64,000 nt of DNA from Owenweeksia hongkongensis DSM 17368 (GTDB taxonomy: Bacteria; Bacteroidota; Bacteroidia; Flavobacteriales; Schleiferiaceae). The translations under genes and the position numbers were made by a program. Within the stretch, counting starts at the first letter, position 1, and every line of letters starts with the position of its first letter. The stretch is taken from positions 1-64,000 of the forward strand of contig CAMBEZ010000002.1 in NCBI GenBank assembly GCA_945865885.1. Reading direction: 5' to 3'. Below the pieces are notes generated by a model. The model did no database searches, was not told where the DNA came from, and saw nothing but the letters and a program-made list of their open reading frames with translations. Below, piece after piece: positions 1-64,000 of the stretch.

Positions 1-7
1 GCGTAAC

Positions 8-1165
8 GTGGCCCATTTGCTTCCGTTTGCCGCGGTTCGCCCGCCCCGCTCCAAGGCCGGATTGGTTTCCACGCGATCCTACGTGTCCTATGCGCCGGAA
101 CATTTGCGCGGAAAACAAACCACAAACCAGTTCTCCTTTTTGCACGTCATTCACCCGTTGCATGCGGATGGCTTGCGCGGCCAAGCGCACCAGGAGGCCG
201 TTCGTGCCGCCTACGAATCCTTTTTGGACCGGGGCTATTTGCAGCGTGAAAGCGAAGAAGCTTTTTGGATCTACCGCCAAGAATCGCCCGACGGCCACCG
301 CACCACCGGTTTACTGGGTTTGGTTCCCACCGCAGATTTGCAAAACGGAACCGTCAAGGCACACGAAAAAACGCTTTCCAAACGGGAGGACCTCTTTGCG
401 CGCTATTTGAGCACCGTCGGATTTCATGCGGAGCCCGTCTTGCTGGCCCACCAACCCGTCCCAACCCTAAACGAGTGGTTGGACCGCCGTTGTTTGAAGC
501 GTCCGGAGGCGGAATTTGCCACTGCAGACGGGGCCGAACACGCGTTGTGGCTGGTCAACGCCCCCCACGAGCGGGCGGAAATCAACGCCCTCCTCGCCCC
601 CATTGACGCCTTGTACATTGCGGACGGCCACCACCGCTGCGCTTCCTCTGCCCGTTTGGGCAACGAATCCGCCGGCGTTTTGGCCTTTGTTTTGGCCAAC
701 GACCAACTGGTGGTTCGTCCGTTTCACCGGGTGGTGCATGCCGGCGCGCCCAACCCGGAGGCCTGGGAGGCCCTGCACCGGGTGGCGGACGTCGCCCCGT
801 GTTCCCAACTTCCGGAGGAACTTCCCACGGGCGTGCTGTGCGTTTCCCACGGGAACCAGCACTGGAAAATCACCCCGCACGTGCAACCCGCTTTGGACGT
901 GGACTGGTGCTCTGAGGCCTTGCTGGGACCTCTGTGGGGCATTGCGGATCTGCGCACGGACAAGCGACTGACTTTTGCTCCGGGTACCGAGACTTTGCCG
1001 CAATTTGCTCAGCAGCAAGACCCCGCAAACTGGTGGATTGGCTTGGCGCCTACGCCGTGGTCTGCCGTGGAACAGGTGGCGGACCGCGGGGCCAGCATGC
1101 CGCCCAAAAGCACCTACATCGAACCCAAACTCCGCAGCGGAGTTACCCTTTACGCTTGGAAATGA
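8..1165 (+). CDS. DUF1015 family protein
   Basis: This 385-residue protein of unknown biochemical function matches the DUF1015 family, which is common in Bacteroidota and often lies near serine-biosynthesis genes. The N-terminus (MAHLLPFAAVRPP) and the family signature ADGHHR followed by CASSARL at about residues 204-215 are visible, and the length is close to the family norm of about 400. The start is a GTG at 8. A TAA at 4-6 could be the stop of an upstream co-directional gene, but only six bases of it would be in view. Its TGA overlaps the ATG of the next gene (ATGA), so it heads a translationally coupled trio with YggS and a nuclease. The family call is firm and the role unknown. Confidence 0.9.
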   Translation: MAHLLPFAAVRPPRSKAGLVSTRSYVSYAPEHLRGKQTTNQFSFLHVIHPLHADGLRGQAHQEAVRAAYESFLDRGYLQRESEEAFWIYRQESPDGHRTTGLLGLVPTADLQNGTVKAHEKTLSKREDLFARYLSTVGFHAEPVLLAHQPVPTLNEWLDRRCLKRPEAEFATADGAEHALWLVNAPHERAEINALLAPIDALYIADGHHRCASSARLGNESAGVLAFVLANDQLVVRPFHRVVHAGAPNPEAWEALHRVADVAPCSQLPEELPTGVLCVSHGNQHWKITPHVQPALDVDWCSEALLGPLWGIADLRTDKRLTFAPGTETLPQFAQQQDPANWWIGLAPTPWSAVEQVADRGASMPPKSTYIEPKLRSGVTLYAWK

Positions 1166-1821
1166 GCTCTATATCAGATAATTTAACCCAGCTGCGCGGC
1201 CAACTCCCTCCGGAGGTTTTGTTGGTGGCCGTGTCCAAAACCAAGCCTTTGGAGGACCTCCAAACTGCGTACGACGCCGGCCAGCGGGATTTTGGCGAAA
1301 ATCGCGTGCAAGAAATGGCGGAAAAACACGCCGCCCTGCCCCAAGACATTCGCTGGCACATGATTGGCCACGTGCAAACTAACAAAATCAAGGACTTCGT
1401 CTCGTGGGTGCATTTGGTGCACGGGGTGGACCGCTTGAAGGTATTGGAAGTGCTTCAAGCAGAAGCCGCCAAGGCCGGCCGCACCGTGGACGCCTTGCTG
1501 CAGGTGCACATTGCCCAGGAAGAAACCAAATTCGGATTTTCCTCAGAGGAGCTGATTCCCCTGCTCACCCGCTCCGCCTTGCAAGCCTATCCCAACGTGC
1601 GGATTCGCGGCTTGATGGGCATGGCCAGCTTCACCCCAAACCAGCAGCAAGTGGCCCGTGAATTTGCCGAGCTTCGTGCCTTGTTCCTCGCTGGAAAAGA
1701 GCAATTGGGCTTGGATTACTTGGACACTTTGAGCATGGGCATGAGCGGAGATTGGCCTGTTGCTGTTGCAAACGGAAGCACCCTCATCCGCGTGGGAAGC
1801 GCCTTATTTGGAAGCCGATGA
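1162..1821 (+). CDS. YggS/PROSC family pyridoxal-phosphate homeostasis protein
   Basis: This 219-residue single-domain fold-type III PLP protein belongs to the YggS/PLPBP family, which carries PLP and keeps vitamin B6 and amino-acid pools balanced without a known catalytic activity. The PLP lysine is expected at Lys26 in AVSKTKP. Other family motifs are FGENRVQE, IGHVQTNK, LSMGMSGDW and the C-terminal RVGSALFG. The ATG at 1162 was chosen because it overlaps the upstream stop (ATGA) and puts the PLP lysine at the usual distance. A longer in-frame extension back to 934 lies inside the DUF1015 gene and does not resemble the family. The stop again overlaps the next start by four bases. Confidence 0.93.
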   Translation: MSSISDNLTQLRGQLPPEVLLVAVSKTKPLEDLQTAYDAGQRDFGENRVQEMAEKHAALPQDIRWHMIGHVQTNKIKDFVSWVHLVHGVDRLKVLEVLQAEAAKAGRTVDALLQVHIAQEETKFGFSSEELIPLLTRSALQAYPNVRIRGLMGMASFTPNQQQVAREFAELRALFLAGKEQLGLDYLDTLSMGMSGDWPVAVANGSTLIRVGSALFGSR

Positions 1822-3095
1822 GTACGTTGTATGCTGTTATTGATGTAGAAACCACCGGCGGAAAAGCAGGCGAGGAAGGCGTCACGGAAATTGCTGTTTT
1901 CCTGTTCGACGGACACGAAATCGTGGACCAGTTCATCACGTTGGTCAACCCCGAGCGTCCCATCCAACCCTTTGTGCAGCAGCTCACCGGCATCACCCCC
2001 AAGATGGTGGCCCGCGCTCCCAAGTTCCCGGAAATCGCCAAGCGCCTGGTGCAAATGACCGAAGGAGCCGTTTTTGTGGCCCACAACGCCCCGTTTGACT
2101 ACCGCATGATCCAGGACGAATTTGGACGCTTGGGCTACGACTACGAGCGGAAAACCCTGGACACCATCCCCTTGGCCAAACGCTTGATACCCGGCCTGAA
2201 ATCCTACGGTTTGGACGCCCTCTGCACGGCCCTCAACATAAGCAACACCAGTCGCCACCGGGCGGACGGCGATGCGCGCGCCACGGTTGAGTTGCTCCGC
2301 ATTCTCCTGGCCAAGGACCGCGAAAAAAGCATTGAGGGCTTGGCCGTTGACCAATCGTTGGGCGTGCGCGGAGACCATAAATTCACGCAACAAATCAAGC
2401 AGTACCGGGACACCACCGGCGTCTACTACCTGTACAACGCGCAAGGAAAAGTGCTGTACGTGGGGCAGTCGGACCGACTCCGAAACAAAATTGACCGGCA
2501 TTTTCTGGCCACCAACGAAAAAGCGGAAGCGCTGCAAAACGAGGTAGCCGCGGTGCAAATCGAAGAAACCGGTTCTTGGACGCTGGCCAAGATGCTGGAA
2601 AACCTGGCCTTGAAGCAGTTGCAACCGCCCTACAACAAACCCAAGGACCAATACAATTTAGGCATGGGCATGTACTGGGTTCCGTCGGAAGACGGCACCT
2701 CCGGAACCTTCGACGTACGGCCGGTGCACCACCAGAAACCGCGTGTCTACGTGCAACGTACGGGCCACGGCAAAGACTGGGCGGCATCCTGGCAAGCGCA
2801 CATCCGGCCCAACCAAACCGCTTGGACCGAAAACGAAGCTTGGGAATCCCTTTTGGATATGACCTTGCCCGCGCGCGCCCTGGTTTTGGACAAAGGACGA
2901 CGAACCGGAGAAACCACCGTTTTTTGGGTAGAAGACCGCAAACTTCTGGGCTACGCCTGGGTTCAACTGGCCTCCCACCTGCAACCCAACGACGTGCTGT
3001 GCAACCAACTCACCAAACTCCCAGATAGCGACTACCTGATGGGCGTGCTCCTGGACGGTGTTCGATGGGGCGGACTGGAAGTTAGGGCTTGGTAA
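1818..3095 (+). CDS. DnaQ-like exonuclease fused to a GIY-YIG nuclease domain
   Basis: This 425-residue two-nuclease fusion starts at an ATG that overlaps the yggS stop. Residues 1-165 form a DEDDh 3-5 exonuclease like the DNA polymerase III epsilon subunit: Asp9 and Glu11 in VIDVETTGG, AHNAPFDYRM near residue 92, and the closing RHRADGDARAT. Residues from about 200 form a GIY-YIG endonuclease of the UvrC/Cho type (TGVYYLYNAQGKVLYVGQS), followed by about 140 residues I cannot assign. The arrangement resembles known DnaQ-UvrC-like fusions, so nucleotide-excision-type repair is the likely setting, although no other uvr gene is nearby. The fold assignments are secure; the substrate is inferred. 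Confidence 0.88.
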   Translation: MSTLYAVIDVETTGGKAGEEGVTEIAVFLFDGHEIVDQFITLVNPERPIQPFVQQLTGITPKMVARAPKFPEIAKRLVQMTEGAVFVAHNAPFDYRMIQDEFGRLGYDYERKTLDTIPLAKRLIPGLKSYGLDALCTALNISNTSRHRADGDARATVELLRILLAKDREKSIEGLAVDQSLGVRGDHKFTQQIKQYRDTTGVYYLYNAQGKVLYVGQSDRLRNKIDRHFLATNEKAEALQNEVAAVQIEETGSWTLAKMLENLALKQLQPPYNKPKDQYNLGMGMYWVPSEDGTSGTFDVRPVHHQKPRVYVQRTGHGKDWAASWQAHIRPNQTAWTENEAWESLLDMTLPARALVLDKGRRTGETTVFWVEDRKLLGYAWVQLASHLQPNDVLCNQLTKLPDSDYLMGVLLDGVRWGGLEVRAW

Positions 3096-3101
3096 ATCAA
3101 T

Positions 3102-3118
3102 CGGGGCGCAAAGCCCCG
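3102..3118. terminator. Possible hairpin between convergent genes
   Basis: CGGGGC, a GCAAA loop and GCCCCG form a 6-bp GC-only hairpin 6 bases after the nuclease stop and 15 bases before the end of the minus-strand barrel gene. A second palindrome, GGAGCTCC, follows at once. There is no T-run on either strand, so it may be a weak or factor-assisted stop rather than a classic intrinsic terminator. Confidence 0.35.
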
Positions 3119-3133
3119 GAGCTCCGGTGGCGC

Positions 3134-3760
3134 TTAAAACGCAAAACCCATGTCCACCACCAACTGATTGAGGCGGTTGTCCGAAGGGATAACGAGGTTT
3201 CCGGGAAGTGTGATGTTGGTGGTGTACGGAGTTAGATTGCCTTCGTACCGAACATTCAATTGAACTTTTTTGCCAAATTGCAAACCCACTCCTGCCTGGG
3301 CACCCCAAGTACCTGCCGTTTGCGGGTCAAAATTGGTGATGTCGTTCCAGGAATTTAGGTTGGCGCTCCAAACCGGTGCCACAAAAGCACGCAAAAAGCC
3401 CAATTTTACGCCCACTTGAACGGGCAGATCCACCCGGCTTACCGGATTGGTAACTTTTGCGCCAACTTGGCCCTGACCGTCGGTAAAGGTTACCTCGTGG
3501 GACAAGCGGGTGTACACCAACTCCGGCTGCACATACACCATCAAAACCTTCAGGCGGGCATACAAACCGGCATGCCAACCGCCCGTACCCATTGCGTCCA
3601 CCTCTTGCCAGTTTTGCGGCAAATTGGTCGGATCAATGTCCGACTCAATGGCTCCGTAGTTGGCTCCGATTAAACCACCGTATTGGAAAATCTGGGCGTG
3701 ACTTGCTGCTCCAGAAGCCAATAACGCTAAGGCAACAAGTGCGGTTTTGACTGGGTTCAT
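3134..3760 (-). CDS. Outer-membrane beta-barrel protein (PorT-like/OMP_b-brl type)
   Basis: This 208-residue protein has a Sec signal peptide (Lys5 followed by a hydrophobic stretch, cleavage likely after SHA at about residue 22). The mature part consists of alternating amphipathic strands and ends in the aromatic VVDMGFAF typical of outer-membrane barrels. The opening IFQYGGLIGANYGAI resembles the 8-strand PorT/OMP_b-brl family of Bacteroidota. It lies 29 bases downstream of purC on the same strand and may be read through from that unit. It could also be a small porin or structural barrel. No ligand-specific motif is visible. Confidence 0.78.
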   Translation of the reverse strand: MNPVKTALVALALLASGAASHAQIFQYGGLIGANYGAIESDIDPTNLPQNWQEVDAMGTGGWHAGLYARLKVLMVYVQPELVYTRLSHEVTFTDGQGQVGAKVTNPVSRVDLPVQVGVKLGFLRAFVAPVWSANLNSWNDITNFDPQTAGTWGAQAGVGLQFGKKVQLNVRYEGNLTPYTTNITLPGNLVIPSDNRLNQLVVDMGFAF

Positions 3761-3789
3761 GATCTTTTGATTTAATGAACAGCGAACAA

Positions 3790-4719
3790 CTACTTCAAGG
3801 TAGCAATAAAATCCGATACTGCCCGGTGTACGTCGTCCTCTTGGTAGGTCAACGCAGCTTTCGTAAATATCTTGCCCGTCATGCGCTCGTACAAGTTTAT
3901 GTAGCGGCTGGAAATCTCTTCAATAAACGACTCCGGCAACACTGGAGGGTGCTGTCCTTCTTGTCCTTGGAATCCATGCGCAATGAGCCATTGGCGCACA
4001 AATTCCTTGGAAAGTTGCCGCTGGGGCTCTCCGGCCGCTTGACGCTCTTCGTATCCCTCCGCTTCAAAATAACGACTGGAGTCTGGGGTATGGATCTCGT
4101 CGATCAAAACCACGGTACCGTCCGGCATTGTGCCAAATTCGTACTTGGTGTCCACCAAAAGCAGGCCGCGCTCGCGTGCCAGAGCCTGACCGCGCGCAAA
4201 GAGCGCCCGCGTGTACGCCTCCAACTGAAGGTAGTCTTGCTCCGCCACGATTCCTTGCTCCAGAATGGCTTCGCGCGAAATGTCCTCGTCGTGGGAGCCC
4301 AGTGCCGCTTTGGTGGTGGGGGTAATGATGGGTTCCGGCAGCGCATCAGACTCCCGCAAGCCTTCCGGAAGCGCAACGCCGCACAGGGTCCGTCCGCCGG
4401 CCGCGTAGGTGCGCCAGGCGTGGCCGGAAAGATACCCGCGGATGACCATTTCCACTTTGAAGGGAGTTGCCTTGCGGCCCACCGTCACCAACGGATGGGG
4501 CGTGCCCAAACGCCAATTGGGGACGATGTCTGCCGTAGCTTCCAAAAAATGCCCCGCCATCTGATTCAGGACCTGACCTTTGTAGGGGATGGGTTGGTCC
4601 AAAACCACGTCAAAGGCGGAAAGTCGGTCCGACGCCACCACCGCCAACAACCCGTTGGGCAGGGTGTACACGTCGCGAACTTTTCCGCGGTAAAAATCCA
4701 ATTGGCCAAGTTGAAGCAT
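3790..4719 (-). CDS. purC: Phosphoribosylaminoimidazole-succinocarboxamide synthase
   Basis: PurC (SAICAR synthase) joins aspartate to CAIR using ATP, the eighth step of de novo purine synthesis in the cytosol. The 309-residue length fits the longer form found in Bacteroidota and yeast. Visible motifs are the N-terminal [14 protein letters not shown]-loop region, [33 protein letters not shown] and [12 protein letters not shown]. It lies 26 bases downstream of phoH on the same strand, an arrangement known from other Bacteroidota, so the two are probably co-transcribed. The ATG at 4719 directly precedes the conserved [13 protein letters not shown], so the start is well supported. Confidence 0.96.
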
Positions 4720-4745
4720 AGGGGGGAAACGGGCTTGCGTTTGAT

Positions 4746-5762
4746 TTAGGAATGAGGCTCAGACGGAGCTGACTCTTGGGGCTCCGCGGAGACCTCGGCA
4801 GCATCGGATGTGCGGGATTGGTCCAACCGATCGTACGCCGCAATGATCTTCCGAACCAAAGGATGGCGAACGACGTCGCGCTCGTTGAGGTCTACGCGAG
4901 CGATGCCCGGAATGCGGTCAATGATGCGCAACGCTTCCGGCAATCCACTGGGGACTTTACGGGGCAAATCGCGCTGGGAAGGGTCGCCGGTGATGATGAA
5001 CCGGGCGTTGCGGCCCATTCGGGTCAAAAACATCTTAATCTGAACGGGCGTGGTGTTCTGGGCCTCGTCCAGGATGACAAAGGCGTTGTCCAAGGTGCGG
5101 CCGCGCATGAAGGCCAAAGGCGCAATCTCAATGGTTTTGTTTTCCAAATAAAGCGCAAGCCGTTCCGCGGGAATCATGTCCCGCAAAGCGTCGTACAGCG
5201 GCTGGAGGTACGGATCCAGTTTTTCCTTCATGTCTCCGGGCAAAAAACCCAGGTTCTCCCCGGCTTCCACCGCCGGACGCGTCAGCACAATGCGCCGAAC
5301 CTCCTTGTTTTTGAGTGCGCGTACGGCCAATGCCACCGCAGTGTAGGTTTTTCCGGTTCCGGCGGGTCCCAAGGCAAAGAGCATGTCGTTCTCCTCAAGT
5401 GCCTCTACCATTTTGCGTTGGTTGGCGGTGCGCGCTTTCACCAGAATTCCGTGCACGCCATGCACAATTACTTCGTCGTGCGCGGCCAATTGATGCAGCA
5501 CTTCTGGGCCGGACTCCAGCACAATGCGGTCCAACTGGTCCTCCGTGAGCACCTGAAAACGCTGCACGTGCAGCACGATCAAGTGTAGTTTTTCCTCAAA
5601 CTGGGCTACGTCGTGCGGATCCCCGCTCAATTTGACGTCGTTTCCCCGGGCCACCACCTTGATTTTTGGGAAATACGTGCGCAGTTGGTTCAGGTATGCG
5701 TTGTGCGCGCCGAACACCACAGCGGGGTCGACATCTTCAAGGGAAATGGACTTCTCAATCAA
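4746..5762 (-). CDS. PhoH family ATPase
   Basis: This 338-residue PhoH-like P-loop protein probably has RNA-linked ATPase or helicase-like function. The Walker A motif GPAGTGKT is near residues 132-139 and Walker B is in [11 protein letters not shown]. The N-terminus [12 protein letters not shown] matches Bacteroidota PhoH proteins. I chose the TTG at 5762 over the ATG at 5801 for two reasons: homologues begin here, and an exact TACTTTTG -7 box lies at 5788-5795 inside the would-be extension, leaving a leader of about 20 bases. It is divergent from the SAM-hydrolase-like gene and leads the phoH-purC unit. The C-terminal 25 residues are rich in Glu, Pro and Ser and look unstructured. Confidence 0.92.
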
Positions 5763-5773
5763 GGGGGAATCGG

Positions 5774-5781
5774 TACCTTTG
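5774..5781 (+). promoter_or_regulatory. Bacteroidota -7 box for the SAM-hydroxide adenosyltransferase gene
   Basis: TACCTTTG matches TAnnTTTG exactly and ends 24 bases before the ATG at 5806. The predicted start site is near 5786. I see no clear TTG -33 element about 20 bases upstream. It sits only six bases from the opposing phoH box. Confidence 0.6.
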
Positions 5782-5787
5782 TTGACG

Positions 5788-5795
5788 CAAAAGTA
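5788..5795 (-). promoter_or_regulatory. Bacteroidota -7 box for phoH
   Basis: On the minus strand this reads TACTTTTG, an exact TAnnTTTG match, 25 bases upstream of the TTG start of phoH. It supports that start over longer versions. It faces the plus-strand box at 5774-5781. Confidence 0.6.
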
Positions 5796-5805
5796 CGGCA
5801 TCCCC

Positions 5806-6612
5806 ATGATAACCCTCACCACGGATTTTGGACCCAAGGACCCAGACGGTGCCGCCCTGCGCGGAACGGTGTGGCGGGAGATGATCCAATTGGGGTTTTC
5901 CGTGCCGGTAGTAGACATCACGCACGCCGTGCCGCCCCGCAACCACTTGGACGCGGCGTACATTGTTCGGTTGAGTTACCCGCACTACCCCAAAAATTCC
6001 GTTCACGTGGTACTGGTGGACAGTGCTCCCTCTGCAGATGTTTTTCCCATTGCCTACCGCGCAGACGGTCACTTTTTTGTGGGCATGAACCATGGAGGGA
6101 TGGCGTTGATTCAGCCCGACGCCCAACCGGAATCGCTGGTGCGCTTGCACCTCCCAGACCAAGCAAAAACAACCCACCCGGCGGACACCGTTGCGCTCGC
6201 CGCTGCGCGGCTCGCGCGCGGACACCAACTGACCGACCTGGGCACTCCCCTCGCCCATTGGAACAACCTGTCCCTTCAAGCACCGCGCATTTTGAACGAA
6301 GGAGCGGCCGAATGCATCGTACAATTCATTGACCACTACGGCAACGCCGTCACCAACGCCACCCGTTCTTGGGTGGAATCCCTGGCTGCCGGACGCCCCG
6401 TCCACGCCATGGTGCGCGGCCGTAAAGTCTCCCGTTGGCCAGAATCCCTTCGCGACGCTGGAAAACCGGGCGACCTCTTTCTTCGCTACAACCGCGGCGA
6501 ATACTTGGAAATTGGGCTGTCCGAGCCGGATACCAAGGCCAATACCGCCGCCTCCCTCATGGGTTTGCAGGCCAACACCCCCATCTCTTTGCTCTTTGGG
6601 AATGCCCGCTGA
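5806..6612 (+). CDS. SAM hydroxide adenosyltransferase family protein (DUF62)
   Basis: This 268-residue protein is of the SAM hydroxide adenosyltransferase/fluorinase-chlorinase superfamily. The common bacterial members hydrolyse S-adenosylmethionine to adenosine and methionine. The N-terminal ITLTTDFGPKD (Asp7 at the SAM site), DITHAVPPRNHLDAAYI, VHVVLVDSAP and DHYGNAVTN are family hallmarks. The ATG at 6 codons before TDFG was chosen because longer in-frame starts overlap phoH and do not match the family. The 23-residue chlorinase insertion is absent, which favours the hydrolase-type activity. The stop overlaps the start of the next gene by 11 bases, so these two and gldFG probably form one unit. 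Confidence 0.92.
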   Translation: MITLTTDFGPKDPDGAALRGTVWREMIQLGFSVPVVDITHAVPPRNHLDAAYIVRLSYPHYPKNSVHVVLVDSAPSADVFPIAYRADGHFFVGMNHGGMALIQPDAQPESLVRLHLPDQAKTTHPADTVALAAARLARGHQLTDLGTPLAHWNNLSLQAPRILNEGAAECIVQFIDHYGNAVTNATRSWVESLAAGRPVHAMVRGRKVSRWPESLRDAGKPGDLFLRYNRGEYLEIGLSEPDTKANTAASLMGLQANTPISLLFGNAR

Positions 6613-7000
6613 TTCCCAAACCGCCGGAGACGGCGCGCCGCAAAACGCCGTGGAGCCAACCGCCCCTTTCCACGCGTCCGAGCGCACAGCGCCGGCCGCC
6701 GAAGACGGATGCCTTCGTTGGGTACAGTTGACCGTGGAGCCCGCGCAGCACGCCGTGTTTTTGCACCTCTTCATAAACTACCAAAAACACATCCAAAACT
6801 TTCCCGGATGCCGTTCTGTGGAACTGCTGGAAGGCTCCGAAAAGGGTCAGTTTTTCACCCTCAGCCGGTGGTCTGCAGAATCCGATTTGGAAAACTACCG
6901 AACATCCCCACTATTTGCCGAAATTTGGCCCCCGGTCAAGGCCACGTTCAGCGCTCCAGCGCGCGCGTGGACCGTCCGTCCTGTAGCAATTCCTGCCTAA
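6602..7000 (+). CDS. Antibiotic biosynthesis monooxygenase (ABM) domain protein
   Basis: This protein has 132 residues. The first 35 are low-complexity and rich in Ala, Pro and Thr; the rest is a single ABM-type ferredoxin-like domain (RWVQLTVEP, QKHIQNFPGCRSVELLEG, FFTLSRWSAESDLENYRTSPLF). Such dimeric domains are usually cofactor-free monooxygenases or small-molecule binders, and the substrate here is unknown. The ATG at 6602 lies within the end of the upstream gene, and gldFG follows after three bases, so it is transcribed with the gliding ABC component. A start nearer the domain, at about residue 30, cannot be excluded. Confidence 0.75.
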   Translation: MPADSQTAGDGAPQNAVEPTAPFHASERTAPAAEDGCLRWVQLTVEPAQHAVFLHLFINYQKHIQNFPGCRSVELLEGSEKGQFFTLSRWSAESDLENYRTSPLFAEIWPPVKATFSAPARAWTVRPVAIPA

Positions 7001-7003
7001 GCC

Positions 7004-9445
7004 ATGCGCGCCCTCGTACTAAAAGAAATCGCCAGCTTCTTCGCCACCATCACCGGCTACGCCGTTTTGGTGGTCTTCCTTGCCCTGACTTCCTTGTTCT
7101 TGTGGCTCTTCCCGGGTGAATTCAACCTGTTGGACAGCGGCTACGCACAACTGGACGGCCTCTTCATGCTGGCGCCGTGGGTGTTCCTCTTCTTGATTCC
7201 CGCCCTGACCATGCGCATGCTGGCGGACGAACGCCGGATGGGTACCCTGGAACTGCTCCTCACCAAACCCCTGACCGACGGCCAAATCATTGTGGGTAAA
7301 TTTTTGGCGGGGTTGGTATTGGTGGCCTTGGCCCTCCTTCCCACCCTGATCTATGCCGTAACCGTCTACCAACTGGGGAATCCCACCGGCAACATGGACT
7401 TGGGCAGCGTGGCCGGCTCCTACGTGGGGCTGTTTTTCTTGGCCTCGGCCTACCTCAGTATTGGCCTGTTTGCGTCCTCGCTAACGGACAACACCATTGT
7501 GGCCTTCATCGGCGGCATGTTGGGCAGCTTCTTGCTGTTCGACGGCCTCGAACGAATGGCGGACTTATCAATCTTTCAAGGCATTCAGCTCTTCATACTC
7601 CAGTTGGGCATGAACGAGCACTACCTCTCCCTCTCGCGTGGCGTTCTGGACAGTCGGGACATCTTTTACTTTGCGGGAATTTCCGCCCTCTTCTTGGGCG
7701 CCGCTCGCTGGGTCCTCATGCGCCGCGGAAACAGCAACAAACCCGCACGGGACTGGGCCGTGCTCGCGGCCGTGGTGCTGGCGGTGAACGTGGCCTCTCA
7801 ATGGGGCCATTTCCGCTGGGACCTCACCGCAGAAAAGCGGTATTCGCTGGGTAAATCCACGTTGGCGCTCCTGGAACAGGTGGAAGAACCGTTGCTCTTT
7901 ACCGTTTATCTGGAAGGAGATTTGCCCACGGGATTCCAACGTTTGAAGCGCGAAACGCTGCAAATGTTGAACGAATTCCGGGCAGAAAACCGACTGGTTC
8001 AGTTCCGGCTGGTAGATCCCTCCGAATCCGAAGACGAGCGGGACCGCGCGGAGGTGTACCAGCAGCTGCGCACCAAAGGGTTGGGCGCCGTGCAGGTGGA
8101 AATCAAGGAAAAAAACGGCGTGCGCAATGTGGAGTTGTTTCCGGGGGCGGTGGCCTCTTATGGAGATAAGGAAACCGTGGTGTTGCTTTTGACCGAACAA
8201 TTTGCGGTAGCGCCGGAGGCGCAAATCAATGCGTCGGTGCAAAACCTGGAGTACGCCCTGGCCAATTCCTTGCGTCAGTTGGTGCTGCAGGACCGGCCGC
8301 GTGTGGCCCTGCTGGAAGGCCACGGGGAGTTGCCCCGCCCAAAATCGGCGAGTTTGGAATACGAGTTGTCCAAGAACTACACCGTTGAGCGCTTCAATTT
8401 ACGGGAGTTTGTGGTGGACAGCACCACCCAACAACTGTCTTTAGTGCAGCAACAGCTGCGTTTGAATACGTTTCAATTGGTGGTGATCAACAAGCCCACC
8501 CAACCGTTCAGCGACCTGGACAAATGGCTGTTGGACCAATACGTGATGTCCGGCGGAAAAGTGATCTGGGCCGTGGACGCGGTGCATGCGGAAATCGATA
8601 GTTTGAGCCGTGCACCCGAATTTCTGGCGTACCCGCAGTGGGACGCCCTGCGCCTGAGCGACCAGTTGTTTGGGTACGGCGTGCGCGTGAACACCAGTTT
8701 GGTACAAGATCTGGTGGCGGGGGGCGTGAACGACCGTCGGGCGGTGCACCGGTGGGTGTATTTCCCGCTGCTGATGGCGCAAACCAAGCACCCCATTTCC
8801 AAGGACTTGAACGCCGTGCGCGTGGAGTTTGGAACGTCTTTGGATACCGTGGCGGTTCCCGGGGTTAAGAAGACCGTTTTACTGCAGTCGTCGCCCTACG
8901 CCAAGCGCCAAGCCACGCCCAGCGTGGTGAGCCTGCGTACGCTCTACGAGGAGCCGGCGGAAGCAACCTTCCAAGATCGCTTGTTGCCCATGGCCGTGCT
9001 GCTGGAGGGTAAATTCCCGTCTGTATTCAAAAACCGCATTGCGCCCAAAAACGAGGCCGGGAAATTAATTCCTCTGCTTTCGGAAAGCAAGCCCACGCAA
9101 ATGGTGGTGGTGGCAGACGGCGACTTGGCCAAGAACCAACTCAACGTGGTGAATCCCAACCTTGCCCGCGGGATACCGTTGCCCATGGGCTACGATCAGT
9201 ACACAGACATGCAGTACGGAAACGCCAATTTTGTCCTCAATACCGTGGACTACTTGTTGGACAGCCAAGGGCTCATTGGGGTGCGCAGTCGTGAAGTAAA
9301 ATTGCGCCTGCTGGACGCCCAACGAGTAACCCGCGAAGGTTCCTTTTGGAAAACGCTTAATACCGTATTGCCGCTGGCCCTGGTTGCTTTGGGCGGTTTC
9401 TTGTTCCGCCTCAACCGCAAACGACGTTACTCCACTCCCCAATGA
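7004..9445 (+). CDS. GldF-GldG fusion, gliding-motility ABC transporter permease and auxiliary subunit
   Basis: One 813-residue reading frame carries both proteins. Residues 1-240 match GldF, an ABC-2 type permease with six membrane helices (MRALVLKEIASFFATITGYAV, ERRMGTLELLLTKPLTD). From about 255, after the linker RRGNSNKPARDW, it matches GldG: a leading helix, HFRWDLTAEKRYSLG, VYLEGDLPTGFQRLKRE, KVIWAVDAVHAEIDSL and a closing helix near 785-805. In Flavobacterium johnsoniae these are two genes that act with the ATPase GldA in gliding. The junction has no stop or frameshift and both halves are full length, so this is a true fusion. No gldA is in the window. The stop overlaps the next ATG. 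Confidence 0.92.
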   Translation: MRALVLKEIASFFATITGYAVLVVFLALTSLFLWLFPGEFNLLDSGYAQLDGLFMLAPWVFLFLIPALTMRMLADERRMGTLELLLTKPLTDGQIIVGKFLAGLVLVALALLPTLIYAVTVYQLGNPTGNMDLGSVAGSYVGLFFLASAYLSIGLFASSLTDNTIVAFIGGMLGSFLLFDGLERMADLSIFQGIQLFILQLGMNEHYLSLSRGVLDSRDIFYFAGISALFLGAARWVLMRRGNSNKPARDWAVLAAVVLAVNVASQWGHFRWDLTAEKRYSLGKSTLALLEQVEEPLLFTVYLEGDLPTGFQRLKRETLQMLNEFRAENRLVQFRLVDPSESEDERDRAEVYQQLRTKGLGAVQVEIKEKNGVRNVELFPGAVASYGDKETVVLLLTEQFAVAPEAQINASVQNLEYALANSLRQLVLQDRPRVALLEGHGELPRPKSASLEYELSKNYTVERFNLREFVVDSTTQQLSLVQQQLRLNTFQLVVINKPTQPFSDLDKWLLDQYVMSGGKVIWAVDAVHAEIDSLSRAPEFLAYPQWDALRLSDQLFGYGVRVNTSLVQDLVAGGVNDRRAVHRWVYFPLLMAQTKHPISKDLNAVRVEFGTSLDTVAVPGVKKTVLLQSSPYAKRQATPSVVSLRTLYEEPAEATFQDRLLPMAVLLEGKFPSVFKNRIAPKNEAGKLIPLLSESKPTQMVVVADGDLAKNQLNVVNPNLARGIPLPMGYDQYTDMQYGNANFVLNTVDYLLDSQGLIGVRSREVKLRLLDAQRVTREGSFWKTLNTVLPLALVALGGFLFRLNRKRRYSTPQ

Positions 9446-10473
9446 CGCGATTGTTCCGCAAACCCAAATACCTCCTGGTGTTGCTCGCCGGCACCGCTTT
9501 GGCCGGATACGGCTTGTACCGTTATTCGCTCTCCTTGGGGACGGACCACCGCGAACAGAACTACGATTTTTCCTACCGGGACACCGCGTCCGTAGACCGC
9601 ATTGAGATTTGGGACAAGACGCCCGATACCGTGGTACTCTCCCGCGAAAACGGACGCTGGATGGTGAACGGCAAATACCCCGCACGTCCGGACGCGGTGG
9701 ACGTGTTGTTGGAGACCTTTCACCGCATGGAGTTGCGGAATTTCCCGCAGCAATCTGCCCTTCCTACCATTGTTCAGGCCCTTTCCACCTACGGCAAGGA
9801 GGTCAAGGTGTACGCCAACGGAGAAGAGGTGAAGCATTTTTATGTGGGAACGGAAACCCCGGACATGCTGGGAACCTACATGATGTTGCAGGGAGCGGAC
9901 CAGCCCTATGCGGTGTACATTCCAGGTTTCAACGGCTACCTGAGTTCCCGTTTTTTCACCCGCGAGGACTTGTGGCGGGACCGCACTCTTTTTGGGGTGG
10001 ATCAACGGGACCTGCGCGAGGTGCGCATGCGCTATTTTGATTCGGCATTTGCCTCCGTGGCTTTGACCCGGGCGGACGACGGCAGCTACGCCGTGTATCC
10101 TTTGCTGGCCAACGGTCAAAAGGGCGCTCCCCTGGCCCAGCCGCGGGATTTGTCCGTGCAAGCCGCCTTTGCGGCCTACCGCACGTTGATGTACGAAGGA
10201 ATGATCATCCCGTCGGATAAAGTTTTTGGCAAACAAGACAGCTTGCGGAAGAGTCAACCGGTTTTCGAATTGTACCTTCGCTCCAAGGACCAAGATTGGA
10301 CGCTGACGGCCTACCACGTACCTGGTGATCCGGAAGCCGTGCCCTTTGAGGGTGCGCCGGCATCACGATTTGACCCAGATCGATACTACGCTTTTGTGAG
10401 CGACGGTCGGTTTGTGTTGATCCAACGCCACGGTTTTCAATCGGCCTTGTTTTCCCTTCGTTCGTTCCGTTAA
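9442..10473 (+). CDS. DUF4340 domain-containing membrane-anchored protein
   Basis: This 343-residue protein has one N-terminal membrane helix (about residues 9-27, YLLVLLAGTALAGYGLYRY) and a long periplasmic part of DUF4340 type (VDRIEIWDKTPDTVVLSRENG, WMVNGKYPARPDAVDVLLETF, SSRFFTREDLWRDRTLF). Proteins of this type often accompany ABC-2/GldG-like operons, and here its ATG overlaps the gldFG stop (ATGA), so it probably works with that transporter. The function is not established. Codon use and composition match its neighbours. Its TAA overlaps the putative -7 box of dnaN. Confidence 0.85.
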   Translation: MTRLFRKPKYLLVLLAGTALAGYGLYRYSLSLGTDHREQNYDFSYRDTASVDRIEIWDKTPDTVVLSRENGRWMVNGKYPARPDAVDVLLETFHRMELRNFPQQSALPTIVQALSTYGKEVKVYANGEEVKHFYVGTETPDMLGTYMMLQGADQPYAVYIPGFNGYLSSRFFTREDLWRDRTLFGVDQRDLREVRMRYFDSAFASVALTRADDGSYAVYPLLANGQKGAPLAQPRDLSVQAAFAAYRTLMYEGMIIPSDKVFGKQDSLRKSQPVFELYLRSKDQDWTLTAYHVPGDPEAVPFEGAPASRFDPDRYYAFVSDGRFVLIQRHGFQSALFSLRSFR

Positions 10474-10477
10474 TTTG
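10447..10477 (+). promoter_or_regulatory. Predicted dnaN promoter
   Basis: A TTG at 10447-10449, a 20-base spacer and TTAATTTG at 10470-10477 (one mismatch to TAnnTTTG) resemble the Bacteroidota -33/-7 layout. The box ends five bases before the dnaN ATG and overlaps the upstream stop codon, so the mRNA would be nearly leaderless. Confidence 0.5.
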
Positions 10478-10482
10478 CTCCT

Positions 10483-11604
10483 ATGAAATTCATCGTCTCC
10501 AGCGGCCAATTGCTCCGCTCCTTGCAATCGATCTCCGGCGTCATCAACAGCAACAACACGTTGCCGATTTTGGACAACTTCCTGTTTTCGTTGGCTCCTT
10601 CTGCGTTAAAAATAACGGCGTCGGACCTGGAAACCACCATGAGTACCACCGTTCGCGTGGAAGCGGACGGCGACGGTTTGGCGGCCGTACCGGCGCGCAT
10701 TTTGCTGGACACCCTCAAGTCTTTTCCGGAGCAACCCCTGACCTTTACCTTCGACGCCAAGGCGGGTGTTGTGGAAATCAGCAGTGATTTTGGTAAGTAC
10801 TCCGTGGCTTTTTTGGACGGAACCGAATTCCCGCAGCTTCCTGATTTGGAAAATGCTAGCTCTGCGGAACTACCGGCTCACGTGCTGACCACGGCCATTC
10901 AAAAAACCCTGTTCGCGGCCGGTAACGACGATTTGCGGCCCGTCATGAGCGGCGTATTTTTCCAGTTTGCCGCTGACAGCCTCACGTTTGTGGCCACCGA
11001 CGCCCACAAATTGGTGCGCTACCGCCGCACGGACTTGGGCACGGACCACACCGCGGAGTTCATTTTGCCCAAAAAGCCGTTGAATTTGCTGAAGGGATCC
11101 GTGGGAAACGGCGACAACACGGTAACCATTACCCATACCGCGGCCAACGCTCGTTTTGAGTACGACGACACCGTCCTCACCTGCCGCCTTATTGACGGCA
11201 AATACCCCAACTACGAGGCGGTCATCCCGCGGGACAACCCGAACAAAATGACCCTGGACCGCACGTCCTTGCTGAGCTCCACCAAGCGCGTGTCCATTTT
11301 CGCCAACAAAACCACCCACCAGATTCGCTTCAAGGTGGCGGGCAACGAGTTGCACATTTCCGCAGAAGACGTGGACTTTGCCAACAAGGCCCACGAACGC
11401 TTGACGTGCCACTACGAGGGCAACGACATCGAAATCGGCTTCAACTCCCGCTTCATCGCAGACATGCTGGGCAATTTGGAATCAGAGGAAGTGCGCATTG
11501 AACTGTCTTCCCCCAACCGCGCGGGACTCATCGTTCCGTCCGACGGCACCGAAAACGGCGAAGACGTTCTGATGCTGGTGATGCCGGTGATGCTTAACAG
11601 TTAA
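10483..11604 (+). CDS. dnaN: DNA polymerase III subunit beta (sliding clamp)
   Basis: DnaN forms the ring-shaped dimer that tethers DNA polymerase III to the template. The 373-residue length is standard. The N-terminus MKFIVSSGQLLRSLQSISGVI and the internal FVATDAHKLVRYRR, LIDGKYPNYEAVIP and the C-terminal clamp-binding-pocket region (VLMLVMPVML) are characteristic. It sits downstream of the gldFG genes, not beside dnaA, so the window need not contain the replication origin. I saw no cluster of DnaA-box-like repeats here. Confidence 0.97.
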   Translation: MKFIVSSGQLLRSLQSISGVINSNNTLPILDNFLFSLAPSALKITASDLETTMSTTVRVEADGDGLAAVPARILLDTLKSFPEQPLTFTFDAKAGVVEISSDFGKYSVAFLDGTEFPQLPDLENASSAELPAHVLTTAIQKTLFAAGNDDLRPVMSGVFFQFAADSLTFVATDAHKLVRYRRTDLGTDHTAEFILPKKPLNLLKGSVGNGDNTVTITHTAANARFEYDDTVLTCRLIDGKYPNYEAVIPRDNPNKMTLDRTSLLSSTKRVSIFANKTTHQIRFKVAGNELHISAEDVDFANKAHERLTCHYEGNDIEIGFNSRFIADMLGNLESEEVRIELSSPNRAGLIVPSDGTENGEDVLMLVMPVMLNS

Positions 11605-11730
11605 CTGACTCGCATTTAATGAATTGGGCACCTACTATTCGATAGACTTTCCCACTTCAGCAATTCACTTCCTCCTAGGTTTCACTGCTGCTCCTTCACT
11701 GCTTTACCTCCGCTTATCCGCCCCACCGCA

Positions 11731-12372
11731 ATGAATGTCTTGGTTGTTGCCGACGTCCACGGATGCTACCGAACCTTAAAGCGGTTGGTGGAATTGCATT
11801 GGAAAACCGGGGAAGAGTTTTTGGTGTTTGCCGGAGACTTGGTGAACAAGGGGCGGCGTTCCGCAAAGGTGGTGGAGTATGTGCGCAGTCTTCAGTTGGA
11901 TTTCCCGTACCATGTTTTTGTGGTGAAGGGAAACCACGAGCTCATGTTTGAAGAATCCATTTTGGACGGGAAAATCTTCCCTGTGGTGGAAAAAACCAAA
12001 AAAGACTTCGTCAAACGGGAAGTGAGCATGCGGAAAACTGCCGAATGGATGCGGAACCTGCCGCTCAAGTGGGAAACGCCCTATTTGTTGGTGACCCATG
12101 CCGGAGTTGCCGCCACCGCCCGCGACCCCTACAACGCCTTCAGCAGCCGCGGCGTCCTGCACAACCGCTCCCCCCTGCGCTCGGTAGGGAAACTTCAGTT
12201 GTTTGGCCACGTGGTGCAGCTTACCGGGAAACCTACCTTTTTTGCAGCTCCGCGTGCCTGGGGCATAGACACCGGTTGCTGGCGCGGGGGCGGTTTGAGC
12301 GCCTTGCGCATTGGCTACGAAGGTTCGGTGATCCAGGTTATCCAAGAACCCACGGATCCAACGGATCTTTGA
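11731..12372 (+). CDS. Metallophosphoesterase (PPP-like serine/threonine phosphatase family)
   Basis: This 213-residue calcineurin-like phosphoesterase shows all metal-binding motifs: DVHG at residues 8-11, GDLVNKG at 35-41, GNHE at 67-70, a THAG motif near residue 125 and FGH near residue 160. It is closest to the PPP-like/diadenosine-tetraphosphatase group of bacterial single-domain phosphatases. No substrate can be read from the sequence. It stands between dnaN (126 bases upstream, with no obvious promoter) and pruA. Both gaps hold no other gene that I can see. Confidence 0.9.
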   Translation: MNVLVVADVHGCYRTLKRLVELHWKTGEEFLVFAGDLVNKGRRSAKVVEYVRSLQLDFPYHVFVVKGNHELMFEESILDGKIFPVVEKTKKDFVKREVSMRKTAEWMRNLPLKWETPYLLVTHAGVAATARDPYNAFSSRGVLHNRSPLRSVGKLQLFGHVVQLTGKPTFFAAPRAWGIDTGCWRGGGLSALRIGYEGSVIQVIQEPTDPTDL

Positions 12373-12373
12373 G

Positions 12374-12386
12374 GGAACGATTCCCT
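12374..12386 (+). other. Small inverted repeat GGGAA-CGA-TTCCC
   Basis: A 5-bp inverted repeat with a three-base loop directly follows the phosphatase stop codon and precedes the candidate pruA promoter. It could help end the upstream transcript, but there is no T-run of note. Confidence 0.3.
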
Positions 12387-12416
12387 TGGCGCATACCGCT
12401 TTACACCCGACCTTTG
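12386..12416 (+). promoter_or_regulatory. Candidate pruA promoter
   Basis: TTG at 12386-12388, 20 bases of spacer, then GACCTTTG at 12409-12416, which has TTTG and the A but lacks the first T of TAnnTTTG. The leader to the ATG at 12460 would be about 37 bases. Confidence 0.4.
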
Positions 12417-12459
12417 CTTTTCAGTTGCCAGTACCAACCCTTGCGTTAACTACCCTTTT

Positions 12460-14088
12460 ATGGCCACCAACAGTCAATTTCGCGTCCCAACGCCGGTAAA
12501 CGAGCCCGTCCATTCCTATGCCCCCGGAACCCCGGCGCGCGAGGCCCTGGTGGCGAAGTACCACGAGTTGTACCACCAAGAGATCGACATTCCCATGTTC
12601 ATCAACGGGGAAGAAGTTCGCACCGGAAATACGGTGGCCATAACACCGCCACACGACCGGCACCACACCATTGGCTCTTGGCACCGCGGAGACAAAACCC
12701 ACGTTCAGGCCGCTGTAGATGCGGCCTTGGCCGCGCGTCCGGCCTGGGGATCGTTGGCCTGGGAACAACGCGCCGCCATCTTTTTGAAGGTTGCAGACTT
12801 GGTGAGCGGCCCCTACCGGTCCACCATCAACGCGGCCACCATGTTGGCACAATCCAAAACAGCGCACCAAGCAGAAATTGATGCGGCTTGCGAATTTGCA
12901 GACTTTCTGCGGTTCAACGTGCAGTACATGACGGATCTCTACGCGCAACAGCCCGATTCGTTGCCCGGCATGTGGAACCGTTTGGAATACCGCCCGTTGG
13001 AAGGATTTGTAGTGGCCATTACGCCCTTCAATTTTACGGCCATCGCCGGAAACCTACCGGCAGCGCCCGCATTGATGGGCAACACAGTGGTGTGGAAGCC
13101 GGCAAACACGCAGGTATACTCTGCCCACGTACTGATGAATTTGTTCCGAATGGCGGGTCTCCCGGCGGGCGTCATCAACTTGGTAACGGTGGACGGCCCG
13201 GGGTTGGGCGATGTTGTTTTCTCGCACAAAGATTTTGCCGGTCTGCACTTTACCGGCTCCACCGGCGTTTTTCGCAATTTGTGGAAAACCATTTCCAACA
13301 ACCTGGACCGCTACAAATCCTACCCGCGCATTGTGGGCGAAACCGGCGGCAAGGACTTCATTGTGGCCCACCCGTCCGCAGACGTAGACGCGGTTGTGGC
13401 CAATGCCCTGCGCGGTGCCTTTGAATTCCAAGGCCAAAAATGCTCTGCAGCTTCCCGGGCGTACATCCCCCGCTCCCTAGCAGCCGCCTTCCAAGAAAAG
13501 CTGTCGGCGGAATTGGCTACCGTGCGCATGGGCACCCCGGCGGACCTCGGCAATTTCTTTTCGGCCGTAATCGACGAGCGATCGTTCGACAAAATCGCCG
13601 GCTACATTGAGGCAGCTCGGCAAGATCCGTCGTGCACCATCCTTTCGGGCGGAACCTACGATAAAACCGTGGGCTACTTTGTGGCCCCCACGGTGGTGGT
13701 GACGAGCAACCCCAAGTCCAAAACCATGGTGGAGGAAATCTTTGGCCCGGTTTTGACCGTTTACATCTACGAAGATGCTGCTTGGGAGGACACCCTGACT
13801 TTGGTGGACGAAACGTCCGAATACGCGTTGACGGGCGCCCTATTCGCCCGCGACCGGTACGCCATTGAGCACGCGATGAAGCGTTTGGAAAATGCCGCGG
13901 GCAATTTCTACATCAACGACAAACCCACGGGTGCCGTGGTGGGCCAGCAGCCGTTTGGCGGCGCCCGCGGCAGCGGTACCAACGACAAGGCGGGTTCCTA
14001 CCTAAACCTGATTCGCTGGGTTTCTCCCCGCACCGTCAAGGAAACGCTGGTTTCCGCAACGGACTACCGCTACCCCTTCTTGGGTTGA
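12460..14088 (+). CDS. pruA: L-glutamate gamma-semialdehyde (1-pyrroline-5-carboxylate) dehydrogenase
   Basis: This NAD-dependent aldehyde dehydrogenase oxidises glutamate semialdehyde to glutamate, the second step of proline breakdown. The 542-residue length is right for the single-domain P5C dehydrogenase of Bacteroidota and eukaryotes. The nucleophile is Cys328 in FQGQKCSAASR. The general-base region is GETGGKD near residue 293, the substrate region includes FYINDKPTGAVVGQQPFGGARGSG in two parts, and FNFTAIAGNLP is present. No proline dehydrogenase gene is next to it. A strong intrinsic terminator follows 45 bases downstream, so it is probably a single-gene unit. Confidence 0.96.
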   Translation: MATNSQFRVPTPVNEPVHSYAPGTPAREALVAKYHELYHQEIDIPMFINGEEVRTGNTVAITPPHDRHHTIGSWHRGDKTHVQAAVDAALAARPAWGSLAWEQRAAIFLKVADLVSGPYRSTINAATMLAQSKTAHQAEIDAACEFADFLRFNVQYMTDLYAQQPDSLPGMWNRLEYRPLEGFVVAITPFNFTAIAGNLPAAPALMGNTVVWKPANTQVYSAHVLMNLFRMAGLPAGVINLVTVDGPGLGDVVFSHKDFAGLHFTGSTGVFRNLWKTISNNLDRYKSYPRIVGETGGKDFIVAHPSADVDAVVANALRGAFEFQGQKCSAASRAYIPRSLAAAFQEKLSAELATVRMGTPADLGNFFSAVIDERSFDKIAGYIEAARQDPSCTILSGGTYDKTVGYFVAPTVVVTSNPKSKTMVEEIFGPVLTVYIYEDAAWEDTLTLVDETSEYALTGALFARDRYAIEHAMKRLENAAGNFYINDKPTGAVVGQQPFGGARGSGTNDKAGSYLNLIRWVSPRTVKETLVSATDYRYPFLG

Positions 14089-14133
14089 GGAATCTTCTGC
14101 CTGCGCGCCGTACGCACCGCAGATTTTGAATGC

Positions 14134-14161
14134 AAAAAAGGCCGGTAAACCGGCCTTTTTT
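14134..14161 (+). terminator. Intrinsic terminator after pruA
   Basis: GGCCGG, a TAAA loop and CCGGCC at 14140-14155 are flanked by A6 and T6, giving an almost perfect inverted repeat ending in a T-run. Its symmetry means it can serve both pruA (plus) and the convergent rsmG unit (minus). Confidence 0.9.
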
Positions 14162-14216
14162 CGTTTGCTTTGTTCCGTAAAAATGCCGCAGCAAGCGCAG
14201 AACCGTCTCGCTGAAA

Positions 14217-14855
14217 CTACCGAACGAGCACTTCCACCACGGCTTTGGTGGAAAAAAACTCGGTGGGAATCCGGTCCGCCAGCGGATGAACGGTGCAGTG
14301 GGGTATGCCCTGCAGTTCTTCACTCAAATCGCCGCCCTTGAGGGCCAAAAGCCTACGTCCTGCGCCTGGGGCCCATTGGTAGCGCATCCATTCCAACAAC
14401 TGCGGCATGGGGGCAACCGCCCGCGTAACCGCGGTGCGAAAGCCGCCCGGCAAGGACTCCACGCGTGCGTGCACGGCCTCCACATTCTTCAATTCCAAGG
14501 CGTCGGCCAGGGCCTGAACCACCTTGATTTTCTTGCCGATGGAATCCACGAGGGTAAAATGGGCGTTGGGGTACAAAATGGCCAAAGGAATGCCCGGAAA
14601 CCCGCCGCCCGTGCCAATATCCACCACGCGCTGACCGTCCAGTGGGCCCAAGATGGGGGCCAAACAGGCAGAATGCAGGAGGTGACGTTCCGCGGCGTGC
14701 TCCATATCTTTTCTGGATACCACGTTGATTTGCGCATTCCAAACGGCCAATTCGGCCGGTAAAGCTTGCCATTGTTCGCGCTGGTGGTCTGTCAGGAATA
14801 AACCCAAGGATTCCAAGTATCGGATGGCATCCTGTGAAGAAAGTAGTGCTTCCAT
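14217..14855 (-). CDS. rsmG: 16S rRNA (guanine(527)-N(7))-methyltransferase
   Basis: RsmG (GidB) methylates G527 of 16S rRNA using SAM. The protein has 212 residues, typical of the family. The SAM-binding motif VVDIGTGGGFPGIPLA is at residues 78-92, with WNAQINVVSRKD and the closing RAVAPMPQLLEWM region also visible. The ATG at 14855 was chosen: it lies one base after the upstream glycosyltransferase stop and gives the family's usual N-terminus, whereas a longer frame to 14981 overlaps that gene. It is the second gene of a two-gene unit with the glycosyltransferase and converges on the pruA terminator. Confidence 0.95.
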   Translation of the reverse strand: MEALLSSQDAIRYLESLGLFLTDHQREQWQALPAELAVWNAQINVVSRKDMEHAAERHLLHSACLAPILGPLDGQRVVDIGTGGGFPGIPLAILYPNAHFTLVDSIGKKIKVVQALADALELKNVEAVHARVESLPGGFRTAVTRAVAPMPQLLEWMRYQWAPGAGRRLLALKGGDLSEELQGIPHCTVHPLADRIPTEFFSTKAVVEVLVR

Positions 14856-14856
14856 C

Positions 14857-16008
14857 CTACCAACGTCGCTTGGCGGGCGTGAAGGTGCGGCGAAGTGCCA
14901 ATCCTGCGCGTTGGGTCCAGTAGACCCATTCCAAAACGGGGAACAGAGCCACCAATCCACCCAAGGCGAGGAAGCGTCCAACCAAGGCCCACTGAATCCA
15001 AACCAGCACGGTCCGGCCGACCACCAGGATCAGCCAGTAGATCCACCAGTTCGGAACCATGGGGATGAGGACGGCCGTACCTATTGCGGACAACGCGAAG
15101 ATCCACTGAACCCAGCTCTGAAACTGAAGCGCCGCAAGCGTGGAGGGTCTGTAGGCGGAACGCGCTTGGGCTTGGTCCCGCAAGGTGCGCTTCCACCGGT
15201 CTTTGTTGGACGGCAACGGAACGGAAATTTGTGATTCCGGCTGCAGCAAAACCCGCACTTGGGTGTGGGGGGCCGCCTCGTTCACGAAGAGATCGTCCTC
15301 ACCAGAGGTCAGGTGCATGTGCGAAAGAAATCCTTTTAATTCAAAAAAGAGCGAGCGCTGGTAAGCCAAGTTTGCTCCGTCGCCAGACAATACTAAGCCC
15401 CACTTGGCCCAAGACAAATATTCCAATTGACGAAATGCATGCGCAAACCGAACGGTTCGTGCCCACCATCCTGTTCCGCCTTCCATGCGCACTGCGCCCA
15501 ACACAAGGCGCACGTTGGGATCCGCCAGGGGCGCTGCCATGTGGGCGGCCCACTGATTGGAAACGGGCATCCCCTCTGCGTGCGTAAGGAGCACCGCGTC
15601 GGTTTTAGCCGCCTTGATGCCCAAGGTGATGGGGAATTTCTTGCTGTCGTAAAATCGTTCGGATTTGGGCACCAGCACCTGGTGCATCTGGGGATAACGC
15701 ACCCGTAACTTGTCCAATACTTGCTCCGTATCGTCTCCGCTTTGGTTGTTGATGGCCACCCAATCCAGTTGATTGGCATACTCCTGTAGGTCCCATCGTT
15801 CCAAGAGCTTCGGGAATAAATCCTCAGCGTTTCGACCGTCTGCCAGCAGCGACAGGGGTGGCAAATTGGAAGGGGTTACGGTGCCTTTTTTGGACGCCCA
15901 GGCTACTTTGGCAAACACCCCCATCCAAAAGAAAAGTTGGAGAAAAACAGCGCCTGCCAGAACGCTCAACGCGGTCCAGAATACTGTGGGGTGGGAGGGG
16001 TCAAACAT
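14857..16008 (-). CDS. Membrane-bound family 2 glycosyltransferase
   Basis: This 383-residue protein has one N-terminal membrane helix (about residues 9-32), a cytosolic GT-A domain and two or three C-terminal helices (from about residue 285), the layout of processive or lipid-linked GT2 enzymes. VAINNQSGDDTEQVLDKL marks the nucleotide-sugar half, LLTHAEGMPVSNQW the DxD-equivalent region and SGEDDLFVNE the acceptor/catalytic ED motif. The usual DxD appears replaced, which is notable but not unusual in divergent GT2 proteins. The ATG at 16008 follows a TACTTTTG box by four bases. The sugar and acceptor are unknown. It is co-transcribed with rsmG. Confidence 0.82.
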   Translation of the reverse strand: MFDPSHPTVFWTALSVLAGAVFLQLFFWMGVFAKVAWASKKGTVTPSNLPPLSLLADGRNAEDLFPKLLERWDLQEYANQLDWVAINNQSGDDTEQVLDKLRVRYPQMHQVLVPKSERFYDSKKFPITLGIKAAKTDAVLLTHAEGMPVSNQWAAHMAAPLADPNVRLVLGAVRMEGGTGWWARTVRFAHAFRQLEYLSWAKWGLVLSGDGANLAYQRSLFFELKGFLSHMHLTSGEDDLFVNEAAPHTQVRVLLQPESQISVPLPSNKDRWKRTLRDQAQARSAYRPSTLAALQFQSWVQWIFALSAIGTAVLIPMVPNWWIYWLILVVGRTVLVWIQWALVGRFLALGGLVALFPVLEWVYWTQRAGLALRRTFTPAKRRW

Positions 16009-16012
16009 CGCA

Positions 16013-16020
16013 CAAAAGTA
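16013..16020 (-). promoter_or_regulatory. -7 box of the glycosyltransferase gene, four bases from its ATG
   Basis: The minus strand reads TACTTTTG-TGCG-ATG. The exact TAnnTTTG match four bases before the start codon predicts a leaderless or nearly leaderless transcript. No TTG -33 element is evident. Confidence 0.6.
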
Positions 16021-16035
16021 GTGAAAAGCGCGGCG

Positions 16036-16043
16036 TACTTTTG
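16036..16043 (+). promoter_or_regulatory. -7 box of tgt, four bases from its ATG
   Basis: The plus strand reads TACTTTTG-CAGT-ATG, the same box and spacing as the divergent glycosyltransferase gene. The boxes are 15 bases apart, so the two polymerase footprints overlap. Confidence 0.6.
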
Positions 16044-16047
16044 CAGT

Positions 16048-17178
16048 ATGCGATTTGACCTTACTGCCCAAGATCCCGGAAGCAAAGCCCGCGCCGGAGT
16101 GCTGCACACGGACCACGGTCCCGTTCAGACTCCGCTGTTCATGCCGGTGGGTACCGTGGGCACGGTCAAAGGGGTGTTTCCGCAACATTTAAAAGAGGAT
16201 ACGCACGCCGGCATTGTGCTGGGGAACACCTACCACCTGTACCTTCGGCCGGGAACCGACGTTTTGCACGAAGCCGGCGGCCTGCATAAATTCATGGGGT
16301 GGGACGGCCCCATGCTCACGGACAGCGGCGGTTTTCAAGTATACTCCCTGGAAGACCGTCGGAAAATCCGGGAAGAAGGGGTCACTTTTCAATCCCACAT
16401 AGACGGCAGCAAGCATTTGTTCTCTCCGGAGTCCGTGGTGGACATCCAGCGGCAAATTGGCGCGGACATTGTCATGGCCTTTGACGAGTGTACGCCCTAT
16501 CCGTGCCCGGAACCCTACGCGCGCGACGCTATGCACCGCACGCACCGCTGGCTGGACCGCTGCTTGGCGCGCTGGAACGAAACCGAGCCCCTCTACGGGT
16601 ACAACCAAGCGCTGTTTCCCATTGTTCAAGGAAGCGTTTATCCGGATTTGCGAAAAGAATCTGCGGATGCCGTGGCGGAAAAAGGCGCCTGGGGAAACGC
16701 CATTGGCGGCCTGAGCGTTGGGGAACCGCACGACGAAATGTACGCCATGTGCGAATTGGTGTGCGACCGCCTCCCCGCGGATCGGCCGCGCTACCTCATG
16801 GGCGTAGGCACCCCAGCCAACATCCTGGAAAACATTGCCTTGGGCGTGGATTTGTTTGACTGCGTTATGCCCACCCGGAACGCGCGCAACGGCCAACTAT
16901 TCACTTGGGAAGGAACGCTCAATCTCCGCAACGCCAAGTGGGCGCATGATTTCACTCCTCTGGACCCCGCCGGCACCAGTTTTGTGGACCAATCGTTTAC
17001 CCGGGCCTACCTGCGCCACCTGATTCACGCCGACGAATCCCTGGGCAAGCAAATTGCCACCCTCCACAACCTGAGGTTCTACCTGGAATTGGTGGAAACG
17101 GCCCGACAAAAAATCACCGAAGGCACTTTTGCTGCTTGGAAAAACCAAGTAGTTCCCAAACTGCAGCAACGCCTGTAA
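16048..17178 (+). CDS. tgt: tRNA-guanine transglycosylase
   Basis: Tgt exchanges guanine-34 of certain tRNAs for preQ1, the base-swap step of queuosine synthesis. The 376-residue protein has the standard active-site motifs: LTDSGGFQVYSL (Asp92), MAFDECTPYP, QGSVYPDLR, GGLSVGEPHDEMY, YLMGVGTP and the nucleophile region GVDLFDCVMPTRNARNG. The C-terminal zinc site, normally CxCxxC plus a His, is changed: the matching stretch reads PLDPAGTSFVDQ with no cysteine anywhere after position 16870. I recall this as a Bacteroidota trait, but it is worth checking. The ATG at 16048 gives a normal N-terminus. LptF/LptG follows 28 bases on. Confidence 0.95.
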   Translation: MRFDLTAQDPGSKARAGVLHTDHGPVQTPLFMPVGTVGTVKGVFPQHLKEDTHAGIVLGNTYHLYLRPGTDVLHEAGGLHKFMGWDGPMLTDSGGFQVYSLEDRRKIREEGVTFQSHIDGSKHLFSPESVVDIQRQIGADIVMAFDECTPYPCPEPYARDAMHRTHRWLDRCLARWNETEPLYGYNQALFPIVQGSVYPDLRKESADAVAEKGAWGNAIGGLSVGEPHDEMYAMCELVCDRLPADRPRYLMGVGTPANILENIALGVDLFDCVMPTRNARNGQLFTWEGTLNLRNAKWAHDFTPLDPAGTSFVDQSFTRAYLRHLIHADESLGKQIATLHNLRFYLELVETARQKITEGTFAAWKNQVVPKLQQRL

Positions 17179-17206
17179 CGCGTCTCCGCGCGCCAACCGA
17201 ATCGGC

Positions 17207-18289
17207 ATGACCCGTCTGGACCGCTACCTCATAGGCAAGTACTGGGGAACGTACGTCTTGTTCTTGGCGCTCATCATGTCCCTAGCCGTGGTGTTTGACG
17301 TCTCCCAAAAACTGGACGACTTCATTACGGGACAGGTACCCGTAAGCGAAATCATCACCCAGTACTACGTGCATTTCGTGGCCTACTACGGCACCCTGTT
17401 TAGCGCGCTCATCGTCTTTCTTTCTACCGTGTTTTTCACCTCGCGGCTGTCTGCCCAAACGGAACTTGTGGCCATGCTCGTGGGCGGCATGAGCTACCAA
17501 CGCTTGCTTCGCCCCTATACCGTGGCGGCGGGGTCCGTTTGCCTGCTGCTTTTGCTGCTTCAGCACTGGTGGATTCCCGCCTCCAATGCCCGACGGATCG
17601 CCTTTGAAGACCGCTACGTACTGGATGCTCCGGTTCGGGACGAACGCCCCATCAACATCCACCGGCAGGTATCGCCCGGCACTTTTCTCTACTTTGAGAC
17701 GTGGAGCCCGGACCGCCTGTCCGGTTACCACCTCACCGTGGAGCGCATTGAGAACGGGCGCCTACAGCGCAAACTGAGCGCAGATTTTGCCCGGTTTGAC
17801 ACGGTCAAACAGCGCTGGTTTCTGGACCTGTGGTCGCTGCGCACTCTTGAATCCAACGGCGAAATCCTGACCACTGGGCGCGCCCTGGACACCGTCCTCC
17901 CGTTCGGACCGGACCGCGTTCTGCCTACGGCTTCGGAAATGTCTACCCTGAATTCATGGGATTTGTGGCAATTCCTGCAAGCAGAAAAAGTCAGCGGCTC
18001 CCCCACCGTAAAACGTTTGTCGTTGGAATTTCACCGCCGGTCTGCCTATCCCTTCAGCGTTTTCTTGCTCACGTATTTGGCTGTGGCGCTCGCCAGCCCC
18101 AAAAAACGCGGCGGATTGGGCAACAACATTGCGCTGGGTCTGGGGCTGGCCGTAACCTACCTGTTTGTGGTGCAGCTCACCGGCATGCTGGTCACCTCGC
18201 TGGCCTTCCCTCCCGTTTTGGCCATTTGGACCCCCAACCTATTGTTTGCCGGCATCGCCGTTTGGATGACTAAAAAAGCACCCAAATAG
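17207..18289 (+). CDS. LptF/LptG family lipopolysaccharide export permease
   Basis: This 360-residue inner-membrane protein has three N-terminal helices (first at about residues 13-32, LFLALIMSLAVVFDV), a periplasmic beta-jellyroll domain (about 105-260) and three C-terminal helices, the YjgP/YjgQ topology. LptF and LptG form the permease that, with the LptB ATPase, pulls LPS from the inner membrane to the periplasmic bridge. TELVAMLVGGMSYQRLLRPY matches the coupling-helix region. Sequence alone does not let me choose F or G; in Bacteroidota a gene like this commonly follows tgt, as here. Its stop touches the start of the EamA gene (TAGATG). Confidence 0.9.
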   Translation: MTRLDRYLIGKYWGTYVLFLALIMSLAVVFDVSQKLDDFITGQVPVSEIITQYYVHFVAYYGTLFSALIVFLSTVFFTSRLSAQTELVAMLVGGMSYQRLLRPYTVAAGSVCLLLLLLQHWWIPASNARRIAFEDRYVLDAPVRDERPINIHRQVSPGTFLYFETWSPDRLSGYHLTVERIENGRLQRKLSADFARFDTVKQRWFLDLWSLRTLESNGEILTTGRALDTVLPFGPDRVLPTASEMSTLNSWDLWQFLQAEKVSGSPTVKRLSLEFHRRSAYPFSVFLLTYLAVALASPKKRGGLGNNIALGLGLAVTYLFVVQLTGMLVTSLAFPPVLAIWTPNLLFAGIAVWMTKKAPK

Positions 18290-19189
18290 ATGCTTGGCCG
18301 GAAATTAAACGCTTTAGGACCCGTTGCCCTGATGCACTTCATTGTCTTCATTTGGGGATTTACCGGATTGCTTGGGGGTCTGATTTCCGTGGACGCACTC
18401 ACACTGGTTTGGATTCGGGTGGGTTTGGCTTTGGGCGTATTGGTGGTCTACGGTGCTGCTACCGGTCAGTTGAACGGGGTTGCGCGCTGGGCAGACCGGG
18501 GATGGTTGGCCCTGGGCGGTTGGATTATTGCCGGCCACTGGGTTACCTTTTTTCACGCCATTAAAATTGCCAACATCTCCGTGGCCTTGGCGTGCCTGAG
18601 CACGGGGGCATTCTTTGCTGCACTGCTGGAGCCCTTGGTTTTTCGCCGACGGTTCTCCCCCAGGGAGGGCCTGTTGGGCGCGGGCGTGGTGGTGGGCGTG
18701 GGCATCTTATTCTCTGCGGAAGTAGAATTTGCTTGGGGGATTGGTGTGGCGTTGGTCTCCGCTCTGTTGTCTGCCACCTTTTCGGTACTGAACGGGAAAT
18801 TGGTGCAGCGCCTCAAGCCCGTAACCATCACCCTGCACGAAATGGCCCATGCCTTGGCGGCCCTCACGTTGGCCGTTGCTTTGCGCGGTGACCTGTGGGC
18901 AAGCCTCACCGCACCGCGCGGATGGGATTGGCTGTGGTTGATTTTGTTGGCCACCGTCTGCACCGCCTATGCCTTCATTCAATCCGTCAAAGTCATGCAG
19001 TTCTTGAGTCCGTTCACCGTCATGCTGACCATAAATTTGGAACCGGTCTACGGAATTGCCCTGGCTGTACTGGTCTTTGGCGAGCAGGAGCAACTCTCCG
19101 TTGGCTTCTACGCCGGCGCTCTGTGGCTGTTTGGCTTAGTCCTCTGGCACACGTGGCGAAAAAGACCGCAAACGCTTTCCGAAAATTGA
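18290..19189 (+). CDS. EamA/DMT-family transporter
   Basis: This 299-residue protein has ten predicted membrane helices in two EamA repeats. Typical features are the N-terminal LMHFIVFIWGFTGLLGGLI, ISVALACLSTGAFFAALLEPLVFRRR at the end of the first repeat, and the second repeat ending LNLEPVYGIALAVLVFGEQ. Drug/metabolite transporters of this family export amino acids, nucleotides or other small solutes; nothing here indicates the substrate. The ATG directly follows the lptF/G stop, so the two are coupled. The C-terminus ends in a basic tail (WRKRPQTLSEN). Confidence 0.9.
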   Translation: MLGRKLNALGPVALMHFIVFIWGFTGLLGGLISVDALTLVWIRVGLALGVLVVYGAATGQLNGVARWADRGWLALGGWIIAGHWVTFFHAIKIANISVALACLSTGAFFAALLEPLVFRRRFSPREGLLGAGVVVGVGILFSAEVEFAWGIGVALVSALLSATFSVLNGKLVQRLKPVTITLHEMAHALAALTLAVALRGDLWASLTAPRGWDWLWLILLATVCTAYAFIQSVKVMQFLSPFTVMLTINLEPVYGIALAVLVFGEQEQLSVGFYAGALWLFGLVLWHTWRKRPQTLSEN

Positions 19190-19200
19190 ACCGATTGTAG

Positions 19201-19208
19201 TACTTTTA
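19201..19208 (+). promoter_or_regulatory. Possible -7 box of accA
   Basis: TACTTTTA differs from TAnnTTTG only in the last base and lies 17 bases before the accA ATG at 19226. Confidence 0.4.
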
Positions 19209-19225
19209 AAGTTCGACGAATCCCC

Positions 19226-20179
19226 ATGGAATACCTTGCTTTTGAAGCTCCCATCCGCGAGATGGACGAACAATTGGAGCGCACACGCGCCATGGCCCAA
19301 GAGTCCGACGTGGACCTCAGTGCGGCCATCGCAGCTCTGGAACAATCGCGCACGGACTTGTTGAAGTCCATGAGCGAGCATTTGACTGCTTGGCAGCGCG
19401 TTCAGCTGTCGCGCCACCCCAACCGTCCGTATACCTTGGCGTACCTGAACGCCATGACCCAAGGCACCTTTTCGGAGCTGCACGGAGATCGTCACGTAAA
19501 GGACGACAAGGCCATGGTGGGCGGCTGGGGCTGGATCAACGGCGAAAGCTATCTTTTCCTGGGACAACAGAAAGGCATAAATACCAAAATGCGTCAATTG
19601 CGCAACTTTGGCATGGCCAATCCGGAGGGCTACCGCAAGGCCTTACGCCTGATGAAAATGGCGGAAAAATTCCAGCGCCCGGTGGTCTGCTTGATCGACA
19701 CCCCGGGAGCCTTCCCCGGCTTAGAAGCGGAAGAACGCGGCCAGGGAGAAGCCATTGCGCGCAATATTTTTGAAATGGCCAAACTGCGGACCCCAGTAAT
19801 CTGCATCATCATTGGCGAAGGCGCTTCCGGTGGAGCCTTGGGCATTGGCGTGGGCGATCGCGTCTTGATGTTGGAGAATACCTGGTACTCCGTTATTTCG
19901 CCGGAGTCTTGCTCGTCCATTTTGTGGCGTTCCTGGGATTTCAAGGAGCAGGCCGCTGAGGCATTGAAATTAACTGCGAACGACATGCTGGCTAACGGCC
20001 TGATCGACGGCATCGTTCCCGAACCCTTGGGTGGTGTGCACCGCAACCCCGAAGGCATGTTTGCTTCCCTGGCAGAAACCATCGACCGCGAATACCGCGC
20101 CCTAAAGGACCGCGATTTGGACCAATTGGTGGACGAGCGCATTGAGAAATTCTGCGCCATGGGCGTAGTGAACGAATAA
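19226..20179 (+). CDS. accA: Acetyl-CoA carboxylase carboxyltransferase subunit alpha
   Basis: AccA forms, with AccD, the carboxyltransferase that moves CO2 from biotin to acetyl-CoA in the first committed step of fatty-acid synthesis. The 317-residue length is typical. Visible are the N-terminal [15 protein letters not shown] helix, [48 protein letters not shown] (in two parts), the oxyanion-hole glycines [17 protein letters not shown] and [12 protein letters not shown]. AccD and the biotin carrier are not in this window. It precedes dnaB by 44 bases, a pairing I recall from other Bacteroidota. Confidence 0.97.
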
Positions 20180-20223
20180 CTTCCGCTGCAACAAACACCG
20201 CTTAAAACTGCTGCCCTTAATTC

Positions 20224-21723
20224 ATGGAACGTGCCCCTCAGCCGCAAAACAACGGCAAAACCCGCAAATCCAAAGTGATCCAACTGGACGGTGGACGCAT
20301 TCCGCCCCAGGCCTTAGATTTGGAGGAAGCGGTATTGGGGGCCATGCTCATAGACCGTGAAGCCCTCGGCCGATCCATTGACTTGCTCCAGCCGGAAGCC
20401 TTCTACACCGAGGCACACCAACACGTTTTTGCTTCCATTTCGCGTTTGTTCGCGGGCGGTCAAGCCGTTGACCTGTTGACAGTTTCCCAGGATTTGCGCC
20501 AGCAGGGTTTGCTGGAGGTCATTGGTGGTGAGTACAAATTGATCCACCTTTCGCAGCGCGTCAGTTCGTCGGCCCACGTGGAGTACCACGCGCGGATTGT
20601 GGTGCAAAAGCACATCCAGCGGGAGCTGATCCGCATCTCGTCGGAAATCATTGAAGACGCCTTCGACGAAGGAACGGACGTATTGGAGTTGCTGGACAAA
20701 TCAGAGCAAAGCTTGTTCAACGTTGCCCAAGGCAACCTCAAGCGCAACTACGAATCCTCTTTGGATTTGGTGAAGCAGGCCTTGGACCGCATCCAGGAAA
20801 TCTCCAAAAAGGAAGGCCTGTCCGGGGTACCGTCCGGCTTTACCGGCGTGGACCGGGTCACCAGCGGATGGCAGCGGTCGGACTTGATCATCATTGCGGC
20901 CCGTCCGGGTATGGGCAAAACCGCCATGGTGTTGAGCATGGCGCGCAACATGGCCATAGACCACAACATTCCGGTGGCCATTTTCAGTTTGGAGATGTCT
21001 TCGGTGCAGTTGATCATGCGATTGATTGCGTCGGAAACGGGCATCAACTCAGAAACCCTGCGGAAGGGCAACCTGTCCCCCACCGAGTGGAAACAGTTGA
21101 CCACCAAGGTGCATGCCCTGGAGAACGCACCCCTGTTCATTGACGACACCCCCGGTTTGTCCATCTTTGACCTCCGCGCCAAGTGCCGACGTCTGGTGTC
21201 CACGCACAAGGTGGGCATCATTGTGATCGACTACCTCCAATTGATGACGGCTGCCGTGGGAAAAGGCAGCGGCAACCGCGAACAAGAAATTTCCACCATC
21301 TCTCGGTCTTTGAAGAGCATCGCCAAAGAACTGCAGGTTCCGGTCATCGCACTCTCGCAGCTGAGTCGGGCCGTGGAAACCCGCGGCGGCAGCAAGCGCC
21401 CCTTGCTCTCCGACCTCCGGGAATCCGGCGCCATCGAACAAGACGCAGACATTGTGTCCTTCATTTACCGGCCGGAATACTACCAAATCCACGAGTGGGA
21501 CGACGACCAAAGCCCGTGCGAAGGCCAGGCGGAATTCATCATTGCCAAGCACAGAAACGGTTCTCTGGAAAATGTTCGGTTGCGCTTTGAAGGCGCTATG
21601 GCCAAGTTTTCAAACCTGGACAGCATCCCCAACGCCCCGTCTGCGGTGTACGAGTCCAGCATGAACCAACCCACTTCCTTCGGCCCCATTGAACCGATGT
21701 CCGACGATGCGGCACCGTTTTAA
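20224..21723 (+). CDS. dnaB: Replicative DNA helicase
   Basis: DnaB is the hexameric helicase that unwinds DNA at the replication fork. The protein has 499 residues: an N-terminal DnaB_N domain (about 20-125, GGRIPPQALDLEEAVLGAMLID), a linker, and the RecA-like domain with Walker A ARPGMGKT near residue 226, Walker B IIVIDYLQLM, and the LSQLSRAVETR and DLRESGAIEQDADIV motifs. No intein is present at the Walker A site. The last 17 bases overlap the start of the next gene, so the pair is translationally linked. Confidence 0.97.
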   Translation: MERAPQPQNNGKTRKSKVIQLDGGRIPPQALDLEEAVLGAMLIDREALGRSIDLLQPEAFYTEAHQHVFASISRLFAGGQAVDLLTVSQDLRQQGLLEVIGGEYKLIHLSQRVSSSAHVEYHARIVVQKHIQRELIRISSEIIEDAFDEGTDVLELLDKSEQSLFNVAQGNLKRNYESSLDLVKQALDRIQEISKKEGLSGVPSGFTGVDRVTSGWQRSDLIIIAARPGMGKTAMVLSMARNMAIDHNIPVAIFSLEMSSVQLIMRLIASETGINSETLRKGNLSPTEWKQLTTKVHALENAPLFIDDTPGLSIFDLRAKCRRLVSTHKVGIIVIDYLQLMTAAVGKGSGNREQEISTISRSLKSIAKELQVPVIALSQLSRAVETRGGSKRPLLSDLRESGAIEQDADIVSFIYRPEYYQIHEWDDDQSPCEGQAEFIIAKHRNGSLENVRLRFEGAMAKFSNLDSIPNAPSAVYESSMNQPTSFGPIEPMSDDAAPF

Positions 21724-22975
21724 ACATTTGTTTTTTTGGGTAGTGCTTTTCTTGGCCCCTGCGTTGCGGGCCGGCTACTGGTTGATTCCCATGGACGCAG
21801 ACCGGCAAGCCAACCACCTCAAAGCCTACGGCATTGCCTTCAGCGCCCTGCAGCGCGGCACCAAAGGGGAATGGCTTCTGAACTACCGCGGCGGCAGTTT
21901 TCTTTTTCCGGACGACCCCTGGATCCGCAAAGAGTGTTTGGTCCGCGGCGTCTCCGGGGAACCCATCGCGGACGGTGAGGCCGTGGCCCTGCGAACGGAA
22001 CTCGCCTCCCCTTCCTCCAACACGGAGCTTGTCGTACTGGAAAAAGCCCCCAAAATCGCCGTTTATTCGCCGGGCGGCAAGCAGCCCTGGGACGACGCCG
22101 TTACCCTGGTGCTGACCTACGCAGAAATTCCCTACGACCGCATCTACGACCGCGAGATTCTGCACGGAGACTTGGCCCAGTACGAGTGGCTACACCTCCA
22201 CCACGAGGACTTTACCGGGCAATACGGCAAATTTTACGGGGCGTACCGCCACGCCACTTGGTACATGGAGGACAAAAAGCGGGCAGAAGAAGAGGCCGCC
22301 TCCTTGGGCTTTTCCAAGGTTTCCGAACTGAAGCGCGCCGTCACCGAGCGCATTCAGGGCTACGTGGCCAACGGCGGCTTTCTGTTCGCCATGTGCTCCG
22401 CCACGGACAGCTACGACGTGGCCCGGGCCGCCCACCAAACGGACGTTTGCGCCGCCGTCTTCGACGGCGACCCCGCCGATCCGGACGCCCCAGGAAAGCT
22501 GGATTTCTTGAACACACTGGCCTTTGAAAACTTCAATTTGGTCACGGTTCCGGAGCAGTACGAAATTTCCAGCATCGACGTCACGGACTCTCGTCGCGTG
22601 CCGGAGGAATTAGACTTTTTTGCCTTGTTCGACTTCTCCGCCAAGTGGGATCCGGTGGCCACCATGCTCTGCCAAAACCACGAAAAAACCATCGCCGGTT
22701 TCATGGGCCAAACCACGGCCTTCCGCATGAGTACCATCAAACCGAACGTGCGAATCTTGGGGGCCTTTCCCGCCGCGGGCGAAGCCCGCTACATCCATGG
22801 CGGTTTTGGAAAGGGCCTGTGGACCTTCTACGGCGGCCACGACCCGGAAGACTACCGCCACCAAGTGGGCGACCCACCCACGGAGCTCGCGGCCTACCCC
22901 AACAGCCCGGGGTACCGACTCATCCTGAACAACATCCTGTTCCCGGCGGCCGAAAAAAAGAAACAAAAAACCTGA
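21707..22975 (+). CDS. Exported Bacteroidota family usually labelled asparagine synthetase B
   Basis: This 422-residue protein has a clear signal peptide (residues 1-20, FKHLFFWVVLFLAPALRA). It matches a Bacteroidota family that databases tend to call asparagine synthetase B, recognisable by LIPMDADRQANHLKAYGI, WLLNYRGGSFLFPD, KIAVYSPGGKQPWDDAVT, WLHLHHEDFTGQYGKFYGAYR and FLFAMCSATDSYDVA. I see no AsnB features: there is no N-terminal catalytic Cys of an Ntn amidotransferase and no ATP-pyrophosphatase SGGxDS motif. A class I amidotransferase-like or DUF4159-like fold is more likely, acting outside the cytosol. The ATG at 21707 overlaps dnaB by 17 bases and gives a better signal peptide than the TTG at 21689. 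Confidence 0.8.
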   Translation: MRHRFKHLFFWVVLFLAPALRAGYWLIPMDADRQANHLKAYGIAFSALQRGTKGEWLLNYRGGSFLFPDDPWIRKECLVRGVSGEPIADGEAVALRTELASPSSNTELVVLEKAPKIAVYSPGGKQPWDDAVTLVLTYAEIPYDRIYDREILHGDLAQYEWLHLHHEDFTGQYGKFYGAYRHATWYMEDKKRAEEEAASLGFSKVSELKRAVTERIQGYVANGGFLFAMCSATDSYDVARAAHQTDVCAAVFDGDPADPDAPGKLDFLNTLAFENFNLVTVPEQYEISSIDVTDSRRVPEELDFFALFDFSAKWDPVATMLCQNHEKTIAGFMGQTTAFRMSTIKPNVRILGAFPAAGEARYIHGGFGKGLWTFYGGHDPEDYRHQVGDPPTELAAYPNSPGYRLILNNILFPAAEKKKQKT

Positions 22976-23026
22976 GAAACGCCGGCCACCTTGGTGCGGC
23001 ACCTGCGGGCGCCCCGCGCCCAGTCC

Positions 23027-24925
23027 TCAATTGAATAAAAACCACCGAGCGCCCAGGCGCAGGTGGGCGTTGGCCACGGGCACGTAGGGACTGGCAAAAG
23101 CCGCCCAAGGTCCCCAGCCCTGGTTGAATTGATTCAAAACCACAAAGGCCGACGCCGTTTTCCAACGCACCTGCAGTTGCAGAAACGGCAAAACCCACTG
23201 CTGGATGCGCTGCCGCTCCGCGGGCAACCAGCCCACTTGGGTCACCTCCGCACCCCATCGCGGGTCGTAGGCCGGGGCGTAGTAAGGCGAATTTCCCACA
23301 GCACCCAGCTCGGCTTCAATGCGCACCCCGCGGTCTACCAGGTTCCACTTCCGCGCCACCGTCCCCACATAGGCGAACAAAGGCACGGGCATGGCGTAGG
23401 CGTCGGAACTCAAAGCACCGGTAATTCGCAACGAAGAGCGCCAACGGGAGGACGCGGCGTCCGTTGCTGAACCGGTGGCTAAATCAACGGTAGACTGCAC
23501 CGTCCAGGCAGACGTCGGTTCCGTAAACGACCGAATCCCTAAATACCCGGACGACGTTGGAACGCGCAATCCTTGCCAACCGCGCGCCGTGATGGACCAC
23601 GCCGACACCCGATCCGCACGAACCCAGGGGACCAACGGCAACCAATGGGCCTCCGCCTGCCACGGGGCTGCGCCCACCCAGTCCGATTGCCAGACCCAAG
23701 GCACCTCCATGCGTTGCGCACGCAGGCGAAACGACGAAACCGAAACGGAGGACGCGGACAATTCCACCACCCCTTCCGTTTCTGTTGCCGAACGAGCCGG
23801 GCGGACTCTTTGATTGAAGACGGCCTCCGCCTGAGGCATCCACCCCCAACGAGCGTCCCACGCCAAGCGTCCGGAGGCCAACCACGGACGCGCGCGCAAG
23901 GTTTGCCATCCCACAGAGGCCGTCCAACGCTGCCAATGGGCGGTGCTCAATGCGGCGGAGTCCGGACGGAACTGTGTGGACTGAATTCCCACCGACAGGC
24001 GTTCCCACCCTAAATATTCCAGGCGGTGCTGCACCCCCCAAGCAGTGTCCAACCCCAAAGCATCCGGCTTAAAAGCCCGACGGTTCCGCTCCCACCGATA
24101 CCCTAGCGAACCGTTCATCCAACGGCGCTGCACCAAGGCCTGGGTGCTGACTCGGTTCGACGACGCCAAGGCCCAGCGCGTATCCACCAAGGCGCGGTTC
24201 CGCAATCCGTACCCAACGCCCACCACTTCTGCAGGATCCACCACCCCACCGTTTTCAAAACCCTTCCAAGACAACCGTTGCACAGCAGCCAGCCAACTCC
24301 CCGGCCCCACCGAATCGCGCCGAACCACCCGAAGCAAGAAGTCGTCGGACAAAACCGACTGACGTTCGTACGGCCCTTTGGCGTTGGTGCGCACAAAATG
24401 ACCCGCCAGCTCCGTACGTCGCGAAAGCGGAAGCCCCGCGTGCAGGCCAAACTGCTGACCGGAAGCCGTTCCGTTGGTGCCCTCCAGCAAAACGGTGGGT
24501 ACCGGCACGTGCAAATAATTCCGCAACTCCAGCGGCAATCCATCCGCCGGCAAAGCCCACCCGGAAGGATTGAAGGGTTGGTAGAAGCGGGAATAGAATC
24601 CGACGCGGGGTGGCGACAGAAGGTTCCAAAAATCCAAACTTGGCGCGCCCAAATACGGCGCCGTGAGTTGGGGCATATTCGCGTCCAAGGAAACCTCTAA
24701 ATTTTGAACGGTCGTGTACTTGACCCCCACCTGCTCCCATCGGCCCGTAAAAGAAGGCAATGGGATTGCCTTTCGCACGGAATCTGGAGCGACCGCGGAA
24801 TTAGCTGTTGCCGGTACCGAATCTGCCACCGCACCAAAGACGAACCGCCCTCCGGCGGGCATCCCCAGCGCTTGCGCAGCCGTGCTGATCGCGAGGACCA
24901 AACAGACCGACCCAATGCGTCTCAT
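23027..24925 (-). CDS. Putative outer-membrane porin (Porin_10-like)
   Basis: This 632-residue protein starts at the ATG at 24925 (MRRIGSVCLVLAISTAAQALG, a signal peptide) and continues as a long run of amphipathic strands ending RLGARWFLFN, with a C-terminal aromatic residue. The plug-like opening (NLEVSLDANMPQLTAPYLGAP, FYQPFNPSGWALP) and FENGGV resemble the Bacteroidota putative porin family PF14121. Trp and Arg are unusually common. It is the last gene of the pdhA-feo unit, 19 bases after the SDR stop. Family membership is likely but rests on pattern recall; it could be another large barrel. Confidence 0.65.
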   Translation of the reverse strand: MRRIGSVCLVLAISTAAQALGMPAGGRFVFGAVADSVPATANSAVAPDSVRKAIPLPSFTGRWEQVGVKYTTVQNLEVSLDANMPQLTAPYLGAPSLDFWNLLSPPRVGFYSRFYQPFNPSGWALPADGLPLELRNYLHVPVPTVLLEGTNGTASGQQFGLHAGLPLSRRTELAGHFVRTNAKGPYERQSVLSDDFLLRVVRRDSVGPGSWLAAVQRLSWKGFENGGVVDPAEVVGVGYGLRNRALVDTRWALASSNRVSTQALVQRRWMNGSLGYRWERNRRAFKPDALGLDTAWGVQHRLEYLGWERLSVGIQSTQFRPDSAALSTAHWQRWTASVGWQTLRARPWLASGRLAWDARWGWMPQAEAVFNQRVRPARSATETEGVVELSASSVSVSSFRLRAQRMEVPWVWQSDWVGAAPWQAEAHWLPLVPWVRADRVSAWSITARGWQGLRVPTSSGYLGIRSFTEPTSAWTVQSTVDLATGSATDAASSRWRSSLRITGALSSDAYAMPVPLFAYVGTVARKWNLVDRGVRIEAELGAVGNSPYYAPAYDPRWGAEVTQVGWLPAERQRIQQWVLPFLQLQVRWKTASAFVVLNQFNQGWGPWAAFASPYVPVANAHLRLGARWFLFN

Positions 24926-24944
24926 GGGGCTGGCGTTCACCGAA

Positions 24945-25625
24945 TTAAGGGGTTGTGGACGAAACCGGCAGCACCTTGCCGCGGAAATACCGATGTCCGT
25001 TCTGCGCAAAATCGGCCACATAAGCACCCATTTCACCGGCAGAAACCGGCGCTTCAAAGCCGGGAAAAGCCTCCGCCAACATCTCCGTTTGCACCGCGCC
25101 CAAGCACAGCACGTTGAAGGACCAACCGCGGTCGTTGAATTCGGTTTGGAGCACCTCCGTCAAGCAAACGGCCGCCGCTTTGCTGGAGCTGTACGCCGCC
25201 ATGCCCGGAAATTTCACCGAACCCTGAAAGCCACCCATGCTGGACAACGTCACCACGTGAACCGACGCCTCAAACAAGGGCATCAGCGCTTGTACCGCCA
25301 ACGCTGGCGCGGTGGCATTCGCCGCAAAGGAGTCGGCAAAATCCTCCGGCGACAGCTCTTCCAAAGGCTTGCGCACCAGGTAGCCTGCGCTGTTGACCAA
25401 ACCGGAAACCGTCCGACCCTGAGCGCGCAACTCTTCCGCAAACAAACGCCAATGGTCCGGCCGAACCGGATCCACCGCACGCACGTGAATCTGTGGGAAA
25501 TTCCATTCCGCGGGATCCAAAGCCGTCCGGCTCAAAGCCCAAACGGTATTCCCCTGGGCCGCCAAGGCAAGCGCCACTTCCCGGCCAATTCCGCGTCGGG
25601 CTCCGGTTACAATAAAATCACCCAT
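24945..25625 (-). CDS. Short-chain dehydrogenase/reductase
   Basis: This 226-residue classical SDR has the dinucleotide-binding motif VTGARRGIG at residues 6-14, NSAG, the catalytic Ser in TLSSMGG, and Tyr/Lys in AAYSSSKAA. It reduces or oxidises a small alcohol or ketone with NAD(P)H; no substrate can be inferred. The ATG at 25625 is chosen because it places the Rossmann motif at the usual distance. It overlaps the end of the small FeoB-associated gene by eight bases. It is an odd partner for iron-uptake genes and may just share the transcript. Confidence 0.88.
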   Translation of the reverse strand: MGDFIVTGARRGIGREVALALAAQGNTVWALSRTALDPAEWNFPQIHVRAVDPVRPDHWRLFAEELRAQGRTVSGLVNSAGYLVRKPLEELSPEDFADSFAANATAPALAVQALMPLFEASVHVVTLSSMGGFQGSVKFPGMAAYSSSKAAAVCLTEVLQTEFNDRGWSFNVLCLGAVQTEMLAEAFPGFEAPVSAGEMGAYVADFAQNGHRYFRGKVLPVSSTTP

Positions 25626-25749
25626 GTTTTGTCTTTGGAGCGGTTTCGCACGCGTCGCAACCCGCACTGGCCTTGCTGGGCGCAAACAGCACGCGCACCA
25701 AGGTGTAGAGGGCCCAACCCAAACTGGCAAAAGCAAGTACGTCCTGCAT
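25618..25749 (-). CDS. FeoB-associated Cys-rich membrane protein (43 residues)
   Basis: A very small gene directly downstream of feoB (nine-base gap) encodes 43 residues. One membrane helix (LAFASLGWALYTLVRVLFA) is followed by a short tail SKASAGCDACETAPKTKHG with a CxxC pair at residues 31 and 34. The position and layout match the FeoB-associated Cys-rich family (PF12669), the small third partner found next to many FeoB genes and thought to help handle Fe(II) at the pore. Its stop lies inside the SDR start (ATGGGTGA). Easily missed because of its size. Confidence 0.82.
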   Translation of the reverse strand: MQDVLAFASLGWALYTLVRVLFAPSKASAGCDACETAPKTKHG

Positions 25750-25758
25750 CACGTCAAT

Positions 25759-27789
25759 TTACGCCAATATTTGATAGGCCACAAAGGACACCAAATAGGC
25801 AAAGGCCGTCATGCCCGCCATTTGAATCAACGGCCACTTCCATCCTCCAGTCTCCTTCTTCACCACGGCAAAGGTGCTCAAGCACTGCATGGCAAACGCG
25901 TAAAACAGCATCAAGGAAACCCCCACCGCCAAATTGAAGAACGGCTCACCGGTGTCTGGATTGATTTCCTGCGCCATGTGTTCCCGTACTGTGCCCAAAT
26001 CGTCCGTGCCGACGGCGTAAATGGTGGCCATGGTGCCCACAAACACTTCGCGCGCGGCAAAGGAGGACAGCAACGCAATGCCCACCTTCCAGTCGTAGCC
26101 CAGAGGGCGGATGGCGGGTTCCACGGCATGCCCAATGCGGCCAATGTAGCTCTGCTCCAGGCGTTGAGCGGGATCTAATTGGTCCATTTCCGCGGAAGAA
26201 AGCGGTCCGTAATTGGCCAAAAACCACAACAAAATACTGATGGCCAGAATGATCTTACCGGCCTCCGCCACAAAACTCCGGGACTTTTGAAAAACCGTGT
26301 TCCACAGGTTTCGCACCAACGGCAGTCGGTACCGGGGCAACTCCAGCAAGAACGGCGCACTGGTGCCCACCGGCACAAACCGCTTTACCAAGGACGACGC
26401 TCCCAATGCCACCACAAATCCCAAGGCATACAAGGCAAATAACACGAAAGCACGGGCGTCGAACGGTCCAAACGCCACTTTGGGAATCACCAGCGCAATC
26501 AAAACGGTGTATACCGGCAGTCGGGCAGAGCAGGTCATGAAGGGCGTAACCAAAATGGTCAACAACCGCTCCCGTGGATTCTCAATGTTACGCGCCGCCA
26601 TGATGGCCGGAATGGCGCACGCATTGGCACTGACCATGGGAACCACGCTCTTACCGCTCAATCCAAAGGGCCGCAGCACGCGATCCAGCATGAACACCAC
26701 GCGCGCCATGTACCCGCTCTCCTCCAACAAGGCAATGAAAAAGAAAAGCAGCGCAATCTGTGGCAAAAACATCAAAACTCCGGAAACACCGGGCACAATG
26801 CCGTTGGCCACCAGCTCCGTAAACGCTCCCGCCGGCAAAACCGATTCCGCCCAGGCTCCTAACTGAGAAAAATAGCCATCGATGGCGTTCATGGGACCTT
26901 CGGCCCAAAAGAACACCGCCTGGAAGAGCAAAAAAAGCACGGCAATCAGCGTCAAACCGCCCCACAGCGGATGCGTCAACACCCGATCTATGCGCGCAGA
27001 ACGCGTCAAATCTTTACCCGGATCCAAGTGAAGCAACGTCTTTAGTAGGCGGTGCAAAGCGCTGTAGCGTTGCACGGTCTCGTCCACGCGCAACCGATCC
27101 GACGCCGCGCCGCGCTGCTGAACCCACGCCAACGCGCCAAACTCAGGCGGTTCCGTGGCCCACAACCAGGCCGCATACTCTGTTCTGCTCCCGCTCAAGG
27201 CAATCGCCTCGTCCAACCAAGCTGCTCCCTTCTTGCGCGGTTGAAAAAATCGATCCGATACCGGAACTGGCTTTGCACGCAGAACGGCCTCTTTCACCCG
27301 ATCCAGGCCCAATCCCGTTCGTCCGTTCACAGGGATTACTTCAACCCCGCCCAAGGCGGCGCCCAAGGCCTCAAAGTCCACAGACTGGCCGCGCAGCCGC
27401 ATTTCGTCGTGCATGGTCACCACCAAAACGGCGGGCAAACCCAAATCCAAAACTTGGGTGAATAAAAACAAATGTCGTTTCAGGTTGGTGCCGTCCGCAA
27501 TGCCAATCACCACATCGGCCCGTTCGGACTCCGCAGGGTTCACCAACGCTTGGTACACCACGCGCTCGTCTTCCCCGTTGGGGTGCAAACTGTACGTGCC
27601 GGGCAAATCAATGACCTCCGCCAGTGCCGTGGCACTCAACTTGGCCAAACCGGACAATTTGTCTACGGTGATGCCCGGATAATTACTAACCTTCTGACTC
27701 AAACCGGTCAAGCGGTTGAACACCGAACTCTTGCCGGTGTTGGGATTGCCTACCAGGGCAATGCGCAGGGCACGTTTCGCATCCGACAT
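25759..27789 (-). CDS. feoB: Ferrous iron transport protein B
   Basis: FeoB imports Fe(II) across the inner membrane. This 676-residue form has the N-terminal G domain (GNPNTGKSSVFNRLTG at residues 14-29 with the K-S of G1, DLPGTYSLHP for G3, IGIADGTNLKRHL) and two Gate repeats in the membrane part (LTPFMTCSARLPVYTVL and the C-terminal SFAAREVFVGTMATIYAVG). It is shorter than the 770-residue E. coli protein mainly at the C-terminus, where the extra Cys-rich tail is replaced by the separate small gene downstream. feoA precedes it by three bases. Fur boxes are not obvious, since transcription probably starts upstream of pdhA. Confidence 0.97.
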   Translation of the reverse strand: MSDAKRALRIALVGNPNTGKSSVFNRLTGLSQKVSNYPGITVDKLSGLAKLSATALAEVIDLPGTYSLHPNGEDERVVYQALVNPAESERADVVIGIADGTNLKRHLFLFTQVLDLGLPAVLVVTMHDEMRLRGQSVDFEALGAALGGVEVIPVNGRTGLGLDRVKEAVLRAKPVPVSDRFFQPRKKGAAWLDEAIALSGSRTEYAAWLWATEPPEFGALAWVQQRGAASDRLRVDETVQRYSALHRLLKTLLHLDPGKDLTRSARIDRVLTHPLWGGLTLIAVLFLLFQAVFFWAEGPMNAIDGYFSQLGAWAESVLPAGAFTELVANGIVPGVSGVLMFLPQIALLFFFIALLEESGYMARVVFMLDRVLRPFGLSGKSVVPMVSANACAIPAIMAARNIENPRERLLTILVTPFMTCSARLPVYTVLIALVIPKVAFGPFDARAFVLFALYALGFVVALGASSLVKRFVPVGTSAPFLLELPRYRLPLVRNLWNTVFQKSRSFVAEAGKIILAISILLWFLANYGPLSSAEMDQLDPAQRLEQSYIGRIGHAVEPAIRPLGYDWKVGIALLSSFAAREVFVGTMATIYAVGTDDLGTVREHMAQEINPDTGEPFFNLAVGVSLMLFYAFAMQCLSTFAVVKKETGGWKWPLIQMAGMTAFAYLVSFVAYQILA

Positions 27790-27792
27790 GGC

Positions 27793-28032
27793 TCAGTCTT
27801 GATCGGTTTGCACCCAAATTCGCTCGGCCAAGTCCCGGCGAACGGCCAGTTGCCAGCCGTCCACGTCCAAGCACAAGGGGTCACCCCAAGGTGCCGTGTA
27901 GTTGATGGTTACGCGCATGCCGGGTAAACAACCCATTTCCAGCAACTTGGGCGGAACATCGTCCAAGCACAAGTCCTGGATGACACCGCTTTCGCCCGGA
28001 CGCAAATCCGCCAAGCGCTTCAAGCCCGCCAT
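27793..28032 (-). CDS. feoA: FeoA family protein
   Basis: This 79-residue SH3-like FeoA protein supports FeoB function. LADLRPGESGVIQDL, LLEMGCLPGMRVTI and the closing LAVRRDLAERIWV are typical. The ATG at 28032 overlaps the pdhC stop (TGATG), so translation is coupled to the pyruvate dehydrogenase E2 gene. A longer in-frame reading to 28215 lies inside pdhC and is rejected. Confidence 0.92.
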   Translation of the reverse strand: MAGLKRLADLRPGESGVIQDLCLDDVPPKLLEMGCLPGMRVTINYTAPWGDPLCLDVDGWQLAVRRDLAERIWVQTDQD

Positions 28033-29300
28033 CAGAGCAGCATGGTTACCGGTGCCTCCAGATACTGCTTCAAAGTTTGCAAAAACGCGGCTCCCGTAGC
28101 TCCGTCCACCGCCCGGTGATCGCAGCTCAGCGTGAGCTTCATGGTGTGGCCGGGAACTACCTGGCCATCCTTCACCACGGGTACTTCCTGAATACCGCCT
28201 ACGGCCAGAATGCACGCGTCGGGTGAATTGATGATGGCGGTAAACTCATCGATGCCAAACATTCCCAAGTTGCTAATTGTAAACGTATTACCTTCCCAAT
28301 CCGACGGCTGCAACTTTTTGTCCTTGGCTTTCTGAGCAAAACTTTTCACCTCAGCACCAATGGCCTGCAAAGACTTGGCGTCCGCGTGGCGCACCACCGG
28401 AACCAACAGTCCGTCTTCCACAGCAACGGCCACCCCCACGTGTACGTGGTGGTAGGTGCGGATAAAATCGCCCATCCACGCACTGTTGATGGCCGGATGC
28501 TTCTTAAGCGATAACGCCGCAGCTTTCACTACCAAGTCGTTGAAAGACACCTTGGCATCGGCAACGGCATTCAATTGCGCACGAGCAGCCATGGCGGCGC
28601 TCATGTCCACAGTAACCTTCAAGTAGAAATGCGGCGCGGTGAATTTGCTCTCGCTCAAACGACGCGCAATGGTCTTGCGCATTTGCGTGTTGGGAGCGTC
28701 CACATAGCCTTCAGCACCGGTAAAATTAGGAGCCGCAACTGCAGCAGACGTTTCAGGAACAAAAGAATCCACGTCACGCTTGACAATCCGCCCACCGTCG
28801 CCAGAACCGGCCACCGCGCGCAGGTCAATCCCTTTCTCTTCCGCCAAACGCTTAGCCAAAGGAGACGCCACCACGCGGCCGGAGCTCAAAACTGGTGCTG
28901 GAGCAGGTGCTGGTGCGGAGACAACCGCTGCTGGCGCTGGCACCGCCACGGGGGCAGCAGCAGGCGCTGCAACGGGAACCACAGCAGGTGCTGCAACGGG
29001 GGCAGCGGCAGGCGCTGCAGGAGCACCGCCTTGGAGCAATGCGGAAATATCTTCACCCGCGGCGCCCAATACACACAGCAACGAATCCACCGGAGCCGTC
29101 TGGCCCTCGCCAATTCCGATGTGCAGTAACACTCCTTCCTGGCCGGGAAAAGCCTCAAAATCCATGGTTGCCTTGTCCGTCTCAATCTCAGCAAGCAACA
29201 TGCCTTCTTTCACGGTATCGCCCACGTTTGCGTGCCATTTGGCAACCACACCTTCGGTCATGGTGTCGCTCAAGCGGGGCATATTGATTACTAGGGCCAT
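28032..29300 (-). CDS. pdhC: Pyruvate dehydrogenase complex E2 (dihydrolipoamide acetyltransferase)
   Basis: E2 passes the acetyl group from E1 to CoA. The 422 residues hold one lipoyl domain (Lys43 in ETDKATMDFEA), an Ala/Pro/Val linker at about 88-135, a peripheral-subunit-binding domain (ASPLAKRLAEEKGIDL, about 143-180) and the CAT domain ending with the catalytic HRAVDGATG (HxxxD). Many E2s have two or three lipoyl domains; a single one is normal in this phylum. It follows pdhA by eight bases and overlaps feoA. E1 beta and E3 are not in the window. Confidence 0.95.
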   Translation of the reverse strand: MALVINMPRLSDTMTEGVVAKWHANVGDTVKEGMLLAEIETDKATMDFEAFPGQEGVLLHIGIGEGQTAPVDSLLCVLGAAGEDISALLQGGAPAAPAAAPVAAPAVVPVAAPAAAPVAVPAPAAVVSAPAPAPAPVLSSGRVVASPLAKRLAEEKGIDLRAVAGSGDGGRIVKRDVDSFVPETSAAVAAPNFTGAEGYVDAPNTQMRKTIARRLSESKFTAPHFYLKVTVDMSAAMAARAQLNAVADAKVSFNDLVVKAAALSLKKHPAINSAWMGDFIRTYHHVHVGVAVAVEDGLLVPVVRHADAKSLQAIGAEVKSFAQKAKDKKLQPSDWEGNTFTISNLGMFGIDEFTAIINSPDACILAVGGIQEVPVVKDGQVVPGHTMKLTLSCDHRAVDGATGAAFLQTLKQYLEAPVTMLL

Positions 29301-29308
29301 GGGGAAAC

Positions 29309-30304
29309 TTATTCTTTAATGAAGGGATAATTCTCTTGAACGTAAATATCTTGCCAAAGTTCGTGGGCTTCAGGGTACGGCGAATTTTCACCAAACGCAA
29401 CGCATTCCTGCACCAAAGCCTTGACGCGCGCATCGATTTCCTCAAAGTCGGACTCCTTGGCCCACTTCTTGGATTCCAATACCGAGCGCGCAATTAAGAT
29501 GGGGTCTTGCTTCTGGAATTCCGCCACCTCATCCTTGGTACGGTAGTGCTGCGCATCGGACATGGAATGGCCCTTGTAGCGGTACGTTCGCATTTCCAGA
29601 AAAGTAGGACCGCCGCCAGAACGTGCGCGCTCCATGGCTTCGTGCATGGCGTCGTACACCTTAGCAGGATCCATTCCGTCCACGGGCATACACGGCATTT
29701 CGTAGCCCAAGCCCAACTTCCAAATTTCTTCGTGGTTGGCCGTGCGCTTCAGCGAAGTACCCATGGCATAACCGTTGTTCTCCACAACGAACACCACCGG
29801 CAAGTTCCACAGCATCGCCAGGTTGAACGTCTCGTGCAACGACCCCTGACGCACGGCTCCATCTCCCATGTAGGTCAACGTCACGTTGTTCCGGCCCTCG
29901 TACTTATCCGCAAAAGCCAACCCAGCGCCCAAAGGAATCTGACCGCCCACAATGCCGTGACCGCCGTAAAAATGATGCTCCTTGCTGAACATGTGCATGG
30001 ATCCACCTTTACCGCGGGAAGTGCCGGTTACCTTACCCATCAACTCCGCCATGATTTTGCGCGGATCTACTCCCAATCCAATGGGCTGAACGTGGTTTCG
30101 GTAGGCCGTGATCATTTTGTCCCCGGGCTCCATGGCCAGCAAAGCGCCCGCCAAAAGAGCCTCTTGACCGTTGTACAGGTGCAGAAAGCCGCGAATTTTT
30201 TGCTGGATGTACAAGGCGGACGTCATGTCTTCGAACTTGCGCCAGAACAGCATGTCTTCGTACCACTTGAGGTAAACCTCTTTGGTCAGTTTTTTCTTGG
30301 CCAT
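29309..30304 (-). CDS. pdhA: Pyruvate dehydrogenase E1 component subunit alpha
   Basis: This 331-residue thiamine-diphosphate-dependent E1 alpha subunit has the TPP/Mg motif GDGAVRQGSLHETFN...VENNG at about 155-190, HGIVGGQIPLGAGLA and the phosphorylation-loop-like YRYKGHSMSDAQHYR. The ATG at 30304 (MAKKKLTKEVYL) is preferred over an upstream TTG/GTG because homologues start here and a TATTTTTG box lies 21 bases upstream. It leads a seven-gene unit (pdhA, pdhC, feoA, feoB, small Cys gene, SDR, porin) with no gap above 19 bases. The E1 beta gene must be elsewhere. Confidence 0.95.
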   Translation of the reverse strand: MAKKKLTKEVYLKWYEDMLFWRKFEDMTSALYIQQKIRGFLHLYNGQEALLAGALLAMEPGDKMITAYRNHVQPIGLGVDPRKIMAELMGKVTGTSRGKGGSMHMFSKEHHFYGGHGIVGGQIPLGAGLAFADKYEGRNNVTLTYMGDGAVRQGSLHETFNLAMLWNLPVVFVVENNGYAMGTSLKRTANHEEIWKLGLGYEMPCMPVDGMDPAKVYDAMHEAMERARSGGGPTFLEMRTYRYKGHSMSDAQHYRTKDEVAEFQKQDPILIARSVLESKKWAKESDFEEIDARVKALVQECVAFGENSPYPEAHELWQDIYVQENYPFIKE

Positions 30305-30325
30305 GGGGACTTTTTTAAAGGCGTG

Positions 30326-30333
30326 CAAAAATA
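30326..30333 (-). promoter_or_regulatory. -7 box of the pdhA-feo unit
   Basis: The minus strand reads TATTTTTG, an exact TAnnTTTG match, 21 bases before the pdhA ATG, inside the 37-base gap after porV. No good -33 element is visible. Confidence 0.55.
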
Positions 30334-30341
30334 CGCCGAAA

Positions 30342-31544
30342 TCACTTCAAGAGTTGATTCAGATCCAAAAGCGCACTAAACCGGAGCGTATTTTGCAACG
30401 GAGAGCGAACCGTTTGGTCTGCGGGGAACAAGTAGGCAAAATCCAGTTGGATCAAAGAGTACTTAATGCCAAAGCCCATGGTGAAGTAGCGTCGATTTCC
30501 TTTGGTGGCGTCTTCGTGTTGGTACCCCCCGCGAACGGCAAACTTCTCGTCGTACCAGTATTCGCCTCCTACGTTGAACATGAACTCGCGAAGCAACTCC
30601 GCTGTTCCGTCCGGTTTGGACGACGGATCAAACGATTGAATCATCCCCTGCATCACACTGACTTGGTCGTCTTTACCCGCAATGATTTCGGAACGATCGC
30701 CGTCCTCGTCGATGTCTTGCAGGTCCCGAACCGGGCGCGTAGGCACCAACAACTTATTCACATCCGTCAACAAAGTGAAACGGTTGTACTTGTCCAAGGT
30801 CCAGTTAAACCCGGCTCCCGCGCGCAAATTCGTGGGAATAAAATCGGACGAACCGCTCTCGGTGTACTTCACCTTGGCGCCTAAATTGCTCAACGTTACA
30901 CCGCCCGTCCACTGACCTTTTTGGCCATCCTCCATGTTGAACGTGTTGCCTTGGTAGAAAAAACTCACGTCGGAGGCAACCGTGGTGGCCGCCTTGGTTT
31001 GCAAGCCACCCACTACCTGGCCCTGGGTCAAGTCGGACAAAGCGCCGCGCAGCGAAATTCCCGCAGACCAATTCTTGTTCAATTGCAAAGCGTAGGCCAC
31101 GTCAACAGCCACCTCGTACGGGCGAAAAGTACCCTGCTCGTTGCCGTTTTCGTCGCGGAACGTAATGTCGCCCAAGGAAAAATACCGCAACCCCACGCCC
31201 AAGCCACCGCGCTTGCCCACCCCAAAAACGGCATTGGCAAACATCAGTTCAACGTCCGGAACCAAGGCCCGCAACCACGGGGTGTAGGCCAAACCGCCCA
31301 TGGCGTTGCCCTGTCCTACCCAGGCCAATTTGGCGGGATTCCAGTACAAAGCATTGGCGTCTACAGAGGCCGCTACCCCGGCATTGGCCATTCCGCCCAT
31401 CCGCGCATCCGGGCCAATATTCAACATCGGCATGGCAGACGTTACGACGTTTAACTTGGAGGCATACGGATTTTGAGCGCGAACCGCAGGGGTCGCAACA
31501 CACAAGATGACTAGCGCGAAAGCGCTCCGCAAGGTGTTTTTCAT
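30342..31544 (-). CDS. porV: Type IX secretion outer-membrane protein PorV (LptO)
   Basis: PorV is a FadL-like 14-strand barrel that collects T9SS cargo from the SprA translocon and hands it to the PorU sortase. The protein has 400 residues with a signal peptide (MKNTLRSAFALVILCVATPAVRA). The family's LNIGPDARMGGMANAGVAAS, LYWNPAKLAWV, YTPWLRALVPD and the C-terminal QNTLRFSALLDL are visible. I start it at the ATG at 31544, six bases after a TATCTTTG box, rather than the ORF start eight codons upstream, which would lie within the promoter. porU lies 65 bases upstream on the same strand. Confidence 0.95.
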   Translation of the reverse strand: MKNTLRSAFALVILCVATPAVRAQNPYASKLNVVTSAMPMLNIGPDARMGGMANAGVAASVDANALYWNPAKLAWVGQGNAMGGLAYTPWLRALVPDVELMFANAVFGVGKRGGLGVGLRYFSLGDITFRDENGNEQGTFRPYEVAVDVAYALQLNKNWSAGISLRGALSDLTQGQVVGGLQTKAATTVASDVSFFYQGNTFNMEDGQKGQWTGGVTLSNLGAKVKYTESGSSDFIPTNLRAGAGFNWTLDKYNRFTLLTDVNKLLVPTRPVRDLQDIDEDGDRSEIIAGKDDQVSVMQGMIQSFDPSSKPDGTAELLREFMFNVGGEYWYDEKFAVRGGYQHEDATKGNRRYFTMGFGIKYSLIQLDFAYLFPADQTVRSPLQNTLRFSALLDLNQLLK

Positions 31545-31550
31545 AGGGGA

Positions 31551-31558
31551 CAAAGATA
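31551..31558 (-). promoter_or_regulatory. -7 box of porV
   Basis: The minus strand reads TATCTTTG (exact TAnnTTTG), six bases before the porV ATG. It argues for porV having its own transcript in addition to read-through from porU. Confidence 0.55.
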
Positions 31559-31609
31559 CAGGATTCATTGGGGAAAATTGGATGCTTTAGCGTGGTTTCG
31601 CGGGAGAAC

Positions 31610-34600
31610 TTAGTTCGAAATGAGAACCAACCGCTCCCCTACAACGTCGCGCTGGCCGGTTTGCGTATTCTTCACCCGCAAACGAACCCAGTACCAACCG
31701 GGAACCAGAGGACCGCCCGGATCTGCATTCAGGTCCCAGTCCAGCAACTCCGTCCGGTTTCCACTGGGCGTTCCCACCCAATCGTACGTCCGCAGTACAC
31801 GCCCGTCGGAAGCGTGCAAACTGGCGCCAACTTCCAGCGGCTGACCGTCTTGGTTGTGCGAAAAGGCCACGGTCAAAGGCCCGGACGCCAGCGGATTCGG
31901 ATACAAAAACAGCTGATCTAATTGGAGCAATTGGCCCCGCACCACCACAAATTCTACCGAGCCCACCGCCGGATTGTTGTACGCATCCCAAGCCCGCACC
32001 GAAAACGTGTGCGGACCTTCCGGTAAATCAAAAAACGGCAAGCGAACGGTTCCGCGATCGAACCGGTCCAGGTCGGACTCGTAGGACCCGTTCAGCACCA
32101 CGGCTTCATTCCATGCGCCGTCCAGGGCGCCCAAAACGTCGTGCCCAATGCCATTGCCCACCGCATTGATGCCGCTGGGATCGTACAAGCGCGCCAATCC
32201 CACCGGATCCGTACCCGTGTAGCCACCGTTTTGAAACAACGTGTCGTTCAGGTACGCGGAAACCGTCGGGCCCGTATTATCCACCGGGGCGTTCGCACGC
32301 AAGCCGCCAATGCGCACGTCTGTGCGGGAGCCAATGCCGTCGGACGTGTCGTTGAACACGTAGGCCGTCAACTTGCCCGGTCCCACATTCAACGCAATGT
32401 CCAACGGTACCTTGAACTTGATTTTGAACCGACCGTTTTCCACCCGAACGCGCCCGCGGTACACCGCATTTTCCTGAAGTAAAAAAGGCACCGCAACCCC
32501 CTGATCGTCGTTGACCAACGTGGAACGCTGCACCTTTTTGTCCAACAACTCCACGTACGCTACCCCGGAGTAGTTGGGCAAATACTGCCCCAAATCGCCC
32601 ACCACGTATCCGGTTGCTTCCACGTCGGACAGGGCCTTTAGCGTGTCCGACGGCGGCACCCCGGCAGCCAAAGCTTCGCCGTTCACCGAATCCCACACCG
32701 CGCCGTACCGCGGCACATTCAACCGCAGTCCGGGGTCTCCCAACAGCGTAAAACGCATTTTATCACCACTCTTGACGCCGTTCTTGGCACCGCGTACGAT
32801 TTGCCCCAGCGTTCGGTAGCGATTGTCTTCGCGCTTGAACAATTCGGAAAATATGGAGTCGTTCATCACCGCCCCCTCAAATGCTCCCACCACCCGGGTG
32901 GTGGACAACAAGGCAATGGCCCCTCCGTTGGGGTTCAGCAACAACTCCTCTCCCGCGCTGGTGCGCAAGGGATCGTCCAACCGGGAAAATTCACACGTAA
33001 TGGTCACCACCAGCGGAAGCTTGTGGCCGTTCTTGAACGCCTTCACGTCCCCCAATTGGAGTAAATTCTCCGAACACCAGCCCACCTCACCGCCGTGTCC
33101 CAGGTAGCTCGTCACCAAGTTACCCTGTTCGAAAGCGCGCAGCAATTGCTCCCGAGCTGCCGGATAGGACTGGCTTCCCGACGAACTCTGCTGCAAAAAA
33201 GCGTCGGTGTAAATCTTATTGATCGTAAAAAAGGGCAAGTCCGCCTCCACCCGATTGGCCAAAACCTCCTGCGCGGCCGAGAACGTAGACTCCCAGCTCG
33301 CGTCGGCATCGTCTGCCACAAACAACAAACGCTTGCGCCAGGGCCCATAAGCAGTTGTGTCCGTGGCATAGCCCACAATTTTATCCACCATCGCCTCCGC
33401 CTCCGCCTTCGTCGTCACCGGCAAGCGCCCAATGCCCACGTCCAACGTTTGGGAAGTAAAATTCGCCCCTTCGTTGGCGTCCAAATAACCGATGAAATCG
33501 TCCAAACAGTAGGAGGAGTACAGGGAAAAACTGGCCGGACTCTGGTAAATCGGTACAAAATTCTGCTTGCTCGACAGTCTGTTTTTGTAGTCGTATGAGG
33601 CATCGCCAAACAAAACGACGTACTTCGGCCGGTCCTCTGGTGTTGCCGCTGAATCGCGCAAATGCTTGATAAAATCGCGAATCGCAACCAAATCTTGCGC
33701 CCCGCTGCTGAACTCGTTGTAGAGCTCTTGAACCTCCACAACGGCCGTTCTGTAGCGGCTGTGCTCCGCGTGGAACGCTGCCAATCGATCCGCAGATTCC
33801 CGGAAATTTGGATGGGTTACCACCAAATAATCCACCCCGCGGAAGGCGCGAATATTTTGATTTTCAACCCGGCCGCGAAGAACAGGCACCTGTGCCTGGT
33901 TGGGCGAAAAAACCACGTGCGTCCGCGCAGAATCCTCACGAACAACAAACTGCAAAACGGAACCCACACGCACAAACGGTCGCTCAACATAACGCCCTCC
34001 GCGGTGCCCAACTTCCCAAACCACCGCACCTGCTGCGGCCTGCTCCACCGAATAGCGCACCACCTTTCCAGAATCGGAAGAAGACCGCACCCAAACCGGC
34101 TTCTGGTACTGTACCAACGGAACATCCGCCTCCGCGCGAACCCAGTCCAAATGGGCAACGGCTCCACTGACGCCCGCACGGTCCAAGGCCACCGTAAACG
34201 ACGGTACCCCCGGAACACCAGGTTGGTACGTCCCCCCCAAAGAAATGCCAGCCGCCACATCAGCACCCGCTACCGCGGAAATAGGATTCGCTTGAGCAGA
34301 CGCTAACTCTTGGCCATTGGTTTGGAAAACAAAACGAGGACCAAATTGCGTGGTACGCACAGCTGCGCGAACTTGGAATTGGAGGTTGCTTTGCGCATCC
34401 AAGGGCGGCAAATCTAGCGCAACAGGGTGCACCAAGGAATAATCAAACAATTCACCAAACCACTGCCGCCCTGATCCCACCAAATTTCGCTGTTCGCGCT
34501 CGTGGAAAGCAACCGCTACGGTTCGGCTCCGCTCCCGGTCCACAGCACCAGAAACGGCTGCCGCTGCACCCATCCGAGCTCCGCCCTGCGTGGTGGTTAC

Positions 34601-35029
34601 AAAGGCAAAGGCAGTGTCTGAATAAATGTGCTGAACGTGTTCGTACCTGCCGATGGCGGTATTAAAATTCCACACGTGCGGCGACTGTCCGTAGAAATAA
34701 AGCACGTCGGCGGGGCCAAATTGACCATCACCACCGTCGTCCACCCGAATGGGCAAAGACTTCAAACCGTTCGGACGTAAGGCGTTGTTTCGCTCCGGCA
34801 ACAATCCCGTTGGGTTGTGGTATACCCCCAACTGCGCTGTAGGCCAAGGTCCTGGCCCCAATCCAAGCGACGTTAAGTCACTTCCTTTCAGCTCGTAAAC
34901 ACCGTCGGACACCCAGGCAACACGCGCCCAATCGCCTTGTTTCAGCGGATTGTGCTGCGCGCTCAAGGTGCCCACCGTCAAAATTCCCACAACGGCGAGC
35001 AGACGAAAACAAAGGAGTGTGCGTTTCAT
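31610..35029 (-). CDS. porU: Type IX secretion C-terminal signal peptidase/sortase PorU
   Basis: PorU is the gingipain-like (C25) surface protease that removes the CTD signal of T9SS cargo and attaches the protein to the cell surface. The protein has 1139 residues: a signal peptide (to about 25), an N-terminal beta-rich region, the C25 domain with catalytic His645 (YLGHGGEVGW) and Cys679 (VTITCEFSRLDD), and a closing domain that itself looks like a type A CTD (LYPNPLASGPLTV, then PGWYWVRLRV). ATG at 35029 starts the signal peptide; the TTG two codons earlier is less likely. It is divergent from porP/sprF. Confidence 0.95.
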   Translation of the reverse strand: MKRTLLCFRLLAVVGILTVGTLSAQHNPLKQGDWARVAWVSDGVYELKGSDLTSLGLGPGPWPTAQLGVYHNPTGLLPERNNALRPNGLKSLPIRVDDGGDGQFGPADVLYFYGQSPHVWNFNTAIGRYEHVQHIYSDTAFAFVTTTQGGARMGAAAAVSGAVDRERSRTVAVAFHEREQRNLVGSGRQWFGELFDYSLVHPVALDLPPLDAQSNLQFQVRAAVRTTQFGPRFVFQTNGQELASAQANPISAVAGADVAAGISLGGTYQPGVPGVPSFTVALDRAGVSGAVAHLDWVRAEADVPLVQYQKPVWVRSSSDSGKVVRYSVEQAAAGAVVWEVGHRGGRYVERPFVRVGSVLQFVVREDSARTHVVFSPNQAQVPVLRGRVENQNIRAFRGVDYLVVTHPNFRESADRLAAFHAEHSRYRTAVVEVQELYNEFSSGAQDLVAIRDFIKHLRDSAATPEDRPKYVVLFGDASYDYKNRLSSKQNFVPIYQSPASFSLYSSYCLDDFIGYLDANEGANFTSQTLDVGIGRLPVTTKAEAEAMVDKIVGYATDTTAYGPWRKRLLFVADDADASWESTFSAAQEVLANRVEADLPFFTINKIYTDAFLQQSSSGSQSYPAAREQLLRAFEQGNLVTSYLGHGGEVGWCSENLLQLGDVKAFKNGHKLPLVVTITCEFSRLDDPLRTSAGEELLLNPNGGAIALLSTTRVVGAFEGAVMNDSIFSELFKREDNRYRTLGQIVRGAKNGVKSGDKMRFTLLGDPGLRLNVPRYGAVWDSVNGEALAAGVPPSDTLKALSDVEATGYVVGDLGQYLPNYSGVAYVELLDKKVQRSTLVNDDQGVAVPFLLQENAVYRGRVRVENGRFKIKFKVPLDIALNVGPGKLTAYVFNDTSDGIGSRTDVRIGGLRANAPVDNTGPTVSAYLNDTLFQNGGYTGTDPVGLARLYDPSGINAVGNGIGHDVLGALDGAWNEAVVLNGSYESDLDRFDRGTVRLPFFDLPEGPHTFSVRAWDAYNNPAVGSVEFVVVRGQLLQLDQLFLYPNPLASGPLTVAFSHNQDGQPLEVGASLHASDGRVLRTYDWVGTPSGNRTELLDWDLNADPGGPLVPGWYWVRLRVKNTQTGQRDVVGERLVLISN

Positions 35030-35036
35030 AGTCAAA

Positions 35037-35044
35037 CAAAGTAA
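35037..35044 (-). promoter_or_regulatory. Possible -7 box of porU
   Basis: The minus strand reads TTACTTTG, one mismatch to TAnnTTTG, seven bases before the porU ATG. Confidence 0.4.
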
Positions 35045-35108
35045 CGCGTGAATCGAAAAAATGGTGCGTCAAAATTCCACCTTTTTTACGAGAAATGCGG
35101 AAATGTCG

Positions 35109-35116
35109 TATTATTG
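35109..35116 (+). promoter_or_regulatory. Possible -7 box of porP/sprF
   Basis: TATTATTG has one mismatch to TAnnTTTG and lies 23 bases before the ATG at 35140. If used, the in-frame ATG at 35095 cannot be the start. Confidence 0.35.
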
Positions 35117-35139
35117 TGCTTCCTAAAAAAGCGTGCAAA

Positions 35140-36132
35140 ATGGCCCTAAAGCGCCTCATCGTATTGGTTATCACCGGAGTTAGTGCCTTTCAGGCATGGG
35201 CACAGGATCCGCACTTCTCCCAGTTTTACGCCAATCCGATCTATTTAAACCCGGCATTTGCAGGTGTTGCGCAGTGTCCAACGGTGCATGCTAACTACCG
35301 CAATCAATACCCCGGGATGGGCGTTTACCAAACGTACAGCACCTCTATTGATCAGTACGTTGACGAATTAAACGGTGGTTTGGGGCTCATCATCCTGCAA
35401 GACGAATCTGCAAACCGCACCCTGCGCTTAACCGAAGCGTCCTTAGTATATTCTTACCACTTGAAGGTCAACCGCAAATTCAGCGTATTGACCGGTTTTC
35501 AAGGAACTTTCCGCCAACGCGCGCTGGATTGGGGAAATTTGACGTTCCCAGACCAAATCGATCCCTTTTACGGTTTTGTGAAACCCACCAACGAAATTGC
35601 TCCCAACCAAACCAATACCTCCAACGTGGACCTGAGCATTGGGATGGTTGGATTTACGGAGAACTTTTACTTTGGAGCCTCAGCACACCATTTAACCCAA
35701 CCCGACGAGGGCTTCTTCCGCAAAGGAAACCTGCCCGTGAAGGTTGGCGCTCAAGCGGGTGCTACCTTGCGCATGGGCCGTAAGCGCCTGTACAACAGCT
35801 TGGATAATTTGCTTATCCCAAATGTGGTTTATCAAGGACAAGGAGGCGCACATCAAATTACAGCAGGGGTTTCGTTCAACCGGGGTCCGGTGAGCGGAGG
35901 TTTGGCCTACCGCCAAGCTTTGGGAGCTGTGAGCTACAACCCAGATGCATTGGTTGTTTTAGTGGGTTTAGCGCCCAACGACGTTCCTTGGCGTTTTGGC
36001 TACTCCTACGACTACACCATTTCACCTTTGAAAAATACCTTGGGCGGAGCACACGAAGTAACCCTTTCGTACCGATTGGCTTGCCGTACCCGTAAAGCCC
36101 GCTACAACGAAATTAAGTGCCCAAAATTTTAA
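35140..36132 (+). CDS. PorP/SprF family type IX secretion membrane protein
   Basis: This 330-residue outer-membrane barrel of the PorP/SprF family has a signal peptide (ALKRLIVLVITGVSAFQAWAQ) and the family opening QDPHFSQFYANPIYLNPAFAG. PorP and SprF proteins anchor T9SS adhesins or the PorK/N ring; several paralogues are usual, and each often pairs with a type B cargo protein. Here it lies ten bases before gldJ, so it is part of the core gliding unit. The 35140 ATG gives a clean signal peptide; the ATG at 35095 would add a basic, Cys-containing stretch unlike the family. Base composition is more AT-rich than the neighbouring genes. Confidence 0.92.
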   Translation: MALKRLIVLVITGVSAFQAWAQDPHFSQFYANPIYLNPAFAGVAQCPTVHANYRNQYPGMGVYQTYSTSIDQYVDELNGGLGLIILQDESANRTLRLTEASLVYSYHLKVNRKFSVLTGFQGTFRQRALDWGNLTFPDQIDPFYGFVKPTNEIAPNQTNTSNVDLSIGMVGFTENFYFGASAHHLTQPDEGFFRKGNLPVKVGAQAGATLRMGRKRLYNSLDNLLIPNVVYQGQGGAHQITAGVSFNRGPVSGGLAYRQALGAVSYNPDALVVLVGLAPNDVPWRFGYSYDYTISPLKNTLGGAHEVTLSYRLACRTRKARYNEIKCPKF

Positions 36133-36141
36133 GCTGAAGAG

Positions 36142-37716
36142 ATGAAATCAATCCGCATTGCCGCACTGGCTATCGTCGCCGTACTCAGCCTGGCGTCCTG
36201 TTCACGCCCCAAGTCCAGCAACACGGGCATGGACCTGAACGATAAGAAAAATGGTGGTTTTCAAATCAACCTAAAATACAAGGGCCAAAAAACCGGTCCC
36301 GGCTTGGTGTTTATCGAAGGCGGTACCTTGATGATGGGACGAGTTGAGGAAGATTTCCAAAAAGATTGGAACAACCAGCCCAGCCGCGTAACGGTTGCTT
36401 CTTTCTACATGGACGAAAACGAAGTAACCAATGCAGACTACCGCGAGTACCTCTACTGGTTGCGCCGTGTATACGACTACGATTACTACCCAGAAATTTA
36501 TACTTCCGCTTTGCCAGACACCCTCGTATGGCGCACCAAATTGGGCTACAACGAGACGTACGTAGAAAATTATTTGCGCCACCCAGCCTACAACTACTAC
36601 CCCGTGGTTGGTGTCAATTGGTTGCAATCCATGCGTTATTGCTCTTGGCGTACGGACCGTGTGAACGAACAGATTCTGATTGACAAGGGCGTGCTGCGTA
36701 CGATGTACGACCAAAAGGACGACCAGAACTTCAATACGGAAGCCTATTTGTACAAGCCAAACGAATACACGGCACAGAACAAAAAAGGTTTAAAAGATTT
36801 AAACCCCAACAGCGGCTACGGTAAAGAGGGTCGTCCGGTGCGTATCGAAGACGGCATCTTGCTTCCAAAGTACCGGCTCCCAACAGAAGCCGAGTGGGAA
36901 TTTGCCGCCTATGCAGAAGTGGGTAACCGCGTGTACAACCGCACCCTAGACCGCAACAAATACACCTGGAACGGTTCCAACGTACGCAACGGCGAGAAAA
37001 ACGAACGAGGCGATCTGTTGGCCAACTACAAGCGCGGACGTGGCGACAACATGGGTACAGCCGGTTTCTTGAACGACCAGGCCAACATCACCATGCAGGT
37101 GCGCTTCTACCCGCCCAACGACTACGGTTTGTACGACATGGCCGGCAACGTGTCTGAGTGGGTTTTGGATGTGTACCGTCCGTTGAGCGGCAACGATATG
37201 TCTGACCACCGCCCCTTCCGCGGAAATGAGTTCCAGCAGTTTGACAACGACTACCAAGGTTTGGGCGAATTATCCGTCTTGACGGAGCCTCAGTACGATA
37301 AAGATTCCAACGTGGTTCGCTTGCCCGGTCAGTTGCCGTCCAAAGCCGTTACCGCAGAACAGAACTTAAAGCGCCGCAACTACCAGCAGTCCGACTACCG
37401 CGACTACTTGGACGGCGACGTGGAGTCTTCCATCTACTACGAAAAGGGATTGGCTGAAGGTGAGCCCGCCATGTATGCCTACGGTGCTTCTACCATGATT
37501 GGCAACCACACCCGCGTTTTCAAAGGCGGTTCTTGGAAAGATCGTGCGTACTGGTTGAGCCCGGGAACGCGTCGCTACTTGGAGCAAGATCTTGCCACAG
37601 ACGACATCGGCTTCCGTTGCGCCATGGACCGCGTTGGCTTCCAAAACACAACCAGCAAGCGCACCAAGCTCAGTAAAGACGTGAAGCGCAAGACATTCCG
37701 TCGCTACCGCATGTAA
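36142..37716 (+). CDS. gldJ: Gliding motility lipoprotein GldJ
   Basis: GldJ is an FGE-sulfatase-like lipoprotein needed for gliding and T9SS stability, placed at the outer membrane's inner face. The 524-residue protein has a lipobox LSLASC with Cys20, then a formylglycine-generating-enzyme-like domain (GPGLVFIEGGTLMMGR, DENEVTNADYREYLYW, YRLPTEAEWEFAAYAE, DMAGNVSEWVLDVYRP, FKGGSWKDRAYWLSPGTRR, DDIGFRCAM). The close paralogue GldK shares the domain, but the position next to porU and before murF matches the gldJ locus known from Flavobacterium. A strong terminator follows. The basic C-terminal tail (KRTKLSKDVKRKTFRRYRM) is notable. Confidence 0.93.
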   Translation: MKSIRIAALAIVAVLSLASCSRPKSSNTGMDLNDKKNGGFQINLKYKGQKTGPGLVFIEGGTLMMGRVEEDFQKDWNNQPSRVTVASFYMDENEVTNADYREYLYWLRRVYDYDYYPEIYTSALPDTLVWRTKLGYNETYVENYLRHPAYNYYPVVGVNWLQSMRYCSWRTDRVNEQILIDKGVLRTMYDQKDDQNFNTEAYLYKPNEYTAQNKKGLKDLNPNSGYGKEGRPVRIEDGILLPKYRLPTEAEWEFAAYAEVGNRVYNRTLDRNKYTWNGSNVRNGEKNERGDLLANYKRGRGDNMGTAGFLNDQANITMQVRFYPPNDYGLYDMAGNVSEWVLDVYRPLSGNDMSDHRPFRGNEFQQFDNDYQGLGELSVLTEPQYDKDSNVVRLPGQLPSKAVTAEQNLKRRNYQQSDYRDYLDGDVESSIYYEKGLAEGEPAMYAYGASTMIGNHTRVFKGGSWKDRAYWLSPGTRRYLEQDLATDDIGFRCAMDRVGFQNTTSKRTKLSKDVKRKTFRRYRM

Positions 37717-37735
37717 AATGGAGCAAGTCATCTAG

Positions 37736-37766
37736 AAAAAAGCCACCTTCGGGTGGCTTTTTTTTG
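37736..37766 (+). terminator. Intrinsic terminator after gldJ
   Basis: AGCCACC, the stable tetraloop TTCG and GGTGGCT, followed by T8, with A5 before the stem. It separates gldJ from murF, which therefore needs its own promoter. Confidence 0.92.
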
Positions 37767-37777
37767 TGAACCTTTTG

Positions 37778-37785
37778 CACCTTTG
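37778..37785 (+). promoter_or_regulatory. Possible -7 box of murF, four bases from its ATG
   Basis: CACCTTTG-CCTC-ATG. It keeps the A and TTTG of TAnnTTTG with one mismatch and the same four-base spacing seen for tgt and the glycosyltransferase. Confidence 0.4.
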
Positions 37786-37789
37786 CCTC

Positions 37790-39076
37790 ATGACCACGCC
37801 AGAACTGCATTCTCTCTTCATAAAGTCCACTGGGGTTCAAACCGATTCCCGCGCGCTGCAACCGGGCCAACTGTATTTTGCTTTGCGTGGAGACCGTTTT
37901 GACGGCCACGACTACGCAGAGGCCGCTTTGGCCCAGGGTGCTCTTGCCGTCGTAGTGGATCGGAACGTGGGGTCTGGAGATGACCGGTGCATTATTGTGC
38001 CCGACGTCTTAACCGCTTTGCAGGATTTGGCGCGTCACCACCGGATCGCTTGGGGCAAACGCGTGGTTGGACTCACCGGAAGCAACGGAAAAACAACGGC
38101 CAAGGAGCTTTTTGCCCGCGTGGCTTCGCGGAAGTACAACGTGCTGGCCACCGTCGGGAATTTGAACAACCACATCGGCGTGCCCCTCACCCTGCTGCAG
38201 TTGAAGCCCGAACACGAGTTGGCCGTGGTGGAAATGGGGGCCAACCACCAACGCGAGATTTACGCGCTTGCCGGCATGTGCCTCCCCAATTTGGGATACA
38301 TCACCAACTACGGCAAGGCGCATTTGGAAGGATTTGGAGGCGTTGAAGGGGTCATCAAGGGGAAATCGGAGCTGTACGACCGCCTGCGCGAATGGAACGG
38401 CACGGCACTCGTGCATACGAACGATGCCGAGCAAATGCGTCGGACTGAGGGACTGGAGCGTTGGACCTTTGGTACCGATTCCCGTGCCGAAACTCCGTAC
38501 CTGAGCCTGCCATCGGACGAACAAGGTTTTGCGCAAATTGAGTGTGCTGGGATTCGCGTTCAAACGCATTTGACGGGAGCATTTCAAGCCACCAACATCG
38601 CCGCGGCCATGGCCTTGGCCGATTGGTTGGAAATCAATCCGGAGGAGGCCGCAGCTGCCATCAACAGCTACGTGCCCAACAACAATCGGGCGGAATGGCG
38701 CACCACGGAGCGCAACCGGGTTTTACTGGACGCCTACAACGCCAATCCCAGCAGTACGTTGGCTTCCTTGCAAGCCTTTGCCCAACTGCCGAATGCGGAA
38801 AATCCGCTTGTAGTGCTGGGCGACATGTTTGAATTGGGAGAATGGGCTGCCGGGGAACACCAAGCCATGTTGGATTGGGTACACAACCACGCACCGCATT
38901 GGTCTGTTTGGACCGTAGGACCGCTTTACGCTGCCTGCCCAAGGCCGGCAAAAAGATCTTTTGCCACCACTGAAGAGGCCTTAAACGAGCTCAACACTGC
39001 CGCCCTAAAGGGAGCCACCGTCTTGATCAAAGGATCCCGCGGCATGGCGTTGGAGCAATTACTTCCTGCGCTCTGA
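37790..39076 (+). CDS. murF: UDP-N-acetylmuramoyl-tripeptide--D-alanyl-D-alanine ligase
   Basis: MurF adds D-Ala-D-Ala to the UDP-muramyl tripeptide, the last cytosolic step of peptidoglycan precursor synthesis. The protein has 428 residues with the ATP-binding GLTGSNGKTTAKE near 95-107, VGNLNNHIGVPLT, EMGANHQREI and DAYNANPSS. The start at 37790 (MTTPELHSLFIKS) matches Bacteroidota homologues; the upstream TTG at 37766 lies in the terminator's T-run. CACCTTTG at 37778-37785 (one mismatch to the -7 consensus) ends four bases before the ATG. gldJ-murF is a conserved neighbourhood in the phylum. Confidence 0.96.
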   Translation: MTTPELHSLFIKSTGVQTDSRALQPGQLYFALRGDRFDGHDYAEAALAQGALAVVVDRNVGSGDDRCIIVPDVLTALQDLARHHRIAWGKRVVGLTGSNGKTTAKELFARVASRKYNVLATVGNLNNHIGVPLTLLQLKPEHELAVVEMGANHQREIYALAGMCLPNLGYITNYGKAHLEGFGGVEGVIKGKSELYDRLREWNGTALVHTNDAEQMRRTEGLERWTFGTDSRAETPYLSLPSDEQGFAQIECAGIRVQTHLTGAFQATNIAAAMALADWLEINPEEAAAAINSYVPNNNRAEWRTTERNRVLLDAYNANPSSTLASLQAFAQLPNAENPLVVLGDMFELGEWAAGEHQAMLDWVHNHAPHWSVWTVGPLYAACPRPAKRSFATTEEALNELNTAALKGATVLIKGSRGMALEQLLPAL

Positions 39077-39117
39077 GTGCTCGGGAAACGCTTGCATTTT
39101 TGTTGCAGGTTAGTCGG

Positions 39118-39810
39118 TCAAAAAGTAACCCGATAACCGGCCGATAAACCCAAACGGAAAGGCAATTCTTCGTCGCGTGAGGGGCTCGTGTACAGCGGGG
39201 CAAAACCCAAATCCAAAACAGCACCCATGACCAGGCGTCCGGACGTACCCATTGCTCGGCTGCCTTGCAGCATTATGCCGCCGGACCAAAAACGTTGGGT
39301 TGCTTGTTCGGTCCAATCGTTGGCTCCCGCTTGGAATTTGCGCAATACGTTCACCGACGTGGACGGCCAAACTTCCAAGTTCCAATTTTCGCTTACCTCC
39401 GAGATAAATCCAGCGCGCAGGGGAAAGGAAGTATAATCGCCCCGGTACACCAAGGGTTCTACCGATAGGATCGGGGAAAACTTAGCAACATACCCCCAGC
39501 GATTGGTTTCTACGCCAACGCCAACGTGCAAGGCTCCGCGCAGAGCCAATGCGCCAAAAACTCCGCCGCCGTAATTCAAACCTGGGCCAAAGAGGTTATT
39601 CTCCGGATTGGCTACGGTTCCGTCCGGGTTAGTGGACAGTCGGCGCAAACCCACCAAACCTGCACCCCGAACTTCCACAAAACCAACTTTTTCTTTCAAA
39701 TCGCTGTCTGTGTAGAAGATGGGGGTCGTTGTTTTCTGGGCTGAAGCGTTGAAACTCCAGCCCAAGGTTAGGGCAAGAACTGCTGCAAACAAACGTGTTG
39801 GATGGCTCAT
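39118..39810 (-). CDS. Outer-membrane beta-barrel protein of unknown function
   Basis: This 230-residue protein has a signal peptide (to about residue 24, LALTLGWSFNASAQ) and amphipathic strands ending LGLSAGYRVTF, a C-terminal Phe typical of barrels. GFVEVRGAGLVGLRR opens the mature part. I do not recognise a named family. The ATG overlaps the alaS stop by four bases, so the gene is translated from the alaS transcript. It may be a general small envelope barrel. No cargo or substrate hint is visible. Confidence 0.75.
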   Translation of the reverse strand: MSHPTRLFAAVLALTLGWSFNASAQKTTTPIFYTDSDLKEKVGFVEVRGAGLVGLRRLSTNPDGTVANPENNLFGPGLNYGGGVFGALALRGALHVGVGVETNRWGYVAKFSPILSVEPLVYRGDYTSFPLRAGFISEVSENWNLEVWPSTSVNVLRKFQAGANDWTEQATQRFWSGGIMLQGSRAMGTSGRLVMGAVLDLGFAPLYTSPSRDEELPFRLGLSAGYRVTF

Positions 39811-42416
39811 AATTGGCTGAGTTGGTATTTAAAGGTATCCCGGGCTGCCGAAACGCCGCTTGGATTTTTGCCGCCTGCAGAGGCGTAAAAGGGTTGACCG
39901 CCGCCGCCGCCCTGCACGTGTGCGGCAATGGATTTGATCCATTGGTTGATCTGCGCTCCGCGGGCCACCAAATCGTCGGATACGGCCACGTGCAGGTTGA
40001 CCTTGTCGTCTTGCAAAACGGCCAAGAAAATGGCCGACGCCGGCTGTGCCTTGAGTGCAAAGCACAAATCCTTCGCAGCACCGCCGTCCAAGGCACCTTC
40101 GTAGGACATAAACCGAATGCCCGAAACCGTTTCCGCCTGGGCCAGCAATTCATCTTTCAATCCCGCGGCCTTTTCGCGTTGGAGCTGCTCCAGCTGCTTG
40201 GACATCGATGCGTTTTCTTCCTTCAATTGAAGAACGGCCTCTACGGGCTTTTGGGCGTTGTTCAAGGCCTCCTGAACGGACTTGTACTGCGCCAAGCGGC
40301 CGTTGACCCATTCTTCAGCGGCACCGCCTGCAACGGCCTCCAAACGACGCACACCGGACGCCACCGCACCTTCGCTGGTGATCTTCACCAAGCCCAGAGA
40401 ACCGGTAGCCGGCACGTGGGTACCGCCGCACAACTCAATGCTGTCGCCAAACTGGATGACGCGAACGGTTTCGCCGTACTTCTCACCGAATAAAGCCATC
40501 GCGCCGCGGGCCTTGGCCGCGTCTAAGGTGCTGTGGCGGTCTTCCAACAGCGGATGATTCGCGCGAATTTCCGCATTGACCAGGGCCTCCACCTGCGCCA
40601 ACTCGTCCGCCCCCACTTTCTGGAAATGGGCAAAGTCAAAACGCAGGCCGTCCGGAGACACCAAGGAACCCTTTTGTTCCACGTGGGTACCCAGTACCGT
40701 GCGCAAGGCCGCATGCAACAAATGGGTTGCGCTGTGGTGCGCCCCAGTGCGCGCACGCGCCGCAGCATCTACTTCTGCGCGAACGGGCGCGCTCCAGTCC
40801 GACGCCTCCGCAGCAACGTAGTGCACCACCTGGCCTGTTTCCTTTTTGGTGTCCACCACGGGAAGCGCCTGGCTTCCCACGTACAAAACGCCTCGGTCGC
40901 CCACCTGTCCACCGCTCTCCGCGTAAAACGGTGTTTGGTCCAAAACCACTTGGATTTGCTTGCCTTTGGCAGACTGTACACTTCGGTAACGGACCACACG
41001 AGCGTCGCAACGAACTTGGTCGTAGCCCACAAAGCGAGAATTCTCACCGCCCTGCACTTCCATCCAGTCGCCCATTTCTTGAGCCGTGGCTGCACGTGAA
41101 CGCTCTTTTTGACGCGTCATTTCCGATTGAAAACCCGCTTCGTCCAAGCCAAATCCGCGCTCGCGCAAAATCAGCGAAGTCAAATCCAACGGGAAACCAA
41201 AGGTGTCGTACAAACTGAAGGCCTTGGCGCCGTCCACCACACCGCCGGCCGGCATTTGGGCCATGGTGTCGTCCAGCAAGCGCAATCCTTGTTCCAGCGT
41301 GCGCAAAAAGGCCGCTTCCTCCTCTTGGATGACCTGGGTGACCAATTTTTGTTGCTGGCGAATTTCCGGGAAGCAATCGCCCATTTCCCGGGCCAATACC
41401 GCTACTAAACGGTACATAAAGGGCGCATTACATCCCAAAGAACTGTACCCGTAGCGAACTGCCCGACGCAAAATGCGTCGAATCACATAACCCGCACCGC
41501 CGTTGGAGGGCAACTGACCGTCCGCAATCGTAAAGGCCACGGCCCGAATGTGGTCCGCAACCACGCGGAAGGCCACATCACCCGCCTCGGATTCACCGCG
41601 CTTCTTGCCGGTCATGAGCTCCAGTTCGGCAATCAACGGCTCAAATACGTCTGTATCGTAGTTGGACTCCTTGCCTTGAATGACTTGGCACAAACGTTCA
41701 AAACCCATGCCCGTATCCACGTGCTGGGCGGGAAGCTTTTCCAAGGAACCGTCGGCCTTGCGCAAAAACTCCATGAACACGTTGTTCCAAATCTCAATCA
41801 CCCGCGGGTGGTCGTTGTTCACCAAATCCGCTCCCGGGAATGCCGCGCGATCTGCTGCTGAGCGCAGATCCACGTGGATCTCCGAACACGGCCCGCAGGG
41901 GCCGGTATCGCCCATTTCCCAGAAATTGTCTTTTTTGGAACCGTACAGAATGCGCTCCTCGGGCACAAACCGGCGCCAAATGGCTTTGGCCTCCTCATCC
42001 GGGGCCAAACCGTCCTTCTCGTCGCCCCCAAAAACCGTTACGTAGAGGCGGTCTTTGTCAATTTTGTAGACGTCCGTCAGCAACTCCCACGCCCACGTCA
42101 ACGCCTCCTCCTTGAAGTAGTCGCCAAAACTCCAGTTGCCCAGCATTTCAAACAGCGTGTGGTGGTAGGTATCGTGCCCCACTTCCTCTAAATCGTTGTG
42201 CTTGCCGGAAACACGCAAACATTTTTGGGTGTCCGCAATCCGCGGATGCACCACCGGAGCCACGCCCAAAAAGACATCTTTAAACGGATTCATGCCCGCA
42301 TTGGTAAACAACAACGTGGGGTCGTCCTTGATCACCAGCGGAGCCGACGGTACTACCGTGTGGCCTTTGGAGGCAAAAAAGTCGAGAAAAGTTTGGCGGA
42401 TTTGGCGCGCGGTCAT
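39807..42416 (-). CDS. alaS: Alanine--tRNA ligase
   Basis: AlaRS charges tRNA-Ala and edits mischarged Ser/Gly. The 869-residue length is standard. The aminoacylation core (TARQIRQTFLDFFASKGH at the start, FTNAGMNPFKDVFLG), the editing-site HHSATHLLHAALR, the zinc-linked ELCGGTHVPATGSLG and the C-terminal coiled coil and DHH-like domain are visible. The ATG at 42416 is preferred: an open frame runs on to 43166, but this extension lies opposite the M23 gene and does not resemble AlaRS. A TATTTTTG box lies 20 bases upstream. The stop overlaps the next barrel gene. Confidence 0.97.
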   Translation of the reverse strand: MTARQIRQTFLDFFASKGHTVVPSAPLVIKDDPTLLFTNAGMNPFKDVFLGVAPVVHPRIADTQKCLRVSGKHNDLEEVGHDTYHHTLFEMLGNWSFGDYFKEEALTWAWELLTDVYKIDKDRLYVTVFGGDEKDGLAPDEEAKAIWRRFVPEERILYGSKKDNFWEMGDTGPCGPCSEIHVDLRSAADRAAFPGADLVNNDHPRVIEIWNNVFMEFLRKADGSLEKLPAQHVDTGMGFERLCQVIQGKESNYDTDVFEPLIAELELMTGKKRGESEAGDVAFRVVADHIRAVAFTIADGQLPSNGGAGYVIRRILRRAVRYGYSSLGCNAPFMYRLVAVLAREMGDCFPEIRQQQKLVTQVIQEEEAAFLRTLEQGLRLLDDTMAQMPAGGVVDGAKAFSLYDTFGFPLDLTSLILRERGFGLDEAGFQSEMTRQKERSRAATAQEMGDWMEVQGGENSRFVGYDQVRCDARVVRYRSVQSAKGKQIQVVLDQTPFYAESGGQVGDRGVLYVGSQALPVVDTKKETGQVVHYVAAEASDWSAPVRAEVDAAARARTGAHHSATHLLHAALRTVLGTHVEQKGSLVSPDGLRFDFAHFQKVGADELAQVEALVNAEIRANHPLLEDRHSTLDAAKARGAMALFGEKYGETVRVIQFGDSIELCGGTHVPATGSLGLVKITSEGAVASGVRRLEAVAGGAAEEWVNGRLAQYKSVQEALNNAQKPVEAVLQLKEENASMSKQLEQLQREKAAGLKDELLAQAETVSGIRFMSYEGALDGGAAKDLCFALKAQPASAIFLAVLQDDKVNLHVAVSDDLVARGAQINQWIKSIAAHVQGGGGGQPFYASAGGKNPSGVSAARDTFKYQLSQL

Positions 42417-42436
42417 GTGTACTATCTTAGAAGCGT

Positions 42437-42444
42437 CAAAAATA
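42437..42444 (-). promoter_or_regulatory. -7 box of alaS
   Basis: The minus strand reads TATTTTTG, an exact TAnnTTTG match, 20 bases before the alaS ATG, in the 39-base gap shared with the divergent M23 peptidase gene. Confidence 0.55.
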
Positions 42445-42455
42445 GGGCATAATCC

Positions 42456-43433
42456 GTGGCGCGCAGAATCAAGTACTACTACGACCCCCTCTCCATGGCG
42501 TTCAAAAAAATTGAACGCACCTGGAAGCACTGGGTACGCGACGTTTCCCTCTTTGCCCTGACCACCAGTTTGGTGGGAATCCTCCTGTTTTTTCTGCTCT
42601 CCGCCGTGTTCGACTCCCCCCGCGAAAAACAATTGCAGCGCGAGTTGGACGAAACCAACCTCCAAATGGAAGCCCTTGAAGAGCGAATCGGGGGCATGGA
42701 CGAGGCACTTAGCGCGTTGGAGACCCGCGACAACGAGGTCTACCGCTTGGTTTTTGAAACGGATCCGCTGCCGCACGAATTGCGCCGTAACCTGGGCAAT
42801 ACGGACCGACGGTACGCACAAATTCGCGGCATGAGCAACGGGGCGCTGCTGGAACGCGTGGACCGAAAGGCTGAAGAAATGGGCAAACGCTTGTACGTGC
42901 AGTCCAAATCCCTGGACGAAGTAGTGTCCTTGGCCCAAAACAAAAAACAACTTTTGGAGGCCATCCCGGCCATCCGTCCGGTTCCCGCCAAACGCAACGT
43001 TCGGCTGGCCTCCGGCTTCGGCTACCGCGTCCACCCCATCTATAAGGTGCGCAAAATGCATTCCGGCATAGACTTTACTGCCAAAACAGGCACGCCCATT
43101 TACGCCGCGGGCAACGGCACGGTGGTCCACCCCGGAGACCTCGGCGGAAGCGGTTACGGGATCCAAATCGTACTAGCACACGGGTACGGGTACCACACCT
43201 TGTACGCCCACCTATCCCGAGCCGTGGCGCGCCCGGGCCAGCGCGTCAAGCGCGGCGACCTCATCGGTTACGTAGGCAGTACCGGCCGTTCCACCGCTCC
43301 ACACCTCCACTACGAGGTGATCAAGAACGGTCGAAAAATCAACCCCATCAATTTCTTTTTCAACGACCTCACCCCGGCCGAATACGCCGCATTGGTGGAA
43401 GAGGCCAACCGCACCAACCAGTCCTTTGACTGA
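42456..43433 (+). CDS. M23 family peptidoglycan endopeptidase with coiled coil
   Basis: This 325-residue LytM/M23 zinc metallopeptidase is anchored in the inner membrane by one helix (about 32-50, DVSLFALTTSLVGILLFFLL). A coiled coil follows at about 55-90 (QLQRELDETNLQMEALEERIG), then the peptidase domain from about 185 with zinc ligands in MHSGIDF and HLHYE, plus SGFGYRVHPIYKVRKM. Such proteins cut cross-links or activate amidases during wall growth. The start is a GTG at 42456; the following ARRIKYYYDPLSM matches the usual family N-terminus. It is divergent from alaS and converges on a second M23 gene. Confidence 0.92.
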   Translation: MARRIKYYYDPLSMAFKKIERTWKHWVRDVSLFALTTSLVGILLFFLLSAVFDSPREKQLQRELDETNLQMEALEERIGGMDEALSALETRDNEVYRLVFETDPLPHELRRNLGNTDRRYAQIRGMSNGALLERVDRKAEEMGKRLYVQSKSLDEVVSLAQNKKQLLEAIPAIRPVPAKRNVRLASGFGYRVHPIYKVRKMHSGIDFTAKTGTPIYAAGNGTVVHPGDLGGSGYGIQIVLAHGYGYHTLYAHLSRAVARPGQRVKRGDLIGYVGSTGRSTAPHLHYEVIKNGRKINPINFFFNDLTPAEYAALVEEANRTNQSFD

Positions 43434-43513
43434 GTTCTGCAACGCTCTGCGCAAGCACCACAAGCGGCGCAAGCAGCACCAGCGGCCCAAAAGGATTCCC
43501 TAAAAATTGCTTT

Positions 43514-44425
43514 TTACTTCAAGCGCAACCGCTGCCCCGCATAAATGGGCCGACGTTCGCCGATGCCGTTCACGCGGCACAACTCCTGAACCGTTGTTCC
43601 GTTGCGCTTGGCAATCGAATACAACGTATCTCCACTCTTCACGCGGTACACCGCACTCGGCGCCGGTGGCGCCTCGTGCAACACCTCGTTGTCCGCCGTG
43701 GAAAGCGAAGCGGCCTTGGGCTTGTGGTACGCCCACTTCCCTTGGTGCAGTAAAACGTTTGGATCGCGCAGGGCACCCGTCTTGAAGTCGATCAAAAACT
43801 CCGGATTGAACGCGGAACCCATGTACCGCACTTCAAAATGCAAATGGGGGCCAGACGACCGGCCCGTACTTCCGCCCAAGCCAATGGGATCCCCTGCCTT
43901 AACGTACTCGTTGGGATCCACAAATAAAGCGCTCAAATGGCCGTAATACGTTTCCAGTCCCGAAAAATGGCGCATGACCACCAAATTTCCGTATCCACCG
44001 TAGTTGTAATCGGAATAACGGATTTTACCGTCAAAGGCAGCAAATACCGTGTCGCCCGTGGTCAATTTCAAATCAATGCCGTGGTGCATGCGGCGGTGGC
44101 GCCAGCCGTAGGAGGAGACCACTTCCCCGCGCACCGGAGTGCGGTAACGTCGGTGGCGAATGTCCGTGGCGCACAACCACAACGTGTCTTGCTGCTGGGA
44201 CCAATCAAAATCCAAAACATGCACCTTGGTGGTGTCCCAATGGACGCGAAACACTTCCGGTTCCTTGTATTCAAACCGACGGAGGACTTTGTCCGACGTC
44301 GCGATGCTGTCCAAATCAACCGCGCGCGCCGCCAAGGCGGCAAAACGTTGCGTTTGTCCCTGAGCACCCGCACCCGCCGCGAGCAGCAGCAGTAAAAAGA
44401 GGGATCGAAGGAAGGGACGAAACAC
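43514..44425 (-). CDS. Secreted M23 peptidase with C-terminal LysM domain
   Basis: This 303-residue periplasmic protein has a signal peptide (FLRSLFLLLLLAAGAGAQ), an M23 domain at about 100-205 with GWRHRRMHHGIDL and PHLHFEVRY as zinc-ligand motifs, and a LysM peptidoglycan-binding domain at about 258-303 (YRVKSGDTLYSIAKRNGTTVQEL, in the canonical order). The intact ligands suggest it is catalytic rather than a degenerate activator. The start is GTG at 44425. It lies tail-to-tail with the other M23 gene. The 80-base gap between them holds two similar AAGC/CAGCGG-type runs but no clear terminator. Confidence 0.92.
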   Translation of the reverse strand: MFRPFLRSLFLLLLLAAGAGAQGQTQRFAALAARAVDLDSIATSDKVLRRFEYKEPEVFRVHWDTTKVHVLDFDWSQQQDTLWLCATDIRHRRYRTPVRGEVVSSYGWRHRRMHHGIDLKLTTGDTVFAAFDGKIRYSDYNYGGYGNLVVMRHFSGLETYYGHLSALFVDPNEYVKAGDPIGLGGSTGRSSGPHLHFEVRYMGSAFNPEFLIDFKTGALRDPNVLLHQGKWAYHKPKAASLSTADNEVLHEAPPAPSAVYRVKSGDTLYSIAKRNGTTVQELCRVNGIGERRPIYAGQRLRLK

Positions 44426-44465
44426 GGGTTGTTTTTTTGACAGAAAGGCTAATATACAAAAAAAA

Positions 44466-44514
44466 GGCGGTAATTTTGGGTGAATTCGCGCGCGGAGACC
44501 TGCCCAAATCCGCC
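44466..44514 (+). repeat. Imperfect inverted repeat spanning the MerR-family gene promoter
   Basis: GGCGGTAATTTTGGG at 44466-44480 pairs imperfectly with CCCAAATCCGCC at 44503-44514. The left arm contains the predicted -7 box. It could be a regulator binding site or an RNA/DNA hairpin. Confidence 0.4.
44471..44478 (+). promoter_or_regulatory. -7 box upstream of the MerR-family gene
   Basis: TAATTTTG is an exact TAnnTTTG match, 53 bases before the ATG at 44532. It would give a leader of about 45-50 bases, longer than for the other genes here. Confidence 0.5.
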
Positions 44515-44531
44515 GTCAGTCTGAAAAAACC

Positions 44532-44867
44532 ATGCCAAACATTCCCACTTTCTTCGAAAAGCGCTACTACCCCATCCGGGATGTAGCGGCTATGTTTGAG
44601 GTCAATACCTCCACGCTTCGCTTTTGGGAAAAGCAGTTTCCGGAATTGCGTCCCAAAACAAACGCGCGCGGAGTGCGCATGTACTCCCCAGAAAATATTG
44701 AAACCCTGCGCCAGATCTACTATTTGGTCAAGGAACGGGGCTTTACCCTAAAAGGTGCAAAACAAAAAAAACAGCAAAATCCAGACGAAACGGCACAAGT
44801 GGAAGATGTGGTACGGCGTTTGATGAAGTTGCGAGAAGAACTGCAGCAGTTCAAAAAAACCCTTTAA
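44532..44867 (+). CDS. MerR-family transcriptional regulator
   Basis: This 111-residue protein has an N-terminal winged-helix MerR domain (RDVAAMFEVNTSTLRFWEKQFPEL, ARGVRMYSPENIETLRQIYYLV) and a short C-terminal coiled coil that should form a dimer. No effector-binding cysteines or ligand domain follow, so the signal is unknown. It lies 16 bases before lemA, and in Bacteroidota this gene, lemA and TPM-domain genes often travel together. An inverted repeat over its own promoter may mean autoregulation. The basic KKQQNPDE linker separates the two parts. Confidence 0.9.
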   Translation: MPNIPTFFEKRYYPIRDVAAMFEVNTSTLRFWEKQFPELRPKTNARGVRMYSPENIETLRQIYYLVKERGFTLKGAKQKKQQNPDETAQVEDVVRRLMKLREELQQFKKTL

Positions 44868-44883
44868 ATTCAACGACCACACC

Positions 44884-45477
44884 ATGAACCGTTCCAACAT
44901 CATCCTCCTTTCTGTATTGGGCTTCTTGGTCCTGACCCTCTTGTGGGGCATTGGCCGGTACAACAATTTAGTTTCTTTGGACGAGGGCTCCACCGGCCAG
45001 TGGGCCAACGTGGAAAGCGCTTACCAGCGCCGGAGCGACCTCATTCCCAACCTGGTGAATACGGTTAAGGGTTACGCCAAATTTGAGCGCGAAACCTTGG
45101 AGGCCGTTGTAAATGCGCGCGCCAAAGCAACTTCGGTTTCCGTAGATCCCACCAATCTTTCTCCAGAAAAACTGGCCGCGTTTCAACAAGCGCAAGCCGG
45201 GGTAGGCAGTGCGTTGGGTCGACTGCTCGTTACGGTTGAAAAATATCCGGACTTGAAGGCCAACCAAAACTTCCTGGACCTGCAAAAGCAGTTGGAAGGA
45301 ACCGAAAACCGCATCAAAGTAGAGCGCGATCGCTTCAACGAGAGCGTAAAAGGCTACAACACCGCGGTCAAGCGCTTTCCGGGCAACCTCATTGCGGGCA
45401 TGACCGGATTTGCCGCCAAAGGGTACTTTGAAGCCGAGGCCGGTTCGGAACAGGCGCCCGACGTCAACTTCGAATAA
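44884..45477 (+). CDS. LemA family protein
   Basis: This 197-residue LemA protein has one N-terminal membrane helix (about 7-25, IILLSVLGFLVLTLLWGIG) and a three-helix bundle outside the cytosol. YNNLVSLDEGSTGQWANVESAYQRR and LIPNLVNTVKGYAKFE carry the family signature. The function is not settled; LemA proteins often sit with TPM-domain proteins, as here, and are linked to envelope maintenance. The next gene starts five bases downstream, so lemA and both TPM genes form one unit. Confidence 0.94.
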   Translation: MNRSNIILLSVLGFLVLTLLWGIGRYNNLVSLDEGSTGQWANVESAYQRRSDLIPNLVNTVKGYAKFERETLEAVVNARAKATSVSVDPTNLSPEKLAAFQQAQAGVGSALGRLLVTVEKYPDLKANQNFLDLQKQLEGTENRIKVERDRFNESVKGYNTAVKRFPGNLIAGMTGFAAKGYFEAEAGSEQAPDVNFE

Positions 45478-45482
45478 GCACG

Positions 45483-45917
45483 GTGCCTCAACTTACACCG
45501 AGCGAAGAAAAGGCTGTTGTGTCTGCCATTGCGGCAGCCGAGCAACGAACCAGCGGCGAAATCCGCGTGCATTTGGAAAAAAAATGCGCCCCAGACCAAG
45601 CCTACGCAGAAGCGGTTCGCTGGTTTGAGAAACTCCGCATGCACCAAACCCAAGAACGTAACGGTATCTTGTTTTTGTTGGCCCCCGAATCCCACGCCTT
45701 TGCCGTGGTGGGGGATGCTGGCATCCACGCCTGCGTAGGCGATTCATTTTGGGAAGACGTTCGCGAGGCCGCGCTGGCGCATTTCCGCGAAGGTCGGTTG
45801 GGCGACGGCTTGGTCGCGGGCATTCATCTGTGCGGCGAGCAGTTGCACGAACATTTTCCGTTTGACGGAAAAACGGATCAAAACGAATTGTCGGACGAAA
45901 TCAGTCGGAACGCATGA
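45483..45917 (+). CDS. TPM-domain protein (short, cytosolic or peripheral)
   Basis: This 144-residue TPM (TLP18.3/Psb32/MOLO-1) domain protein lacks a signal peptide. SEEKAVVSAIAAAEQRTSGEIRVHLE, ERNGILFLLAPESHAFAVVGD and LGDGLVAGIHLCGEQLHEHFP are characteristic. The start is GTG at 45483, five bases after lemA. It overlaps the second TPM gene by four bases (ATGA). The pair of a short and a long TPM protein after LemA is a repeated Bacteroidota arrangement whose function is not known. Confidence 0.9.
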   Translation: MPQLTPSEEKAVVSAIAAAEQRTSGEIRVHLEKKCAPDQAYAEAVRWFEKLRMHQTQERNGILFLLAPESHAFAVVGDAGIHACVGDSFWEDVREAALAHFREGRLGDGLVAGIHLCGEQLHEHFPFDGKTDQNELSDEISRNA

Positions 45918-46681
45918 AAAACGTACTGATTCGCGGACTCTTCTTGGTGCTGGGCCTCTGGAGCACGCTGCAGACACTAGCCGCCCAAGATTTGGGCAAA
46001 TGGTCCAAAAGCGATGGTTTGGTGGTTGTACGCACGGCCAATAATCCGCTGAGCGCGGAGGAAGAACAGGCGTTGGAAATTTTGCTGCAAACCCGGCTGG
46101 ATTCCACCGGAGCGCGTTTGGTGGTGGTTCTGACCGACGGCATACAGGACGACATCAACCTCTACGCGGTGGAGTTGGGCCAGCGTTGGGGCATTGGCTC
46201 CGCAGACGAAGACAACGGCGCCCTGCTCCTGGTGGATTTAGAAAACCGACAAATGGCGTTGCAGGTGGGGTACGGTTTGGAGGACGAACTCCCGGACATT
46301 ACCTGTTCGCACATCATTCAAAACGAAATTGCGCCTGCCTTTAAAGCGGGCAACGTGGCCGAAGGCCTGCGTGCGGGCGCCGAAGCCGTTTTTGCAGCCA
46401 CGCAAGGCCAGTACCGGGCGCAAGAACGCGGAGGAAAACAAAACCTCCCGGTTTTTGCGCCGCTTTTGGTGGTGGCGGTCTTGATGCTGTTGGCGTACCG
46501 CAACCGAAACAATCAGGGCCCCACCTACGGGTCCGGCGGCCGTTCCGGCGGTGGGCCGTTCTTTTTTCCCATGGGCGGCGGTTTTGGCGGCGGCTCCGGT
46601 GGAGGCGGTTTTGGTGGTGGCGGCGGCGGCGCTTTTGGCGGCGGTGGTTTTGGCGGAGGCGGATCCAGCGGCAGCTGGTAA
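45914..46681 (+). CDS. TPM-domain membrane protein with Gly-rich C-terminus
   Basis: This 255-residue protein has a signal peptide (FLVLGLWSTLQTLAAQ), a periplasmic TPM domain at about 30-165 (LDSTGARLVVVLTDG, WGIGSADEDNGALLLVDLENRQMALQVGYGLE in two parts), a membrane helix near 182-198 (FAPLLVVAVLMLLAYR), and a cytosolic tail of Gly/Phe/Ser repeats ending GSSGSW. The tail accounts for the unusually G/T-rich DNA at 46530-46675. The layout is the same as YgcG-like proteins. Role unknown; probably a partner of LemA and the short TPM protein. Confidence 0.92.
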   Translation: MKNVLIRGLFLVLGLWSTLQTLAAQDLGKWSKSDGLVVVRTANNPLSAEEEQALEILLQTRLDSTGARLVVVLTDGIQDDINLYAVELGQRWGIGSADEDNGALLLVDLENRQMALQVGYGLEDELPDITCSHIIQNEIAPAFKAGNVAEGLRAGAEAVFAATQGQYRAQERGGKQNLPVFAPLLVVAVLMLLAYRNRNNQGPTYGSGGRSGGGPFFFPMGGGFGGGSGGGGFGGGGGGAFGGGGFGGGGSSGSW

Positions 46682-46701
46682 CCCTTCTGAATCCAGGCCT
46701 G

Positions 46702-46718
46702 TTGGCACATCTCGTGCG
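46702..46718 (+). promoter_or_regulatory. Sigma-54-like -24/-12 sequence
   Basis: TTGGCAC, five bases, then GTGCG: the GG and GC doublets are correctly spaced and one base differs from TTGC. It lies 96 bases before the lipoprotein start. A chance match is quite possible. Confidence 0.25.
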
Positions 46719-46813
46719 TGTTGAACCTAAATTATGCGCATTTCGACGTTTTTTAAAGGTGGAATGCACTCGTTTGGCCAACAATCCCGACCTTTGCGGA
46801 AACTTTGCAAAAG

Positions 46814-47209
46814 ATGGTTAAAGGGATTCTAGGTGGACTTTTAAGCGTTGCGCTCCTGGCGTTGACCGCTTGCGGAGGACCGTCGGGTGTGGGAATTGTT
46901 CGTCAACCGGAAAAGACGGTTTTGGTGGTGGTGAAAAAGACCCCCAACCAAGGGTTTGTGGTGAAAAGCGTGCGTTGGGAAGATTCCAAAGCCAAAAAGT
47001 CCGCGGACGCTCAAGTGCAAACCACTACCGAGAACGGCGCCAAAGCAGTTTTGAATCCCAAAGGGTACAAATCGTTTGGTTTGTTGACGGAAGTTCCTGC
47101 CGGAGCTGGCTTTACGCCAGACCGACTGGTCATTAACTACCAAGTGGAAAAGGGCAAGAAGACCAAGAAAATGGTTGTGAAAAAAGTTACTCCGGCCCCC
47201 TCCCGTTAA
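46814..47209 (+). CDS. Small predicted lipoprotein of unknown function
   Basis: This 131-residue protein has a lipoprotein signal peptide (KGILGGLLSVALLALTAC, lipobox LTAC with the Cys at about 20). The mature part is Lys/Val-rich with VVKKTPNQGFVVKSVRWED and ends in a basic KKTKKMVVKKVTPAPSR. I recognise no family. ATG at 46814 is preferred over the TTG three codons upstream, which overlaps a TTTG promoter-like motif. Two CTTTG motifs (46789-46796 and 46800-46807) could be -7 boxes. The pterin synthase follows 12 bases on. Confidence 0.7.
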   Translation: MVKGILGGLLSVALLALTACGGPSGVGIVRQPEKTVLVVVKKTPNQGFVVKSVRWEDSKAKKSADAQVQTTTENGAKAVLNPKGYKSFGLLTEVPAGAGFTPDRLVINYQVEKGKKTKKMVVKKVTPAPSR

Positions 47210-47221
47210 CCCGAACCAACC

Positions 47222-47635
47222 GTGATCTACATTGAGCGAACCGAGTCCTTCAGTGCGGCACACCAGCTGTTCAACCCCAAGTGGACGGACGAACAAAACG
47301 ACGCCGTTTTTGGCAAGTGTGCCAACCGCGCCTACCACGGACACAATTTTCAACTGACCGTGGTGGTGAAGGGTGAAGTGAACCCAGACACCGGTTTTGT
47401 GCTCAACTTGGTGGACCTGAAGCAGGTCATGATGGAACACGTGGTGGACCGCGTGGACCACAAAAATCTGAACGTGGATGTGCCCTTTCTGCTCGGTGTG
47501 TTGCCCTCCACCGAAAACCTAGCGATCGCCTTTTGGGCCTTGCTTCAACAACCCATTGCGAACTTGGGTGGGACCTTGCACTGCATCCGCTTGCGCGAAA
47601 CGGACAAAAACGCCGTGGAGTACTACGGCGAATGA
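47222..47635 (+). CDS. 6-pyruvoyl/6-carboxy-tetrahydropterin synthase family protein
   Basis: This 137-residue tunnelling-fold enzyme converts dihydroneopterin triphosphate to a tetrahydropterin. Zinc ligands are His14, His39 and His41; the catalytic Cys33 lies in a C-x5-HGH motif (KCANRAYHGHNF). The C-x5 spacing is that of 6-pyruvoyl-tetrahydropterin synthases, while QueD of E. coli type has C-x3-HGH; Bacteroidota proteins called QueD often have C-x5 as well. With tgt in the same window, a queuosine role is plausible but unproven. The start is GTG at 47222. Confidence 0.9.
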   Translation: MIYIERTESFSAAHQLFNPKWTDEQNDAVFGKCANRAYHGHNFQLTVVVKGEVNPDTGFVLNLVDLKQVMMEHVVDRVDHKNLNVDVPFLLGVLPSTENLAIAFWALLQQPIANLGGTLHCIRLRETDKNAVEYYGE

Positions 47636-47660
47636 AACGTCCCAAATACCATTGACCTCC

Positions 47661-48530
47661 ATGAAACAAGCCTACCTATTTCCTGGCCAAGGTTCCCAAT
47701 TCACCGGAATGGGCCAAAACCTATTTGACGCCGATCCTTCTTACTTCCATCGGGCCGACGAACTGTTGGGTTTCTCGCTGACGGACATCATGTTTTCCGG
47801 AACCGACGAAGATTTGAAGCAGACCAAGGTGACGCAGCCGGCCGTTTTTCTGCATTCGGTGGCGCAAGCCTTTGCGCTGGGCGACTCCTTCCAGCCGGAT
47901 TTGGTGGCCGGCCATTCGCTGGGCGAATTTTCCGCCTTGGTGGCCGCCGGTGCCCTGTCTTTTGAGGACGGCTTGAAGTTGGTGTACACCCGCGCGCTGG
48001 CCATGCAGAAGGCCTGCGAAGCACAACCGTCCACCATGGCCGCCATTTTGGGCTTGCCGGACGAAACCGTAGAAAACATTTGCGCCGCCACGGACGGCGT
48101 GGTGGTTGCCGCGAACTACAACAGCCCAGGGCAGTTGGTGATTTCCGGTGCCTTCCCTGCGGTGGAAGCCGCTTGCGAGGCCGCGAAGGCCGCCGGCGCC
48201 AAGCGCGCCTTGTTGTTGCCGGTAGGCGGTGCCTTTCACTCCCCGCTGATGGAGCCTGCTCGTGCCGAGTTGGCCGCAGCCATTGCCGCAACCACCTTCC
48301 ACCAGCCGGTGTGCCCGGTAGTGCAAAACGTGGTGGCCCTAGCCGTTTCAGACCCCGCACAAATTCAGGAGAATTTGATTGCGCAACTCACCGGCCCGGT
48401 CAAGTGGACCCAGTCCGTACAAGCCATGGGTGCCGCAGGGATTGGTCGGTTTGTGGAAGTTGGTCCCGGCAAAGTTTTGCAGGGATTGGTAAAAAAGATC
48501 CTGCCGGAAGCTGAAGTTTTGTCTGCATGA
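47661..48530 (+). CDS. fabD: Malonyl CoA-acyl carrier protein transacylase
   Basis: FabD loads malonyl groups from CoA to ACP for fatty-acid synthesis. The 289-residue length is typical. PGQGSQFTGMG at residues 8-18, the nucleophile Ser in GHSLGEFSALVA, and the His of GGAFHSPLM are present. The ATG at 47661 precedes the conserved YLFPGQGSQ by the normal five residues; the longer open frame from 47556 runs into the pterin synthase gene. Its stop overlaps the mvaD ATG, coupling fatty-acid and isoprenoid genes. Confidence 0.96.
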   Translation: MKQAYLFPGQGSQFTGMGQNLFDADPSYFHRADELLGFSLTDIMFSGTDEDLKQTKVTQPAVFLHSVAQAFALGDSFQPDLVAGHSLGEFSALVAAGALSFEDGLKLVYTRALAMQKACEAQPSTMAAILGLPDETVENICAATDGVVVAANYNSPGQLVISGAFPAVEAACEAAKAAGAKRALLLPVGGAFHSPLMEPARAELAAAIAATTFHQPVCPVVQNVVALAVSDPAQIQENLIAQLTGPVKWTQSVQAMGAAGIGRFVEVGPGKVLQGLVKKILPEAEVLSA

Positions 48531-49567
48531 GTTTTCATACCGCCTGGCAAAGTCCGTCCAACATTGCGTTGGTCAAGTACTGGGGAAAAACGCATCCCCA
48601 GTTGCCCACCAACCCGTCGTTGAGCATGACGCTGGACGCCTGCCGCACGGAGACGTCGGTGGAAATTATTCCGGGGGGCGGTAAACTTCAGGTTTGGGTG
48701 GACGGCGTGGACACGCCTTCGTTTGTGCCCAAGGTAGCCGCCTTTTTCAAGGCTATTGCCGAGCGCCATCCGTGGACCGCACATTTTGATTGGCGCATCC
48801 AAACCCACAATACCTTTCCGCATTCCAGCGGCATTGCCAGTTCTGCCAGCGGCATGAGCGCCCTGGCGCTGTGCGTGGTTTCCTTGGCCCGCGAGTTTCA
48901 GGAGCGCATTCCCGCCAAGGATGATTTGCGCGAAGCCAGTGTATTGGCCCGACTGGGCTCCGGAAGCGCCTCCCGCAGCGTGTACGGCGGTTGGGTGGTT
49001 TGGGGCCGAACGCCCTCCGTTCCGGGCAGCAATCAGGAATGGGCCCATCCGTACCCGGACGCTATAGACCCTGTCTTTTCGGATTTCCGAGACACCGTTT
49101 TGCTGGTGGACGTCGGGCAAAAAGCGGTTTCCAGTACCGTTGGGCACGGATTGATGAACGGACACCCGTTTGCAGAGGCCCGGTTCGCCACCGCGCACGA
49201 CAACCTGGCAGCGTTTCAACCCATCCTATCCAGCGGAGACGTCGGATCCTTTTTGGCGCTGGCCGAACGCGAGGCGTTGATGCTCCACGGGCTGATGATG
49301 GCGTCCAATCCGCCTTTTGTGCTGATGAAGCCGGAAACGTTGGCCATCTTGGAGAAAATTCAAAACGCGCGCCGCGACGGTCTGGAGGTTGGCTTTACGT
49401 TGGACGCAGGTGCCAACGTGCACGTGCTGTACCCAGCCCGCGCAGAACAAACCGTTCGTGAATTTGTTACTACCTCGTTGTCAACGCACTGCAAAGACGG
49501 CGCTTGCATCCACGATCGTGTGGGTACGGGTCCCCAACAACTGACCAAACCCAAGCTCCTGCTTTGA
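48527..49567 (+). CDS. mvaD: Diphosphomevalonate decarboxylase
   Basis: This ATP-dependent GHMP-fold enzyme makes isopentenyl diphosphate from diphosphomevalonate, the last step of the mevalonate pathway. The 346 residues include SPSNIALVKYWGK near the N-terminus, the P-loop-like PHSSGIASSASGMSALAL, and LGSGSASRSVYGGWVVW, all diagnostic of MvaD rather than other GHMP kinases. ATGA overlap with fabD. Presence of this gene indicates the mevalonate route, as in Flavobacteriia. The stop overlaps the next gene's TTG start. Confidence 0.95.
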   Translation: MSFHTAWQSPSNIALVKYWGKTHPQLPTNPSLSMTLDACRTETSVEIIPGGGKLQVWVDGVDTPSFVPKVAAFFKAIAERHPWTAHFDWRIQTHNTFPHSSGIASSASGMSALALCVVSLAREFQERIPAKDDLREASVLARLGSGSASRSVYGGWVVWGRTPSVPGSNQEWAHPYPDAIDPVFSDFRDTVLLVDVGQKAVSSTVGHGLMNGHPFAEARFATAHDNLAAFQPILSSGDVGSFLALAEREALMLHGLMMASNPPFVLMKPETLAILEKIQNARRDGLEVGFTLDAGANVHVLYPARAEQTVREFVTTSLSTHCKDGACIHDRVGTGPQQLTKPKLLL

Positions 49568-50520
49568 ATTCCGTAAACACCTCCTTTTTTGCGAAAATTC
49601 TCCTATTTGGGGAATACGGCATCATCCGCGACGCCATGGCCTTATCCATTCCGTTCAAGGAGTACGAGGGGTCTTTTCGCTTTGTGCCGACGGACGCTGC
49701 TGTGGTAGCTCCAGAAGTAAAGGAGTCCCAGGAAGCACTGCGTGCGTTTGCGCGGCACTTGCGTGCCTTGGCCGATGGCGGTGAAGCCCTGGCAGCTTTG
49801 AACCTGGCCCAGCTCGACGCCGATTTGGACCGGGGACTGTTTTTTGATTCGTCTATTCCGCAGGGATTTGGCGTGGGCTCGTCGGGAGCCTTGGTGGCTG
49901 CCCTGTACGCTCGCTACGCCCTCAATCCGTGCCCGGTGGACCATCAGCTCAATAAAGAGCTTTTGGTGGCTTTAAAAGCCGAATTGGCGCAGATGGAATG
50001 CTTTTTCCACGGCCGCAGTTCCGGCATTGACCCCACCATTTGCTACCTCCAATTGCCCCTGTTGATTCGGTCGTCGGACGATTTGGGCACGGTCCTCCTT
50101 CCGGAAGAAAACGCCGAAGGCAAGGGGGCTGTTTTCCTGATCAATTCCGGTGCGCCTGGGGAAACCCAACCGTTGGTGACCCACTTCATGGAGAAACTCA
50201 AGGAAGAAGGGTTCCGCAAGGTGATGAAGGACCAATTCAAGAAGTACAACGACGCCTGCATCCAAGCCTTTCTGCAGGGCGATCCCGGGGCCTTGTTCCG
50301 CAACCTCAAGCCGTTGAGCAGCTTGGCGTTGGAACACTTTGACCCCATGATCCCCTCCGGCTACCACGATTTATGGCAAAAGGGCATCGACACGAATGCC
50401 TACTACCTGAAGCTATGCGGTTCCGGCGGTGGCGGGTACATTCTGGGGTTTGCTCCGGATTTTGAAGCCGCAGCTCCCTTGTTGAAAACCCACGACCCCG
50501 AGGTCATTTTCCGCTTCTAA
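49564..50520 (+). CDS. GHMP kinase, probable mevalonate kinase
   Basis: This 318-residue GHMP kinase has the P-loop PQGFGVGSSGALVAALYARY, the middle motif FHGRSSGIDP and the C-terminal LCGSGGGGYILGF, all intact. Its position directly after mvaD points to mevalonate or phosphomevalonate kinase; the N-terminal KILLFGEYGIIRDAMALSIP fits mevalonate kinase. The most likely start is TTG at 49564, overlapping the mvaD stop (TTGA), which fits the length of Bacteroidota homologues. Of the two kinase steps, sequence cannot prove which it performs. Confidence 0.88.
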   Translation: MNSVNTSFFAKILLFGEYGIIRDAMALSIPFKEYEGSFRFVPTDAAVVAPEVKESQEALRAFARHLRALADGGEALAALNLAQLDADLDRGLFFDSSIPQGFGVGSSGALVAALYARYALNPCPVDHQLNKELLVALKAELAQMECFFHGRSSGIDPTICYLQLPLLIRSSDDLGTVLLPEENAEGKGAVFLINSGAPGETQPLVTHFMEKLKEEGFRKVMKDQFKKYNDACIQAFLQGDPGALFRNLKPLSSLALEHFDPMIPSGYHDLWQKGIDTNAYYLKLCGSGGGGYILGFAPDFEAAAPLLKTHDPEVIFRF

Positions 50521-51378
50521 TTGGCTGGTCTGCCCCGGAAACTTGCCCTGCGGACGGCCGCACTTTTGCTGGCAGTCCGGTGGTACAACATTGCTTTTCT
50601 GTCGGTTGCTCAAGGCGTTTTTCTGTGGAAATTGGTTCAAAGCAACCCGGAAGCCTGGGCTTCTTCGGGAGGTTGGCCCGTTGCGGTTTTGCTGCTCCTG
50701 ATCAACGCCCTCCTGGTATCCGGCGGATCCTTGATCAATAATTTTTACGACGCCGAACACGACCTGATCCACCGTCCGTGGCGCACGCTGTTTGAACGCA
50801 CCGTGGTGCGCAAGTACGGCATCCCCCTGGCCTTTTCCTTTTGGTTTTTTGGTCTGGGCTTGGCCTGGCACCTGGGCACCCGAATGGGCCTTTTTTTCGC
50901 CGTATACGCCGCGCTCCTGTGGATTTATTCGCACAAAAGACGGACCCTGCAACGCGGCGCCCACGCCGTGGCCGCTGGGTTGGCTTTTTTGCCTTTCCTC
51001 AGCTGCAGTTTGTGGTTGCGCACCTTGCCCTGGAATCTATTGGTGTACGGCCTTGTTTTGCTTTTGATCGAAACCTCGCGCCAAGCGGCCAAGGCCGCTC
51101 AAACGGACCCGGAAGTGCGCGGCTACCGCGAGTCGCTCTTGGTGCTTTTTGCTGCTGCGGCGGCGTCTGTTCTGTCCGGCGCCTGGTGGGGACAGCCGGG
51201 AATGATCCTGATCGGTTTTCCCGCAGGAACGGCCGTGGCTTTTTTACGGTACCTGGAGCGTACCTCCTATGTTAACGGCGTGCACGAACCGGTTAAGGCC
51301 CAACACGCGCGAAATCTGGATACCTTTTTGAAGGTGTACATGATCTTCTCCATGGGGGTTCTGGTATTTGTGCTGTAG
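50521..51378 (+). CDS. UbiA-family prenyltransferase (geranylgeranylglycerol-phosphate type)
   Basis: This 285-residue protein has eight or nine predicted membrane helices. The first Asp-rich motif reads NNFYDAEHDLIHRP, so the usual leading NDxxD is N-N-x-x-D; the second motif is ETSRQAAKAAQTDPEVRGYRES. This pattern is usual in Bacteroidota proteins next to mvaD and the kinase, commonly annotated as geranylgeranylglycerol-phosphate geranylgeranyltransferase. The real substrate may instead be a quinone or other acceptor. The start is TTG directly after the upstream TAA, so translation is coupled. Confidence 0.82.
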   Translation: MAGLPRKLALRTAALLLAVRWYNIAFLSVAQGVFLWKLVQSNPEAWASSGGWPVAVLLLLINALLVSGGSLINNFYDAEHDLIHRPWRTLFERTVVRKYGIPLAFSFWFFGLGLAWHLGTRMGLFFAVYAALLWIYSHKRRTLQRGAHAVAAGLAFLPFLSCSLWLRTLPWNLLVYGLVLLLIETSRQAAKAAQTDPEVRGYRESLLVLFAAAAASVLSGAWWGQPGMILIGFPAGTAVAFLRYLERTSYVNGVHEPVKAQHARNLDTFLKVYMIFSMGVLVFVL

Positions 51379-51444
51379 CCAACAGATAGGCACTTCACGG
51401 ATCAACGTGCCACGCGCTGCGAGGGCAACAAAATATACCACCAC

Positions 51445-51457
51445 CTTAACGGTTAAG
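51445..51457. repeat. Perfect short palindrome CTTAAC-G-GTTAAG
   Basis: A 6-bp inverted repeat with a one-base centre lies in the 98-base gap between the convergent UbiA and T9SS cargo genes. A longer GGCAC/GTGCC pair precedes it at about 51390-51413. Either may contribute to termination; no T-run is present. Confidence 0.35.
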
Positions 51458-51476
51458 CGCAAGCACGCCCCCAGCC

Positions 51477-53723
51477 TTACCGGTACAACGTAAACACTCC
51501 GGTTTCCTCGGCTTTCTTGCCCAGCGGCAGGTGCAGCAGCACGCGGTAGGAATAGGCTCCTGCTTGAGCGGGTTCGCCGCCTATTGTACCGTCCCAGCCT
51601 TGGGTGATGTCCGTGGAGGTGTAGATCAAATTGCCCCAGCGGTTGAAGATTTGCAGCTCCATGCCTTCTATGCCCAAGCCCTTCACCAGGAAGTAGTCGT
51701 TCACGCGGTCCCCGTTGGGCGTGAAGCCCGTGGGAACGTAGAAGTAGTAGTCCATCTGCACAATGACTTCCAGGGTGATGGCGTCGGAGCAGCCCAGGGT
51801 GTCCGTAATGACCAAGGTCACGTTGTAGCGCCCCGGGATGGCGTAGTTGTGGATGGGGTTGCCGTCGGTGGTGTTGACGGGAGTGCCGTCGCCAAAATTC
51901 CAACTCCACGTGCTGTGCGGCGTGGCCAGGTTTTGGAAACGCACTTTGAGCGGATTGATGCCGTCCACGTTGTGCCCAAAGGAGGCGTTGGGAACCGGCA
52001 TAACTTGTACCCAAACGGAGTCCGTGCGGGTAAAGCCGCAGTCCCCGCTGAGGGTGTATTTGTAGTAGCGCGTGGTGGCCGGGGAAACGCTGATGCTGTC
52101 CGTGTTTTGGCCCGTTTCCCACAAAATGCTGGAATAGGCGCCGCCCACGTAGCCCGTGTTGCCAATTTTCACCACCGTGCCCGGGCATATGACGGTGGAA
52201 GCCGGGATGGTTTTCAGGGTGTCCACCGGTTGGAAGTACACGGTGACGGAGTCCACCACCGCTGCGCCCATGCACTCGTCTTGGGCGTAGAAGTAGTAGG
52301 TGGTTTGCGTTGTGGGGGCAACCAACAACTGGTTGCCGCCGGTGGTGTCTGTGTTCCACCAGGACTTGACCACGCCTTCGCCGCCCGTGACCGTACCCAC
52401 GAAGGTGGCTTGGTCGCCGGGGCACTGGAGGGTGTCGTTGCCCGCTTGGAGCGCAATGGAAACTGTGGGGTTCACCTTGTCCCGAATGCGGTAGCGCACA
52501 ATTCTTGAGGGATAGTCTGCACAAAAGGTGCTCACCGGCTGCATCACCAACTGGATCACCTCAGTGCCTTCGGCAATGCCGTCGTCAAACGCTTGAATCC
52601 AGACCGTGTCTTTGGTTTGGCCGGGCAACAGCGTGACCAATGCCGGCAGCGGGGTGAAATCCACGCCCGGCTGCGCCGTGCCTTGGTTCTGCGTGAACGC
52701 AATGCGCATGGTATCGGTGGTGGCGCCCTTGCGCTCAATGATCAGCCCGGAAGCTTTGCAGCCCTCTACGACGTTGGTGTCTGAAAAGGAATTGCCGGAG
52801 TTGGTGGAGCGGGACAACGAGATGGTGGGCAACTCAAAGGAACGCGCGCCCAAGAAGACGGCGGAATTCAACGAGCCATCAGCCACGTCGGCAATGATCA
52901 TCTTGATGGTGTAGAGTTGACCACATTGCACGCGGGCCTTGGCGGTAAAAACGTCGGTAAATCCAGAGTAACTGGTGCTGATCCCTGCAGCGGCCACGTT
53001 GTTGTTGAAGTACACCGAATGCGCCACAAAATTGGGATTTGCAGCCAGGCAGGTGGCCACCGATCCTCCTCCGGTGGGAGCACCCCCGTTGATGGTGTTC
53101 ACGGCGACGGGCACGTTGGTCCCGGGAATTTTCGCCAAATTGACCGTATCAATGATGGAGTTGCTTGCCCCATTGATGCCTTTGCCGATGAGGAAAAAGC
53201 CAAAGGCATCGTTGTACTGCGTACAGGTGTAACCCGCGTACTCGTTGGACGCGAATACATAGTCAAACTTGACCGAATCTCCGGGCGCAATAAACGAAAA
53301 CATGATTTGCGTCTTGTCGTTGAGGGAGGTCTGGGAACTTCCAATGGCCGACAAAACCGTCAGTAAATTGGCCGACAGGGAGGCTCCGTTGCCCGGTGCA
53401 CCCGTTTGGCCCGGAACCACATCGTTCGCGCCGCCGGTGACCATGACAATGCCGCTGTCCAAACCGAAGTTGGAATTGTGTGCTGGAAAGGTGAATTTGC
53501 CAATTTGGGGACTGGGGCCCTGGTTGAGGAACATGTTGGTCGCCAAGTTAATGGGCATGGGCAGCAAGGAGAAATTGGGGCCCACCAAAACATTCTGCGC
53601 CAGCCACTGGGGGTTGTTGCGGGGTGCCGTGGAATTCACGGAAATATTTTGCGCCCACGTCGGGAAAACCATTCCCGCGCCCATCAAGGCCAACATGCAG
53701 GCGATCAGTCGCTTGGTGATCAT
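51477..53723 (-). CDS. Secreted T9SS type B protein with choice-of-anchor L and PKD domains
   Basis: This 748-residue extracellular protein has a signal peptide (LIACMLALMGAGMVFPTWAQ), a choice-of-anchor L region at about 40-300 (FNFGLDSGIVMVTGG-like, VFASNEYAGYTCTQYNDAFGFFL in two parts), a Calx-beta-like stretch at about 320-420, a PKD domain at about 600-680 (WSWNFGDGTPVN), and a gliding-motility-associated type B CTD (YVPTGFTPNGDRVNDYFLVKG, LQIFNRWGNLIYTS). It should be exported by the T9SS and stay on the surface or be secreted. It is a likely adhesin. The ATG at 53723 follows a TATATTTG box by four bases. Confidence 0.92.
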   Translation of the reverse strand: MITKRLIACMLALMGAGMVFPTWAQNISVNSTAPRNNPQWLAQNVLVGPNFSLLPMPINLATNMFLNQGPSPQIGKFTFPAHNSNFGLDSGIVMVTGGANDVVPGQTGAPGNGASLSANLLTVLSAIGSSQTSLNDKTQIMFSFIAPGDSVKFDYVFASNEYAGYTCTQYNDAFGFFLIGKGINGASNSIIDTVNLAKIPGTNVPVAVNTINGGAPTGGGSVATCLAANPNFVAHSVYFNNNVAAAGISTSYSGFTDVFTAKARVQCGQLYTIKMIIADVADGSLNSAVFLGARSFELPTISLSRSTNSGNSFSDTNVVEGCKASGLIIERKGATTDTMRIAFTQNQGTAQPGVDFTPLPALVTLLPGQTKDTVWIQAFDDGIAEGTEVIQLVMQPVSTFCADYPSRIVRYRIRDKVNPTVSIALQAGNDTLQCPGDQATFVGTVTGGEGVVKSWWNTDTTGGNQLLVAPTTQTTYYFYAQDECMGAAVVDSVTVYFQPVDTLKTIPASTVICPGTVVKIGNTGYVGGAYSSILWETGQNTDSISVSPATTRYYKYTLSGDCGFTRTDSVWVQVMPVPNASFGHNVDGINPLKVRFQNLATPHSTWSWNFGDGTPVNTTDGNPIHNYAIPGRYNVTLVITDTLGCSDAITLEVIVQMDYYFYVPTGFTPNGDRVNDYFLVKGLGIEGMELQIFNRWGNLIYTSTDITQGWDGTIGGEPAQAGAYSYRVLLHLPLGKKAEETGVFTLYR

Positions 53724-53727
53724 CTTC

Positions 53728-53735
53728 CAAATATA
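53728..53735 (-). promoter_or_regulatory. -7 box of the T9SS type B gene, four bases from its ATG
   Basis: The minus strand reads TATATTTG-GAAG-ATG, an exact TAnnTTTG match with the same four-base spacing as tgt and the glycosyltransferase gene. Predicts a leaderless mRNA. Confidence 0.6.
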
Positions 53736-53757
53736 GGGAATTCCCCTTGGCCGCGGT

Positions 53758-53765
53758 ACCTTCGT
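53758..53765 (+). promoter_or_regulatory. Possible -7 box of the M20 dipeptidase gene
   Basis: TACCTTCG differs from TAnnTTTG by one base and lies 15 bases before the ATG at 53781. Confidence 0.35.
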
Positions 53766-53780
53766 GTAAACCTCTGAACC

Positions 53781-55160
53781 ATGGATGTCCGGCCTTATTT
53801 AAACACCCACTTTGACCGATTTACCGACGAACTCAAAGAATTGCTGCGCCTTCCCAGCGTGAGCGCAGACCCAGCCTATGCCGATGCCGTGCGCCAAACC
53901 GCGCAGTTGGTGGCAGACCATTTGGAGAAAATCGGCCTGAACAACGTGGAAGTTTGCGCAACTCCGGGCTACCCGGTGGTTTACGCGGACTACACCGTTG
54001 GGCCAGACGCGCCCACCGTACTCGTCTACGGGCACTACGACGTACAACCGGCAGACCCCTTGGAACTGTGGGAAACCCCTCCTTTTGAACCGACGGTGCG
54101 CACCACCCCCATCCACCCCGACGGCGCCCTTTTTGCGCGTGGGGCGTGCGACGACAAGGGGCAGTTTTTCATGCACGTGAAGGCCATCGAGGCCATGTTG
54201 GCCCAGGGGCCGCTGCCGTGCAACGTGAAGTTCATGATTGAGGGCGAAGAAGAGGTGGGATCTGCCAATTTGGCGTGGTTTGTGGAACGAAACCGCGAAC
54301 GCCTGGCCTGCGACGTCATCCTCATTTCAGACACCGGCATGTTGGCGCCCGGCATCCCCAGCATCACCACCGGCCTGCGCGGCCTGGCCTACATGGAAGT
54401 GGAGTTGACCGGACCCAACCGGGACCTCCACTCCGGTCTGTACGGGGGCGCTGTGGCCAATCCGCTCAACGCCCTAGCGCAACTCATTGCCTCCCTGCAC
54501 GATGCGGACGGAAAAATCACCCTACCCGGATTTTACCATGACGTAGCGGACCTTCCGGCAGAAACTCGGGCCGACTTGGGCCGCGCTCCATTTGATTTGG
54601 ACGCCTACAAAAAGGCGCTGGACTTGACCGACGTGGTGGGCGAAACAGGCTACACCACCTTGGAACGCGCCGGCATTCGCCCTACTCTGGACGTCAACGG
54701 CCTATGGGGCGGTTACACGGGAGAAGGCGCAAAAACCGTCATCCCGTCCAAAGCTTTTGCCAAAATCTCCATGCGGTTGGTTCCGGACCAAAACCCAGAA
54801 AAGATTGCCGAACTGTTTCAAAAGCACCTGGAATCCAACGCCCCCAAGGGCACTGCCGTCCGCGTCACGCCGCACCACGGCGGTTGGGCGTACGTTTGCC
54901 CGCCGGACCACCCGGGCTACTTGGCCGCACACCAAGCCGTAGCACAAACGTTTGGAAAAGAACCCGTTCCCGTGCGCAGCGGCGGTTCCATTCCCATTGT
55001 GGCCTTGTTTGAAAAAGAGCTCAACGCCAAAAGCATCTTGCTGGGCTTTGGGTACGATTCCGACGCCATCCACTCCCCCAACGAGCACTACGGTTTGGCC
55101 AACTACCGCAAGGGGATCGAAACCATTCCCTGGTTTTACACCTACTACACTAAAGGCTAA
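53781..55160 (+). CDS. M20 family dipeptidase
   Basis: This 459-residue zinc peptidase of the M20 family (carnosinase/PepV-like dipeptidase group) is cytosolic, with no signal peptide. VYGHYDVQPADPLELW holds the first zinc His and Asp, ARGACDDKGQ the bridging Asp, and MIEGEEEVGSAN the catalytic Glu and its neighbour. The dimerisation lid occupies about 185-330 (DLHSGLYGGAVANP). The C-terminal His ligand is in DAIHSPNEHYG. It splits dipeptides released from protein breakdown. A strong terminator follows. Confidence 0.94.
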   Translation: MDVRPYLNTHFDRFTDELKELLRLPSVSADPAYADAVRQTAQLVADHLEKIGLNNVEVCATPGYPVVYADYTVGPDAPTVLVYGHYDVQPADPLELWETPPFEPTVRTTPIHPDGALFARGACDDKGQFFMHVKAIEAMLAQGPLPCNVKFMIEGEEEVGSANLAWFVERNRERLACDVILISDTGMLAPGIPSITTGLRGLAYMEVELTGPNRDLHSGLYGGAVANPLNALAQLIASLHDADGKITLPGFYHDVADLPAETRADLGRAPFDLDAYKKALDLTDVVGETGYTTLERAGIRPTLDVNGLWGGYTGEGAKTVIPSKAFAKISMRLVPDQNPEKIAELFQKHLESNAPKGTAVRVTPHHGGWAYVCPPDHPGYLAAHQAVAQTFGKEPVPVRSGGSIPIVALFEKELNAKSILLGFGYDSDAIHSPNEHYGLANYRKGIETIPWFYTYYTKG

Positions 55161-55210
55161 AGACCGTAATTTCAGCCTTCTGACCCGCTGAAATTCAACG
55201 GTTTACAATT

Positions 55211-55249
55211 AAAAAAAGGGGGCGCCTCTGCGAGGCGCCCCCTTTTTTT
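55211..55249 (+). terminator. Bidirectional intrinsic terminator
   Basis: GGGGGCGCCTC, loop TGC, GAGGCGCCCCC flanked by A7 and T7 gives a perfect 18-bp inverted repeat. It serves the dipeptidase on the plus strand and the phosphate transporter on the minus strand. Confidence 0.93.
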
Positions 55250-55286
55250 CCACTCCCGCGGACCGCGTTTACCCGCGGGCCAACGG

Positions 55287-57479
55287 TTATTGAAAAGCCT
55301 TAGCCAGGCGGAACGAAACCGCAACCACGTCGCGAACTTCCAACAAAAGCTGTACTTGAAGCATGCCCAGACGACCGCCCACTACTTGACGTTGCATCAA
55401 GTCCACTTGACTTTCAATCATTTTATTGACGTCTGCCAGCAACACCCGTTTCGCGGCGTGAACCTCCTCCAAGTTATTCTTGCCTTGCACGGCGGCCTCC
55501 ACCTTGTCAAAGTAAGGACCGAGCAGTTTGTTGAATTCCATCAAAGCATCCAAAAACGAACGATTGGGCGTACTGTGGTGGTTGGACAAATGGTAGAGAA
55601 TAGACTCGTTGTACTGCAAGGCACTCCGCTCCATGTCCAGCATTAAATCGTACAAGGCAAAGAAAAGAACACCGTGTTCGGTGCTGTCCAATCCCATGCG
55701 ACGAACATTTTTGGCCATGCGCAGGGCCTGTTTTTCGCGGTTCGCCAAGCTGGACTTATTGTTCTTGAACAGTCGGTTCGCAATGTCTGAGTTCTGTCCC
55801 ACCAAGGAACGCGTACTTACCGCCAAAGACTTTTCAACTTCCTTCAAGGAGTCCAACACCCACTGACGGGCCGTTGCAACGTGCGAATCATTTTGTACCG
55901 GTGCAAAAGACTCGTTAAACTCAGCTTCCGCCTCACGTTCCTTGGAAAATACCCGGTGGCTGCGGTAAAGAACATACAAGGTGAGCAGGAAAAGTGCGAT
56001 GGCAACGGTGGGTCCTCCAAAATACATCAAGGCGGCAACGGTGGCCGCAAACAGAAAGGCGATGACCGCCGTCATCAACCAACCGCCCACTACCATAAGT
56101 ACCCCGCTGATGCGGTACACGGCCGTGTCGCGACCCCAAGCACGGTCCGCTAAAGACGAACCCATCGCCACCATAAAGGTTACGTAGGTAGTAGACAACG
56201 GCAACCTCAACGAGGTGGCGTAGGCAATCAAAACCGATGCCACCAACAAGTTAACCGACGCCCGCACCAAGTCAAACGCATGCCCGTCGCCATCGTTGGA
56301 CTTGCGTTCAAATCGCTTCTCCACAAACGAACGGATGCTGTCCGAATGGAGCACCGAGAACGATCGCGAAATGGCCAAGGAAGCACCCACAATTCCACGC
56401 GACAACTGGTTGGAAGCAAAAGATTCGGAACCTTCGTCTTGGCTGCTCAAATTGATTTCCGTTTCGCTGACTTTCCGCGCTTTGGCGCTTCGCCATAGCG
56501 TTACAATCATAACAACCCCGCTGGCCAGCAAAATCCACGTTGGGGTTTGCACTTTCTCTGCCAAATCTCCCATGTAGTAGGATGCAGCGTCCAAACCGGA
56601 TGCCGTTAGATTTTTGTAGGCCAACCAGCCGCCAACACCCACCCCAATGAAGTTTACCAAGTCATTGCCCGCAAAGGCCATGGACAAGGAAAACGTACCC
56701 AGCAAAACCACAAACCGCAACGGATTGATGTTCCAAAAATGCAACAAGGCCTGGGAAATCAACGTCAAAAACGTAAATACGATGGCATTGATGGTCCAGT
56801 CGTTTTGTTCCAGCCAATGCAGTTGTGCTTCGGTCACAAAAGAAGATCCTTCCGCTCCTTTCACCAACAAAAAGTGCACGATGAACGTTCCCACCAAGCC
56901 GCTAAAAACACCGCCAAACAACTTCAGCGTGTCTTGCAGTCGAAACGTAAAGGCCAAACGCCAAACCCACTGAACGAGCAACCCGCCCACAAAGGAAAAC
57001 AACACGGAAGAGAAGATGCTGGAGACAATGGTGGATGCCTCGTTGAACTTCATGACCTGATAAATTCCTTCCCAGCCCATGCCGCGGTTCAACGCAATCT
57101 GCCAGGCAACAACAGACCCGGCACCCAATAAACCAAAAACCAACGAAACGGTGGTGGACGTAGGCAACCCTTTTCCGTTGAAAAAGTCGAGCAAAAGAAC
57201 GTCGGTAAACATGACGGCCAAGAAGACCCACATGATTTCCGTAAACGTAAAGAAACTGGGGTCAAAAACCCCTTTCCGTGCCACTTCCATCATTCCGGAA
57301 GAAGACAAAGTGCCCAAAACAACTCCCAAACTGGCCACGATCAAAATGGTGCGCATGCTCGCTACCTTTGATCCTTGTGCTGAATTCAAGAAGTTGACGG
57401 CGTCGTTGCTCACGCCTACGGTTAAATCAATGGCTGCCAAAACCGCCAGGATGATGACCAGTACGAGGTAGATGTCCAT
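55287..57479 (-). CDS. PiT-family inorganic phosphate transporter fused to a PhoU-like domain
   Basis: This 730-residue protein has an N-terminal PiT permease (DLTVGVSNDAVNFLNSAQGSK with the GxxNDAxN signature, and a second repeat FSLSMAFAGNDLVNFIGVGVGG), twelve or so helices to about residue 500, then a helical PhoU-like cytosolic domain at about 520-725 (QWVLDSLKEVEKSLA, LMLDMERSALQYNESILYHLSNHH in two parts). PiT proteins import metal-phosphate with H+ or Na+. Most bacteria encode the PhoU-like partner as a separate gene; here it is covalently joined. The promoter may be TAACTTCG at 57486-57493. Confidence 0.92.
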   Translation of the reverse strand: MDIYLVLVIILAVLAAIDLTVGVSNDAVNFLNSAQGSKVASMRTILIVASLGVVLGTLSSSGMMEVARKGVFDPSFFTFTEIMWVFLAVMFTDVLLLDFFNGKGLPTSTTVSLVFGLLGAGSVVAWQIALNRGMGWEGIYQVMKFNEASTIVSSIFSSVLFSFVGGLLVQWVWRLAFTFRLQDTLKLFGGVFSGLVGTFIVHFLLVKGAEGSSFVTEAQLHWLEQNDWTINAIVFTFLTLISQALLHFWNINPLRFVVLLGTFSLSMAFAGNDLVNFIGVGVGGWLAYKNLTASGLDAASYYMGDLAEKVQTPTWILLASGVVMIVTLWRSAKARKVSETEINLSSQDEGSESFASNQLSRGIVGASLAISRSFSVLHSDSIRSFVEKRFERKSNDGDGHAFDLVRASVNLLVASVLIAYATSLRLPLSTTYVTFMVAMGSSLADRAWGRDTAVYRISGVLMVVGGWLMTAVIAFLFAATVAALMYFGGPTVAIALFLLTLYVLYRSHRVFSKEREAEAEFNESFAPVQNDSHVATARQWVLDSLKEVEKSLAVSTRSLVGQNSDIANRLFKNNKSSLANREKQALRMAKNVRRMGLDSTEHGVLFFALYDLMLDMERSALQYNESILYHLSNHHSTPNRSFLDALMEFNKLLGPYFDKVEAAVQGKNNLEEVHAAKRVLLADVNKMIESQVDLMQRQVVGGRLGMLQVQLLLEVRDVVAVSFRLAKAFQ

Positions 57480-57485
57480 AGAGTG

Positions 57486-57493
57486 CGAAGTTA
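57486..57493 (-). promoter_or_regulatory. Possible -7 box of the phosphate transporter gene
   Basis: The minus strand reads TAACTTCG, one mismatch to TAnnTTTG, ending six or seven bases before the ATG at 57479. Confidence 0.35.
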
Positions 57494-57536
57494 CTCCTCA
57501 AGAATCGGCATTTCGTTAACAATGAATTAATTTTCC

Positions 57537-59567
57537 ATGCCCAACCGCCTCCAAAACAGCCCCAGTGCGTACCTGCAGCAGCACGCCCACAACCCGGTGG
57601 ACTGGTGGCCGTGGGGCAACGAGGCTTGGGAAACTGCAGCTGCCAAGGGCCAATGGGTTGTGTTGTCCATCGGCTATTCCACCTGCCACTGGTGCCACGC
57701 CATGGAACGGGACGTCTTTGAGCAACCGGCCGCGGCGGAGGCCATGAGCGATTTTGTGTGCATCAAGGTAGACCGCGAGGAACGACCGGACGTGGACCAA
57801 GTCTACATGCAAGCCGCATTGGCCATGAACGGCAACGGCGGATGGCCCCTCAACCTCATTGTCCTGCCCGACGGTCGCCCCATTTGGGCCGGTACCTACC
57901 TGACCCTGGACCGGTGGATGGACCTCCTCCAGCGCATCCGAACCGTGCGCACCACCCAACCCGCCGCCGCAGACGACTACGCCCACCAAGTGGAACAAGC
58001 CCTCCGCAGCGCTCAGAACCTTGCCCCTAATTCCGTCGAAACCCCAACAGCAGAACCAGCCGCCCCCATTCGTCCGGACGACTTGTGGGACCGCGTGGCC
58101 TCCGGTTGGGACGTTCAAAATTTTGGACACCGTCGGAACCAACCCTTTCCCCTGTCCGACGAATGGCTTCAAGCGGCTCAATCCTCAATCCACCGGAATC
58201 ACCCCGCCGCGTTGCTCCACGCCACCCAATCCGTCCTCCGTTGGCACGCCTCCGGGAGCTACGACCGGCTGGACGGCGGCCTGATGCGCTACGCCACCGA
58301 ACCCAGTCTCCGCATTCCCCACTTTGAAAAAATGCTCTACGACAACGCCCTGTACGCCACCGCGTGCAGCAGCCTGTCCGCCCTGATTCGACACCCCAAG
58401 GCCCACTACCCGGCCGGCGACGGACCGCACGGGACCGAAGCCACCGCACACGCCCTGCAAACCGCCGCCGCGGACACCCTCCACTTTCTGGACCACCACC
58501 TGCTGCAGCCCAACGGTCTCTACGGGGCCGGCTGGGACGCGGACTCCGAAGGGCACGAAGGGCGCTACTACACCTGGCCGGAAGAAGAACTCCACACAAC
58601 TTTAGGCACCGATGCCGCCAACGACTTGATCCAATCGCTTCGCGCGGCGGGCGGCGCGCCTTGGGAAGGACGTTGGATTCTGCACCGCGACAACATCGCG
58701 CCCAACACCTCTGATTTGCTGCGTGCTGCGCGCATTAAACGCATACCGCCCTTCCAAGACCCCAAGGCCCTTTTGGGTTGGAACGCCTTGGCGGTCTCCG
58801 CCTGGGCCCACGCCGCCCGATGGGGATCAGACCCCGCCTTTGCCACAAAACGCGCTACCGAATTGGGTCATCATCTGGCCTACCTGTTCTTTCCAAGCGC
58901 GCACGACGCTTCCGAATCCGTCGCTCCCGCACGCGTGCTGTACCCCAACGGAAGCCGCGGTCCCCGCGCTCAACTGGACGACGTGGTCCTGGCCGCCCAA
59001 GCGTTTCTTCATCTAGCCTCATTGGATTCCGACCCCATCTGGCTTTCCTTATCCGTTGCCTGGACCGAACGCGCCTTGCGGGACTACCCCCACCTGCCCC
59101 ACGGCACCGCCTCCACCGCACGCGACGTCCCAGACCGCCCCTTCTTGGAGGCCGTCGAGACCGAGGACAGCGTGGTCCCGTCCGCAAACGCCGTATTGAT
59201 TGAGGTTCTGCACCACTTGGGCCTGTGCACGGGACGCATGGAGTGGATTGCACTGGCCCAGGAAAGAGCCGGAATTGCCAAAAAAGCCGCCGCAGAGCAT
59301 CCGTCCAGCCACACCCACTTCTTGGGATTTTGGACGGCCATCGAGCCGACGGATCCCAAAACCGAGCGATGCGTTTGGACTTTTAACGGTCCCGATGCCG
59401 TCGCGTGGCGCGCACGTGCCGATCAAGAATTTTTGTTGCGTCCGGAAGATCCGGTTCTTCTGGAATCCGGAAACGGAACCACGGGCGTCACCCGATGCAC
59501 CCAGGGGCAATGTTCTGCTCCCTATACGGACTGGGAGGCCTTCCGCGCGGCTGCTTCCTTCAGGTAA
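57537..59567 (+). CDS. Thioredoxin-fold/glycosidase-like protein of the DUF255 (YyaL/SSP411) family
   Basis: This 676-residue protein begins with a thioredoxin-like domain: [18 protein letters not shown] with Cys50 and Cys53 of the CxxC, then [15 protein letters not shown]-like text and [12 protein letters not shown]. The remaining part is an (alpha/alpha)6 barrel related to N-acylglucosamine epimerases and glycosidases ([14 protein letters not shown]-like motif near 260, YYTWPEEEL near 345). The true function is not known; it is often linked to redox or carbohydrate processing. The final 46 bases overlap the convergent tsaB gene. Confidence 0.9.
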
Positions 59568-60280
59568 TTTGGCGCGTACCGCCCTAAATCTTCTACTCGG
59601 CCCGCCGCCAGGTGAGCACACGCCACCCGAACGGACCCCGCCAACCACCTTTCCGGGGGCAAATCGCCCAGGCATTCGGAGCCTTCCGGAAGCCACGTTT
59701 CCAGCTTTGCTGCGCCGTCGCCTACCGCCACCAAGGGTTCTGTTCCCCAATCCGCAACGCGGTCCGGAAAAATCCACGCCTCGTCTTCGGTAAGCCGCGC
59801 TCCGTTGGGGGCAAAAAAGGCCCCATAGACCTCCAACCGACGGGCGTCAACGGCCGCAAAAATGCGCCCCTCAGAATTTGGACTAGGGTCGGCAACTGGG
59901 GAAGTGCCGGAAGAAAAAAGCGTACCGACGGCCAAGGATTCCAGTGTGGAAACCGCCACCAGCGGGAGCTCCAGCGCTGCGCATAGTCCCTTTGCGGAAG
60001 CCGCCCCAATGCGCAAACCGGTGTACGAGCCCGGCCCGTCGCTGACGGACACCGCGCGCCACGTGCTGCGGGGAAAGGCTGCAAAGGCCTCTTCCAACAA
60101 AACGTGCAATCGCTCTGCGTGCAAAAATCCGGTTTCGGCGCGCTCGGCGCGGTGCCAAAGCAGCGCGCCCGTGGCGGCATCGGCCACCGCCACCCCGCAG
60201 AGCGGGGTGGCGGTCTCCAGATGAACCAAAACTCCAGCAGTACCGGCCGCAGCCGTGCTAACCACCGCGACTTCTTCCAT
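59522..60280 (-). CDS. tsaB: tRNA threonylcarbamoyladenosine biosynthesis protein TsaB
   Basis: TsaB is the inactive ASKHA-fold partner of TsaD in making t6A37 on ANN-decoding tRNAs. The protein has 252 residues. [36 protein letters not shown] and [13 protein letters not shown] are family motifs. The ATG at 60280 joins the upstream stop (TAATG), but it puts about 20 extra residues before the usual start, and a TTG eight codons in front of ETATP is an alternative. Its 3-prime end overlaps the DUF255 gene by 46 bases on the other strand. TsaD and TsaE are not nearby. Confidence 0.93.
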
Positions 60281-61533
60281 TATTTTTTAACGGCAACGGC
60301 CTCCGACTTGCCTTCCAAACGCTTCTTCACCAATGCGCCGTCTTGCAATTCGGTGGAAACCTGCTCGTACGGCCCTACCACCAACTCTTGCTTGGATTTC
60401 AAACCTCGGTTGATGTGAATGAATCGGTCGTCTTGGATGCCAACACCCACCGGATGCTCCACCGCTTTGCCGTCTTGGTACAAAAAGACCACCTCCTGCT
60501 GCTTTCCTGTGGCGGAGTCCTCCCGCGTGGTCACCGCCTGAATGGGAACTGCCGGAACCTGACGCGCAAAAGCCGTTTGAATATCCACCGTGGCCGTCAT
60601 GCCCGGACGAAGCGGTTGCGCATTGCCTGCTTTCACCAAATCCGCGTACGACGCTGCCAACACCGTCATGACCACTTCAAAATTGGTCACTTGGTCTACT
60701 CCCGAAACCGCGGAACGCTTGGCAGCACCGCCAATCTCCGTCACCAAGGCCTTGAACTCGCGCCCCATGTAAGCATCTACCTGCACCACGGCGGTATCGC
60801 CCAACTTCACCTTAACGATATCGTTCTCGTTGACGTCCACCACCACTTCCATGGCCTCCAACTGCGAAATCCGCATCAATTCAGTACCGGCCATTTGTGC
60901 CGTACCCACCACGCGTTCGCCCAATTCCACAGACAACCCCGTAACGGTGCCGTCAATAGGGGCGCGCAGGGTGGTACGCTTCAAGTTATCCTCCGCCTCC
61001 CGCAAACCGCTTTGGGCACTTTGCAATTGGAAACGAGCAGATTCCACCGTCAACTCAGATACTTCGTAGCCACGAACGGCTTGATCCCATTCTGAATCCG
61101 ACAGCACTCCTTGTTCGTGAAGCTTCTTGCTCCGCTCGTACGAGCGCTTGGCCTCCCGGAATCCGGCCTCAGACTGCGCCAATCCGGACTTAGCCACATT
61201 GACCGCAGCCGCGCCCCTACTCACCTGGCTTTGGTAAATGTCTGGATTGATGCGCAAAAGCAAATCTCCTTTGCGCACTTTTTGACCTTCTTTAACGTAC
61301 AACTCCCGGATCTCGCCCGATACCTCCGGGGAAATGGCCACGTCAAACGACGGCTGGATTTTCCCAGACGCATTGACGGTTTCCACCAAATTCTCCAGCG
61401 TTACCGCTCCAATTTCAACTTCTACGGCGGTATCGTTCTGGCCCCACCAACCCGCTTTTTTTCCGGCAATGCCCACAACCACCAAAACCACCAAGCCAAT
61501 CAAGGCCCAAACTTTCCACGTTAGCTTTTTCAT
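60280..61533 (-). CDS. Efflux periplasmic adaptor (HlyD/membrane-fusion protein)
   Basis: This 417-residue periplasmic adaptor has one N-terminal helix (about 8-26, VWALIGLVVLVVVGIAGKK). The order is barrel, lipoyl and long alpha-hairpin domains: GKIQPSFDVAISPEVSGEIRELYVKEGQKVRKGDLLLRI (in parts) opens the lipoyl half, a coiled coil follows at about 105-175, then the second lipoyl half TLRAPIDGTVTGLSVELGE. It would link a TolC-type channel to an ABC or RND pump, but no pump gene is in the window. The ATG overlaps the tolC stop by four bases, so both are translated together. The pump partner must be encoded elsewhere. Confidence 0.93.
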   Translation of the reverse strand: MKKLTWKVWALIGLVVLVVVGIAGKKAGWWGQNDTAVEVEIGAVTLENLVETVNASGKIQPSFDVAISPEVSGEIRELYVKEGQKVRKGDLLLRINPDIYQSQVSRGAAAVNVAKSGLAQSEAGFREAKRSYERSKKLHEQGVLSDSEWDQAVRGYEVSELTVESARFQLQSAQSGLREAEDNLKRTTLRAPIDGTVTGLSVELGERVVGTAQMAGTELMRISQLEAMEVVVDVNENDIVKVKLGDTAVVQVDAYMGREFKALVTEIGGAAKRSAVSGVDQVTNFEVVMTVLAASYADLVKAGNAQPLRPGMTATVDIQTAFARQVPAVPIQAVTTREDSATGKQQEVVFLYQDGKAVEHPVGVGIQDDRFIHINRGLKSKQELVVGPYEQVSTELQDGALVKKRLEGKSEAVAVKK

Positions 61534-63020
61534 TTTCCTAAGGAATCTAATTCATCCACCGGCAAACCGTTGACGTACAACTCCAACACTTTCCGCTTAA
61601 AAAACCAATCGTACTTGGCACGCAACACTTCGGAAACTGCCGCCAAATGGGTGTTCACGGCCGACGAATAATCGTAGGCACTCAACATTCCCTCTTCCCG
61701 GCGGGCAAAGGCATAATCTACATTTTCTTTACTTGATTGTGCGGCCGTTTCTGCCGCCTTGTACTGCGCCAAGGCCGCCTTGGCATCCAACTGCGCCCGT
61801 TCCAGGGTCTGTCGGTACTGCTGTTCGGACAAAGCAACATTCAACTCCGCACTGGCCCGAGCCAGCTCCGCACGCTGAACGGCATTGCGCACCTGCAGGG
61901 CGTTGAACAAAGGAACGTTTAGGCTCAAGCCCACAAACTGACGAACGTTGTCCGTGATTTGATTGCCAAAAGCCTTGGTGGCGGTTCCTGTAGGCACTGT
62001 AAAATCGCGGTAAACATTAATTTTTTGCCCAGGATCCAGCGGATTGACCCAGTACCCCACCACCGTGGGTAAGGTCTGTTGCCCAGTAACCACCAAGTCC
62101 AAATTGGAATACGTGGTAGACCACTGACCGTTAACGCTGAGGCGCGGCAAGTAGGAACCCTTAGCTGCCTTCACCGCATGAAAGGCACTCCGGACAGACA
62201 ATTGCGCCACTTGAATCGACGGCTGTCGTTCGTTGGAGGCTTCGTAGAGTACAGCAATAGGCGAAGAAAGCAATACGGCCGTTCCTTTCGTTTCGTTGCT
62301 GCCGGAAGGCACCACAAACTCGGCCGTAAGATCCACCGGTGCATTCATGGCCTGAAACAACGCCAACCGAGTCAGTTCCATCTGGTTCTGCGTGGTCACG
62401 GCCCGTTGCACATCCCGGGCGTTCTGTGCTTGAATCTGGTAAACGTCCGCCGGTGTTCCGCTGCCCACGGCGCGAATTTTTTGTGCCCGATCCACCAAAC
62501 GCACGGAGAGGCGTTCTTGCTCCTGCGCCACTTTGTGAGCTTCTTGCGCCAACAAAACCTGTAAATAGGCGAGCGAAACGTTCAACACTACCTCGTACTG
62601 TCCGGAAACGTAACGCAGCGCACTTGCGGCCGCATCTACCTGCGCTCTGCGGTAGTTGTGGTAGGTTTGAAAACCGTCGAATACATTGAGCGAAGCCACC
62701 AAACTCCCCGACGCACTGGACAAACCGGTTCGGCTGACGGTATTGGTTACGGGGTCCACCACCAAACCGCTGTTGGTGAAGTAACCCGAGCTGGCATTGA
62801 CGGAGGGCAAAAATGCGGCACCTGCCGCGGTGGCATCAAACCGAGCGCCCTGCTCGTTGAGCTGAGCTTGCTGCAGCGTCAGGCTATTTTTCAGCGCAGC
62901 ATTGATGCACTCTTCCAACGTCAGCAACTTGCTCCCGGCAGTCAACGCTGGAGCGTTTTGGCTCCAAAGGCAAGCAAAACTGCCCCAGGCAGTCAGCATC
63001 AGAAAAAGGGTACGTTTCAT
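61530..63020 (-). CDS. TolC family outer-membrane efflux channel
   Basis: This 496-residue outer-membrane factor has a signal peptide (KRTLFLMLTAWGSFACLWSQ), two structural repeats of long helices and strands (LTLEECINAALKNSLTLQQAQ near 35-55, LRYVSGQYEVVLNVSLAYLQVLLAQEAHKV in two parts) and a second repeat from about 260. With the adaptor it forms the exit duct of an efflux pump or type I secretion system. The ATG at 63020 is preceded by a TTATTTTG sequence, but this abuts the start codon and is unlikely to be the -7 box; GATTTTTG further up is a better candidate. Followed at once by the adaptor gene. Confidence 0.93.
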   Translation of the reverse strand: MKRTLFLMLTAWGSFACLWSQNAPALTAGSKLLTLEECINAALKNSLTLQQAQLNEQGARFDATAAGAAFLPSVNASSGYFTNSGLVVDPVTNTVSRTGLSSASGSLVASLNVFDGFQTYHNYRRAQVDAAASALRYVSGQYEVVLNVSLAYLQVLLAQEAHKVAQEQERLSVRLVDRAQKIRAVGSGTPADVYQIQAQNARDVQRAVTTQNQMELTRLALFQAMNAPVDLTAEFVVPSGSNETKGTAVLLSSPIAVLYEASNERQPSIQVAQLSVRSAFHAVKAAKGSYLPRLSVNGQWSTTYSNLDLVVTGQQTLPTVVGYWVNPLDPGQKINVYRDFTVPTGTATKAFGNQITDNVRQFVGLSLNVPLFNALQVRNAVQRAELARASAELNVALSEQQYRQTLERAQLDAKAALAQYKAAETAAQSSKENVDYAFARREEGMLSAYDYSSAVNTHLAAVSEVLRAKYDWFFKRKVLELYVNGLPVDELDSLGK

Positions 63021-63071
63021 CAAAATAACCGGATTTGTCGACGGAATGCCGGCAAAAATCGTGCTAAGTTT

Positions 63072-63317
63072 TTAAACCGCCCGCTTTTTTTTCGTGGACC
63101 GGTACCAAAAAAAGCCCACCGTGCCCATCATGATGTAGGGCATGGACATTAAATACACGATTCCGGCGTTCAAACCCTCTGCTTCCACGCCGCCCCCCTC
63201 GGCATTGGTTTCAACGGTTGCTTTGCACATAGCGCATTGGGCGTGTACCGCAACGGGCACCACCAACAACCCCAAAGCCAAAAGGGTCGCTCCAATCCAA
63301 GATCGAGTGTTTGTCAT
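63072..63317 (-). CDS. Small membrane protein with CxxC motif
   Basis: This 81-residue protein begins with a signal-like helix (SWIGATLLALGLLVVPVAVHAQ), continues with a CxxC pair in QCAMCKATVETNAEGG and ends with a second helix (AGIVYLMSMPYIMMGTVGFFWY) and a basic tail. I recall similar short proteins next to SCO and DUF420 genes in other Bacteroidota, where they lack an assigned function. The setting (SCO, DUF420) suggests copper or cytochrome-oxidase assembly. ATG at 63317 is preferred over the frame start at 63353, which overlaps DUF420. Very small, so the call rests on context. Confidence 0.78.
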   Translation of the reverse strand: MTNTRSWIGATLLALGLLVVPVAVHAQCAMCKATVETNAEGGGVEAEGLNAGIVYLMSMPYIMMGTVGFFWYRSTKKKRAV

Positions 63318-63318
63318 G

Positions 63319-63888
63319 TTAGGGTTGTGGATAATAGGGCGCCATAAATACATACACCAAAACCCCCGTTACGGCCACATACAACCAGATGGGGAAGGTC
63401 CAACGCACCAAGCGCTTGTGGGCTTGGACTTGGCCCGTCATGGCGCGGTAGATGCTCAGCATGGCAAGCGGAAGCACCGGAACCGAAAGTGCAATGTGGG
63501 TAATGAGGATGAAAAAATAGACGGGACGTACCCAGCCCTCACCGCCAAAAGGAGCGTTGGGATTGGACAGTCGGGCCAAAACATAACTGACCAAGAAGAG
63601 GGCGGACAAACCAAAGGCCGTTAAATTGGCCAACCGATGCCAAGCCACTTGCTTGGACTTGATCATGCCAAAACCAACCAAGAGCAACACCGCCGTGCAC
63701 CCGTTCAGGACGGCGTGAAAGAACGGCAAGGAGCGAAAATTGGTGTGGCCCCACTGAATCTTCCAGTCTTCCGGAAGCAAAAACAAGAGCGCTACTACCA
63801 CAGGAACCGCGATGGACAGGGAAACGATGGTGGGGATGGCCCAACGATCGGAGGAGGGCACGGGGCGCTGGGGAGCATTTTGCGGCAT
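63319..63888 (-). CDS. DUF420 domain-containing membrane protein
   Basis: This 189-residue protein has five or six predicted helices. SLPFFHAVLNGCTAVLLLVGF and KQVAWHRLANLTAFGLSALFLVSYVLAR (shown in parts) hold conserved His residues, and VYFFILITHIALSVPVLPLAM and HKRLVRWTFPIWLYVAVTGVLVY are typical of DUF420. DUF420 genes commonly sit with SCO1/SenC and cytochrome oxidase subunits and may help haem or copper insertion. It follows the SCO stop by 11 bases and is one base from the small CxxC gene. Confidence 0.9.
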   Translation of the reverse strand: MPQNAPQRPVPSSDRWAIPTIVSLSIAVPVVVALLFLLPEDWKIQWGHTNFRSLPFFHAVLNGCTAVLLLVGFGMIKSKQVAWHRLANLTAFGLSALFLVSYVLARLSNPNAPFGGEGWVRPVYFFILITHIALSVPVLPLAMLSIYRAMTGQVQAHKRLVRWTFPIWLYVAVTGVLVYVFMAPYYPQP

Positions 63889-63899
63889 GAGAAACGAAA

Positions 63900-64000
63900 T
63901 TAGCGACCCATTTTAACGGAACGATACTCTTTGGCCAAAACGCGCAAATCATCCACCAGTTCGTCGGCTTGGTGCGGGCTGGTCAAGTCGTAAACGCCCT
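63900..64000 (-). CDS. SCO1/SenC family protein, C-terminal fragment
   Basis: Only the last 32 codons are in the window, in the frame that reads GVYDLTSPHQADELVDDLR and ends AKEYRSVKMGR before TAA. This matches the C-terminus of SCO copper chaperones (G-x-Y-D, then a helix with paired Asp/Glu and Leu). SCO proteins supply copper to cytochrome c oxidase. The cysteine pair and histidine that bind copper lie outside the window, so the call depends on the tail and on the adjacent DUF420 gene. Partial at the 5-prime end. Confidence 0.72.
   Translation of the reverse strand, partial: GVYDLTSPHQADELVDDLRVLAKEYRSVKMGR

Follow-up and report, generated by a model that had tools for sequence, protein, structure and literature searches.

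How two operons can be started in opposite directions from almost no intergenic DNA is the question raised by tgt and its divergent neighbour, a membrane glycosyltransferase gene, which are separated by 39 bases (16009-16047 of the window, that is, of the whole 64,000-nt stretch of DNA analysed here). The preliminary description of this DNA reported an identical 8-base box exactly four bases before each ATG in a 39-base gap, with the boxes 15 bases apart, and both statements proved exact when the sequence was re-read. The + strand carries TACTTTTG at 16036-16043, and CAGT separates it from the tgt ATG at 16048; the - strand carries the box at 16020-16013, with TGCG between it and the glycosyltransferase ATG (16008-16006). 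The spacer between the boxes occupies 16021-16035. We think it probable that the gap consists of two compact divergent promoters of the primary sigma factor (Bacteroidota sigma-A), that both mRNAs are leaderless and that the polymerases using them probably compete. The elements of the locus are as follows.

14217..14855, - strand: rsmG (GidB), following the glycosyltransferase gene in the leftward operon (PF02527, E 1.1e-34; coordinates from the ORF list)
14857..16008, - strand: family 2/21-like membrane glycosyltransferase, 383 aa (PF13506, E 1.3e-6)
16008, - strand: predicted glycosyltransferase transcription start, A of the ATG, 40 bp from the tgt start (from the box-to-start spacing of F. 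johnsoniae)
16013..16020, - strand: putative -7 promoter box of the divergent glycosyltransferase, TACTTTTG; its CAAAAGTAGT block is invariant in six genomes
16021..16035, no strand: inter-box spacer, upstream region of both predicted promoters; 15 bp, diverging among aligned relatives
16036..16043, + strand: putative -7 promoter box of tgt, TACTTTTG; matches TAHHTTTG and is conserved in tgt orthologues
16048, + strand: predicted tgt transcription start, A of the ATG (could be 16049), from the 4-5 nt between box and start in F. johnsoniae (PMC6847099)
16048..17178, + strand: tgt, queuine tRNA-ribosyltransferase, 376 aa (PF01702, E 8.4e-158)
17207..18289, + strand: LptF/LptG-family permease, co-directional with tgt and downstream of it (PF03739, E 2.3e-56)

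Both flanking reading frames are genuine genes. The tgt start agrees with that of its orthologues, which align over residues 1 to 376, and the glycosyltransferase start, followed by an N-terminal hydrophobic stretch, also lines up with orthologues; in many relatives a glycosyltransferase homologue lies upstream of tgt on the opposite strand. Leftward, a single base separates the glycosyltransferase stop codon from the ATG of rsmG, which makes glycosyltransferase-rsmG the leftward unit; on the + strand tgt is followed by the LptF/LptG-family gene and then by an EamA-family gene. One promoter would thus serve tgt and the genes downstream of it and the other the glycosyltransferase-rsmG operon.

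The -7 element recognised by the primary sigma factor of Bacteroidota (sigma-ABfr/sigma-A) is TAnnTTTG or TAHHTTTG, and TACTTTTG satisfies this consensus on both strands. The expectation, voiced in the preliminary description, that transcription begins a few bases after such a box is borne out in F. johnsoniae, where RNA starts 4-5 nt downstream of it (PMC6847099). The upstream TTTG element at -33 is absent from its expected place in both promoters: at positions -36 to -33 tgt has ACAA and the glycosyltransferase GCAA. This absence counts against the proposal, though in F. johnsoniae the element is a weak one (PMC6847099). RNA polymerase recognising each TAHHTTTG box would begin transcription 4-5 nt further on, on the ATG or no more than about one base from it; both mRNAs would be leaderless and translated from a 5'-terminal AUG. 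Counted from the opposite start, each -7 box covers roughly positions -28 to -35; for this reason two polymerases should not be able to bind simultaneously, and the two operons probably compete at each firing.

The distance between box and start codon is more telling than the box itself. Within the 64,000-nt window TACTTTTG alone shows no enrichment (3 found, 1.54 expected), but the whole genome has 9 copies of TACTTTTG-N4-ATG and 2 of the reversed-pattern control. When the consensus TAHHTTTG-Nk-ATG was counted in the source genome (G000), 7, 80, 39, 28 and 13 matches were found at k=3, 4, 5, 6 and 20, and 4, 6, 5, 2 and 1 in the reversed controls. These counts come from direct scans for box and ATG, because the gene caller dropped tgt owing to an overlapping extended ORF. 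In a 413-kb sample where only open ATGs were counted, there were 34 matches at k=4-6, 5 at k=0-3 and 33 over the whole range k=15-30. Taking off about 5 matches per spacing as background leaves an estimated 130 or so genes with this one motif in the 1.8-Mb genome. The sharp edge between k=3 and k=4 is what leaderless transcripts predict, since a start 4-5 nt after the box must leave the AUG in the transcript.

This edge is common to both other genomes of the same genus g1 (G001, G002) and is also found in genus g12 (G013, G027, G035). It is weaker in G026 of genus g9 (20, 67, 37 and 21 at k=3 to 6), and there is none in G005 of genus g4 (49, 71, 60 and 72) or in G038, from another family of Flavobacteriales (147, 109, 111 and 142). 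The count at k=4 is about six times that at k=20 in G000, whereas the two are similar across most of the order. Judged by these spacings, the tgt layout is one case of an apparently genome-wide habit in a compact-genome lineage of Flavobacteriales. Two other near-leaderless arrangements can be seen in the window, TATATTTG-N4-ATG ahead of a 748-aa frame (53723, - strand) and TATCTTTG-N6-ATG ahead of a 400-aa frame (31544, - strand).

Failure of the pattern in close relatives had been named beforehand as an outcome that would speak against it. The comparison did not refute the pattern: it found a tgt gap of 4 in all six genomes of g1 (n=3) and g12 (n=3), two of them with a GTG start, of 4 in g9 and 6 in g6, and of 4-6 in 13 of the 18 genera of the family; other families often have 14-30. 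In this tally genus g3 is counted from an ATG 12 nt upstream, and g4 is mixed, one genome having a gap of 4 and another of 54. A promoter held at a fixed distance from the start codon is therefore what relatives retain for tgt, while the glycosyltransferase side is looser, with gaps of 4, 4 and 6 in g1, 8, 8 and 7 in g12, 11-13 in g9 and 3-8 in most others. The latter promoter appears near-leaderless but not fixed, its gap ranging from 3 to 13. Accordingly, the mirror image of two N4 spacings, exact in this genome, is special to this species pair and is not kept in relatives. Genus g6 has no glycosyltransferase match next to tgt. An RsmG-like gene lies opposite tgt there (L019, L020), with boxes at gaps 4 and 6 and 38-40 bp between the genes; the same geometry with a different gene behind it indicates that the promoter pair is kept although its cargo changes.

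The drift of the glycosyltransferase gap to 13 nt counts against the proposal of two leaderless mRNAs and is one of two points in favour of its most serious competitor, in which the promoters are real but initiation is heterogeneous or dominated by promoters further upstream, most mRNAs carry short or longer leaders and leaderless ones are minor. The other point is that leadered mRNAs are the majority of those mapped in three Bacteroidota species. In F. johnsoniae 13% have leaders no longer than 10 nt (PMC6847099), in F. psychrophilum leaderless mRNAs were measured at 5.5% (PMC9723704), and in B. thetaiotaomicron 5' UTRs shorter than 10 nt account for about 3.7% (PMC7366714); a leaderless contribution in Bacteroidetes was suggested from base composition (PMC5397173). 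However, with 39 bp between two coding flanks an upstream start would have to lie in the neighbouring coding sequence, the 90 bp ahead of the tgt start contain no further forward TAHHTTTG box, and the edge between k=3 and k=4 would not be expected from leadered genes. We regard mostly leadered mRNAs as an unlikely outcome at this locus, if one to be taken seriously. The low rates measured in other Bacteroidota count against leaderless mRNAs at this locus, since the proposal requires an unusually high share of them in this bacterium.

The two boxes also form a perfect 8-bp inverted repeat, CAAAAGTA...TACTTTTG, around a 15-bp spacer, as would an operator for a dimeric regulator controlling both genes. 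In most relatives, however, the symmetry is lost, with TATTTTTG, TACCTTTG or TAATTTTG opposite TACTTTTG; what persists is the TAHHTTTG consensus alone, with variable spacers. When six genomes were aligned, the invariant columns fell mainly on CAAAAGTAGT and TA..TTTGC, and the spacer diverged and changed length. Since the symmetry is not kept, we rejected the operator as the main explanation and give it little credence. That two ordinary 8-mer matches fell in a short gap by chance, or as conserved non-promoter sequence, fits the lack of enrichment of TACTTTTG by itself, but it is contradicted by the genome-wide spacing peak, the family-wide conservation of spacing and the conserved blocks at the boxes, and is hardly credible.

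Divergent promoters of this kind are not confined to tgt. A search of G000 for divergent boxes 0-30 bp apart, with an ATG at 4-6 from each, gave 35 one-sided matches and none for the reversed control. At least 11 mirror pairs have both gaps at 4-6 and are reported from both sides, with spacers that include 2, 2, 3, 3, 4, 7, 10, 12, 15, 22 and 30. Long open frames flank them; from the N-termini alone we take some of these to be peptide deformylase/RuvX, Lnt/PssA and a D-Ala-D-Ala ligase. Several pairs have the same or nearly the same spacer in G000 and G001 (2/2, 3/3, 3/3, 4/4, 15/15 and 22/21). One pair, CAAAGATA CC TATCTTTG, with boxes 2 bp apart and both followed by N4-ATG, is identical in two genomes (L237, G000:C27, near 2704; L246, G002:C63, near 3195) and is tighter than that of tgt. 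With such further pairs in the genome, the tgt/glycosyltransferase pair is one member of a class and not its tightest. Near-leaderless mRNAs at both genes are thus supported, as a prediction, by the genome-wide spacing, the conservation of the tgt gap and the mirror pairs. A wider proposal is more tentative, and we hold it somewhat less probable than its opposite: across this small-genome, high-GC Flavobacteriales lineage a large share of promoter-proximal genes (about 130 by this motif) may have shifted to leaderless initiation, with many housekeeping gene pairs placed behind back-to-back -7 boxes 2-30 bp apart, where the choice made by the polymerase would link the expression of two operons.

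Loss of the anti-Shine-Dalgarno sequence was considered as a cause of this habit and rejected, CCTCC being kept in most family members with a full 16S rRNA; the 16S of the source genome is incomplete. Its gene (G000:C36:107-997) is cut off near model position 902, and the 3' end is missing from the assembly. Four 16S 3' ends depart from CACCTCC, reading ATCTCC (L257, G006), ACCTCA (L258, G047), AACTCC (L259, G039) and ATCTCA (L260, G041), which suggests anti-Shine-Dalgarno decay in some lines of Flavobacteriales. As independent tests of leaderlessness, neither a Kozak-like A at -3 nor 5' folding energy split the two classes clearly, which counts against the proposal; A in positions -4 to -1 was lower (p ~0.05).

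Shine-Dalgarno sequences count for little in Bacteroidota, and leaders predominate in those cultured members that have been studied. The -7 box, leaderless mRNAs and divergent promoters are each already known; what appears to be new is that they are combined so compactly, and so often, in a small-genome lineage, which is solid as a sequence pattern. An incomplete literature search found no paper on leaderless bias or compact mirror pairs in this lineage. If the proposal of leaderless transcription is true, perhaps half of the recognisable promoters would sit directly on the start codon, making these bacteria a natural system for leaderless initiation in the phylum. The simple rule of box, N4-6 and ATG would predict leaderless genes and also help to place start codons correctly when such genomes are annotated; for polymerase competition, the closely packed divergent pairs would be ready test cases.

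Three known kinds of system resemble this locus most. Like other Bacteroidota sigma-A promoters, both boxes match TAHHTTTG, with a start expected 4-5 nt downstream; unlike them, they have no TTTG at -33, and the predicted start lies at the ATG and not about 20-30 nt upstream. Leaderless mRNAs make up about a quarter of transcripts in mycobacteria. As in bacterial leaderless mRNAs generally, the start codon, AUG or GUG, is predicted at the 5' end, although here this is read purely from promoter position; in comparison with the few percent measured in other Bacteroidota, such mRNAs are apparently much commoner in this lineage. Polymerase exclusion is established for the bidirectional promoters of E. 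coli (PMC12825309), in which the -10 elements overlap and the starts lie 7-25 bp apart, often 18 (PMC10268837). As in those described by Warman et al. (2021), the divergent starts are near enough for opposing polymerases to be expected to exclude one another. The predicted starts of tgt and the glycosyltransferase are 40 bp apart, however, and their boxes are separated by 15 bp, so that the tgt locus at most works like a bidirectional promoter in that sense and is not a member of the class.
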